From a virus, in the IMG/VR virus record IMGVR_UViG_3300028392_001307, positions 1 through 33,547 of that record: a stretch of DNA of 33,547 nt; one strand, written 5' to 3'. Below are positions 1 through 33,547 of this stretch, piece by piece. The translations under genes were made by a program, and so were the position numbers. The notes beneath the pieces are model-generated. The model did not search any database. It had not been told where the DNA came from and saw nothing but the letters and a program-made list of their open reading frames with translations. Within the stretch, counting starts at the first letter, position 1. Every line of letters begins with the position of its first letter.

Positions 1-1
1 G

Positions 2-145
2 GAGAATAAAGAATGGTTGTTTGTAGAAGGTCGTTTTGTTGAAGTTGATATAGATAACGCAAAAAGACAAATTAAACAAGCATCACGCAAAGATATTGAA
101 CAGGTTGCTTTCAATCTGTTTGAAAATTTCATCAGAAAACTTTAA
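2..145 (+). CDS. C-terminal end of an unassigned protein (5' cut by window)
   Basis: An open frame runs in from the window edge and ends at TAA 143-145, giving the last 47 residues of a protein that ends ENFIRKL. The tail is charged and probably helical, with no motif I recognise. In T4-like genomes the slot before the scaffold gene holds the prohead protease gp21 or small core proteins such as gp68. The fragment could be the end of one of these, but that is positional inference only. The next gene has its own late promoter starting 4 bases after this stop. Confidence 0.5.
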   Translation, partial: ENKEWLFVEGRFVEVDIDNAKRQIKQASRKDIEQVAFNLFENFIRKL

Positions 146-148
146 TTT

Positions 149-156
149 TATAAATA
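149..156 (+). promoter_or_regulatory. Late promoter TATAAATA for gp22
   Basis: A perfect match to the T4 late promoter octamer TATAAATA. With T4 spacing (last A at about -6) transcription would start near 162, leaving a 17-base leader with a good ribosome site AAGGAG at 166-171, 7 bases before the ATG at 179. The late sigma gp55 encoded at 6224-6778 is the expected reader. Confidence 0.8.
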
Positions 157-178
157 AGAAACGATAAGGAGATTCCTA

Positions 179-1381
179 ATGTCATCAAACAAATTATTTG
201 AGGCAGCCGCAGAGATTCTTGCAGGTAGCAAGAAATCAGCATCAGCTATGCCTCCAGAAAAACTTCCAGGTCAAGTAGTTGATGCTGGTGGTCCAACACC
301 TCAGAATTATAAGAATGACGATAATTCTGCTAAAATCAACCCATCAGATGGTGCACCAGGTAATGCTCAAGCACCAACAACAAAACCTTCAAATGCTTCC
401 GCTAAAATGGAAGAAATTGAAAATTATTCTTTAGAAGAATTAAAAGAGTTTATGGTCTCTGAAGAATTTGAACAACTTGATGAGTTGTCAAAAAATACAC
501 TCAGGTCATATCTAAAAGGCAGTAGAGCTGAAAATCAAGGATCGTTAGGATCTGCCGGTCATATGTCAGATAAAGCTCGTAGTCTTGGTAGAACAGATGA
601 TGATAAAGATGATGCTAGATATCAAGGCGCCAAAAATGCAAAGAAAAGATTAAATGCAATGAAAGAAGATATTGACGCTCTCTTTGCTGACGATTCTACC
701 ATCTCAGAAGATTTCAAATCTAAAGTCTCTACAATTTTTGAAGCTCGTGTTAATGACCGTGTTACACAAATTGAAGAAGAAATTGAAACTCATTACGCTG
801 GCATGCTTGAAGAAGCAGTTCAAACCATCAAAGATGATTTAACAGAAAAAGTTGATGATTACCTCAACTATGTTATTGAACAATGGATGGAAGAAAACCA
901 AATTGCAATTGAATCTGGTTTGCGTTCTGAGATGACAGAAGAATTCATTTCAGGTTTGCGTAACTTGTTTGCAGAACATTACATTGATGTTCCTGCCGAA
1001 AAAATTGACCTCGTTAGTGAGTTAGCTACTAAAGTTGAAGAACTAGAGTCATCACTCAACGAAGAAATAGAGCGTGGTATTCAAATTAAAAAATCTTTAA
1101 TTGAATCACACAAAACTGAAATCGTTCATGTTGTTTGCGAAGGTCTCACCGCAACTCAAGTTGAAAAAATCAAATCACTCGCAGAGAGTGTTGAGTTCTC
1201 CACAGAGGAAGAATATAAAAATAAACTTGAAACCATCCGTGAGAATTATTTCCCATCTGGTACTAAACGTGCCGATGAAAATCAACTACATGAAGAATTA
1301 GGCGATGTAGAAGACAAGAAGGTGTCATCTGACCCATTTGTCAATGCAGTCGCACAAGCAATTTCTAAAACAAAACTATAA
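179..1381 (+). CDS. 22: Prohead core scaffolding protein, gp22-like
   Basis: A 400-residue, strongly acidic, largely helical protein directly upstream of the major capsid gene, as gp22 is in T4. The N-terminus is Ala/Pro/Gly-rich (residues 1-75). Residues 75-370 are Glu/Lys-rich with long predicted helices and coiled-coil character, expected of an internal scaffold. Many (L/I)-x-E tripeptides (for example in SLEELKEF near residue 84) match the T4 prohead protease consensus, and in T4 the scaffold is degraded during maturation. The ATG has an AAGGAG ribosome site and a perfect late promoter upstream. It is longer than T4 gp22 (about 270 residues). Assignment rests on position and composition more than on a catalytic motif. 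Confidence 0.85.
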   Translation: MSSNKLFEAAAEILAGSKKSASAMPPEKLPGQVVDAGGPTPQNYKNDDNSAKINPSDGAPGNAQAPTTKPSNASAKMEEIENYSLEELKEFMVSEEFEQLDELSKNTLRSYLKGSRAENQGSLGSAGHMSDKARSLGRTDDDKDDARYQGAKNAKKRLNAMKEDIDALFADDSTISEDFKSKVSTIFEARVNDRVTQIEEEIETHYAGMLEEAVQTIKDDLTEKVDDYLNYVIEQWMEENQIAIESGLRSEMTEEFISGLRNLFAEHYIDVPAEKIDLVSELATKVEELESSLNEEIERGIQIKKSLIESHKTEIVHVVCEGLTATQVEKIKSLAESVEFSTEEEYKNKLETIRENYFPSGTKRADENQLHEELGDVEDKKVSSDPFVNAVAQAISKTKL

Positions 1382-1399
1382 CAAATAGGAGATAGTATT

Positions 1400-2746
1400 A
1401 TGTATTTGTCCGAATCATTACAACAAAAATGGGCTGGCGTTCTGGATCATCCAGACATGGCCCCAATTAAAGACCCATATCGCAAGGCTGTAACTGCTGT
1501 CGTTCTTGAGAACCAAGCTGTTGAAATGCAAAAATCTGCTGGTATGCTTTACGAAGCTGGTTCACCAACCAACTTTGCTGGTACAGGCGGTTTCGGTGGC
1601 GGTTCTGCTGCTGCAGGCCCAACAGCCGGTTTTGACCCAATCTTAATCAGTTTGGTTCGCCGTTCGTTGCCTAACCTCATCGCTTATGATGTGTGCGGTG
1701 TGCAACCAATGACTGGTCCTACAGGTTTGATTTTCGCAATGCGTACTCGCTATGCTGGTCAAGCTGGTACAGAAGCATTCTACAACGAAGCAAACACTGG
1801 TTTCGCTGGTGCAAACGGTCAAGGCGCACAAGTGTCATTGACAGTTCCAGTTGATACTGCTGCTAATAACACATTCTCTGGTAACGCTGCTGCAATCGCT
1901 GCAATGACAACCGGTTCTGCTGAAGCTTTGGGTGATGGTGCCGCTGGTAACACATTCCAAGAAATGGCATTCTCTATTGAGAAAGTTACTGTAACTGCAA
2001 AGACTCGTGCTTTGAAAGCAGAATACTCAATGGAACTTGCACAAGACTTGAAAGCTGTTCACGGTCTAGATGCAGAAACAGAATTGGCAAACATTCTCTC
2101 TACTGAGATTCTTGCTGAAATTAACCGTGAAGTTATCCGTACAATCTATGGTGTTGCTAAATTAGGCGCACAAGCAGGTACAACTACTCGTGGTACTTTT
2201 GACCTTGACACCGATTCTAATGGTCGTTGGATGGTTGAGAAGATTAAAGGTCTTGCTTTCCAAATTGAACGTGAAGCTAATACTATTGCTAAGACAACAC
2301 GTCGTGGTAAAGGTAATATCATCATCGTTTCTTCAGATGTTGCATCTGCATTTGCGATGGCTGGTATCCTTGACTACAACTCTGCTTTGCAGTCACAAGT
2401 TAACTTGACAGTTGACGATACAGGTAACACATTTGCTGGTACTATGTTCGGTCGTATCAAAGTGTACATTGATCCATATGCACAAACATCTTCAACCAAC
2501 GAATTCGCTGTTGTTGGTTACAAAGGTACCAATGCATATGACGCAGGTATTTTCTACTGCCCATATGTACCACTACAGATGGTCCGTGCCGTTGATACTG
2601 GTACATTCCAACCAAAAATTGGATTCAAGACTCGTTACGGCCTCGTTGCAAACCCATTTGCAGAAGGCACAACTCAAGGTCTTGGCGCATTGAATGTTCA
2701 AGCAAACAACTACTATCGTAGTTTCCGTATTGCTAACATCATGTAA
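1400..2746 (+). CDS. 23: Major capsid protein, gp23-like
   Basis: A 448-residue protein of the T4 gp23 family, which forms the hexamers of the HK97-fold head. The N-terminus begins MYLSESLQQKWAGVLDH, typical of marine gp23 proteins, and is followed by the conserved SLVRRSLPNLIAYDVCGVQP region (about residues 85-105). Residues 50-52 (LYE) before AGSPT match the (L/I)-x-E site of the T4 prohead protease, so maturation probably removes the first 52 residues; T4 cuts gp23 after residue 65. Codon use is richer in C- and G-ending codons than neighbouring genes, as expected for the most abundant virion protein. Ribosome site AGGAG lies at 1387-1391. It is probably co-transcribed with gp22 from the promoter at 149 and ends at the terminator at 2772. 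Confidence 0.96.
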   Translation: MYLSESLQQKWAGVLDHPDMAPIKDPYRKAVTAVVLENQAVEMQKSAGMLYEAGSPTNFAGTGGFGGGSAAAGPTAGFDPILISLVRRSLPNLIAYDVCGVQPMTGPTGLIFAMRTRYAGQAGTEAFYNEANTGFAGANGQGAQVSLTVPVDTAANNTFSGNAAAIAAMTTGSAEALGDGAAGNTFQEMAFSIEKVTVTAKTRALKAEYSMELAQDLKAVHGLDAETELANILSTEILAEINREVIRTIYGVAKLGAQAGTTTRGTFDLDTDSNGRWMVEKIKGLAFQIEREANTIAKTTRRGKGNIIIVSSDVASAFAMAGILDYNSALQSQVNLTVDDTGNTFAGTMFGRIKVYIDPYAQTSSTNEFAVVGYKGTNAYDAGIFYCPYVPLQMVRAVDTGTFQPKIGFKTRYGLVANPFAEGTTQGLGALNVQANNYYRSFRIANIM

Positions 2747-2771
2747 TTAAAACTCCATAAAGAGAGTTCTT

Positions 2772-2800
2772 AAAGAGGCACTTCGGTGCCTCTTTTTTTT
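2772..2800 (+). terminator. Rho-independent terminator after gp23
   Basis: A 10-bp perfect stem (AAAGAGGCAC 2772-2781 with GTGCCTCTTT 2786-2795) is closed by a UUCG tetraloop and runs into eight T residues at 2793-2800. It separates the capsid transcript from the gp3 late promoter that starts 6 bases downstream. Confidence 0.95.
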
Positions 2801-2805
2801 GGCTA

Positions 2806-2813
2806 TATAAATA
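2806..2813 (+). promoter_or_regulatory. Late promoter TATAAATA for gp3 (leaderless geometry)
   Basis: Perfect T4-type late octamer right after the gp23 terminator. With T4 spacing (-13 to -6), +1 falls at about 2819, the A of the gp3 ATG, so the transcript would carry little or no 5' leader. Confidence 0.8.
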
Positions 2814-2818
2814 CCAAT

Positions 2819-3364
2819 ATGAGCGCACTAAACAGAAACCCTAAAAATCCAAATTACTTACACCCTAATAAGTTTCAATTAAACTTTTCTAGGTTGCCTA
2901 ATATACAGTATTTTTGTCAAACTGTAACTGTACCTGGTATTTCGTTATCAGAAATTCCACAAAATACACCTTTCGTAGACTTGTATAAACCAGGTGAAAA
3001 GGCAATTTATGATTTATTGAATGTTACTTTTTTGGTTGACGAAGCTTTAAAATCTTGGTTAGAAGTTCACGACTGGATTCGTGGTATGACTTTTCCAACA
3101 AACTTTAAAGAGTATGAAAATTTAGGTCTATTAAGTAAAACTGCTGGCATACGCCAAGCATCTGGTCTTGCACCACAATATTCTGATGCAACTCTAACAT
3201 TACTTTCATCGGCAAATAATCCAATTTTTAGATTTAAATTCTTTGATGTATTCCCTACCAGCGTGTCTTCATTTCCAATGTCTACAACTGATAGTCCAGA
3301 TACAACCATTACTGCCGATGCAACCTTCAGATATTCCTATTTTAATGTTGACAAAATAATTTAA
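2819..3364 (+). CDS. 3: Tail completion and sheath stabilizer protein, gp3-like
   Basis: A 181-residue protein, close to T4 gp3 (176 residues), which caps the tail tube and sheath before head joining. Shared signatures from memory of T4 gp3 are a VPGI motif near residue 42, the segment VTFLVDEALKSWLEVHDWIR (T4 has IVRFIVDENLKSWIGMYEWM) and a C-terminal YSYFNVDK resembling YTYFQVEK. The same fold occurs in tail-tube gp19 and initiator gp54, which are the alternatives. I chose ATG 2819: an in-frame GTG at 2786 would start inside the terminator and upstream of the late promoter. No Shine-Dalgarno sequence precedes ATG 2819. In other T4-like marine phages gp3 likewise sits between gp23 and uvsY. 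Confidence 0.8.
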   Translation: MSALNRNPKNPNYLHPNKFQLNFSRLPNIQYFCQTVTVPGISLSEIPQNTPFVDLYKPGEKAIYDLLNVTFLVDEALKSWLEVHDWIRGMTFPTNFKEYENLGLLSKTAGIRQASGLAPQYSDATLTLLSSANNPIFRFKFFDVFPTSVSSFPMSTTDSPDTTITADATFRYSYFNVDKII

Positions 3365-3376
3365 CTGTGATATACT
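3348..3376 (+). promoter_or_regulatory. Host-type promoter for uvsY-uvsW
   Basis: TTGACA (3348-3353), 17-bp spacer, TATACT (3371-3376) with TG at 3368-3369, so also an extended -10. It overlaps the end of gp3. The expected start is near 3383, immediately at the AGGAGG ribosome site (3383-3388) of uvsY, so the leader is very short. Confidence 0.8.
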
Positions 3377-3395
3377 CCTTCTAGGAGGATTTGGT

Positions 3396-3830
3396 ATGAC
3401 TAAACTTGATGAATTATTAAATATGTGGGCAAAAGATTCTGTTATTGATAGAACAGAACCTGGCAAAGAACTAATCAATATACCCCAATTACATAGTAAG
3501 TATTTGAATGTACTTTCACGGCATCGTTTGCTTGCGAAAGAGGCTGAGTTCAAGTATAACAGAATGAAGAAGGTTAAGTGGGAATATTATACTGGTAAAT
3601 TAGATGATGACCAACTACAACACCACGGTTGGGAACCATTTCCGTTTGTATTGAAATCCGAGATTACTACATACTTTGAGAGTGATGAAGATTTAAACAG
3701 ACTGACTGCACAGAAGATGTTGCATGAGGAAATTGTTGATGTGTGCCAAAGTATACTTAAAGAATTGAATTCACGAACATTTCAACTTCGTGATTTTATA
3801 GCATGGGAAAGATTTATTCAAGGTGTTTGA
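3396..3830 (+). CDS. uvsY: Recombination mediator UvsY
   Basis: A 144-residue protein of UvsY size (T4: 137) placed directly before uvsW. UvsY helps load the UvsX recombinase onto gp32-coated single-stranded DNA. Recognisable elements are an N-terminal helix with FID-like residues (DSVIDRTEP, T4 KDVFIDSTK), the YLNVLSRHRLLAKEAE segment (T4 KWLNKHSSIKKEM), a Lys-rich stretch then the DYYSG-like EYYTGKLDDD (about residues 65-71), and a C-terminal helix resembling T4 SRGFAIKHIQDMRAFE (here SRTFQLRDFIAWERF). Strong AGGAGG ribosome site. The last 8 bases overlap uvsW. Confidence 0.9.
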   Translation: MTKLDELLNMWAKDSVIDRTEPGKELINIPQLHSKYLNVLSRHRLLAKEAEFKYNRMKKVKWEYYTGKLDDDQLQHHGWEPFPFVLKSEITTYFESDEDLNRLTAQKMLHEEIVDVCQSILKELNSRTFQLRDFIAWERFIQGV

Positions 3831-5286
3831 TATTAGATTAGAGAAAGTTGATGAAGCTTATATTCGTGTTCATTGTGAAAGAAACATAGCTCAAGAACTT
3901 TCTGATTATTTTACTTTCTATGTGCCTGGTCACCAATTTACTCCTGCATTTAAAGCAAGGTATTGGGATGGTAAAATAAGGTTATTAGATTTAAGAACCA
4001 TGGTAATATATCATGGTCTTGTTTTGTATATTGGTAAATTTTGTGAAGAAAGAAAATATACATTTGAGATAGATACAAATGTAAATGTTACTGAAGAATA
4101 CTCTGTTGTTGAAGCTACAGAGTTTATTAAAACATTAAATATACCACATGAAATTAGAGACTATCAATTAAAGTCTTTCATTCATGCTGTTCGTAATAAA
4201 CGATTGCTGTTGCTATCACCAACAGCATCAGGTAAATCTTTGATACTGTATTGTATCATTCGCCATTTGCAAATAGAAAATATAAAAGGTCTGTTAATTG
4301 TACCAACAACTTCTTTAGTTGAACAGATGTACAAAGATTTTGCAGATTATGGTTATGATTCAGAACAGTATTGTCACCGTCAATATTCCGGTAAAGAGAA
4401 ACATACAAACAAGTTTCTAACCATCACTACATGGCAATCAATCTACAAAAACGAAAAAGAATACTTTGAACAATTTGATTTTGTTGTTGGTGACGAAGCA
4501 CACCAATTCAAAGCCAAATCACTTGCAACTATTCTATCTGGTTGTACCAATGCAGGTTATCGTATTGGTTGTACAGGTACACTTGATGGTACTCAAACAC
4601 ATCGGTTAGTATTAGAAGGTTTATTTGGTCCAGTATATCAAGCAACAACAACAAAAGAATTGATGGATGATAAACATCTTGCAGAGTTTAAAATTAAATG
4701 TTTGATATTAAAATACCCTGACAACATATGCAAACAGTCTAGAGATTGGGATTACAATACAGAGGTGGATTATATTGTCCTAAATAAAGCAAGAAATGAG
4801 TTTATTAAAAATCTTGTCTTGTCACTTGAAGGTAATACACTTGTGTTATTCCAGTTTGTAGAAAAACATGGTAAAAACTTACACGCAATTATTAAAGAAC
4901 ACACGAAAAATAGGCATGTGTTTTTTGTATTTGGCGGAACTGATGTTGAAGTTCGGGAATCAGTTCGTGCAATTACTGAAAAAGAAAAGGACGCTATTAT
5001 TGTGGCTTCTTATGGCACCTTTTCTACTGGCGTTAACATTAGGAACTTACACAATATTGTTTTTGCTTCTCCTTCAAAGTCTAGGATTAGGAATCTACAA
5101 TCTATAGGTAGAGGACTTAGAATAGGTGATAACAAACAAGAGGCAACTCTATTTGATATTGCAGATGATTTTAGAGCAGGCAAACATACCAATTACACAT
5201 TGAAACATTTCGTTGAACGTGTTAAAATATACGATGAAGAGAAATTCAAATATAAATTTTATAACATAGACCTAAAAAATGGATAA
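3823..5286 (+). CDS. uvsW: DNA/RNA helicase UvsW
   Basis: A 487-residue superfamily 2 helicase, close to T4 UvsW (about 500 residues), which reverses replication forks, unwinds R-loops and branch-migrates recombination intermediates. The small N-terminal domain ends in RYWDGKIRLLD (47-56), matching T4 NWDGRIRLLD. It is followed by motif I SPTASGKS (132-139), the DEAH box (224-227), motif III-like TGTLDGT and motif VI QSIGRGLR. The start is GTG at 3823, inside the end of uvsY, so translation is probably coupled. An ATG start in this frame at the right distance is absent. Confidence 0.95.
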   Translation: MFDIRLEKVDEAYIRVHCERNIAQELSDYFTFYVPGHQFTPAFKARYWDGKIRLLDLRTMVIYHGLVLYIGKFCEERKYTFEIDTNVNVTEEYSVVEATEFIKTLNIPHEIRDYQLKSFIHAVRNKRLLLLSPTASGKSLILYCIIRHLQIENIKGLLIVPTTSLVEQMYKDFADYGYDSEQYCHRQYSGKEKHTNKFLTITTWQSIYKNEKEYFEQFDFVVGDEAHQFKAKSLATILSGCTNAGYRIGCTGTLDGTQTHRLVLEGLFGPVYQATTTKELMDDKHLAEFKIKCLILKYPDNICKQSRDWDYNTEVDYIVLNKARNEFIKNLVLSLEGNTLVLFQFVEKHGKNLHAIIKEHTKNRHVFFVFGGTDVEVRESVRAITEKEKDAIIVASYGTFSTGVNIRNLHNIVFASPSKSRIRNLQSIGRGLRIGDNKQEATLFDIADDFRAGKHTNYTLKHFVERVKIYDEEKFKYKFYNIDLKNG

Positions 5287-5704
5287 TATAAAAATTATAA
5301 GACTACAATCTGGTGAAGATATAATTGGTAATTATAACAAAGACGAACACTCTGGTGTTATTATTGTTAATAGACCAATGACATTATTCTTTAAAAGATT
5401 ATCAATGAATAGAACCGTTATGATGATGGGACCTTGGTTGCCAGTTGAACTGATACAAGATAATTCAGCAGAGTTATACACAAAAGATATTCTGACTGTA
5501 ATATCACCAAAAGAATCTATGGTGAGTTACTATATCAATGCAGCTGATGATATGGAAACTACTTTGAAAGAAAATGGTTCAAACATTGAGGCATCATTAA
5601 CTAATTATGACCAAGATGATGATGACGAGGAAGATGATGAAGAAGAAGATGATGAGATTTTAGAGATGTTGAAAACTCAAACTAGTGGAAAAACTTTTCA
5701 TTAA
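5279..5704 (+). CDS. Small conserved protein, possible Sm-like fold with acidic tail
   Basis: A 141-residue protein overlapping the end of uvsW by 8 bases. Residues 1-95 look like an all-beta Sm/LSm-type barrel: an opening IKIIRLQSGEDIIGNY resembling the Sm1 strand pattern, then alternating hydrophobic strands around RPMTLFFKR and MMMGPWLPVEL. The C-terminal third is low complexity, with a run of about 17 residues almost all Asp/Glu (113-129). I have seen similar proteins beside uvsW in T4-like marine phages, where they are unassigned. RNA binding is inference from the fold guess; the acidic tail could instead mimic nucleic acid or bind a basic partner. Confidence 0.75.
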   Translation: MDNIKIIRLQSGEDIIGNYNKDEHSGVIIVNRPMTLFFKRLSMNRTVMMMGPWLPVELIQDNSAELYTKDILTVISPKESMVSYYINAADDMETTLKENGSNIEASLTNYDQDDDDEEDDEEEDDEILEMLKTQTSGKTFH

Positions 5705-6111
5705 TGGATTATAATGATGAAAATTTGAAGATAGTGAGTCAAGCTATCAGAAACAATCTGACACCAGATTTGTTACCAAAGAAATGGGTTCAACACAACG
5801 CAAGTAACCCAATGTTTGGTCATTGCCATAACGCATCAGGATGTTTACAAAGAATATTTGGAACAAAGAATATTAAAATGTATCGTGCCTTAGATAATGA
5901 AGGCATATATCATTGGTGGGTAATTGACTTGAATGGAAAATTGATTGATTTAACTTCTGAACAGTATACATCAACAGGCAGAACTCCTCCGCATGATGCA
6001 GGAACAAAAGCTTCTATTCTTGGGTTTGATTATAGAAAAAGAGTGAATGAACTGGCAGAGAGAGTAAGCAAGGAAGTTAATTCTGATTTAGGAATATTTA
6101 ATTATTCTTGA
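5704..6111 (+). CDS. Possible cysteine-hydrolase-like protein (Cys-His-Asp arrangement)
   Basis: A 135-residue protein whose ATG overlaps the upstream stop (TAATG). It has a Cys in FGHCHNASGC (Cys41, preceded by His40), then His70 in YHWWVID and Asp75 or Asp82 in LIDLTSEQY. That order, with Cys at a helix start and His on a strand followed by an acidic residue, resembles small papain/transglutaminase-like families such as YunG. No signal peptide or membrane segment is visible, so it would act in the cytoplasm. The family link is a visual guess. Position between uvsW and the gp55 promoter suggests expression with the recombination genes. Confidence 0.7.
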   Translation: MDYNDENLKIVSQAIRNNLTPDLLPKKWVQHNASNPMFGHCHNASGCLQRIFGTKNIKMYRALDNEGIYHWWVIDLNGKLIDLTSEQYTSTGRTPPHDAGTKASILGFDYRKRVNELAERVSKEVNSDLGIFNYS

Positions 6112-6185
6112 AACGGAACACCGCTATGATAACACGATTGAAAATATGTGTCAAGCATTATTTGAGGTAAATGTGAAAATAAGCT

Positions 6186-6214
6186 TTGCTTTATTGGAAT
6201 GGATATGTTAAAAT
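6186..6214 (+). promoter_or_regulatory. Host-type promoter for gp55-gp47-gp46
   Basis: TTGCTT (6186-6191), 17-bp spacer, TAAAAT (6209-6214) with TG at 6206-6207. It lies in the 112-base gap before gp55, which holds nothing else I can support. Expected start is about 6221, very close to the ATG at 6224; the sequence just upstream of that ATG (GAATATTATG) has no strong ribosome site. Confidence 0.55.
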
Positions 6215-6223
6215 GAGAATATT

Positions 6224-6778
6224 ATGACTAAGAAACACTATGTAAATAACGCTGATTTCCTTACAGCACTTATTGAATATCGTTCTAACTGCGATATTGC
6301 CAAAACAGAAGGTAAAGAAGACCCACGCATACCAAACTATATTGGTGAATGCTTTCTAAAGATTGCAGAACATCTATCACGCAAGCCTAACTTTGTATCA
6401 TACTCTTTCCGAGATGAGATGATTGCTGACGGCATTGAAAATTGTTTAATGTATTTCCGTAACTTTGATCCTGCCAAATCAAAGAACCCATTTGCATACT
6501 TCACTCAAATCATTTACTTTGCCTTTCTACGCCGTATTATGAAAGAGAAAAAACAACTCTATGTCAAGTACAAGGCAACTCAACAGTTTGGTATATTTGA
6601 TTCAGGTGAGATGTATGAAGATGCTGAAGGTAATATGAAGCAGTTTGAACTGTATGATAACATATCAGAATTCATTGAAAACTTTGAAGAGAGCCGAGAA
6701 AAGAAAAAGAAAGTTAAAGTAAAAGGCCTTGAAAAATTTATTGAACCAACCGATTTAGATATTCCCAAAGAACTATGA
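6224..6778 (+). CDS. 55: Late-transcription sigma factor gp55
   Basis: A 184-residue protein matching T4 gp55 (185 residues), the minimal sigma factor that directs host RNA polymerase to TATAAATA late promoters. The N-terminal YVNNADFLTALIEYR corresponds to T4 YVNNKELLQAIIDWK. The sigma region-2-like core is DEMIADGIENC then FDPAKSKNPFAYFTQ (64-95; T4 QEMIADGIEAS, FDETKYKNPHAYITQ). The C-terminus has a hydrophobic-acidic patch (GLEKFIEP) at the place where T4 gp55 has its sliding-clamp-binding SLDFLYE. Three perfect late promoters in this window are its likely targets. ATGA overlap with gp47. Confidence 0.95.
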   Translation: MTKKHYVNNADFLTALIEYRSNCDIAKTEGKEDPRIPNYIGECFLKIAEHLSRKPNFVSYSFRDEMIADGIENCLMYFRNFDPAKSKNPFAYFTQIIYFAFLRRIMKEKKQLYVKYKATQQFGIFDSGEMYEDAEGNMKQFELYDNISEFIENFEESREKKKKVKVKGLEKFIEPTDLDIPKEL

Positions 6779-7845
6779 AGATTTGTATTCTAGGTGATAC
6801 GCATTTTGGTATGCGTGGTGATTCATTAGAGTTTCACCGTTATTGTAAGAAGTTTTATGATGATGTATTTTTTCCGTATCTAATCAAAAATAAGATTGAT
6901 ACGGTTTTTCAACTTGGTGATTTGTTTGACCGCAGAAAGTTTATTAACTTTAATTCACTATACCTGTGTCGCAAATACTTCTTTAATAAACTCCGTGATA
7001 ACAACATTACACTTCATACATTACTTGGTAACCATGATGTTGCATTTAAGAATACACTTGAAGTAAACTCTACCTCTTTACTATTACAAGAATATGAAAA
7101 CATTAAAATCTATGATGAGTTTGATTCGGTATCATTTGATGGTGTGGGAATTGATATTGTACCTTGGCTTTGCGCTGATAATCAAGAAGAAATCTTTACG
7201 CAAATAAAAAATAGTACTTATCAAATTTGCTTTGGGCATTTTGAGATTGATGGGTTTGAAATGGATCGTGGCAATATTTGTCATGGTGGTATTGACAAAC
7301 AACCATTAAACAAGTATGATATGGTCTTGACAGGACATTTTCATCATAAATCAAATGATGGACATATCTACTATGTTGGTACGCCTGGTGAAATGACTTG
7401 GGCTGATTATAATGACCCAAGAGGATTTCATATCTTTGATACGAATACTCGTGAATTGGAATTTATACAAAACCCTTATCGTATGTTTCATAAGTTATCT
7501 TATGATGATGGTGAACAAGATTTTGAGTTTTGGAAGTCATACGATTTCACTCCGTTGAAAGATACATATGTGAAGGTAATTGTTGTTAACAAACAAAATC
7601 CATACTTATTTGATAATGTGATAGATAATCTTTATAAGGCAGGTGTGTCTGATATATCTATTGTTGAAGATTTTACAGATATAACAATTGAAGATGACCA
7701 AGATTTGGTTAATCAAGCTGAAGATACGATGACTATCCTTGGAAAATATATTGACAATTTGACTTTGAATGTTGAGAGTGATAAATTAAAATCTCTGATG
7801 AGAGAACTCTACATTGAGGCATTGAATACAGAAACTACTGAATGA
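6775..7845 (+). CDS. 47: Recombination nuclease subunit gp47 (Mre11/SbcD-like)
   Basis: A 356-residue calcineurin-like phosphoesterase, near the length of T4 gp47 (339). Metal-binding motifs occur in family order: GDTHFG (Asp8, His10), QLGDLFDRR (Asp49), LLGNHDV (Asn86, His87), CFGHFEIDG and TGHFHHK. With gp46 it forms the complex that resects double-strand ends for recombination-dependent replication. The start is fixed by ATGA overlap with gp55, and the gene end overlaps gp46 the same way, so the three are translationally coupled. Confidence 0.96.
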   Translation: MKICILGDTHFGMRGDSLEFHRYCKKFYDDVFFPYLIKNKIDTVFQLGDLFDRRKFINFNSLYLCRKYFFNKLRDNNITLHTLLGNHDVAFKNTLEVNSTSLLLQEYENIKIYDEFDSVSFDGVGIDIVPWLCADNQEEIFTQIKNSTYQICFGHFEIDGFEMDRGNICHGGIDKQPLNKYDMVLTGHFHHKSNDGHIYYVGTPGEMTWADYNDPRGFHIFDTNTRELEFIQNPYRMFHKLSYDDGEQDFEFWKSYDFTPLKDTYVKVIVVNKQNPYLFDNVIDNLYKAGVSDISIVEDFTDITIEDDQDLVNQAEDTMTILGKYIDNLTLNVESDKLKSLMRELYIEALNTETTE

Positions 7846-9554
7846 TAACCTTTCGTTATGTCCGCTGGCGGAACTTGTTAAGTACAGGTAATTACTTTAC
7901 AGAAATTAAACTAAACAATAAAACCAACACACTCGTTGTTGGTGAGAATGGTTCTGGCAAATCAACTATGCTTGATGCATTATGTTTTGGTTTGTTTGGT
8001 AAGGCCTTTCGTAATGTTAATAAACCAAATCTATTGAACTCAATTAACGGTAAAGATTGTGTTGTTGAAGTTGAGTTTGATAGCAATAATAAATCATATA
8101 AGATTGTTCGTGGTATCAAACCCAATGTGTTTGAAATCTATTGCGATAATGAGTTATTAAATCAAGATGCAGCTGCAAGAGACTATCAAGAATACCTTGA
8201 GAAGTTTATTCTTAAACTGAACTACAAATCATTTACACAAATCGTAATTCTTGGTTCGGCTTCATTTGTTCCTTTTATGCAATTATCGGCATCAGACCGA
8301 AGAGCAATCATTGAAGACTTATTAGACATTCAAATCTTTTCTGCCATGAATGGTTTGTTAAAAGATAGGTTAACAAATAATAAAGACTTGATGATTCAAA
8401 GTAAAAATGAAATTGAGTTGACACAACAACGATATGATTTACAAGATAAACATATCAAAGGGTTGAAACAAAACAATGAAACAAAGGTGGATGGATATGT
8501 TAAAGAGGTACACAATAATAGAGATACCATACAAGTCTTACATGGAGAAATTGCTAACCTCTTATCACAAGTCACCACACATCAAACATTGGTGGCAGAA
8601 AAAACTTTGGTTGAGGATAAAGTCAAGAAGATTACTAAACTTGAATCGCAGATTGAAAGCAATTTATCCAAATTTCGCAAAGATATCAGTTTCTTTGAAC
8701 TCAATGATAGTTGTCCAACCTGTCGGCAAGCCATTGCCTTGGAGTTTAAAGAGACGGAGTTACAAACATTACAAACCAAGTCAACGGAATGCCAGCACGG
8801 ATTAACACAATTAGAAGTTAAGTTGTTGTCTGAGCAAACTAAGCTAAATGAAATAACTGAGATACAGAAAATAATCCAGTCATTACAGATTCAAATTGCA
8901 ACCAAGAACACTTCTATCGTAGAAACAAACAAGTATATTACCAAGTTAGAAAAAGAAATAGAAGAATTAAAAACTAGCAAGGCATCTACCGAAAAAGAAG
9001 AACAAGAATTAATAATCTTAAAAGGCACATTAGCAACGCTAACTGACAATATAAGAACTCTTATAGATGAAAAATCGTATTATGAGATAGCATCTGGTCT
9101 GTTAAAGGATACAGGTATTAAAACAAAGATTATCAAACAATATTTACCAATCATTAACAAATTGGTAAACAAGTACCTTGCATCATTAGATTTCTTTGTG
9201 AATTTCAACCTTGATGAATCGTTTAAGGAAACAATCAAATCAAGGCACCGTGATGATTTTACCTATAACAATTTTAGTGAAGGTGAGAAACAACGAATTG
9301 ATATGGCACTAATGTTAACTTGGCGTGCCGTTGCTAAGTTAAAGAATTCATCTAACACCAATCTATTGATACTTGATGAAGTGTTTGATTCAAGCCTTGA
9401 TACTAATGGCACAGAAGAACTAATGAAGATTCTTCATATGCTAGAAGGCGTTAATCTATTTGTTATCTCCCACAAAGGAGATATTTTACAGGATAAGTTT
9501 GCCAATGTGGTTCGTTTTGAGAAAGTAAATAATTTTAGTAGGGTGATGAAATGA
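7842..9554 (+). CDS. 46: Recombination nuclease ATPase subunit gp46 (Rad50/SbcC-like)
   Basis: A 570-residue SMC-type ATPase (T4 gp46 is 560). Walker A is GENGSGKST (34-42), followed by a Q-loop region near 133, a coiled coil (about 180-410) interrupted by the zinc-hook CPTC (291-294), the ABC signature FSEGEKQRI (478-486) and Walker B LLILDEVFD (508-516). The short coiled coil is usual for phage Rad50-like proteins. It partners gp47 immediately upstream. All catalytic motifs are intact. Confidence 0.96.
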   Translation: MITFRYVRWRNLLSTGNYFTEIKLNNKTNTLVVGENGSGKSTMLDALCFGLFGKAFRNVNKPNLLNSINGKDCVVEVEFDSNNKSYKIVRGIKPNVFEIYCDNELLNQDAAARDYQEYLEKFILKLNYKSFTQIVILGSASFVPFMQLSASDRRAIIEDLLDIQIFSAMNGLLKDRLTNNKDLMIQSKNEIELTQQRYDLQDKHIKGLKQNNETKVDGYVKEVHNNRDTIQVLHGEIANLLSQVTTHQTLVAEKTLVEDKVKKITKLESQIESNLSKFRKDISFFELNDSCPTCRQAIALEFKETELQTLQTKSTECQHGLTQLEVKLLSEQTKLNEITEIQKIIQSLQIQIATKNTSIVETNKYITKLEKEIEELKTSKASTEKEEQELIILKGTLATLTDNIRTLIDEKSYYEIASGLLKDTGIKTKIIKQYLPIINKLVNKYLASLDFFVNFNLDESFKETIKSRHRDDFTYNNFSEGEKQRIDMALMLTWRAVAKLKNSSNTNLLILDEVFDSSLDTNGTEELMKILHMLEGVNLFVISHKGDILQDKFANVVRFEKVNNFSRVMK

Positions 9555-10318
9555 ATTTTGAAGAATACTTATCCAATTTTAAAAATGTAGTTGATAAAGA
9601 AGTTGAAGGTTGGTTTTACCCTAAAGATATCATAATCACATATGGCATATTGAATGAAATTCAAAAATCAAGTGGTGACATTTGTGAAATAGGTGTTGCA
9701 TATGGCAAAAGTGCCATTATGATTTCACAGTTTAAAGGTAATAGTAATTTTTATTTGTACGATATCTTCACAGAAGAAGCTAGAGTTATTGCTGAGAACA
9801 ATATTACAAAATTTGGAAACAGTAGTAATCTTGTATGGCGTTTACAAGATACAACACAATTAAACACCGAAAATGTTGTCTTTGTTAATGATTTAAGATT
9901 CTTACACATAGATGGTTGCCATGAACATTCTGCCGTATTAAGTGACTTGATGTTATTCAGTAACAAAATGAAAGATGAAGGCGTAATTGCAATTGATGAT
10001 TTTCAAGACCAAGAATTTCCAGGCGTTAATAGTGCAGCCTTTGAATTCTCTCTATCAAAAGCAAACTACAAAAATTGGAGAGTGTTTGCCATTGGCGATA
10101 ACAAAGCATATATGTGCCAGAAGAAATATGCCGAAAGATATCAAAAGGCATTAGTTGATTATATTGAGAAGGCAAAAAAAGAATACAATGTTCCATTTGC
10201 CATGCATTTAGGTTTGCGTGAGGTTCTAGATATAAATGCCCTTATGTGCGATTCTAGAACGGCATGGGATCCTAAGGTAATAAAGGAATCTTTGTTTGAC
10301 AAACCAATCATAGGATGA
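9551..10318 (+). CDS. Class I SAM-dependent methyltransferase-like protein
   Basis: A 255-residue protein whose N-terminal 160 residues show a Rossmann methyltransferase pattern. Motif I is EIGVAYGKS (46-54), an acidic residue ends strand 2 (YDIF, Asp71), HIDGCHEH lies at 119-126, and IAIDDFQD (147-153) near the active site is typical of the Methyltransf_24/TylF-like group, in which tandem acidic residues can bind a metal. The substrate is unknown: sugar, small-molecule or protein modification are all possible. It starts in ATGA overlap with gp46, so it is co-translated with the recombination genes, though a functional link is not implied. Confidence 0.8.
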   Translation: MNFEEYLSNFKNVVDKEVEGWFYPKDIIITYGILNEIQKSSGDICEIGVAYGKSAIMISQFKGNSNFYLYDIFTEEARVIAENNITKFGNSSNLVWRLQDTTQLNTENVVFVNDLRFLHIDGCHEHSAVLSDLMLFSNKMKDEGVIAIDDFQDQEFPGVNSAAFEFSLSKANYKNWRVFAIGDNKAYMCQKKYAERYQKALVDYIEKAKKEYNVPFAMHLGLREVLDINALMCDSRTAWDPKVIKESLFDKPIIG

Positions 10319-10329
10319 TATAATAAGAT

Positions 10330-10923
10330 ATGAGTCAAATTTTAAAACTTAATACAGTTGATCCAAAGTATCAACAAGAAAAAGAAGTAGATCCATTTCC
10401 GTTGTATGATGAAAATCATCCAATGATGAAGCAACGTATTCCTGAATACGATATCACACTTCTACCTAATCCTGTTATGACGAATACTATTAACAGGTTA
10501 AAGATGACTATGAAGTTATACAATGGTTTAGGATTATCTGCCAATCAATGTGGTGTTTTTGAAAGAGTTTTCATTGTTGGTAATGGAGAGATTGTTATCG
10601 TTTGTATAAACCCTAAAATAATCAAAGCTTCAGATGATTTAATAAAAGACAATGAAGGATGTTTATCTTTTCCTGGTTTGTTTCTAAAAGTGGAACGAGC
10701 ATCATCGGTTGAAGTTGAGTATTATGACTATCAAGGTAAGAAATACAATACAACTTTTACTGGACTTACTGCTAGATGTTTCTTACATGAACTAGACCAT
10801 ATGAATGGCATTACTATGGATCAACATGCGAAACCTTTGGCCTTGAAAATGGCAAAAGAGAAGCAAGGTAAATTATTTAAAAGAGTTAAAAGGTTACAGA
10901 GAAATAATGGCATATTCGTTTGA
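10330..10923 (+). CDS. def: Peptide deformylase
   Basis: A 197-residue metalloenzyme that removes the formyl group from nascent N-terminal methionine. All three family motifs are present: GLGLSANQCG (66-75), EGCLS (109-113, Cys is a metal ligand) and HELDH (153-157, two His ligands and the catalytic Glu). A basic C-terminal extension of about 35 residues follows the catalytic core; a C-terminal helix near the ribosomal tunnel is known in bacterial enzymes, while most phage forms are shorter. Deformylases are common auxiliary genes of marine T4-like phages. No strong ribosome site precedes ATG 10330. The end overlaps the next gene by 17 bases. Confidence 0.96.
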   Translation: MSQILKLNTVDPKYQQEKEVDPFPLYDENHPMMKQRIPEYDITLLPNPVMTNTINRLKMTMKLYNGLGLSANQCGVFERVFIVGNGEIVIVCINPKIIKASDDLIKDNEGCLSFPGLFLKVERASSVEVEYYDYQGKKYNTTFTGLTARCFLHELDHMNGITMDQHAKPLALKMAKEKQGKLFKRVKRLQRNNGIFV

Positions 10924-12244
10924 TCCAAAAGATGATGTAGAAGAACAATGGCGTAAGTGGCAAGAAGCCAACCCGCCAGAATCTTTTATGGATATCAAAG
11001 AGAATGATTTGCGTGAGCAGACCATTAAAGACCTTGCCTATGTTTCACAGATGGATGTGAAAGAGTATACACTATATCAAAAATGGTGTGAGATTAAAGA
11101 AAAGTATCCATCGTTTGTAAACAATACTTTATTTGGTGAAGAGATTCAGTTGCTTGACCCAAAGCAACAGATATTGGTAGATGAAGTTAAGAGTAACATT
11201 TGGTTGCCACAAACTGCTGATGACTATTTGAATATTGAACCAGTAATAATCTATACCGATGATTCTAGTTCTGTATCTCGCAAAGGTGTTGATGGTACAG
11301 TCATTGAAGATAAGATTAAGCGTAGTGATTTACCTGAAAGATGGAACACAGCAAGAAACTTTATTTCAACAATGAAGAACAATAGTAACATTGGTCGCAA
11401 CCTTAATTTCCTTGTTGCAGATAATAAAACAGGTAAGTATCTTGGTGTTATGTGTATATCATCCGACTTTCTTGATTTGACACCAAGAGATAATGCAATT
11501 GGTTGGCCTCGTGAATTAAAGACACAAGGCGGAATGATTAATCATACTGCAATCGGTTCTACTATTGTTCCGTTTCAACCACTTGGTTATAATTATGTTG
11601 GTGGCAAATTACTTGCTTTACTTTGTCTATCAGATGAAGTACAAAGATTATGGAAGAAACAATATGGTGATACACTAATTGGTGTAACAACAACATCATT
11701 GTATGGTAAAACTAAAGCTAGTGGTCTATCACAATATGATAACCTTGACCATTGGAATGCCATGGGTTTTTCTTCTGGTTCAGTATCATTTGAACCGAGT
11801 AAAGAATCAAGACACAATATTCGTGAATGGTTAAAAGCAAATCACACACGAAAATATTTTGAATGGTATGTTGCAAAGAAAGCTAGTGGTCAACCACATA
11901 AGCGTGACCATAAGAATCGTTCTTTAAACTTCACTTACTCTAAGTTGAACATACCAAAAGATTTGATTAGAACAGCACATCAGCGTGGCATTTATTTTAG
12001 TCCACTCTACAATAACTCTTTTGAGTTTTTGCGTGGTGATATCAAAGAAGATGCATTGGTTAAATCGTTTGATACTAGTTATGAAGCCTTGACTAAAATA
12101 TGGAAAGAAAAACATGCTAAAGGCCGTATCAAACAATTAATGAAGAAAGATAAGGTATCATATGATACCCTATTCTATGATAAATTAATCTACATGACTT
12201 GGGAAGAATGTAAAGATTACTATCTTGGCCAAGTCGGTCGCTAA
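10907..12244 (+). CDS. DUF4338/DruA-like protein, copy 1
   Basis: A 445-residue protein. Residues 150-290 follow the DUF4338 (Druantia DruA) pattern: GRNLNFLVAD, KYLGVMCISS, RDNAIGW (194-200), then GGKLLALLCLSDEV (232-245) where DruA has its LAS.lL helix, and TTTSLYGKTK...SQYDNLDHWNAMGF (261-288) where DruA has ETFV...YrAaNW..vG. The N-terminal 140 residues and C-terminal 150 residues (basic, with a CobT-free, unassigned sequence) are extra. Its biochemical role is unknown; DruA belongs to an anti-phage system, but here it is phage-borne and lacks other Druantia genes. A diverged paralogue lies at 31387-32502. It overlaps the deformylase gene. Confidence 0.7.
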   Translation: MAYSFDPKDDVEEQWRKWQEANPPESFMDIKENDLREQTIKDLAYVSQMDVKEYTLYQKWCEIKEKYPSFVNNTLFGEEIQLLDPKQQILVDEVKSNIWLPQTADDYLNIEPVIIYTDDSSSVSRKGVDGTVIEDKIKRSDLPERWNTARNFISTMKNNSNIGRNLNFLVADNKTGKYLGVMCISSDFLDLTPRDNAIGWPRELKTQGGMINHTAIGSTIVPFQPLGYNYVGGKLLALLCLSDEVQRLWKKQYGDTLIGVTTTSLYGKTKASGLSQYDNLDHWNAMGFSSGSVSFEPSKESRHNIREWLKANHTRKYFEWYVAKKASGQPHKRDHKNRSLNFTYSKLNIPKDLIRTAHQRGIYFSPLYNNSFEFLRGDIKEDALVKSFDTSYEALTKIWKEKHAKGRIKQLMKKDKVSYDTLFYDKLIYMTWEECKDYYLGQVGR

Positions 12245-12261
12245 GTTTACCTTAAAAACGC

Positions 12262-12290
12262 TTGACACGATACTAAATACCTGTTATAAT
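12262..12290 (+). promoter_or_regulatory. Consensus sigma70 promoter for the structured RNA
   Basis: TTGACA (12262-12267), exactly 17 bp, TATAAT (12285-12290), with TG at 12282-12283: a full consensus -35, spacer and extended -10, the strongest-looking promoter in the window. Expected start is about 12297. The only thing between it and the next promoter (12410) is the structured RNA below. Confidence 0.9.
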
Positions 12291-12301
12291 ATCAACTTAA
12301 T

Positions 12302-12364
12302 GCGGAGAGTCCGAGACAACCTATCCCAATAGGCAGTCAGGTTTAACTCCTGATATCCGCTCCA
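12302..12364 (+). ncRNA. Short tRNA-like structured RNA
   Basis: No ORF is present, but the 63 bases fold as a compact cloverleaf. The acceptor-like stem is GCGGAGA (12302-12308) with TATCCGC (12354-12360), one G/A mismatch, followed by T and an encoded CCA (12362-12364). A T-arm-like hairpin has stem TCAGG/CCTGA with 7-base loop TTTAACT (12337-12353). A middle hairpin is CCTAT-CCCA-ATAGG (12320-12333), and a mini hairpin is GTC-CGA-GAC (12309-12317). It is about 13 bases shorter than a normal tRNA, with no 7-base anticodon loop and only a vestigial D-arm, so it is not a standard tRNA. Alternatives are a degenerate tRNA, a regulatory RNA, or a riboswitch: its ends (GGAGAGU and AUCCGCUCC) resemble those of THF-I riboswitches as I remember them, although the interior does not. 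A dedicated promoter supports real transcription. Confidence 0.55.
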
Positions 12365-12384
12365 TTCTTAAAACAAAAGTATTA

Positions 12385-12437
12385 CTGTTGCTTCTATGCA
12401 ACATACTGGTTGACTTTTACGCCAACTCTGTTATAAT
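12385..12437 (+). promoter_or_regulatory. Promoter with upstream hairpin element for the CobT-like gene
   Basis: TTGACT (12410-12415), 16-bp spacer, TATAAT (12432-12437) with TG at 12429-12430. Just upstream is an inverted repeat GTTGC-TTCTAT-GCAAC (12387-12402). The 30-base block 12385-12414 aligns without gaps, 23 of 30 bases identical, to 14819-14848 ahead of the CobS-like gene, so the two promoters look like copies of one unit. The hairpin may also end the RNA made from 12297, although no strong T run follows it. Confidence 0.75.
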
Positions 12438-12465
12438 ACACCTATAAATTGAAATAGGAAACTGA

Positions 12466-14817
12466 ATGAGTTTTACAGTTGAACAAAAATCTCTCTTGAC
12501 CAAACTAATGGCAAGTGAGAATCTTACGGTTGAACATCAAAAAATCAACACCGCTAAGTTTGATACAAAAAATCGTATACTATATTTGCCAATCTGGCAA
12601 AATATGGAAGGTTTCATGTATGACCATTTGGGCGGACATGAAGTTGGCCATGCATTATACACACCAGCTGATGGCTGGCATGATGCTGCTATTGATAAAA
12701 CAAAAGGTAAGAATTTCAAATCTTTCCTTAATGTTGTAGAAGATGCTCGCATTGAGAAAAAAATAACCCGTAAATTTCCTGGTCTTAAAACTTCCTTCAA
12801 AAAAGGTTTTCAAGAATTACTTGACCGTGATTTTTTCGGTATCAAATATAAAAATGTAAATGCTTTGGCATTTATTGACCGCTTAAATCTTTATACAAAA
12901 TCACAATACACTATTGATAACATTAAATTTTCCTTAGAGGAAAGAGTTTACATTGCAAAGGTACAAAACCTTGAAACATGGGAAGATGTGCTTGCTCTGA
13001 CTAATGAAATTTATGATTATTCAAAAACTGAACAATTAGAAATGCAAATGCAACAGCAAATGCGTGATTTTGAAACGCCTGATTATGATTCACCTGATGA
13101 AGTTGGCGATACTCAGGATTTTGATTATGATGAAGATGAAAACGGTCAACCACAAGATTCAAATAATACTAAAGATGGTAAAGATGATAAAGAAGATAAG
13201 CAAGAAACAAAAGGCGAATCCACCGATGATGATTTAGAAGATGGTGAAGATGATTCGGACACTTCTACTTCCCTTGACCGTTACAAAAAATCTACCGAAT
13301 CTGAAAATGACCAGTTTGCACCTGATTGTCGTACCGATGATTCTTATCGTAAGAATGAAAATTCATTACTAGATGATAAATGTAAGCCTTATGTTTATGT
13401 AGATATTCCTGAAGCTAAGAAAGAAAACATATTTACACCTGCTAAGCGTGTGCAAGAGTTAATGACCGAATACTACCAAGAAAGAATGGAATTAATTGGT
13501 TCATTTAATAATGAATACATTCAAAAATTGGTAAACGATTTTAAGAATAAGAATGAACGTTATGTCGGTTTACTTGCCAAAGAATTTGAAATGCGTAAAG
13601 CTGCCAAGGCATTTAGTAAATCTAAACTATCCGATACTGGTGATATTGACATTAACAAACTTTGTAATTACAAGTTTGATGATAACATTTTCCGTAAAGT
13701 GATGATGATACCAAAAGGCAAATCACATGGTTTGATTCTATTGCTTGATTGTTCTGGTTCTATGTCTGATAACATGGCAGGTTCAATTGAACAGATTTTG
13801 GTTCTCTCTATGTTCTGTCGTAAAGTAAATATTCCATTCCGTGTGTTTGGTTTTACTGATGATATGGGAACTTTTAAAATGGATCGTAATATTGATTATG
13901 TAACCGATAAAGATTACTTTTCTTTTTCTAAGAAAGTTGGTCAATTAAATTTCTCTAATGTTCAATTGCGTGAATACTTGAATTCAAAAATGTCCAATGT
14001 TGAATTTACCAAGAGTTTGCGTAACATGATTCTACTAAAACAAGGTTATTCTTATGGTAGAGGTCTTTCTGTAGTTGGCCGACCAACAAGTGAAAGTCTT
14101 TCTAATACTCCTTTGATTCAAGCTGTAATTGCTGTAGGTTCAATTCTAAATGAATTCCGTACAACTAACAATATTGATTTGACAAGTCTAATCATAGTAC
14201 ATGATGGTGATGCAGATAGTACCAATTATCGTGCTGTTGAAACTGAAATGGAAACACATGCAGGAACTAAAACTTGGATGTCAAGTGAAGTTTTTGATTC
14301 CCGTTATTCTAATGTTATCTTGCGTGATTCTAAAAACAAATTTGAATATCAATTGAAAAATTCTGCTAGACAAAATTATCAATATGCCACAAACGAACAA
14401 TTGTTACTTGGTGTTTTAGAGTGGATCCGTGTTGTTGGTAAAACCAAAGTGTTTGGATTCTTTATTCTTCCTAGTCGCCTAGGCCATGCAAAGGCTGCTA
14501 TTCGTAATCGCTTCTTCTTTGAAAATGGTTTATCTATTCAAAATATGCGTAGTGAACCGAACACGCCTGCTTGGGATATAGAAAAACAATTGATAAAAAA
14601 ATTCAAAGATGAAAAGTTTCTAATCTCAAACACTAAAGGTTATAATTCGTTCTACCTTATTTCAGGTGGTTCTAATTTACAAACAGAAGAAGAAGAATTG
14701 GAAATTGATGGTAAAGTTACTTCAGGTAAATTGAAGAATGCTTTTATGAAAATGACAAAAAAGAAACAAGTGAATAGGGTACTAGTATCCAAATTCATTC
14801 AACAAATGGCAGTTTAA
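12466..14817 (+). CDS. CobT-like protein: zincin-like HExxH domain plus VWA domain
   Basis: A 783-residue three-part protein. The N-terminal domain has HEVGH (58-62) followed by NVVEDARIE (89-97), an HExxH plus downstream Glu arrangement of a zinc metallopeptidase; the ExxRxE...PG segment is also where CobT has its conserved E-RxE-PG. Residues 200-300 are an Asp/Glu-rich linker. The C-terminal VWA domain has a complete MIDAS: DCSGS (428-432), Thr548 in NTPL and Asp580 in HDGD. VWA proteins of this type work with an AAA+ partner as in cobaltochelatase CobST or MoxR-VWA chaperones, and that partner is the next gene. No CobN-like subunit is in the window, so cobalamin synthesis is unlikely to be its sole role. 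Whether it is a protease is inference. Confidence 0.85.
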   Translation: MSFTVEQKSLLTKLMASENLTVEHQKINTAKFDTKNRILYLPIWQNMEGFMYDHLGGHEVGHALYTPADGWHDAAIDKTKGKNFKSFLNVVEDARIEKKITRKFPGLKTSFKKGFQELLDRDFFGIKYKNVNALAFIDRLNLYTKSQYTIDNIKFSLEERVYIAKVQNLETWEDVLALTNEIYDYSKTEQLEMQMQQQMRDFETPDYDSPDEVGDTQDFDYDEDENGQPQDSNNTKDGKDDKEDKQETKGESTDDDLEDGEDDSDTSTSLDRYKKSTESENDQFAPDCRTDDSYRKNENSLLDDKCKPYVYVDIPEAKKENIFTPAKRVQELMTEYYQERMELIGSFNNEYIQKLVNDFKNKNERYVGLLAKEFEMRKAAKAFSKSKLSDTGDIDINKLCNYKFDDNIFRKVMMIPKGKSHGLILLLDCSGSMSDNMAGSIEQILVLSMFCRKVNIPFRVFGFTDDMGTFKMDRNIDYVTDKDYFSFSKKVGQLNFSNVQLREYLNSKMSNVEFTKSLRNMILLKQGYSYGRGLSVVGRPTSESLSNTPLIQAVIAVGSILNEFRTTNNIDLTSLIIVHDGDADSTNYRAVETEMETHAGTKTWMSSEVFDSRYSNVILRDSKNKFEYQLKNSARQNYQYATNEQLLLGVLEWIRVVGKTKVFGFFILPSRLGHAKAAIRNRFFFENGLSIQNMRSEPNTPAWDIEKQLIKKFKDEKFLISNTKGYNSFYLISGGSNLQTEEEELEIDGKVTSGKLKNAFMKMTKKKQVNRVLVSKFIQQMAV

Positions 14818-14818
14818 T

Positions 14819-14871
14819 CTGTTGTTTTTCCGCAACACAACGGTTGACAAACCATCCAGTTGTGTTATAAT
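14819..14871 (+). promoter_or_regulatory. Promoter with upstream hairpin element for the CobS-like gene
   Basis: TTGACA (14844-14849), 16-bp spacer, TATAAT (14866-14871) with TG at 14863-14864. The upstream 14819-14848 block is the paralogue of that at 12385-12414, and its hairpin is kept with a T-G pair in place of C-G (GTTGT...GCAAC). It begins two bases after the stop of the CobT-like gene. Expected transcript start is about 14878. Confidence 0.8.
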
Positions 14872-14901
14872 ATGTGTATCTTGTGAAGTAAGGAATTTAT
14901 T

Positions 14902-16095
14902 ATGTCAAATCGTGCAGAGTTGAAAAAAGAGTTTTTGAATAAACTAACCAGTTTAGGAAAAGCTACAGTTAGTAGAACTGAGATAAAAGAAATTAGTAAG
15001 CAATTGGGAATTACTTCTCAATGGTATACTAAAGATCCAGATAACCGTGTTGGTCGTGGTCAATACAAAGTTCCAAATTCCTCTTTTTCTCCTGTAATTG
15101 AAATGTCCGCTCAAGTATTACCTATGACAAAACCTGTAGATAAATCTGAGAATCGTATTCAGAATGTCCAAACAGATTTGGAATCTTCTGATTTGATTCC
15201 TAAATCATATAAAAATTATGTGCCATTTGGCAACTTTGAAGATGTGCTTGCAATTGTAAATGCACACCGTTTTTTCCCTGTTTTCGTTACTGGTCATTCT
15301 GGTAATGGTAAAACAATGTCTATTGAACAGGCCTGTGCAAAGGCTAAACGCAAATTCGTTTGTGTATCAATGACACCAGAAACCGATGAAAGTGATTTAC
15401 TTGGTAACTATGTTCTGATTAATGGTAATATGGAATGGCGTGACGGCCCCGTTACAACGGCTGCTCGTCAAGGTGCCGTTTTATGTATTGACGAAATTGA
15501 TTATGGTGCTCAGAACCTTTCTTCATTACAACGGGTGCTTGAAGGCAAACCATTCATGTTGAAAAAGAAAGGCGAATTAATTTCTCCTGCTCCAGGCTTT
15601 ACCGTATTCGCTACTGCAAATACAAAAGGTAAAGGTTCAGATGATGGTCGTTATATGTTTACTAATGTACTTAACGAAGCCTTCTTGGAAAGATTCCGTA
15701 CAACAATGGAACAAGAATTTCCTCCTGTTAAGACAGAGCGTAAGATTATTGAAAAAGAATTGACCTCTGTTGGCCGTGCCGATAATGAGTTTGCTGAAAA
15801 ACTTGTTACATGGGCTGATGTGATTCGTAAAACATTTGCGGATGGCGGATGTGACGAAGTGATTTCCACTCGCCGTTTAGTTCACATTGTTGAAACATTC
15901 GGTATCTTTGGTGATAAGATGAAAGCAATTAGTTTGTGTTTGAACCGTTTTGATGATGATACTAAGGCATCATTCCTTGACTTGTATACCAAAGTTGATG
16001 CAGGTGCAAATACTGAAGTGATTCTTGCCTCTACAATTACTGCTAAAGAGAATCCAGATGCAGAACAAGAGGAAGATGAAGATGTTCCTTTTTAA
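14902..16095 (+). CDS. cobS: CobS-like AAA+ ATPase
   Basis: A 397-residue MoxR/CobS-type AAA+ ATPase. An N-terminal helix-turn-helix-like region (1-60, with SKQLGITSQWYTKD) precedes the AAA core: Walker A GHSGNGKT (131-138), Walker B VLCIDEID (193-200), sensor 1 TAN (238-240) and an arginine-finger region ERF (263-265). CobS-like genes are a hallmark of T4-like marine phages; in bacteria CobS pairs with CobT, and here the two phage genes are adjacent. The usual reading is help with cobalt insertion; the alternative is a MoxR-type chaperone remodelling a host or virion complex. Ribosome site AAGGAA at 14889-14894 before an ATTATG start. It has its own promoter. Confidence 0.9.
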   Translation: MSNRAELKKEFLNKLTSLGKATVSRTEIKEISKQLGITSQWYTKDPDNRVGRGQYKVPNSSFSPVIEMSAQVLPMTKPVDKSENRIQNVQTDLESSDLIPKSYKNYVPFGNFEDVLAIVNAHRFFPVFVTGHSGNGKTMSIEQACAKAKRKFVCVSMTPETDESDLLGNYVLINGNMEWRDGPVTTAARQGAVLCIDEIDYGAQNLSSLQRVLEGKPFMLKKKGELISPAPGFTVFATANTKGKGSDDGRYMFTNVLNEAFLERFRTTMEQEFPPVKTERKIIEKELTSVGRADNEFAEKLVTWADVIRKTFADGGCDEVISTRRLVHIVETFGIFGDKMKAISLCLNRFDDDTKASFLDLYTKVDAGANTEVILASTITAKENPDAEQEEDEDVPF

Positions 16096-16130
16096 TTGAG
16101 GCGAATGTTTATTAATTGCCTAAGAAATGC

Positions 16131-16159
16131 TTGCTATCTCTCAGGTATTATGTTATAAT
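16131..16159 (+). promoter_or_regulatory. Host-type promoter for the winged-helix gene
   Basis: TTGCTA (16131-16136), 17-bp spacer, TATAAT (16154-16159) with TG at 16151-16152. Expected start is about 16166, giving a leader of roughly 70 bases, the longest in the window, before ATG 16239 with GGAG at 16226-16229. Confidence 0.8.
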
Positions 16160-16178
16160 ACTACCACATTTGAGAGAT
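16136..16178 (+). repeat. Inverted repeat spanning the promoter (possible operator)
   Basis: Perfect 8-base arms ATCTCTCA (16136-16143) and TGAGAGAT (16171-16178), 27 bases apart and centred on the -10 hexamer. A second 7-base pair, GAGGCGA (16098-16104) and TCGCCTC (16183-16189), encloses the same region. Such an arrangement suits an operator, perhaps for the winged-helix protein encoded just downstream. Confidence 0.5.
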
Positions 16179-16238
16179 TGAATCGCCTCTTAAATAATTG
16201 TTCTTTCAGCGATTCGTGTTTATTATGGAGTATTCCTA

Positions 16239-16511
16239 ATGTCAGTTAAATCAAAAGTCCTCGCCTATCTTTCTAAAGATAGTGCATACAACACCTTGAC
16301 CGCAAACAAAATGCAGTCAGTTTTCGGTGTTGCAAACCCATCCGCAACTATCAATGAGTTGCGTAATGAAGGTAACGCAATTTACTTGAACACTCGCATC
16401 AATGCAAGTGGCGAGAAAGTGTCCTTCTATCGCTTGGGTAAACCAACTAAGCGTATGGTTGCAGCGGGCATTGCCTCTATCCGTTCACAAGGTGAGCGTG
16501 CATTTGCCTAA
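16239..16511 (+). CDS. Small winged-helix-like DNA-binding protein
   Basis: A 90-residue basic protein. Residues 5-50 read as a winged helix-turn-helix: a helix (VKSKVLAYLSKDSAY), then a turn and second helix (LTANKMQSVFGV), then a recognition helix (SATINELRNEGN). A beta-wing follows (YLNTRINASGEKVSFYRLG). The C-terminal tail is basic. Codon choice is richer in C-ending codons than in most neighbours and resembles gp23, suggesting high expression. Its start context (GAGTATTCCTAATGTCA) is close to that of gp22 (GAGATTCCTAATGTCA). Similar small proteins occur near cobS in marine T4-like phages, function unknown. It could be a transcription regulator or a nucleoid-type DNA binder. Confidence 0.8.
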   Translation: MSVKSKVLAYLSKDSAYNTLTANKMQSVFGVANPSATINELRNEGNAIYLNTRINASGEKVSFYRLGKPTKRMVAAGIASIRSQGERAFA

Positions 16512-16531
16512 TTAAAGGCTAATCCGAGAAT

Positions 16532-16567
16532 AAGGAGAGATATATATTAGTATCTCTCCTTTTTTTT
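16532..16567 (+). terminator. Rho-independent terminator after the winged-helix gene
   Basis: An 11-bp stem (AAGGAGAGATA 16532-16542 with TATCTCTCCTT 16551-16561) with an 8-base loop runs into T residues through 16567. It closes the accessory block that starts at 12262. Confidence 0.93.
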
Positions 16568-16583
16568 ATTTTATGGATATAAT

Positions 16584-17399
16584 ATGGAAATTCAAGTAAA
16601 CGTTGAAGAATTAAAAAAGAACAAATTGTTCATTGCTACACCGATGTATGGCGGTATGGCTTGCGGTCTATATGTAAAATCTTGCCTTGATTTACAGACC
16701 ACCATGATGGGTTACGGAATTGAAACTAAGTTTTCTTTCCTGTTTAACGAATCATTAATCACAAGAGCTCGTAATTATCTTGTTGATGAGTTTCTCCGTA
16801 CAGATTACACACACATGCTGTTTATTGATTCAGATATTCACTTTTCACCACAAGATATTATTGCATTAATGGCATTAGATAAAGATGTTATTGGTGGCCC
16901 CTATCCTAAGAAATCTATGAACTGGGGTAATATTGCTGAAACTGCTCGCAAACATCCAAATTTGGATCCTAAAGAACTTGAGAATGTTGTTGGTGAATAT
17001 GTTTTCAATGTCGTAAAAGGTACAAATCAATTTCAAGTAACTGAACCTTTAGAAGTTATGGAAATTGGAACTGGTCACATGATGATTAAACGCCATGTGT
17101 TTGAAAAGATGGCAGTGGAATATCCAACTATCAAATATAAACCAGACCATGTTGGCCAAGCCAACTTTGATGGTTCACGATATATTCATGCTTACTTTGA
17201 TACTGTAATTGACACCAAAGAATCTATTGTTGGTGGTGGTTCTGACCGCTATCTATCAGAAGATTATATGTTCTGTCAAATGTGGCGTAAAATGGGTGGA
17301 CAAATTTATCTCTGTCCTTGGATGCGAACACAACATATTGGTAGTTACGCATTTACTGGTAATATGCCTGCTGTTGCAAACTATACCGGCCGTCTATGA
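16584..17399 (+). CDS. GT-A fold glycosyltransferase
   Basis: A 271-residue family 2-like glycosyltransferase. After a Rossmann start (KLFIATPMYGGM, 14-25), the key features are NESLITRARNYLVDEF (55-70), the metal-binding DSD (82-84) in MLFIDSDIHFSP, and the later SEDYMFCQMWRKMGG acceptor-side segment with an ED pair (about 228-242). No membrane segment or signal peptide is present. The substrate is unknown; modified DNA bases, virion or surface glycans are options. The ATG sits 16 bases after the terminator T run, with no clear ribosome site and no convincing promoter of its own, so how it is expressed is unclear. ATGA overlap with the dNMP kinase gene. Confidence 0.85.
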   Translation: MEIQVNVEELKKNKLFIATPMYGGMACGLYVKSCLDLQTTMMGYGIETKFSFLFNESLITRARNYLVDEFLRTDYTHMLFIDSDIHFSPQDIIALMALDKDVIGGPYPKKSMNWGNIAETARKHPNLDPKELENVVGEYVFNVVKGTNQFQVTEPLEVMEIGTGHMMIKRHVFEKMAVEYPTIKYKPDHVGQANFDGSRYIHAYFDTVIDTKESIVGGGSDRYLSEDYMFCQMWRKMGGQIYLCPWMRTQHIGSYAFTGNMPAVANYTGRL

Positions 17400-18007
17400 T
17401 TATTGGGTTGGTAGGTTTTATTGGTTCTGGTAAAGGAACTGTTGGTGATATATTTGAATCTCACGGATATGTTAAAGACAGTTTCGCTAAACCTTTAAAA
17501 GATGCCTGCTCAATGATGTTCGGTTGGCCAAGAGAGTTACTAGAAGGTGATACTGAAGTTTCTCGTAAATGGCGTGAAGAACCAGACAATTTTTGGAGTG
17601 AAAAATTTGGTTATTCTTTCACGCCAAGATATGCCTTGCAACTGATGGGAACAGAAGCAGGAAGAAATGTGTTTCACCAAGATATTTGGGTTATGTCATT
17701 ATTAAATCGTGCAAAAGGTAAAGACGTTGTAGTTACTGATGTTCGTTTTAAAAATGAAATAAACTATATTCAAGATAATGGTGGAATAATTGTGCGTGTT
17801 AAGCGTGGTGATGAACCTGAATGGTACGACCTTGCTAAAGATGCAGCTGATGGATTCTCATCAGCAATTATGGGAATGAAAGATAAAGGCATACATCAAT
17901 CTGAATGGGATTGGGTAGGTTCTGAATTCAATTATACCATATACAACAATGGTACACTTGACGAATTAGGCAATGAAGTTAAAAAGGTCTTGCAATTTGT
18001 TCGTTAG
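17396..18007 (+). CDS. 1: Deoxynucleoside monophosphate kinase, gp1-like
   Basis: A 203-residue P-loop kinase of the T4 gene 1 dNMP kinase type. GFIGSGKGT (7-15) is the P-loop, then the KDSFAKPLKDACSMMFGWPR region (27-46) and the LQLMGTEAGRNVFHQDIWV segment (82-100), which binds substrate in the family. VVVTDVRFKNEI follows (112-123). It raises dNDP pools for phage DNA synthesis. Start is in ATGA overlap with the glycosyltransferase gene. The promoter for gp45 lies in its last codons. Confidence 0.9.
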   Translation: MIIGLVGFIGSGKGTVGDIFESHGYVKDSFAKPLKDACSMMFGWPRELLEGDTEVSRKWREEPDNFWSEKFGYSFTPRYALQLMGTEAGRNVFHQDIWVMSLLNRAKGKDVVVTDVRFKNEINYIQDNGGIIVRVKRGDEPEWYDLAKDAADGFSSAIMGMKDKGIHQSEWDWVGSEFNYTIYNNGTLDELGNEVKKVLQFVR

Positions 18008-18018
18008 TGTTGTATAAT
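17990..18018 (+). promoter_or_regulatory. Host-type promoter for the gp45 operon
   Basis: TTGCAA (17990-17995), 17-bp spacer, TATAAT (18013-18018). A TG directly abuts the -10 instead of lying one base upstream, unlike the other promoters here. The 42-base gap before gp45 contains the -10 and a ribosome site GGAG (18039-18042). Confidence 0.65.
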
Positions 18019-18048
18019 GACTTATATTATTTTTTTGTGGAGAAAATT

Positions 18049-18732
18049 ATGAAACTATCTAATGACACCTTGAGTGTTCTAAAAAACTTTGGTAACATCA
18101 ATCAAGGTATTTACTTTAAGAAAGGTAAAGTTTTAAAGACTGTATCTTCTGGTAAAAATATCTTGGCTGAGGCTACAATCAATGAAGAAATTCCTGCTGA
18201 CTTTGGCGTTTACAATCTAAACGAATTTCTTTCTGTGGTGTCTTTACATAAAGATACTCCAACATTTGAGTTTACTGAGAAGTCTGCTGTTATCATTGGT
18301 AACAAAGGTCGTAGTAAAACAAATTATCGCTTCTGTGAGCCTACTATGCTTACAGTCCCACCTGAAAAACAATTAACGATGCCTAGTACCGAAATCTCTT
18401 TTGAGATGACGGCTGAAGACTTTGATTGGATTTTGCGTAGTGCATCCGTTCTAGGTTCACCACAAATTGCAATTCAATCTGATGGTGAAAATATTAACAT
18501 TGCTACACTTGATACATCAAATGATGCTGCTCACACCGATGCACTTGAAATTGCAAAAGGTAATGGCGATAAGTATCGTATGGTTTTCAAAACAGAAAAT
18601 ATCACTAAAGTTTTGGCTGGTAGTTATGATGTTCAAATCTCTTCTAAAGGTATTTCTCACTTTAAGAATAAAAAATCCAATCTACAATATTGGATCACAA
18701 CTGAGGCCGGTTCTAAGTTTGAAAAGGCTTAA
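18049..18732 (+). CDS. 45: Sliding clamp gp45
   Basis: A 227-residue protein, essentially the length of T4 gp45 (228). The opening MKLSNDTLSVLKNFGNINQG matches T4 MKLSKDTTALLKNFATINSG; the YNLNEFLSVVSL segment (about 57-68; T4 YDLNGFLGILSL) is also shared. It encircles DNA as a trimer, tethers the polymerase and is the sliding activator of late transcription through gp55. An upstream in-frame start at 18007 would begin inside the promoter, so ATG 18049 with GGAG 7 bases upstream is preferred. The initiation region (GAGAAAATTATG) resembles the RegA target of T4 rIIB. Confidence 0.95.
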   Translation: MKLSNDTLSVLKNFGNINQGIYFKKGKVLKTVSSGKNILAEATINEEIPADFGVYNLNEFLSVVSLHKDTPTFEFTEKSAVIIGNKGRSKTNYRFCEPTMLTVPPEKQLTMPSTEISFEMTAEDFDWILRSASVLGSPQIAIQSDGENINIATLDTSNDAAHTDALEIAKGNGDKYRMVFKTENITKVLAGSYDVQISSKGISHFKNKKSNLQYWITTEAGSKFEKA

Positions 18733-18734
18733 TC

Positions 18735-18920
18735 ATGGACCAATTTGATTTTGAAAGTTATGATATCACAAAAGAAAAATACATTGCTGTATTAGAGATG
18801 GAGAGAGCTCTTCTTTTGCGAAATTACTTCAAACCGATGGAAGAAGGCACTGGTCATTTCAATACTGCAGCCGGTGTATTAAAACACCGTATTGAAGAAT
18901 TGAAAAATGCAACAAATTGA
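18735..18920 (+). CDS. Small protein of unknown function between gp45 and gp44
   Basis: A 61-residue acidic, mostly helical protein (VLEMERALLLRNYF, then GVLKHRIEELKNAT) starting 2 bases after the gp45 stop. I do not recognise a motif. It lies inside the clamp/clamp-loader operon and overlaps the next ORF by 14 bases, both signs of a real gene. Confidence 0.65.
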   Translation: MDQFDFESYDITKEKYIAVLEMERALLLRNYFKPMEEGTGHFNTAAGVLKHRIEELKNATN

Positions 18921-19239
18921 GATTCATTATTTTTGGCCATTAACTGAACAAGCTGAATTGAATTTAGATTTTACTCCAAGTGAAACATGGATTCTTGAAT
19001 GGCGAAAGAGACAATTGAATACTACTGCATATAGTGGTAGTGTTTTGATTAGTGGTACAGGCGTAACCAGTTGGTCTCTACCTGTAACCAGCTCATTTGT
19101 CGTGAAGCCTTCTACGAAGAATGTTGGTAAGTGGGAAATCTCAGACTCTATGTTTGTGTATAGACCTACAAAACCAAATGCTCTCATCAGGTTTATGGCC
19201 AAGTATTTTCTTGGCTTTAAATGGCATGATGAAATTTAA
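18907..19239 (+). CDS. Small protein of unknown function upstream of gp44
   Basis: A 110-residue protein, not recognised. It is rich in aromatic residues and beta-prone (WILEWRKRQL at about 28-37, then a Ser/Thr/Val-rich stretch 39-75), with a basic, aromatic C-terminus RFMAKYFLGFKWHDEI that could form an amphipathic helix. It overlaps the upstream ORF by 14 bases and is followed by gp44 after 20 bases, so it belongs to the same transcript. Confidence 0.65.
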   Translation: MQQIEIHYFWPLTEQAELNLDFTPSETWILEWRKRQLNTTAYSGSVLISGTGVTSWSLPVTSSFVVKPSTKNVGKWEISDSMFVYRPTKPNALIRFMAKYFLGFKWHDEI

Positions 19240-19259
19240 TTATATTATGAAAGTTGTGT

Positions 19260-20189
19260 ATGGAACATTTATTATGGACAGAGAAATATCGTCCTAAAAA
19301 TATTGAAGATTGTATTCTTCCTGAACGGCTAAAGAAACCGTTTCAGGAGTATGTTACTCAAAAGAACATACCTAATCTTCTACTTACTGGCGGTGCAGGC
19401 GTTGGTAAGACTACTGTGGCGAAAGCCATGTGTAATGAAATCGGTTGTGATTTTATGATTATCAATGGTTCTGATGAGAACGGTATTGATATGGTCAGAA
19501 ACAAAATCACCAACTATGCATCATCAATGTCTTTTACTGGTGGTCGCAAAGTCATCATTATTGATGAAGCAGATTATCTTTCTGCCAATGCTCAAGCGGC
19601 TTTTAGAAATGCAATTGAAGAGTTTGCTGGTAATTGTTCATTCATCTTTACTTGTAACTTCAAAAACAAAATCATTGAACCATTACATAGTCGGTGTGCC
19701 GTTATTGAATTCACACTTAAAGCTTCTGAGAAGTCATCTATGGCTACTCAATTCTTTAAGCGTATTCAAACCATTCTATCTGCTGAAGAAATCACATATG
19801 AAACACCAGTTGTTGCTGAGTTAATCAAGAAACACTTTCCTGATTTTCGCCGTGTGATTAATGAACTGCAAAGGTTCTCAAAGTTTGGCAAGATTGATAC
19901 TGGTGTTCTTGCACAGATTATTGATGTATCACTTTCTGATATCATTAAGTTTATCAAAGACAAAGACTTTGGTGCAATTCGTAAATGGGTTGCAAGTAAT
20001 GATGTTGATCCTGCTTCACTCTATCGTAAACTGTATGATAATCTATATGAAGTATTAAAACCTCAATCTATTCCTCAAGCAGTTGTTATCATCGCTGACT
20101 ATCAATACAAACAAGCTTTCGTTGCAGACCAAGAAATTAATCTTGTTGCTTGCTTAACAGAATTGATGGTGTCATTGGAGTTCAAATGA
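19260..20189 (+). CDS. 44: Clamp loader large subunit gp44
   Basis: A 309-residue AAA+ ATPase (T4 gp44: 319). It opens EHLLWTEKYRP like T4 EHILEQKYRP. Walker A is GGAGVGKT (44-51), the DEAD box 102-105, and the SRC motif with the arginine finger 144-146. KKHFPDFRRVINELQRFS in the collar region matches T4 KKNFPDFRKTIGELDSYS. With gp62 it loads the gp45 clamp. Start choice is ATG 19260; TTG 19254 is in frame but adds only two residues. The ribosome site is weak (GAAAG), and an out-of-frame ATG with a 16-codon ORF (19247-19297) overlaps the start. Confidence 0.95.
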   Translation: MEHLLWTEKYRPKNIEDCILPERLKKPFQEYVTQKNIPNLLLTGGAGVGKTTVAKAMCNEIGCDFMIINGSDENGIDMVRNKITNYASSMSFTGGRKVIIIDEADYLSANAQAAFRNAIEEFAGNCSFIFTCNFKNKIIEPLHSRCAVIEFTLKASEKSSMATQFFKRIQTILSAEEITYETPVVAELIKKHFPDFRRVINELQRFSKFGKIDTGVLAQIIDVSLSDIIKFIKDKDFGAIRKWVASNDVDPASLYRKLYDNLYEVLKPQSIPQAVVIIADYQYKQAFVADQEINLVACLTELMVSLEFK

Positions 20190-20470
20190 TTGATTTGTTA
20201 AAACCGACATTTGATTGGATTAAAGATGACTATGCTTCAAATAGATACCGCTTTATTGCTGAGCTCATTGGTTGGGCTGTGTCTATTGGTTGTTCTATCA
20301 CGATGGCAATCACAGTCCCTAACCCACCTCTTCTTGCATTATATCCTGTCTGGATATGTGGGTGTGTCATTTATGCTTGGGCTGCTTGGTCTCGTAAAAG
20401 CTTTGGCATGTTGGCTAACTACATTCTGCTAACATCTATTGATACAATTGGTTTAATAAGAATGTTATGA
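20186..20470 (+). CDS. Small three-helix membrane protein
   Basis: A 94-residue protein with three predicted membrane segments (about 25-43, 49-68 and 73-92). Distinctive features are PNPP (45-48) between the first two and WSRKSFGMLANYILL at the third. Start ATG 20186 overlaps the gp44 stop by 4 bases. I recall similar proteins next to clamp-loader genes in marine T4-like phages, without a function. The overall pattern vaguely resembles part of PnuC-type transporters, but it is much too short for one. Confidence 0.75.
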   Translation: MIDLLKPTFDWIKDDYASNRYRFIAELIGWAVSIGCSITMAITVPNPPLLALYPVWICGCVIYAWAAWSRKSFGMLANYILLTSIDTIGLIRML

Positions 20471-21042
20471 AAGAGATTAATTCTTTAGATATTTTCTTTG
20501 AAGATTATACTCTTATTAATTATATTAAATCTAAATTAGATGACCCTTGGACAGGAACTAACTTTGAAGGTTATTTAAAACTTAGTGCTTCTCAAATGGG
20601 TTTTTTTGGCCAATCTTTGGTCGCAAAAATAATGCGTGAGATGGGTTGTGAAGTATGTGATAGATTAAATCCTGGTCACGATAAAGTAATTGATGGTTAT
20701 AAAACTGAAATAAAATTTAGTTTAAGTACACAAAAAGATAAATTTATCTTTAATCATATTGCTTGTCATAAAGATTGGGATAGGTTGATAATTCTTGGAG
20801 TGAATTTTGACAATCATTTTCGTATGAATTGGATAGATAAAGAAGATTTTGTCAACAACATAAATTCTAGTAATCGTATCTTTAAACGCCAACAAGGTGG
20901 CCAAGATGGAGAAAATGATGACTATATGTATACCGAAAACTATTTGAAATTAAAGAATACGGGTATATTACAAGATATGGTTTCGTGGATGAACCACGGA
21001 AAGAAACTAACTGGAATTGAATTTTGGTATGAAAGTATATAA
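20467..21042 (+). CDS. PD-(D/E)XK nuclease-like protein inside the clamp-loader operon
   Basis: A 191-residue protein with a restriction-endonuclease-like core. A helix, SQMGFFGQSLVAKIMREMG (42-60), is followed by GHDKVIDGYKTEIKFS (70-85), in which Asp76 and Glu81-x-Lys83 form a D-x(4)-ExK motif, then strand WDRLIILGV (104-112). Asp72 is an alternative acidic ligand. In many such families the Glu/Gln of the first helix completes the site. It splits gp44 from gp62, which are adjacent in T4. It could be a nuclease acting on host or rival phage DNA, or a homing-type insertion. Base composition is more AT-rich than the flanking genes. Start and stop overlap neighbours by 1-4 bases. Confidence 0.7.
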   Translation: MKEINSLDIFFEDYTLINYIKSKLDDPWTGTNFEGYLKLSASQMGFFGQSLVAKIMREMGCEVCDRLNPGHDKVIDGYKTEIKFSLSTQKDKFIFNHIACHKDWDRLIILGVNFDNHFRMNWIDKEDFVNNINSSNRIFKRQQGGQDGENDDYMYTENYLKLKNTGILQDMVSWMNHGKKLTGIEFWYESI

Positions 21043-21425
21043 TGAATCCGTTTGACTATGTAAATCAAATTTTATATGGTAAAAAGAACTTGATTGTAGA
21101 TGAAGAGTCTGAGAAAGGCTATGCTCCATTTCTAATCAATCGGTCTCTTTCTTATCATAAAGACTGTATCGCCTACGCCAATGAAATGAATCGTAGGCAC
21201 CACTTGGATAAAAAATTGCAATATGATTTTTTTCTAAATACAATAAGGTCACAGAAAAGACCTTTTGCAAAGTGGGTAAAGTCTGAAAAAAGTGAAGATA
21301 TAGAATGTATAAAAGCCACCTATGGTTTCTCAGATACCAAAGCTCGTGAAGCTCTACGCCTACTAAGTAATGAACAAATCCAACAATTAAAAGAACAAAC
21401 CGATATCGGTGGATTAGGAAAGTGA
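21042..21425 (+). CDS. 62: Clamp loader small subunit gp62
   Basis: A 127-residue protein between gp44-linked genes and regA, the position of gp62 in T4. It is shorter than T4 gp62 (187 residues) but similar to versions in other marine T4-like phages. Visible features are NPFDYVNQI at the start, a central NRSLSYHKDCIAYANEMN (33-50), and RSQKRPFAKW (69-78) typical of the family. It bridges the gp44 tetramer. The start overlaps the previous stop by one base. Confidence 0.85.
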   Translation: MNPFDYVNQILYGKKNLIVDEESEKGYAPFLINRSLSYHKDCIAYANEMNRRHHLDKKLQYDFFLNTIRSQKRPFAKWVKSEKSEDIECIKATYGFSDTKAREALRLLSNEQIQQLKEQTDIGGLGK

Positions 21426-21426
21426 A

Positions 21427-21840
21427 ATGGCAGATTTAACTAAGTTCGTTGAGGTAACACTCAATGAGCAAGATGATTTTCTGAAAGTAAAAGAAACTCT
21501 TACTAGAATTGGTGTATCCTCACGCAAAGAAAAAGTTTTATATCAATCAGTCCATATCTTGCATAAACAAGGTCATTATTATTTGGTGCATTTTAAGGAA
21601 TTATTTGCATTAGATGGTAAACCAACAAACATCTCTGAGAATGACATTCAAAGGAGAAATGCAATTGCAAAACTACTGGAAGAATGGGGTCTAGTAAACA
21701 TTACAAATCCTCAAATAATCGGTGAAGATGTTGCACCTTTGCATCAAATTAAAATCATTGCTTTTAAAGAAAAAAATCAATGGGAATTAATACAAAAATA
21801 TAACATCGGTAAGAAACCAAACGAAATTTTGAATAAATAA
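21427..21840 (+). CDS. regA: Translational repressor RegA
   Basis: A 137-residue protein clearly matching T4 RegA (122 residues). The segment DDFLKVKETLTRIGV is nearly identical to T4 EDFLKVKETLTRMGI, and KVLYQSVHILHKQGHYYLVH and LLEEWGLVNI also match. RegA binds initiation regions of early mRNAs and blocks ribosome entry; in T4 its targets include genes 44, 45 and rIIB. An internal stretch (about 100-110) is longer than in T4. It starts one base after the gp62 stop. Confidence 0.96.
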   Translation: MADLTKFVEVTLNEQDDFLKVKETLTRIGVSSRKEKVLYQSVHILHKQGHYYLVHFKELFALDGKPTNISENDIQRRNAIAKLLEEWGLVNITNPQIIGEDVAPLHQIKIIAFKEKNQWELIQKYNIGKKPNEILNK

Positions 21841-21855
21841 ACTTTGCCTAAAAGG

Positions 21856-21896
21856 TGCGGTTAATTGCCGCATTTCCTTATATTTTGTGTTATAAT
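21856..21896 (+). promoter_or_regulatory. Hairpin and extended -10 promoter before the phosphoesterase gene
   Basis: An inverted repeat TGCGG-TTAATTG-CCGCA (21856-21872) is followed by a T-rich stretch, so it may weakly terminate the regA transcript. TATAAT (21891-21896) has TG at 21888-21889, but no good -35 lies at 16-18 bp; TTGCCG at 21865 is 20 bp away. It probably acts as an extended -10 promoter, start near 21903. Confidence 0.55.
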
Positions 21897-21920
21897 AACC
21901 AAATATTAAAAAATTATATT

Positions 21921-22865
21921 ATGAAAATCGCAATCTGTTCCGACCTCCACCTTGAGTTTGGTGATATCAATTTACAAAACACCGATAATGCCGATGTGTT
22001 GATACTCGGTGGTGATATCTGTGTGGCTGCCGACATTGGTAGACCAGATAAAGATAATCTTTTTGAAGGTGCAAGAAGTCATCGTATTACCGATTTCTTC
22101 AAACGATGTTCATTCCAATTTCCGCATGTGATTTATATTATGGGTAACCATGAACACTATAATGGTGACTTTGCCACAAGCGGAAATCAAATTAAATCAA
22201 TGTTGGAATCTAATATGTTGAGTAATGTTTATTTGCTTGACAAAGAAACTAAAGTGATTGATGATGTAACATTTGTTGGTGGTACATTGTGGACTGATAT
22301 GAACGAACACAATGATATGACCATGCAACATGTCAGACAAAGAATGAATGACTTCCGTTGTGTGAGTAATTCTGCTCGTATGCTTACTCGTACTGTTCCA
22401 CTTTATGAACCAAATCCTGATTGGACAGAAGATGGTAAAAACGGACCAAAGTATAATCATAATGAAGCTGGTTTCGCTATTAAAATTGGCGAAAAGAAAA
22501 AACAAGAACCATCTACATTTTCACCAGAAGATGCATATGATGACCACAAGAAAGCGGTTGGTTATATTCAAACTGTTATTGAAGGTAAGTTTGACCAAAA
22601 GTTTGTTGTTGTTGGTCATCATGCACCTAGCAAGTTGTCTACTCATCCTCGTTATAAACACGATACACTAATGAATGGTGCTTACAGTTCATCATTAGAC
22701 GATTTCATTGTTGACCATCCACAAATTAAATTGTGGACTCATGGACATACTCATGAGGACTTTGATTACATGGTTGGTTCTACTCGCATCGTTTGTAATC
22801 CTAGAGGTTACGATGGCTACGAAGATAGAGCCGATTCTTTCACCCTTAAATATGTAGAAGTGTAA
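21921..22865 (+). CDS. Calcineurin-like metallophosphoesterase
   Basis: A 314-residue phosphoesterase with the full metal-site set: CSDLHLEF (Asp8, His10), GGDICV (Asp32), MGNHEHY (Asn/His), VVVGHHAPS and WTHGHTHEDFDY. Substrate unknown; relatives act on cyclic nucleotides, nucleic acids or phosphoproteins. It is distinct from gp47, also in this window. An in-frame ATG at 21855 lies upstream of the -10 element, so ATG 21921 is used; the sequence before it (TTATATTATG) lacks a strong ribosome site. It separates regA from the DNA polymerase gene, which are adjacent in T4. Confidence 0.9.
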   Translation: MKIAICSDLHLEFGDINLQNTDNADVLILGGDICVAADIGRPDKDNLFEGARSHRITDFFKRCSFQFPHVIYIMGNHEHYNGDFATSGNQIKSMLESNMLSNVYLLDKETKVIDDVTFVGGTLWTDMNEHNDMTMQHVRQRMNDFRCVSNSARMLTRTVPLYEPNPDWTEDGKNGPKYNHNEAGFAIKIGEKKKQEPSTFSPEDAYDDHKKAVGYIQTVIEGKFDQKFVVVGHHAPSKLSTHPRYKHDTLMNGAYSSSLDDFIVDHPQIKLWTHGHTHEDFDYMVGSTRIVCNPRGYDGYEDRADSFTLKYVEV

Positions 22866-23041
22866 TGATAAAAACTAATAGTAATTTCAAATTGAATAAA
22901 CAAGTAAAACGGTTTATGGCTACGATGATTAATCCAGTTGAACGGCATGAATTTAAAAATGCAATGATTCAAGCTCAACTTTCTGGTTCAAGAGAGATTG
23001 AAAAGAAAAAGAAACGTAGTAATGAAGCAGAAGCTACTTAA
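22865..23041 (+). CDS. Small basic protein of unknown function
   Basis: A 58-residue protein starting in TAATG overlap with the phosphoesterase stop. It is basic (KLNKQVKRFMATM at 9-21, then a lysine run EIEKKKKRSN) and mostly helical. It overlaps the dCMP deaminase start by 20 bases. No motif recognised. Tight packing between two real genes is the main support. Confidence 0.55.
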   Translation: MIKTNSNFKLNKQVKRFMATMINPVERHEFKNAMIQAQLSGSREIEKKKKRSNEAEAT

Positions 23042-23453
23042 CGCATACATGAAAACTGCGGAGACATTCGCTGAATGTTCTACTGCAAGGAGACTGCATG
23101 TTGGTGCGGTCATTGTAAAAGATGACCGCATCATTTCTATTGGATATAATGGCATGCCAATTGGTTGGGATAACAACTGTGAAGATGAACTTAAATGGCC
23201 GAATGGTGAAATAAAATTTCTTACTACTAAACCGGAGGTTCTTCATGCTGAAACTAATGCAATCGCAAAGTTGGCAAAATCTACTGAATTTGGACTTGGT
23301 GCTACTATGTTTGTTACTCACTCACCTTGTTTGGACTGTGCCAAATTGGTTTACCAATCTGGTATCAATACTATTTACTATCGTAATAGTTATCGTAACG
23401 AAGATGGCATACAGTTCTTGGAAAAAGCAGGAGTAAAAATTGAACAAATATAG
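23022..23453 (+). CDS. cd: Deoxycytidylate deaminase
   Basis: A 143-residue zinc deaminase converting dCMP to dUMP for thymidylate supply. HAE (75-77) holds the zinc His and catalytic Glu, and SPCLDC (101-106) supplies the two Cys ligands. The N-terminal RRLHVGAVIVKDDRIISIGYNGMP (24-47) is typical of dCMP deaminases, and PxGxDNxCED-like residues follow (46-55). Length is shorter than T4 gene cd (193). ATG 23022 is chosen over an in-frame TTG at 22998 because it aligns with the usual start. A T4-like phage with this enzyme need not use modified cytosine. Confidence 0.93.
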   Translation: MKQKLLNAYMKTAETFAECSTARRLHVGAVIVKDDRIISIGYNGMPIGWDNNCEDELKWPNGEIKFLTTKPEVLHAETNAIAKLAKSTEFGLGATMFVTHSPCLDCAKLVYQSGINTIYYRNSYRNEDGIQFLEKAGVKIEQI

Positions 23454-23622
23454 TGCAGAAGTAGTTGAGATTTGTGAAAATGGTGATGCAATATTACAAT
23501 TCTCGGAAGAAATGATACAAGACCTTGGATGGAAAGTTGATGATGTACTAAGTATATCTATGGTGGATGGTGCAGTACATCTTAAAAATATCACTCAACA
23601 TCCAGAATTAACGAAAGAATAA
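23440..23622 (+). CDS. Small AbrB/MazE-like protein
   Basis: A 60-residue protein overlapping the deaminase gene by 14 bases. The segment ENGDAILQFSEEMIQDLGWKVDDVLSISMVDGAVHL has the swapped-hairpin AbrB/MazE pattern: strand, P/S-EE helix start, LGW, GD/DDVL strand and terminal strand. No toxin partner lies next to it. The only plausible in-frame start is TTG at 23440, a rare initiation codon, consistent with coupling to the deaminase stop. It could be a small DNA-binding regulator; that is inference from the fold. Confidence 0.7.
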   Translation: MNKYSAEVVEICENGDAILQFSEEMIQDLGWKVDDVLSISMVDGAVHLKNITQHPELTKE

Positions 23623-23625
23623 ATT

Positions 23626-24087
23626 ATGTTAGTTATGCCAGATAATATGATAGGCAAACCAGTAGGTTTCACCTGTTCAACTTTTGATTTGCTTCATGCA
23701 GGACATATTCTTATGTTGGCTGAATGTAAACAAGTTTGTGATTATTTAATTGTTGGTGTTCAAAGTGACCCGTCTATTGATAGACCTGGAACTAAAAACA
23801 AACCAGTTCAATCTATTGTTGAACGATATGTCCAACTCTCTGCGGTTAAATTTGTGGATGAAATCATTGTTTACAATACCGAAAAAGACCTTGAAGATAT
23901 GTTAATGTTCTTGCCTATTAGTGTTCGCATTATTGGTGAAGAATACAAAGACAAAGAATTTACAGGTAAACAAATCTGTGAAGACCGTGATATCAAAATT
24001 TGGTTCAACTCTCGTACCCATCGGTTTAGTTCTTCCGAATTAAGACAAAGAACTTATCAATCTGAGTTAGGTAAGAATCTAACATAA
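23626..24087 (+). CDS. Cytidylyltransferase-like nucleotidyltransferase
   Basis: A 153-residue HIGH-family nucleotidyltransferase resembling glycerol-3-phosphate cytidylyltransferase (TagD). The site is TCSTFDLLHAGH (16-27, HAGH 24-27). VGVQSDPSIDR follows (43-53), and RTHRFSSSELR near residues 128-138 stands in for the family's RTxGISTT motif, so the second ATP-contact motif is altered. CDP-activated products are used for lipids, teichoic acids and modified sugars; the phage substrate is unknown. It may supply the glycosyltransferase at 16584. Start context AAATTATG, with a second in-frame ATG 3 codons later. Confidence 0.88.
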   Translation: MLVMPDNMIGKPVGFTCSTFDLLHAGHILMLAECKQVCDYLIVGVQSDPSIDRPGTKNKPVQSIVERYVQLSAVKFVDEIIVYNTEKDLEDMLMFLPISVRIIGEEYKDKEFTGKQICEDRDIKIWFNSRTHRFSSSELRQRTYQSELGKNLT

Positions 24088-24090
24088 GCC

Positions 24091-24119
24091 TTGCACTTTA
24101 ACATTAACTATGTTATAAT
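24091..24119 (+). promoter_or_regulatory. Host-type promoter for the DNA polymerase operon
   Basis: TTGCAC (24091-24096), 17-bp spacer, TATAAT (24114-24119) with TG at 24111-24112. Expected start is about 24126. It would drive two small ORFs and gp43. Confidence 0.8.
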
Positions 24120-24152
24120 GCTTATATCGTGTTATCAATTAAGAAAGTGATT

Positions 24153-24377
24153 ATGAACACTCGTGATTTAGCTAAGAGATTAGCAGTTGAGTTCAGACTT
24201 CCAAGAGCGGATCGTTATGATTTGTTCTTGCGTGAGTTTGATAATAAAATAGAAGTTCTAGGATGGATGCAAGATCCATCACAGAGCATGAACGACTTCC
24301 GTGGTCGTGAGATGTTGTTCCCAAAAAGATGGGTTGCTATTGGTGTTTTAGATGCGGAGACAAGAGTAAATGTATAG
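24153..24377 (+). CDS. Small protein of unknown function, first gene of the polymerase operon
   Basis: A 74-residue protein, basic at the N-terminus (TRDLAKRLAVEFRLPRADR). No recognised family. An in-frame GTG at 24129 would add 8 residues, but it lies only about 3 bases from the predicted transcript start, so ATG 24153 is preferred. It overlaps the next small ORF by 8 bases. Confidence 0.6.
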   Translation: MNTRDLAKRLAVEFRLPRADRYDLFLREFDNKIEVLGWMQDPSQSMNDFRGREMLFPKRWVAIGVLDAETRVNV

Positions 24378-24504
24378 AGTCTCTTATTGTATTCCAAATT
24401 CAACTATTGTAGTTCATAGAGAATTTAATTCTCTTGAGTTAGCTTCAGAGTTTGCTTTAGAACAACCAAAAGGTTCAGTATTTGAGATTAAACTGTGTGA
24501 GTAA
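24370..24504 (+). CDS. Very small ORF just before gp43
   Basis: A 44-residue ORF (MYRVSYCIPN...) that fills the gap between the preceding gene and gp43, overlapping both by 8 bases. Its reading position gives translational coupling to the GTG of gp43 (GTGAGTAA contains the gp43 start and this stop). No motif is recognised. Support is positional only; it may serve mainly as a coupling leader for the polymerase. Confidence 0.5.
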   Translation: MYRVSYCIPNSTIVVHREFNSLELASEFALEQPKGSVFEIKLCE

Positions 24505-27031
24505 ATTTTACACATCCGTTGCCAGCGTAGGCAACAACATACTTTATCGTGGCGTAGAAGATGGTAGGCGAGTAAAATTTAAAATAGATTACTCGCCTAC
24601 TTTGTTTTTGCCTTCTAAGAAAGAATCACCATGGAAAACATTGAAAGGTGAAAACCTTGAACCAATTAAACTTGGTGGTATTCGTGATGCAAGAGATTTC
24701 ATTAAACGATATGATGAAGTAGAAAATTTCAAAATCTATGGCATGAATAGATTTGAATATGCTTTCATCACCGAACAACATGGAGGTATGGTTGATTGGG
24801 AGATGGATCAAATATCAATCGGTGTAGTTGATATTGAAGTTGGTTCAGAGAATGGTTTTCCTGACCCATACATCGCAAGTCAACCAATCACAGCAATCTG
24901 TATTAAGTATTTTGATGGCACTTGTGTAGTCTTTGGTTGTGGTGATTATGAAGTTAAAGGCACAGAAAAATATATCAAGTGTATTGATGAATACTGGCTC
25001 TGTAAGAACTTCTTAAACTATTGGCAATCAAATTGTCCTGATATCATTACAGGCTGGAATATCAAGTTCTTTGATATGCCTTATATCGTTAATCGTTTTC
25101 GTAAAATACTAAGCGAAGAAGAAACAAGAAAACTATCTCCTTGGAATATTATTACTGAGCGTAAAGCTAATGTTAATAATCGTGAACTAATTGCATATGA
25201 TTTTCTTGGTGTATGTGCATTAGATTATATTGAACTATACAAGTGGTATGCGCCAGGTGGTAAGTCACAAGAATCATATCGTCTTGATAACATCGCACAA
25301 GTAGAACTTGGTGAAGGTAAGATTGCATATGATGAATATGATAGTCTTCATGCTTTATATCGTCAAAACTATCAGAAGTTTATTGAGTATAACATTAAAG
25401 ATGTGGACTTAATTCTGAAGCTTGATGATAAGTTAAAACTGCTTGAACTAGCAATCACTCTTGCATATGATACCAAAACAAACTATGATGATGTGTTTGC
25501 ACAAACTCGTATGTGGGACTCATTAACATATTCATATTTACTGGATAAAAAGATTGTTGTACCGCCAAGAATTGTCAAAGATAAAACATCCGCATTTGAA
25601 GGCGCATATGTAAAAGAACCACAAGTTGGTTTACATAATTGGGTTGCTAGTTTTGACTTGAACAGCCTATATCCACATTTGATGGTTCAATACAATATTT
25701 CGCCAGAGACACTCATTGAACCATCCAATTACACGGATGAAATGCGTAACATAATTATGGATGGAGTTTCTGTTGATAAAATGTTATCTAAACAAGTAGA
25801 TACATCCACATTATCTGGTGTTACACTTACACCAAATGGCCAATTCTTCCGTACAGACAAACAAGGTTTCTTACCTAAGATGATGGAAGAAATGTATATT
25901 GACAGAAGTAAATTCAAAAAACTAATGTTGAAAGCCAAACAAGATTATGAAAATGAAACAGACGAATCCAAAAAGTATGACATTGAAAAACGAATTGCAA
26001 GATATAACAACCTACAACTTGCAAAGAAAGTTTCATTAAACTCAGCTTATGGTGCTCTTGGTAGCCAGTATTTCCGCTTTTATGATTTGCGAATGGCTCT
26101 TGGCGTTACTACTGCTGGTCAGTTATCTATTCGGTGGATTGAAAACAAAATAAATGAATATATGAATGGTCTTTTAAAGACTACAGGAATAGATTATGTT
26201 ATCGCCTCAGACACAGATTCAATTTATCTCAAACTTGGTCCATTGGTGGATAAAATCACTAAAAAGGACACAAAGGTTGAAAAGGTTATCTCCATCATGG
26301 ACAAAATCTGTGAAGATAAACTGCAACCGTTTATTGATACTTCTTATCAGGAGCTTGCTTCGTATGTTCATGCATACAAACAAAAGATGGAAATGAAGAG
26401 AGAAGGTTTATCTGATAAAGGCATTTGGACTGCCAAGAAGCGGTATATTCTAAACATATACAATAACGAAGGTGTTCAATACAACGAACCGCAAATCAAA
26501 GTGATGGGTCTTGAGATGATTAAATCATCCACACCTTCTGCTGTGCGTGAGAAGATGCGTCAATCAATTGGCATTATGATGAATGGTTCCGAAGAAGACA
26601 TACATAAGTTTATAGAAGACTTTAAATCTGAATTCAGAACATTGGCTGTTGAAGACATTTCTTTCCCTAGAGGTTTGAATGGACTAAAAACATATGCTGA
26701 TAGTGTTATGATGTATAAGAAAGGCACACCGATTCATGTTAAGGGTGCAATCATATACAATCACTTTCTTAAACAAAAAGGCCTAGATAAAAAGTACCCA
26801 TTTATCCAAGAGGGTGAGAAGTTAAAATTTACTTATCTCAAACAACCTAACCCATTTAAAGATTCAGTAATATCTTTTCCTCAAAGACTGCCAAAAGAAT
26901 TTGATATGCAAATGTATATTGATTATGATACACAATTTGAAAAGGCCTTCATTGAACCAATTAAAGTTATTCTTGATTGTATGGGTTGGTCTATTGAGAA
27001 GAACAATTCATTGGAGAGTTTCTTTGGATAA
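24497..27031 (+). CDS. 43: DNA polymerase gp43 (family B)
   Basis: An 844-residue replicative polymerase with 3'-5' exonuclease. Exo I is DIE at residues 112-114, the same numbers as T4 gp43 if translation starts at GTG 24497. Other motifs are the Exo II-like TGWNIKFFDMPYIVNR, motif A SFDLNSLYPHL, motif B KKVSLNSAYGALG and motif C ASDTDSIYL. The C-terminus SLESFFG corresponds to T4 SLDFLFG, which binds the gp45 clamp. It is shorter than T4 gp43 (898). In-frame TTG 24482 would add 5 residues. The start overlaps the upstream ORF, suggesting coupled, possibly limited, synthesis. No frameshift or intein is seen. Confidence 0.97.
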   Translation: MSKFYTSVASVGNNILYRGVEDGRRVKFKIDYSPTLFLPSKKESPWKTLKGENLEPIKLGGIRDARDFIKRYDEVENFKIYGMNRFEYAFITEQHGGMVDWEMDQISIGVVDIEVGSENGFPDPYIASQPITAICIKYFDGTCVVFGCGDYEVKGTEKYIKCIDEYWLCKNFLNYWQSNCPDIITGWNIKFFDMPYIVNRFRKILSEEETRKLSPWNIITERKANVNNRELIAYDFLGVCALDYIELYKWYAPGGKSQESYRLDNIAQVELGEGKIAYDEYDSLHALYRQNYQKFIEYNIKDVDLILKLDDKLKLLELAITLAYDTKTNYDDVFAQTRMWDSLTYSYLLDKKIVVPPRIVKDKTSAFEGAYVKEPQVGLHNWVASFDLNSLYPHLMVQYNISPETLIEPSNYTDEMRNIIMDGVSVDKMLSKQVDTSTLSGVTLTPNGQFFRTDKQGFLPKMMEEMYIDRSKFKKLMLKAKQDYENETDESKKYDIEKRIARYNNLQLAKKVSLNSAYGALGSQYFRFYDLRMALGVTTAGQLSIRWIENKINEYMNGLLKTTGIDYVIASDTDSIYLKLGPLVDKITKKDTKVEKVISIMDKICEDKLQPFIDTSYQELASYVHAYKQKMEMKREGLSDKGIWTAKKRYILNIYNNEGVQYNEPQIKVMGLEMIKSSTPSAVREKMRQSIGIMMNGSEEDIHKFIEDFKSEFRTLAVEDISFPRGLNGLKTYADSVMMYKKGTPIHVKGAIIYNHFLKQKGLDKKYPFIQEGEKLKFTYLKQPNPFKDSVISFPQRLPKEFDMQMYIDYDTQFEKAFIEPIKVILDCMGWSIEKNNSLESFFG

Positions 27032-27572
27032 TATTCGTGTCATTAAAACAGGCATCAATGTTTCAAAGATACTCAATCAACTGAAACAATATCCTGAAGA
27101 TTGGATGGCGCAAAGAGAAATAGAAGGCGTACAATCTTTACTTGATAGAGGTTATGATGATATTCCAGTTGGTAATCTTCAATTGGTTATTGGTGCTGTA
27201 GAAAAAGCTGAAGACTTTGTTGGTAATAGTGAGATTTGTATTCCAACTCCTGCATATCATAAACACACCGAGATGATTCGTTTTCTTAAAAGAAATTTTA
27301 AAAATTTTAAACGATGTGGATTTTTATCTCTTCCTGTTGGTGGTACAGTTGGCCGACACATAGATGAAGGCACTTACTATCTTACAAAAGATAGGTATCA
27401 TTTATCAATACAAGGCCAATATAAGTATATGGTTGGAAACGAAGAAGTAATTGTAGAACCAGGTACCTTGTTATGGTTCAATAATAAATTATTACATGGC
27501 ACAGAGAATGTTGGTGACTGTACAAGAATCACTTTTGTTTTTGATGTGCCACATTCAAAATCAAATCCATAA
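27024..27572 (+). CDS. 2-oxoglutarate/Fe(II) oxygenase, Asp/Asn hydroxylase-like
   Basis: A 182-residue double-stranded beta-helix oxygenase. Iron ligands are HID (His112, Asp114) and His158 in LLHGTEN; Arg168 in TRITFVFDV is placed to bind 2-oxoglutarate. EVIVEPGTLLWFNN (141-154) is the typical strand before the distal His. The group resembles aspartyl/asparaginyl beta-hydroxylases and phage prolyl-hydroxylase-like proteins; the substrate is unknown. The frame is open far upstream into gp43, but the best start is TTG 27024, with GGAGAG at 27013-27018, overlapping the gp43 stop by 8 bases. Confidence 0.82.
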   Translation: MDNIRVIKTGINVSKILNQLKQYPEDWMAQREIEGVQSLLDRGYDDIPVGNLQLVIGAVEKAEDFVGNSEICIPTPAYHKHTEMIRFLKRNFKNFKRCGFLSLPVGGTVGRHIDEGTYYLTKDRYHLSIQGQYKYMVGNEEVIVEPGTLLWFNNKLLHGTENVGDCTRITFVFDVPHSKSNP

Positions 27573-28420
27573 TGTTACAAGTTCTATTACCTTTTGCTAG
27601 TGCAATTGCTCTATCAGCAGTTGCAGCTTATTATTCAGTTATCGGTCTCGCACAGATATTTCCCGGTTCATACTGGCCAATTATCATCATGGGTTCAGTA
27701 TTGGAAATTAGTAAATTGGTAACAGTATCTTGGTTATATAATAATTGGAACGATACTGTACGAATAATGCGTTACTATTTTTTAATTGCTGTTATTCTAT
27801 TGATGTTAATTACTTCTATGGGTATATTTGGTTATCTTTCAAAAGCACACCTTGATACGAATGTAAATATCAATGCGAATAGTGTTCAGTTAAAAACATT
27901 AGAGACACAAGAAAAGATTGCCAAAGAACGATTAACTTATTTGTTACAAAGAGCAGGCGACCCAGCGACTGCAACAAAGAAGATAGACACACAAATTCAA
28001 GAAGTTCAAGCTGAGTTAAAGAAACTATCAAGTGAAAAATTACCTTTGTTATCAGAAGAAAATATTCTAATGGCAGAAGTTGGTCCAATTCAATACATTG
28101 CCGAACTATTTTATACAAAAGATGATGCCGGTTTCATAGATAAAGCAGTAAGATTAGTTATTCTTATCATCATTGTGGTATTTGACCCACTTGCTATTTT
28201 ACTATTGATTGCCTCTAATCAAACATTGGTTAGAATGAGAAACTTAAAATCGGAAACAAAAGAACCGAAACCTAAGGCAAAGAGTAAAAAAGAGCTTGCA
28301 AAGTCAACAGCACCTAGTGTAGAATTGTTTATGTCGGACATAGATAGTGAAGTTATAAAGAAGACAGACATAGTAGAAATAAAACCTCAGAAGCCAACTC
28401 TTGAGGGCGGTACATTTTAA
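27572..28420 (+). CDS. Four-helix membrane protein with central coiled coil
   Basis: A 282-residue inner-membrane protein. Predicted membrane helices are at about 5-29, 35-57, 68-90 and 192-215. Between helices 3 and 4 lies a soluble coiled coil (102-160, ETQEKIAKERL and KIDTQIQEVQAELKKL). Helix 4 contains VVFDPLAILLLIASN, which I have seen in other phage membrane proteins of unknown role. A basic, Pro/Lys/Ser-rich tail of about 65 residues follows. The start is in TAATG overlap with the oxygenase. Position before uvsX is conserved in related phages as far as I recall. Possible roles are membrane anchoring of replication or superinfection exclusion; neither is shown. Confidence 0.8.
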   Translation: MLQVLLPFASAIALSAVAAYYSVIGLAQIFPGSYWPIIIMGSVLEISKLVTVSWLYNNWNDTVRIMRYYFLIAVILLMLITSMGIFGYLSKAHLDTNVNINANSVQLKTLETQEKIAKERLTYLLQRAGDPATATKKIDTQIQEVQAELKKLSSEKLPLLSEENILMAEVGPIQYIAELFYTKDDAGFIDKAVRLVILIIIVVFDPLAILLLIASNQTLVRMRNLKSETKEPKPKAKSKKELAKSTAPSVELFMSDIDSEVIKKTDIVEIKPQKPTLEGGTF

Positions 28421-28431
28421 AAGGAAATATT

Positions 28432-29496
28432 ATGAGTTTATTGGACAAATTGAAAAAGAATTCAACGATTAAAGATAGTGCAATTCTATCCAAGTCAAAG
28501 TTCTTTACAGAAAAAGATATGGTATCAACTGATGTGCCAATGATTAATGTGGCACTTAGTGGTAAATTGGATGGTGGTATTATTCCAGGTCTTACAATGT
28601 GGGCTGGGCCATCTAAACACTTTAAGACAGCATTCAGTCTTCTAATGGCAAAAGCTTACATGGACAAATATCCAGAAGCAGTATTGTTGTTTTATGATTC
28701 AGAGTTTGGTACACCTATCAAATACTTTGAAACATTCCAGATTGATATGGACAGAGTATTACATACACCTTTAACTGACATTGAACAGTTGAAGTTTGAT
28801 ATCATGCAACAGCTTCAAGATGTGAATCGTGGTGATAAACTAATCATCATACTTGATTCAATTGGTAATCTAGCATCAAAGAAAGAAGTTGAAGATGCAC
28901 TTGAAGGTAAATCAGTTGCTGATATGTCCCGTGCTAAACAAGTTAAGAGTTTGTTCCGTATGGTAACACCGCACTTGAACTTGAAAGACATTTCAATGGT
29001 AGTTGTGAATCATACTTACAAAGAGATTGGTATGTTCCCGAAAGATATTGTTGGTGGTGGTACTGGTTCGTATTACTCTGCTGACAACATTTATATTCTT
29101 GGTCGCCAACAAGATAAAGAAGGCACAGAAATTGTTGGCTATCATTTCATTATCAATGTAGAAAAATCCCGTTATGTTAAAGAAAAATCTAAAATACCTA
29201 TTTCTGTATCTTTTGATGGTGGCATTAGTAAGTATAGTGGCTTGCTTGACCTTGCTATTGAGTCCGGACATGTGGTTAAACCAACCAATGGTTGGTATGC
29301 AAAGGTAGACCAATCAACGGGTGAGATTGGTGAGAAGAAACGAATTGCAGATACTTCAACACCTGAATTTATGGAACCAATTTTGAACGACCAAAAGTTC
29401 AAAGACTTTATTAAACACAAATATGAGATTGCATATGGAAACATTATGGGAGAAAGTGACCCAATTCTTTTACAAGAAGAAGAAGATGCCGCTTGA
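28432..29496 (+). CDS. uvsX: RecA-like recombinase UvsX
   Basis: A 354-residue recombinase (T4 UvsX: 391). The P-loop is GPSKHFKT (59-66), the same non-canonical form as T4 GPSKSFKS. LLFYDSEFG (about 83-91) and SIGNLASKKEVEDAL (near 144-158) match T4 YDSEFG and SLGNLASKKETEDAL, followed by GGGTGSYYSAD and NVEKSRYVKEKSK. It forms filaments for strand exchange with UvsY and gp32. The C-terminal acidic tail is shorter than in T4. Ribosome site AAGGAA (28420-28425) before ATTATG. The stop overlaps the next ORF. Confidence 0.96.
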   Translation: MSLLDKLKKNSTIKDSAILSKSKFFTEKDMVSTDVPMINVALSGKLDGGIIPGLTMWAGPSKHFKTAFSLLMAKAYMDKYPEAVLLFYDSEFGTPIKYFETFQIDMDRVLHTPLTDIEQLKFDIMQQLQDVNRGDKLIIILDSIGNLASKKEVEDALEGKSVADMSRAKQVKSLFRMVTPHLNLKDISMVVVNHTYKEIGMFPKDIVGGGTGSYYSADNIYILGRQQDKEGTEIVGYHFIINVEKSRYVKEKSKIPISVSFDGGISKYSGLLDLAIESGHVVKPTNGWYAKVDQSTGEIGEKKRIADTSTPEFMEPILNDQKFKDFIKHKYEIAYGNIMGESDPILLQEEEDAA

Positions 29497-29797
29497 GGGT
29501 AAAGATTATCGTTTTATAGACTTCACCAATTCCGAAATTACAGGAATTCAAATTCTCCAAGGTGAATTTGCTGGTGTTGTCTATCACTATGGTAAGGCAA
29601 GAGTTCAAGAGGCAGGCGAATTCGCCAAACTACAATTCGGTTATACACTTGTCAACCCAGGCAAATACGACATAGATGAGTTGCAAAACAACGAAGAATT
29701 TGTTACAATGATGGGTGACATACTAACAGAGATTTTAATAAATCAACATAATGAACCGACTAGAACATTCAATACTGAAGAACCTGATTTACAATGA
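29486..29797 (+). CDS. Conserved small protein between uvsX and gp41
   Basis: A 103-residue mostly beta protein (YRFIDFTNSEITGIQILQGE, then EFAGVVYHYGKARVQE) with an acidic C-terminus. ATG 29486 is chosen because it overlaps the uvsX stop; an earlier in-frame start would bury 63 bases in uvsX. Its last 47 bases overlap gp41 in another frame, an unusually long overlap. I recall similar proteins in this slot of marine T4-like phages, function unknown; the pattern WxFxxFxNSxIT-like suggests a structural beta-barrel, not an enzyme. Confidence 0.75.
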   Translation: MPLEGKDYRFIDFTNSEITGIQILQGEFAGVVYHYGKARVQEAGEFAKLQFGYTLVNPGKYDIDELQNNEEFVTMMGDILTEILINQHNEPTRTFNTEEPDLQ

Positions 29798-31154
29798 TAG
29801 TTATTGCCGTAAGGTTCTACCATTCATAAGTGCTGACTACTTCTCTGATGATACCGAGAAAGTGGTCTTCAAAGAAGTTAATGAGTTTGTAAACAAATAT
29901 AAAAGCTTACCAACACATGAAGCTTTGGTGATTAATTTCACAGAAAGTAAATCTCTAACTGAAACACAAGTTAGAACATCCGTTAATCTTCTCAACGAAA
30001 TTCACGAACACAGAGAAGACCCAAGCGAAGAACAATGGCTGATAGAACAAACCGAAAAGTTCTGTCAAGATAAAGCCATCTATAATGCCATCATGGAATC
30101 GGTTTCTATCCTTGATGACAAGAATCACAAGACATCCAAAGGAGAAATACCAAAACTTCTAAGTGATGCTCTTGGTGTTTCTTTTGATTCACACATTGGT
30201 CACGATTATATTAACGATGCAGAAGAACGCTTTGACTTCTATCATCGTGTTGAAGAGCGTGTTCGTTTTGACCTTGACTTCTTTAACAAGATTACAAAAG
30301 GCGGTCTTCCAGTTAAGACTTTGAATATTGCTTTGGCGGGTACAGGAGTTGGCAAATCTTTGTTTATGTGTCATGTGGCTGCCTCCTGTATCAGTCAAGG
30401 TAGAAATGTTCTGTATATCACAATGGAAATGGCAGAAGAAAGAATTGCTGAACGCATTGATGCTAATCTTCTAAACATTGATATACAAGAATTACACACA
30501 ATTAGTAAACAAGATTATGACCGCAAGTTTGAAGTATTAAGAAACAAAACGCAAGGTAAACTAATCATTAAAGAATACCCAACTGCTTCGGCTTCTACAT
30601 TACATTTCAGGTCTTTATTACAAGACTTACATCTGAAGAAGAACTTTAAACCAGAAATCATCTTCATTGATTATCTGAATATTTGTTCCTCTGCTCGTAT
30701 GAAACCTGGTAATAGTGTTAACAGTTACACATACATCAAGGCAATCGCTGAAGAGTTGCGAGGTCTTGCTGTTGAGTTTGCTGTGCCTATTGTTAGTGCG
30801 ACACAAACGACAAGAAGTGGTTTTACGAATAGTGATCCAGGTCTTGAAGATACAAGTGAATCGTTTGGTCTGCCTGCAACTGCTGACTTTATGTTTGCTT
30901 TGATTACAACTGAAGAACTAGAACAACTTGGTCAGATTATGGTTAAGCAGTTGAAGAATCGTTATTCTGACCCAAATAACTACAAACGATTTGTGATTGG
31001 TATTGACCGGTCAAAAATGAAATTATATGATGCTGAACCTGATGCACAGAATGGAATCATTGATAGTGGTACAGATATACCAGATAAACCTATAAACACT
31101 TTTGGTAATCGTGAAAGAAAATTCAATAGTAAATTTGAGGGAGTGAGAGTTTAA
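29751..31154 (+). CDS. 41: Replicative DNA helicase gp41 (DnaB-like)
   Basis: A 467-residue hexameric helicase, close to T4 gp41 (475). The N-terminal helical domain starts MNRLEHSILKNLIYN. The RecA-like domain has Walker A GTGVGKS (197-203), the YITMEMAEERIAERID segment (about 222-237, T4-like EMAE), Walker B IIFIDYLN (near 303-310) and SATQTTRSG (sensor). It unwinds the fork and works with a primase not present in the window. The start overlaps the previous gene by 47 bases; the later ATG options would remove conserved sequence. Confidence 0.95.
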   Translation: MNRLEHSILKNLIYNDSYCRKVLPFISADYFSDDTEKVVFKEVNEFVNKYKSLPTHEALVINFTESKSLTETQVRTSVNLLNEIHEHREDPSEEQWLIEQTEKFCQDKAIYNAIMESVSILDDKNHKTSKGEIPKLLSDALGVSFDSHIGHDYINDAEERFDFYHRVEERVRFDLDFFNKITKGGLPVKTLNIALAGTGVGKSLFMCHVAASCISQGRNVLYITMEMAEERIAERIDANLLNIDIQELHTISKQDYDRKFEVLRNKTQGKLIIKEYPTASASTLHFRSLLQDLHLKKNFKPEIIFIDYLNICSSARMKPGNSVNSYTYIKAIAEELRGLAVEFAVPIVSATQTTRSGFTNSDPGLEDTSESFGLPATADFMFALITTEELEQLGQIMVKQLKNRYSDPNNYKRFVIGIDRSKMKLYDAEPDAQNGIIDSGTDIPDKPINTFGNRERKFNSKFEGVRV

Positions 31155-31400
31155 ATGAAAATCGTAAATTTAAACCGTGAATTACCAGAAGCAAAAAGAA
31201 AAAAAGATTTATTAGATATCATAGATTCATTTCGTAAACGAATTGATGATGGTGAAGTAGATGAATTTGTAATTGCTTCTATGGATCCAATTGATGGTGA
31301 AGTTGTTATCACAGCCTGTTGTCAAGATTTTGTTGGTGCAGTTGGTCTATTTGAAATTGGTAAAAACATTTTAATACAAAGTAATAATGGTGTTGAATAA
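31155..31400 (+). CDS. Small protein of unknown function after gp41
   Basis: An 81-residue protein whose ATG directly follows the gp41 stop. Residues 15-50 form a helix then strand (DIIDSFRKRIDDGEVDEFVIASM), and VVITACCQDF contains adjacent cysteines (residues 55-56). No membrane segment. It overlaps the next gene by 14 bases. Not recognised; tight packing supports it. Confidence 0.65.
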   Translation: MKIVNLNRELPEAKRKKDLLDIIDSFRKRIDDGEVDEFVIASMDPIDGEVVITACCQDFVGAVGLFEIGKNILIQSNNGVE

Positions 31401-32502
31401 AGAACAAGCACTACATTGTGCAAATGTATTCTCAGACTACTTTGATAAGTTTGGTCGTATTGATGAATACATGCGTGAACAAAAAGTGGCATCAATGTCA
31501 GAAAGGTCACCTGTACTTTTTGGTATGGGACCTGAAGAAGACTTGTTCTCTGATTTCACAATGTCACCTGCTGACATGGAGTTTGAACTCATTGAATTAC
31601 CACAAGACCGATGGGATACTTACTTGAATATGATTTCTTCACATTCAAACATGACAAGTATTCCTGGTCGTTGTTTGCGCTTAGCAATACTTGAAAAGAA
31701 AACTCAGAAGTGGGTTGGTTTCATTCGTCTTGGTTCTCCTGTTATCAATTGCAAACCTCGTAATGATATGTTGGGTCGTGTATTCACACAACATGAAGGT
31801 GGCGCTCAACGATTCAATGCTTGTGCTGTTATGGGTTTTGTTATCGTACCTGCACAACCATTTGGTTTCAATTATCTTGGTGGTAAATTATTGGCTGCAA
31901 TCTGTACTACACATGAAGTTCGTAAGATGCTTGATGACAAGTATAAGATGACAACTTGTTTGTTTGAGACTACCAGTTTGTATGGCAGTTCTAAGGCAGT
32001 ATCACAGTATGATGGTATGAAACCTTTGATTAGATTCAAAGGCCTAACTGATAGTGATTTCATGCCTATGTTACATGGCAAAACTTATAGTGACCTGAAA
32101 GATTATATTGAAGATATTATTGGAGAAGATTTGGCACCACCTGATGCTTCTAGCCGTAAACTAAAGATATCTAATACAATGGTTAATCTAATTAAGGTTG
32201 CACTCAAAGGCACACCAGAAGGCGATAAGTTTAAATTGACTATTGAGAATGCCAAGAATCTAAATGAACAGAAACGGTACTTCATCTCTGATTATGGGTT
32301 TAAAAACATGGTAGAGTTTGTCAATGGCGATACAGAAAAATTATTACCTGGTGAAAACTATGAAAAACACCATCTGGCCAATATCATAGAGTGGTGGCGA
32401 AAGAAAGCAATGAATCGTTTTGAGACATTAACAACAGAAAAACGCATCAGGACAGAACAAGAAGTCTGGACAAATGGAACTGTGCTTGACATAATACGAT
32501 AG
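31387..32502 (+). CDS. DUF4338/DruA-like protein, copy 2
   Basis: A 371-residue diverged paralogue of the protein at 10907-12244. Shared blocks are GRCLRLAILEKKTQKWVGFI (94-113), CKPRNDMLG (122-130), PFGFNYLGGKLLAAICTTHEV (158-178), TTSLYGSSKAVSQYDG (195-210) and a following FKGLTDSDF. The first copy has PLGYNYVGGKLLALLC, TTSLYGKTK and SQYD at the same spacing. The C-terminal 150 residues are basic and also loosely shared. It resembles the DUF4338 domain of Druantia DruA, but the function is unknown. The presence of two copies about 20 kb apart in one phage is unusual. A promoter pair lies at its 3' end. Confidence 0.7.
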   Translation: MVLNKEQALHCANVFSDYFDKFGRIDEYMREQKVASMSERSPVLFGMGPEEDLFSDFTMSPADMEFELIELPQDRWDTYLNMISSHSNMTSIPGRCLRLAILEKKTQKWVGFIRLGSPVINCKPRNDMLGRVFTQHEGGAQRFNACAVMGFVIVPAQPFGFNYLGGKLLAAICTTHEVRKMLDDKYKMTTCLFETTSLYGSSKAVSQYDGMKPLIRFKGLTDSDFMPMLHGKTYSDLKDYIEDIIGEDLAPPDASSRKLKISNTMVNLIKVALKGTPEGDKFKLTIENAKNLNEQKRYFISDYGFKNMVEFVNGDTEKLLPGENYEKHHLANIIEWWRKKAMNRFETLTTEKRIRTEQEVWTNGTVLDIIR

Positions 32503-32519
32503 TTGTGGTAGTATAAATA
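32486..32519 (+). promoter_or_regulatory. Late promoter TATAAATA, with overlapping host-type boxes
   Basis: A perfect late octamer TATAAATA at 32512-32519 puts +1 near 32525, leaving a leader with GGAG at 32534-32537 before ATG 32544. TTGACA at 32486-32491 also lies 17 bp from TAGTAT (32509-32514), so the last gene may have a weak early promoter too. Confidence 0.75.
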
Positions 32520-32543
32520 CTCCAATGAACAACGGAGATTTAT

Positions 32544-33547
32544 ATGGCATATGAAGCATCAGAAATAATGACCGCAGCTGCACTACAGTACACGACTAAA
32601 GAATTGGTTGATATTGCACATCAAGGAAAAAGTGCGATAATTGATTTAATAGAAAGTACAAAACAAAAGATATTGGCTGGAAAAACAAAAGTTCATTTTG
32701 GTGATGCCAAGATTAAAAATGGTTTTTTAGACTTAATGACAGCAGCAAATGCTGGTGATATGGCAGTAGCAATGTCCGCAGCAACAGGTATTAGAAAACA
32801 TATGGGTATTGCTTTAAATAAAATTCCCGATGTTTTTATGACTGGTAATGTTTGGCCAAAACAAGTAGAGATGTTTAAAGTTAGTGCTTATGGTTTTGAA
32901 GATTACAACTCATCTGACATTCTTGTTTCTGATGATATGAAGATGTTTTATGGTGTCTCTTTGAAAAAAAAGAAAAGTGTTACTGGTGGTGATCCAACAT
33001 TAATTAATAAGGCTTTTGATTCTGTATTGGCTGACCCAACAAATGCTGAATTTAAAAAGATTAAAGAATCACTATCAGCAGCAAGAACAGATTACTTTGC
33101 CTCTGTAGTTGTTGAGGCTATTAATGAAGGTCTAATAAGATGGCAAGATATTAATAATCAATCTGGCCAAAAATTCAAAACAAAAAAAGATTTTGATGCT
33201 TGGGCAAAATCTTCTGTAGGTAAAAAAGAATTGTTTACTGGAAGTAAAAAAGATAAACAAAAATTTGCTGTAAAAAATTATATCAATTTAAAAGGATCTG
33301 CTCATCCTCAATTTCTAAAATTACATAAAGAAGGATATAATTGGGATCCAGAAAAAGGTGCATTAAAATCATATCGTGGTCCTTCAATGAGAAATTTTGT
33401 TAATGCTAAATTAGCTGAATCTAATAATAGATTATGGAATAAATTCATTGAAGTGATGAATGATAACGCTGATGAATTTGCAGATGCTCTTATAAATGTT
33501 ATTTTAAAGAAGTATTTGTATAAAGAAATGGATGCTAAGAAATTAAA
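32544..33547 (+). CDS. Late protein of unknown function (3' cut by window)
   Basis: An open frame of 334 codons runs off the window end without a stop. It starts at an ATG with GGAG and a perfect late promoter, so it is probably a virion or packaging-stage protein. Residues 104-143 contain WPKQVEMFKVSAYGF, SSDILVSDD and FYGVSLKKKK: Asp125 and Ser139-x-Lys141 resemble a PD-(D/E)XK nuclease core in which the Glu is replaced by Ser, as in some restriction enzymes. GGDPTLINKAFDSVL follows (148-162). I recall similar proteins in marine T4-like phages labelled only as hypothetical or structural. The nuclease idea is inference. Confidence 0.75.
   Translation, partial: MAYEASEIMTAAALQYTTKELVDIAHQGKSAIIDLIESTKQKILAGKTKVHFGDAKIKNGFLDLMTAANAGDMAVAMSAATGIRKHMGIALNKIPDVFMTGNVWPKQVEMFKVSAYGFEDYNSSDILVSDDMKMFYGVSLKKKKSVTGGDPTLINKAFDSVLADPTNAEFKKIKESLSAARTDYFASVVVEAINEGLIRWQDINNQSGQKFKTKKDFDAWAKSSVGKKELFTGSKKDKQKFAVKNYINLKGSAHPQFLKLHKEGYNWDPEKGALKSYRGPSMRNFVNAKLAESNNRLWNKFIEVMNDNADEFADALINVILKKYLYKEMDAKKL

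Follow-up and report, generated by a model that had tools for sequence, protein, structure and literature searches.

The 63-nt element at positions 12302-12364 of the window, by which we mean the whole stretch of 33,547 nt analysed here (all coordinates are given on its plus strand), appears from its sequence to be a miniature tRNA-Gly, a true four-helix cloverleaf with an encoded CCA end. It follows a gene for a DruA/DUF4338-domain protein, and DruA-type GNAT genes are genomically linked with tRNA-Gly or tRNA-Gly-like genes, specifically. We consider it probable that this RNA has a dedicated role outside translation, as the tRNA-Gly from which the DruA-like GNAT takes a glycyl group. The first-pass annotation had described a promoter-driven tRNA-like RNA, possibly a tRNA mimic; the specificity for tRNA-Gly and the GNAT-fold partner are additions to it.

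The window comes from a T4-like phage, of which it covers 33.5 kb, and contains genes for UvsW, SbcC/SbcD and a gp45-like clamp as well as CobT/CobS-like genes. The DruA-like gene (10907-12244, 445 aa) sits among replication genes, as it does in cyanophages, and next to it lies a peptide deformylase gene (10330-10923) that is kept in nearly all relatives. The sigma-70-type promoter before the RNA (12262-12290, TTGACA-17-TATAAT with the TG of an extended -10) matched the consensus at 12 of 12 positions, as the first-pass annotation had claimed. Its -10 element was found at the same place in most homologues, some of them without a good -35, and some homologous RNAs start a few nucleotides after the DruA stop codon (L169-L171). 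Downstream, the hairpin TGTTGC-TTCTAT-GCAACA (12386-12403) is a possible end of the small RNA and carries no T-run; a canonical terminator directly after the RNA was present in other lineages, in 13 of 69 distinct variants. The CobT-like gene has a separate promoter (12410-12437, 11/12 matches). Before this promoter the window carries, at 12370-12403, the conserved succession of AAAACAAAAGTATTAC and the hairpin GTTGC...GCAAC, which also occurred in lineages without DruA and RNA (L007, L015) and forms a separate conserved element, perhaps a terminator or an operator.

The shrunken cloverleaf of 63 nt ending in TCCA that had been described from the letters alone was reproduced, and proved conserved and covarying. 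Its acceptor-like stem is formed by GCGGA (12302-12306), corresponding to G1, C2 and G3 of a tRNA-Gly acceptor, and TCCGC (12356-12360). There follow a D-arm remnant of 3 bp (GTC-CGA-GAC, 12309-12317), an anticodon-like arm with a 4-nt loop (CCTAT-CCCA-ATAGG, 12320-12333) that contains CC in every variant, and a T-arm-like hairpin (TCAGG-TTTAACT-CCTGA, 12337-12353) which abuts the 3' strand of the acceptor as in a tRNA. The element ends in the discriminator U73 and the encoded CCA (12361-12364), invariant across variants. The RNA types found here have acceptors of 5-6 bp, a D-arm of 3 bp with a loop of 3-4 nt, a middle-arm loop of 4-9 nt and, abutting the acceptor, a T-arm with a 7-nt loop and at most 5 bp. 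Single-sequence folding of the 63-nt element gave a minimum free energy of -18.9 kcal/mol (z -2.46; 3 of 200 shuffles equally good). Taken alone this fold is suggestive; the conservation is decisive.

About 69 distinct variants of the mini RNA were recovered in scans of viral contigs. The window's 63 nt recurred without a single base change in about 25 fetched loci, in which the identity of the CobT proteins goes down to about 70%, and the length is constant in the close family. An alignment of 42 variants had 97.6% of its cells paired and a covariation score of 0.316. None of 500 shuffles (0.107) reached this score, and sliding the partner strands gave no more than 0.09. Three helices carried compensatory changes in this set, with 4 of 6 pairs of the middle arm and 4 of 5 pairs of the T-arm changed on both sides and the acceptor-like pair 5-55 present as UA in 23 and AU in 19 variants, while the D-arm was invariant. 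A covariance model built from the close sequences then retrieved diverged copies beside more distant DruA genes, giving a set of 25 diverse sequences in which acceptor, D and T stems covaried (score 0.48 vs 0.108). Here the third pair of the D-stem occurred as CG, UA, AU and GC, and in the acceptor pairs 4 and 5 were variable and pairs 1-3 constant. With the distant homologues added, each of the four helices shows strong compensatory change; covariation among homologues had been one of the checks proposed in the first-pass annotation.

The flip of pair 5-55 between A-U and U-A rules out two further ideas of that annotation. A switch between folds, in which GCGGA would pair with TCCG instead, was rejected, as the alternative CGGA/TCCG pairing is lost in many GCGGT...ACCGC variants that maintain the GCGGW/WCCGC pairing (A-U to U-A). 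The resemblance to a THF-I riboswitch, which lies in the similar end sequences GGAGAGU and AUCCGCUCC, did not hold up either. Rfam gave no THF match (RF01831), the GGAG/CTCC stem that a THF-I or THF-II riboswitch needs is contradicted by covariation, being broken in the GCGGT variants and lost in half of the variants, and there is no adjoining folate gene.

Standard tools overlooked the RNA. Neither ARAGORN nor Rfam, also at permissive thresholds, matched the window's element, so that the match to a known class that could have overturned its novelty was not found, and the longer relatives tried gave no match with ARAGORN or Rfam RF00005 either. The interpretation as an independent transcription unit and tRNA mimic stood. 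Sequence and covariation together identify the acceptor strand, the discriminator, the CCA and the T-arm immediately before the acceptor 3' strand as tRNA features. A 7-nt anticodon loop with U33 is absent from the window's RNA, and a preserved anticodon CCC was rejected for it because a covarying pair, U-A or C-G, closes the loop CCCA.

The bases that resist change are those that mark a glycine tRNA. The identity set of bacterial glycyl-tRNA synthetase (GlyRS) in E. coli and Thermus consists of U73, G1-C72, C2-G71, C35 and C36 (PMC9976931). All RNA types share G1-C72 and C2-G71, the discriminator U73, a CCA end encoded in the gene and a CC within the middle loop. As sequence features, the members of the identity set were present in every variant of the diverse alignment; one variant, L072, has A in place of C2. 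Acceptor pair 3 is mostly G-C and was A-U in two copies from tRNA clusters (GCAGTC..GACTGC), and pair 4 is altered in L215 (GCGAGGC..GCCTCGC); since pairs 3 and 4 vary, conservation does not extend beyond the identity set. Other variants had the middle loops TGTCCAA, CTTCCC, TACCC or CACCC, and in several longer relatives TGTCCAA forms a 7-nt loop with a UCC anticodon. A search after DruA that prescribed no bases other than NCCA still returned TCCA, and GCG...CGC-UCCA was found in 31 of 33 distinct best matches within 800 nt after DruA. Among control stretches 1 of 164 gave such a match, and that one was a genuine copy. The loose tRNA descriptor as such also matched in 44 of the 164 control stretches; given so high a background, we relied on its glycine-type matches only. 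In L215 (5339-5478) two mini tRNA-Gly-like RNAs of different types stand in tandem after one DruA gene, the acceptor stem of the second differing beyond pair 3.

The partner protein matched PF14236 with an E-value of 9.9e-21 (74.6 bits vs a curated cut-off of 27) and the PADLOC DruA model with 2.2e-18. It showed no sequence match to solved structures. In its AlphaFold model (pLDDT 79.9) nearly all top structural matches were GNATs, with Z up to 9.4 and weak Foldseek E-values, and DUF4338 has been assigned to the GNAT domains by sequence-structure analysis (PMC10853773). The window's protein is thus a GNAT by fold. With the full model, Mom of phage Mu (8bv8) ranked first (Z 9.4 vs 8.7, 174 residues), and with the domain model it ranked 21st (Z 8.6 vs 9.0), tied with polyamine and aminoglycoside acetyltransferases. 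By sequence the protein is not a member of the Mom family (PF25680), and its profile comparison with Mom sequences was not significant. A cyanophage relative was annotated as 'methylcarbamoylase mom' by its depositors. A kinship with Mom in particular is putative.

The association between RNA and DruA was judged on protein-fetched sets only, because many loci had been collected by the RNA pattern; the contigs are metagenomic fragments and relatedness was crudely handled. Among loci fetched with CobT, a query that favours neither outcome, RNA and DruA were both present in 11 and both absent in 6, with no exceptions (Fisher 8e-5, uncorrected for relatedness). The link to the CobT/CobS-like genes put forward in the first-pass annotation was therefore not upheld: the RNA follows the DruA-like gene and is missing where DruA is missing though CobT remains, and CobT was dropped as partner on seeing these DruA-free lineages. 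A DruA-like gene lay upstream of the RNA wherever the contig extended that far, at a distance of a few to about 60 nt, or of 550-770 nt where a homing-endonuclease-like ORF was inserted. These ORFs of 140-170 aa on the opposite strand, seen in several lineages (L013:299-917, L096:6193-6738, L122:2077-2624, L146:2863-3428), resemble GIY-YIG-type homing endonucleases by eye, and the site between DruA and the mini RNA is a recurrent insertion site.

About a third of the freshwater DruA loci contained no such RNA within 800 nt: about 27 of the 71 that had been fetched with DruA and had enough flank. Some of these have one elsewhere (G004, G005, G007, G009), which in G004, G005 and G007 is located in a tRNA cluster kilobases from DruA on the same contig. 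In G001, G002 and G003, which include long contigs, and in several fragments no such RNA was found at all. Tight co-evolution of RNA and DruA is absent: one DruA protein 89% identical to the window's is accompanied by a clearly different RNA type (L151), another with 63% identity by the identical RNA (L005). Such loose coupling suits a recognition of the common acceptor end, and it makes specific binding of the RNA by DruA no more than putative.

A second, cyanophage-like type of DruA, about 26% identical to the window's protein, fetched 80 marine contigs. Within 3 kb of marine DruA, 24 of the 25 tRNAs recognized by ARAGORN were tRNA-Gly, with ACC or UCC anticodons, and one was tRNA-Arg. The chance of 24/25 is about 2e-23 at a generous 10% of glycine tRNAs, and with 7 of 8 independent arrangements it is below 1e-6. 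Degenerate marine tRNA-Gly genes that ARAGORN missed had the T-loops GGCAGTA, TGCATTA or ATCAAAT and again ACC or UCC anticodons, and one marine contig carried a 64-nt mini form. The tRNA-Gly was situated 8-10, about 70-80, 400-600 or 1100 nt downstream of DruA, or 10-14, 580-630 or 1050 nt upstream of it; counting both sides of the gene, at least six different arrangements occur. In 16 long marine contigs, tRNA-Gly was present in all 14 that had any tRNA, the only other tRNAs being Arg and Thr.

The cultured Pelagibacter phages HTVC008M and Mosig likewise contain a DruA-like gene and, a few kilobases away, a tRNA-Gly(ACC) that lacks annotation and has an unusual T-loop; in HTVC008M this gene, about 4 kb from DruA, is the only tRNA recognized by Rfam. 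Both phages have in common a short GCTGTGCGAYMTGACGCA motif before CobT, at the site of the mini RNA in freshwater phages (L231 intergenic 3617-3752, L230 4197-4331). No tRNA was found beside DruA in DruA-bearing cyanophages such as S-SSM7; tRNA-Gly is common in cyanophages anyway, and its presence at genome level is uninformative. In contigs from bacterial and archaeal genomes the RNA pattern had no match, and DruA as query yielded nine loci, of which two (L278, L279) lie close to a gene for tRNA-Gly or for a tRNA-Gly-like RNA. An apparent second DruA-like gene directly follows the first in contigs of Thermoplasmata bins (L273:3575-4000, L275:2360-2760).

From the observed structure, identity-set conservation and genomic linkage we infer a sequence of processing, charging and donor use. 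The RNA would be transcribed from its own promoter, or together with DruA, and trimmed by host tRNA-processing enzymes to 63 nt ending in CCA. Host GlyRS would charge it with glycine via G1-C72, C2-G71, U73 and the middle-loop CC. Ribosomes would presumably not use an RNA with no proper anticodon loop or D-arm. The phage's DruA-like GNAT, to judge from the genomic linkage, would then transfer the glycyl group from the RNA to a target amine. As acceptor we conjecture DNA as the favoured candidate and protein as the alternative, because Mom of phage Mu is a GNAT that adds a glycine-derived group to adenine in phage DNA and because the DruA-like gene lies among replication genes. The full chain, in which GlyRS charges the 63-nt RNA and a Mom-like DruA GNAT moves the glycine onto bases of the phage DNA, is tentative and, taken as a whole, rather doubtful.

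Conversely, the DruA-like GNAT could act on the glycyl-tRNA of the host, with the phage RNA serving as a substitute or a sponge, or inhibiting either this enzyme or GlyRS. TacT acetylates glycyl-tRNA-Gly and recognizes U73 and G71, a specificity that fits the conserved bases (PMC9976931), and DUF4338 GNATs are possible effectors in defence systems (PMC10853773). We nevertheless regard such a decoy or antidote as unlikely. Many of the partner tRNAs are full-size and ordinary-looking, better suited to a donor than to an inhibitor, the gene belongs to a replication/nucleotide module and not to a toxin-antitoxin setting, and for translation the mini form would be no replacement for a tRNA that had been destroyed.

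Very unlikely, in our view, is a linkage without function, in which DruA and tRNA-Gly genes form one travelling cassette or occupy a common hot spot. The homing-endonuclease-like ORFs between DruA and RNA in some phages do mean that the site is mobile. Against this reading stand the varied arrangements on either side of DruA, distant ones included, and the selection on the glycine identity set while translation features decay.

We give hardly any credence to a degenerate but working tRNA-Gly that aids phage protein synthesis. The acceptor end, U73, CCA and the CC of the loop are in place, and the marine tRNA-Gly(UCC) beside DruA is ordinary, but the window's form combines a 4-nt middle loop, a 3-nt D-loop and no U33 in a length of 63 and is invisible to ARAGORN and Rfam, and the linkage is selective for one gene. 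Moreover, one phage with the mini RNA (G023/L033) has two ordinary tRNA-Gly genes among its 25 tRNAs, so that the mini RNA is hardly there for translation supply; together with the decayed anticodon loop, D-arm and T-loop of many copies this speaks against translation. A cis-acting leader or riboswitch of the CobT-like gene, or a structure stabilizing the 3' end of the DruA mRNA, would suit an RNA that in the close family is flanked by DruA and CobT, but is just as improbable given CobT's own promoter 3' of the RNA, the terminators that several lineages have immediately behind it, the copies in tRNA clusters and the lack of the RNA in CobT lineages without DruA.

The FemXAB transferases of S. 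aureus have the GNAT fold. For the reading as a glycyl donor, the non-proteinogenic tRNA-Gly of S. aureus, which feeds the peptidoglycan transferases (PMC9976931), is the nearest working analogy: it too is dedicated, has lost translation features and provides glycine for GNAT-fold transferases, a donor role that would have its counterpart here. The S. aureus RNAs differ in being full-size tRNAs with true anticodon loops, bacterial and directed to a cell-wall acceptor, whereas the phage RNA is phage-borne and has 63 nt. Reduced arms and tRNA mimicry as in the mini RNA are also encountered in the tRNA-like bacterial Y RNAs, plant virus 3' ends and D-armless mitochondrial tRNAs. To our knowledge none of these is a phage-encoded 63-nt form of tRNA-Gly linked to a GNAT gene.

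With Druantia the partner protein has the sequence family DruA/DUF4338 (PF14236) in common; here it is a phage gene with an N-terminal extension, and we saw no further Druantia genes next to it. No description of an RNA partner of Druantia was found. With Mom of phage Mu the likeness lies in the GNAT fold and in a product with a glycine-derived group, while the Pfam families differ (PF25680 vs PF14236). No tRNA gene is annotated at the mom locus of Mu, and no tRNA-Gly was found in 24 kb around mom in the Mom phages ICP1 and PMBT69. By our own chemical reasoning, the known N6-carbamoylmethyl adenine and an N6-glycyl adenine are isomers. For the donor of Mom, a review names no more than an acyl-CoA 'such as glycyl CoA' (PMC7824862).

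In the open-access literature we found no description of the mini RNA or of its link to DUF4338. Many freshwater T4-like phages carry a tRNA cut down to 63 nt, which escapes current annotation tools, and marine T4-like phages carry longer forms. DUF4338, a family known only by its domain name and also present in Druantia and Dnd-associated defence proteins, is now tied to glycyl-tRNA, which makes the chemistry of the enzyme directly testable, with Pelagibacter phage HTVC008M as a cultured system. The association also suggests a possible source for the glycine-derived group of Mom-type DNA modification: if the DNA-glycylation reading is true, glycyl-tRNA and not glycyl-CoA may be the donor of such modifications.

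Follow-up and report, generated by a model that had tools for sequence, protein, structure and literature searches.

A glycine tRNA-like RNA that accompanies DruA genes in T4-like phages

Several tRNA-like RNAs are known to lie outside ordinary decoding, such as the stable RNAs of T4 and the tRNA-like domain of tmRNA. In Staphylococcus, a non-proteinogenic tRNA-Gly, whose D- and T-loops are altered to avoid translation, feeds the GNAT-fold FemXAB enzymes for the formation of cell-wall bridges. Mom of phage Mu, which also has a GNAT fold, places an acyl (glycine-type) group on N6 of adenine, and an acyl-CoA such as glycyl-CoA has been suggested as the donor (PMC7824862). In the literature searched, which took in few subscription papers and preprints, no RNA partner was found for Mu Mom and neither Mom nor DruA was linked to a tRNA donor. 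The DruA family (DUF4338) has itself been described as a GNAT domain (PMC10853773), while a phage gene pair resembling CobS and CobT has been described as cobST (PMC8651126).

In this study, positions 12262–16567 of a window of 33 547 nt, a 33.5-kb fragment of a T4-like phage, were analyzed together with related phage records. The preliminary description had interpreted this stretch as a self-contained module of four elements, namely a structured RNA, an HExxH-VWA protein, a CobS-like ATPase and a winged-helix protein.

Structure and identity elements of the RNA

The RNA occupies positions 12302–12364 (plus strand, as do all of the genes, promoters and the terminator given below) and comprises 63 nt with an encoded CCA end, a 3-bp D-arm and a 4-nt loop replacing the anticodon loop. 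It takes the shape of a tRNA-like cloverleaf with a folding energy of −18.9 kcal/mol (z = −2.5), and its relatives, which form a family of 63–70 nt, show compensatory changes in all arms. Among 15 distinct 63-nt relatives, standard pairing was found in 270/270 pair cells and both sides had changed in eight of the 18 pairs; neither value was matched in any of 500 shuffles. A second subfamily is 100% paired, including the mini D hairpin, with both-sided change in nine of its 22 pairs. The sequence is identical at 63/63 positions over many contigs, and a promoter-like box upstream is kept by most relatives, some of which retain the −10 region alone. The structured RNA claimed in the preliminary description is thus confirmed as real. 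ARAGORN called it neither in the window nor in 24 relatives, an Rfam scan of the stretch gave no tRNA match and a chance Listeria match as its sole output, and blastn of the intergenic region against cultured phages returned short unrelated matches only.

The acceptor stem, T-arm and 3′ CCA correspond to those of a canonical tRNA, with compensatory changes in both arms; CCA was encoded in the members found, although the pattern searches had CCA built in. The D-region is a 3-bp hairpin with a 3–4-nt loop, lacking a canonical D-arm with G18G19; the T-loop is UUUAACU or a variant of it and does not conform to TTCRANY; and the loop of the middle hairpin has 4 nt in the window RNA and 4–6 nt in its mini relatives, in place of a 5-bp stem and a 7-nt loop with U33. 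The bacterial glycine identity set is present, consisting of G1–C72, C2–G71, G3–C70, U73 and CC in the loop (C35 C36). The CC recurs in the middle loop of the RNA members listed, and U73 was found in 30/30 distinct RNAs by a search permitting any discriminator. At the same loci, the acceptor GCGG...CCGC-U occurs in 11/11 canonical tRNA-Gly genes versus 0/80 other canonical tRNAs.

Judged from its sequence, the RNA mimics a glycine tRNA and should not take part in decoding, because it has a 3-bp D-arm, a 4–6-nt anticodon-like loop and an odd T-loop. The preliminary description had not noticed this glycine tRNA character. The staphylococcal tRNA-Gly is likewise altered in its D- and T-loops and supplies a GNAT-fold transferase, but it retains a full cloverleaf and a normal anticodon arm, whereas the D-arm of the phage RNA has only 3 bp and its anticodon loop is gone. 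The T4 stable RNAs and tmRNA are also tRNA-like and yet not ordinary decoding tRNAs; their sequence resemblance to the mini RNA is not established, and tmRNA differs in carrying alanine and a long mRNA part.

Association of the RNA with DruA genes

Two DruA-family proteins are encoded in the window: DruA1 (10907–12244; 445 aa), which scores 74.6 bits against Pfam DruA, and DruA2 (31387–32502; 371 aa), which scores 34.3 bits, the cut-off being 27 in both cases. DruA2 also matches phrog_19197 (E = 1e-132), and the PADLOC DruA model, like that of Pfam, matches both proteins. Unlike the genes of the Druantia system, the DruA genes of the window are phage genes beside replication functions, and other Druantia models (the DruE helicase and others) gave no match among the ten proteins scanned from this window, itself a fragment. 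DruA2 directly follows the gp41 helicase region here; elsewhere it overlaps the end of the gp43 gene (HTVC008M) or lies near gp44/gp62 (cyanophages).

The RNA tracks the DruA genes, chiefly DruA2, and not the CobS-like and peptidase (HExxH-VWA) genes. It is carried by 13/13 IMG/VR records that were chosen solely for DruA2 (G016–G028). Among six records chosen for DruA1 without an adjacent RNA, it was found elsewhere only in G001, the sole one with DruA2. Five records with DruA1 and no DruA2, three of them partial, lack the RNA, and this weakens its assignment to DruA1 by adjacency; the five belong to two clades. The RNA was found in none of 11 DruA-less records. Phages that possess both peptidase and CobS-like genes but no DruA lack it (for example G011–G015 and G030–G033), while in G001, G016 and G017 it is present with the peptidase 37–44 kb away. 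Membership of the RNA in a CobS/peptidase module was accordingly rejected.

Seven DruA2-bearing records of cyanophage type do not carry the mini RNA, nor was it seen in the tRNA-cluster surroundings inspected in DruA2 cyanophages. All six complete genomes among the seven encode a normal tRNA-Gly, a count made within DruA2-bearing genomes, and the mimic is therefore not essential for DruA2. An odd tRNA-Gly(ACC) occurs in pelagiphage Mosig, yet with DruA1 only; Pelagibacter phage HTVC008M combines such a tRNA with both DruA1 and DruA2. In a GC-rich bacterial MAG (G040) the glycine pattern was uninformative, since reversed controls matched equally often.

An AF2 model of DruA1, not of DruA2, was built from 62 sequences (pLDDT 88.5) and supersedes a poor model from seven sequences (pLDDT 63). 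Its top Foldseek and VIA-align matches are GNATs, which assigns the predicted structure to the GNAT fold, with no Foldseek E-value below 0.001. Among PDB structures, Mu Mom ranks first (8bv8; Z = 9.2 over 184 residues), but ordinary acetyltransferases come within 1 Z of it and are in effect tied; later matches have Z of at most 8.7, mostly over about 145 residues, and include TacT3 (Z = 7.9). No FemX or L/F-transferase structure appears among the PDB matches listed for DruA1, and to our knowledge DruA is not a FemX homologue. DruA proteins share an invariant GGK(LL) motif, a kind that in GNATs serves to bind acyl-CoA, so that the donor may be acetyl-CoA rather than glycyl-RNA.

The likeness to Mom thus consists of the GNAT fold, the position of Mom as top PDB match for DruA1 and the location of DruA2 in replication gene clusters; in addition, one DruA2 homologue carries the annotation 'mom'. 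At the sequence level the two differ, as hhalign of Mu Mom against the DruA profile gave no match with either the single sequence or a 12-member Mom alignment, and the region of S124 in Mom reads NSES where DruA has GGKLL. In the unrelated Microbacterium phage Appa, a Mom-like gene lies 33 bp from the sole annotated tRNA of the genome, tRNA-Gly(ccc), whereas no adjacent tRNA-Gly is annotated in 11 of the 12 Mom neighbourhoods inspected. The glycine pattern GCGG...CCGCTCCA gave one clear normal tRNA-Gly in 12 Mom phages, the other matches being chance-like; the Appa tRNA-Gly begins with GCGC and was hence missed.

Promoters and protein genes adjoining the RNA

Each of the four units has its own promoter with an extended −10 TG, as the preliminary description had stated. 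That of the RNA (12262–12290) is of σ70 type, with TTGACA, a spacing of 17 nt and TATAAT (12/12 match), and those of the peptidase (12410–12437), CobS-like (14844–14871) and winged-helix (16131–16159) genes match at 11/12, 12/12 and 10/12 positions, respectively. Promoters of at least 11/12 with TG number five on the plus strand and one on the minus strand of the whole window, against 0.175 per shuffle. Three of these six fall within 12262–16567, but others of this type occur at 3348 and 10296, so the stretch is enriched in promoters, which are not restricted to it. The terminator reported to close the stretch is present at 16532–16561 (a 12-pair stem followed by a T-run); across the window, terminator-like sites are not enriched (five found versus 3.6 expected). 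A palindrome stands 6 nt before the −35 element of both the peptidase gene (TGTTGCTTCTATGCAACA, 12386–12403) and the CobS-like gene (TGTTGTTTTTCCGCAACA, 14820–14837), a type with three sites in the window versus 0.5 per shuffle.

The HExxH-VWA protein (12466–14817; 783 aa), CobT-like and known in phages as 'peptidase' (phrog_459, E = 1e-169), contains HEVGH at residues 58–62, EDARIE and a VWA/MIDAS motif DCSGS (DxSGS) at residue 428. HExxH and the downstream acidic ED.RI[ED] are kept in HTVC008M and Mosig, which marks it as a predicted zincin peptidase. The ATPase (14902–16095; 397 aa) is of the MoxR AAA+ type, scoring 78.2 bits for AAA_5 (cut-off 22) and 24.8 for CbbQ_C (cut-off 20.6), and belongs to phrog_249 (E = 1e-103). 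A MoxR/VWA-type pair with an intact zincin motif was therefore correctly recognized; it is known and widespread, phrog_249 and phrog_459 occurring in about 460–540 phage records, mainly of T4-like cyanophages. The pair differs from cobaltochelatase CobNST in its HExxH motif and in scores far below the equivalog cut-offs (76.3 versus 558.6 bits for CobS, TIGR01650; 16.1 versus 759 bits for CobT, TIGR01651). CobN, whose absence from the window had been pointed out, was found in 0/18 related phage records (ten IMG/VR records of more than 130 kb and eight isolate genomes), with positive controls detected, and a self-contained cobaltochelatase is therefore unlikely, although CobN might come from the host. 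The gene of the small, probable winged-helix protein (16239–16511; 90 aa) exists as proposed, with a match to phrog_4973 (E = 2e-10) and a weak winged-helix match to HTH_39 below cut-off (E = 0.01). It still adjoins DruA in L173, L177 and L186, where the peptidase/CobS pair is missing.

The idea of a self-contained module of four elements does not stand, as the RNA follows DruA and the winged-helix gene persists without the pair. The preliminary description had let its module depend on synteny in relatives, and for the RNA this is lost. The peptidase, CobS-like and winged-helix genes are best read as neighbours of the RNA, not as partners.

Possible role of the RNA

In the best explanation, to which we give a probability of about 0.5, the RNA does not decode but acts as a glycyl-tRNA mimic dedicated to a DruA GNAT transferase, whose reaction may be a DNA modification. 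The structure, conservation and identity elements of the RNA, its co-occurrence with DruA and the fold class are what the analysis shows. A strong host-type promoter of its own would drive transcription of the mimic, and the transcript would probably be trimmed to its encoded CCA end and loaded with glycine by the glycyl-tRNA synthetase of the host. The charged RNA would be kept off the ribosome, because it is without the features that decoding tRNAs have in the D-arm, T-loop and anticodon, and be reserved for DruA2 and perhaps its paralogue DruA1. The enzyme would then move glycine from the RNA onto a target, for which phage DNA is the leading candidate because DruA2 sits in replication clusters and the fold of DruA1 resembles that of Mu Mom. 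As a tentative and somewhat doubtful extension, DruA2 might be a Mom-like GNAT at the replication fork that attaches glycine from the mimic to the bases of new phage DNA. N6-glycyl-adenine and the N6-carbamoylmethyl-adenine of Mom are isomers, so a rearrangement could give the Mom base.

It is rather unlikely that DruA is instead an acetyl-CoA-dependent GNAT of the TacT/AtaT2 type, several members of which prefer glycyl-tRNA, and that it acetylates glycyl-tRNA with the mini RNA as substrate, decoy or antidote. The GNAT fold, the invariant GGK motif, the TacT3 match and the co-occurrence of DruA2 with a mimic of glycine tRNA would all suit such an enzyme, but two DruA genes, one of them in replication clusters, make an odd toxin–antitoxin layout, the mimic is distant from DruA2 in most genomes and the top structural match is Mom, not a toxin. 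Phages do counter tRNA-cleaving defences using tRNAs, and the non-decoding tRNA shape, strong promoter and strict identity over many contigs would fit a decoy that shields phage translation by occupying such nucleases or GlyRS, with the DruA link reflecting shared ancestry. This is unlikely, as a decoy has no reason to follow DruA2 over lineages and genome positions, both being missing in two clades, and the site that nucleases usually attack, the anticodon-like loop, is altered in it.

A four-part protease-chaperone acting on a host complex, as the preliminary description had envisaged, is very improbable: adjacency, separate promoters, the shared palindromes, the conserved HExxH and MIDAS motifs and the lack of CobN agree with it, but the distributions of the RNA and the winged-helix gene speak against the four-part unit, though not against the ATPase/VWA pair alone, which may still act as a protease-chaperone. 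Least probable is a tRNA-Gly gene, decaying or minimal, whose product still reads GGN codons. The glycine acceptor, encoded CCA and loop CC would be expected of one, and the members in HTVC008M and L124 almost reach full length and have an ACC anticodon; the compensatory changes, however, indicate selection for the truncated shape, the 4–6-nt loops close long middle stems, and normal tRNA-Gly(UCC) and/or (GCC) is encoded besides the mini RNA in G001, G007, G008, G016 and G017.

The RNA occurs with conserved sequence and covarying pairs in many T4-like phages from aquatic habitats, yet annotation pipelines overlook it. Charging with glycine, if it takes place, would make it the phage equivalent of the tRNA-Gly that staphylococci use for their cell wall, with a tRNA body reduced even further. 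Together with an enzyme resembling Mom, it suggests that RNA-borne glycine is used for a previously undescribed chemical modification, and if DruA2 does use glycyl-RNA, the same donor could apply to Mu Mom itself. The tie between the RNA and a DruA GNAT offers a concrete lead on the role of DruA, both in phages and, perhaps, as part of Druantia defence. It also turns glycyl-tRNA as the donor of Mom-type modification into a testable idea.

A small cloverleaf RNA with a glycine-type acceptor

The RNA at 12302–12364 on the plus strand lies between DruA1 (10907–12244) and the gene for an HExxH-VWA protein, here called the peptidase (12466–14817), and folds into a small cloverleaf. An exact search with its 20-nt core returned 23 contig stretches, in many of which the 63-nt RNA is identical over its full length, including several in which the adjoining peptidase is only ∼70–75% identical. 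Among 15 distinct 63-nt relatives all of the pair cells are paired (270/270), and 8 of the 18 pairs are changed on both sides, in the acceptor, middle and T arms; both measures exceed 500/500 shuffles and every slid control. Longer versions (64–70 nt) occupy the same site in other relatives, and in a 67-nt subfamily 9/22 pairs are changed on both sides, including those of the short D-arm hairpin, which is invariant in the 63-nt group; in both groups the pair-change counts are not independent events, since related sequences were entered as separate rows. In five relatives (loci L061, L128, L131, L133 and L136) the RNA and the peptidase are separated by an extra small ORF of about 60 amino acids, which has its own promoter and a conserved DYSHTLLEQ-like start.

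The main determinants recognized by bacterial GlyRS are G1–C72, C2–G71, G3–C70, U73, C35 and C36. Members of the RNA family begin with 5′ GCGG and end with CCGC-U-CCA; the end motifs were built into the search pattern, with the discriminator base left free, and this base was U in 30/30 RNAs. At the same loci, GCGG with CCGC-U occurs in 11/11 canonical tRNA-Gly genes versus 0/80 other tRNAs, and the RNA members listed carry CC within the middle-hairpin loop. The RNA is thus read from its sequence as a glycine tRNA mimic that should not decode, given its D-arm of 3 bp, its middle loop of 4–6 nt, a T-loop that departs from UUCRANY and the lack of any tRNA call by ARAGORN or Rfam. Ordinary tRNA-Gly genes are also present in several of the mimic-bearing phages.

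Co-occurrence with DruA genes

The window spans an entire IMG/VR record of 33,547 bases and encodes the T4-like gp22-like scaffold, gp23, UvsW, gp46/47-like proteins, sliding clamp, clamp loader, DNA polymerase, UvsX and gp41 helicase, in addition to two DruA-family (DUF4338) proteins, DruA1 and DruA2 (31387–32502). DruA2 follows the helicase region here; in HTVC008M it is found at the polymerase gene end, and in cyanophages close to clamp-loader genes. A peptide deformylase gene (10330–10923), which has a 12/12 promoter at 10296, overlaps the start of DruA1 and is kept near it in many relatives.

The RNA was found in 13/13 whole records chosen solely through DruA2 (G016–G028), 3 of which are near-identical, and in 0/11 DruA-less records. 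Among six records chosen for DruA1 without an adjacent RNA, G001 alone has DruA2 and alone has the RNA, elsewhere in the record. There are exceptions. The pelagiphage Mosig combines DruA1 with an odd tRNA-Gly(ACC); DruA2-bearing cyanophages lack the mimic, and a normal tRNA-Gly(UCC) is present in 6/6 complete genomes among them. The Mosig tRNA (L351) is unannotated and its T-loop is non-canonical. HTVC008M has both DruAs, and its sole tRNA by the Rfam tRNA model is an unannotated tRNA-Gly(ACC) at 91140–91213 (locus L206, 10998–11071), which adjoins CobS and whose T-loop is also non-canonical. In three MAG contigs (L214, L217 and L218) DruA homologues have a tRNA-Gly or tRNA-Gly-like RNA within ∼1 kb.

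The peptidase–CobS pair and its promoters

The preliminary description had joined the RNA, the peptidase, a CobS-like ATPase (14902–16095) and a winged-helix gene (16239–16511) into one self-contained module. All four elements and their promoters are present in the window, but the four-part module is not real: the RNA shows no fixed link with the peptidase and CobS genes when whole records are compared, being absent from DruA-less phages that carry them and 37–44 kb from the peptidase in G001, G016 and G017. In 13 relatives (L173, L177, L186, L188, L190, L192–L197, L199 and L203) the winged-helix gene directly follows DruA1 with no peptidase or CobS between; in G001 and G002 the peptidase is located elsewhere in the genome.

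The pair itself (phrog_459 and phrog_249) is already known from phages, with relatives in 463 records for the HExxH-VWA protein and 538 for the ATPase, chiefly T4-like cyanophages; phage cobST clusters of this sort have been proposed to act with host CobN (PMC8651126). Both proteins fall far under the CobT and CobS equivalog cut-offs, no CobN was found in 18 related phage records, and HExxH is conserved together with an acidic motif downstream of it and the MIDAS motif; a predicted MoxR-type ATPase plus VWA zincin therefore describes the pair well. Six promoters with at least 11/12 consensus positions and an extended −10 occur on the two strands of the window, versus 0.175 per dinucleotide shuffle, and three of them lie inside the four-element stretch; that of the winged-helix gene is weaker (10/12). 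The −35 boxes of the peptidase and CobS genes are each preceded, at a distance of exactly 6 nt, by a palindrome TGTTG…CAACA (12386–12403 and 14820–14837, respectively), a possible operator. Similar palindromes precede the peptidase promoter in many relatives.

A possible role for DruA

DUF4338 has been described as a GNAT domain (PMC10853773), with which a deep-alignment model of DruA1 (pLDDT 88.5) agrees; Foldseek matches the model to GNATs, with weak E-values (0.0099 at best). VIA-align ranks phage Mu Mom first (8bv8; Z 9.2, r.m.s.d. 4.6, 184 residues), followed by acetyltransferases at Z 8.7 or less, mostly over ∼145 residues; the gap in Z is inside the tie range, which makes the likeness to Mom a lead and not proof. 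Profile comparisons of DruA with Mom were negative. In one of the 12 Mom phages inspected, Microbacterium phage Appa, a Mom-like gene lies 33 bp from the sole annotated tRNA, a tRNA-Gly(ccc) on the opposite strand, a single anecdotal case.

The best-supported reading, built on the observed RNA with its glycine-type acceptor and non-decoding shape, its co-occurrence with DruA2 and the GNAT fold, is that the RNA would be charged with glycine and, as glycyl-RNA, withheld from translation to serve the DruA enzyme, which may transfer the glycine to a target, with DNA as the leading candidate. The main rival is that DruA acetylates the glycyl-RNA in the manner of TacT-type toxins, which the GGKLL motif of DruA favours. 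The most interesting part of this region is the RNA together with the DruA genes, which extends beyond the stretch 12262–16567 that had been singled out.
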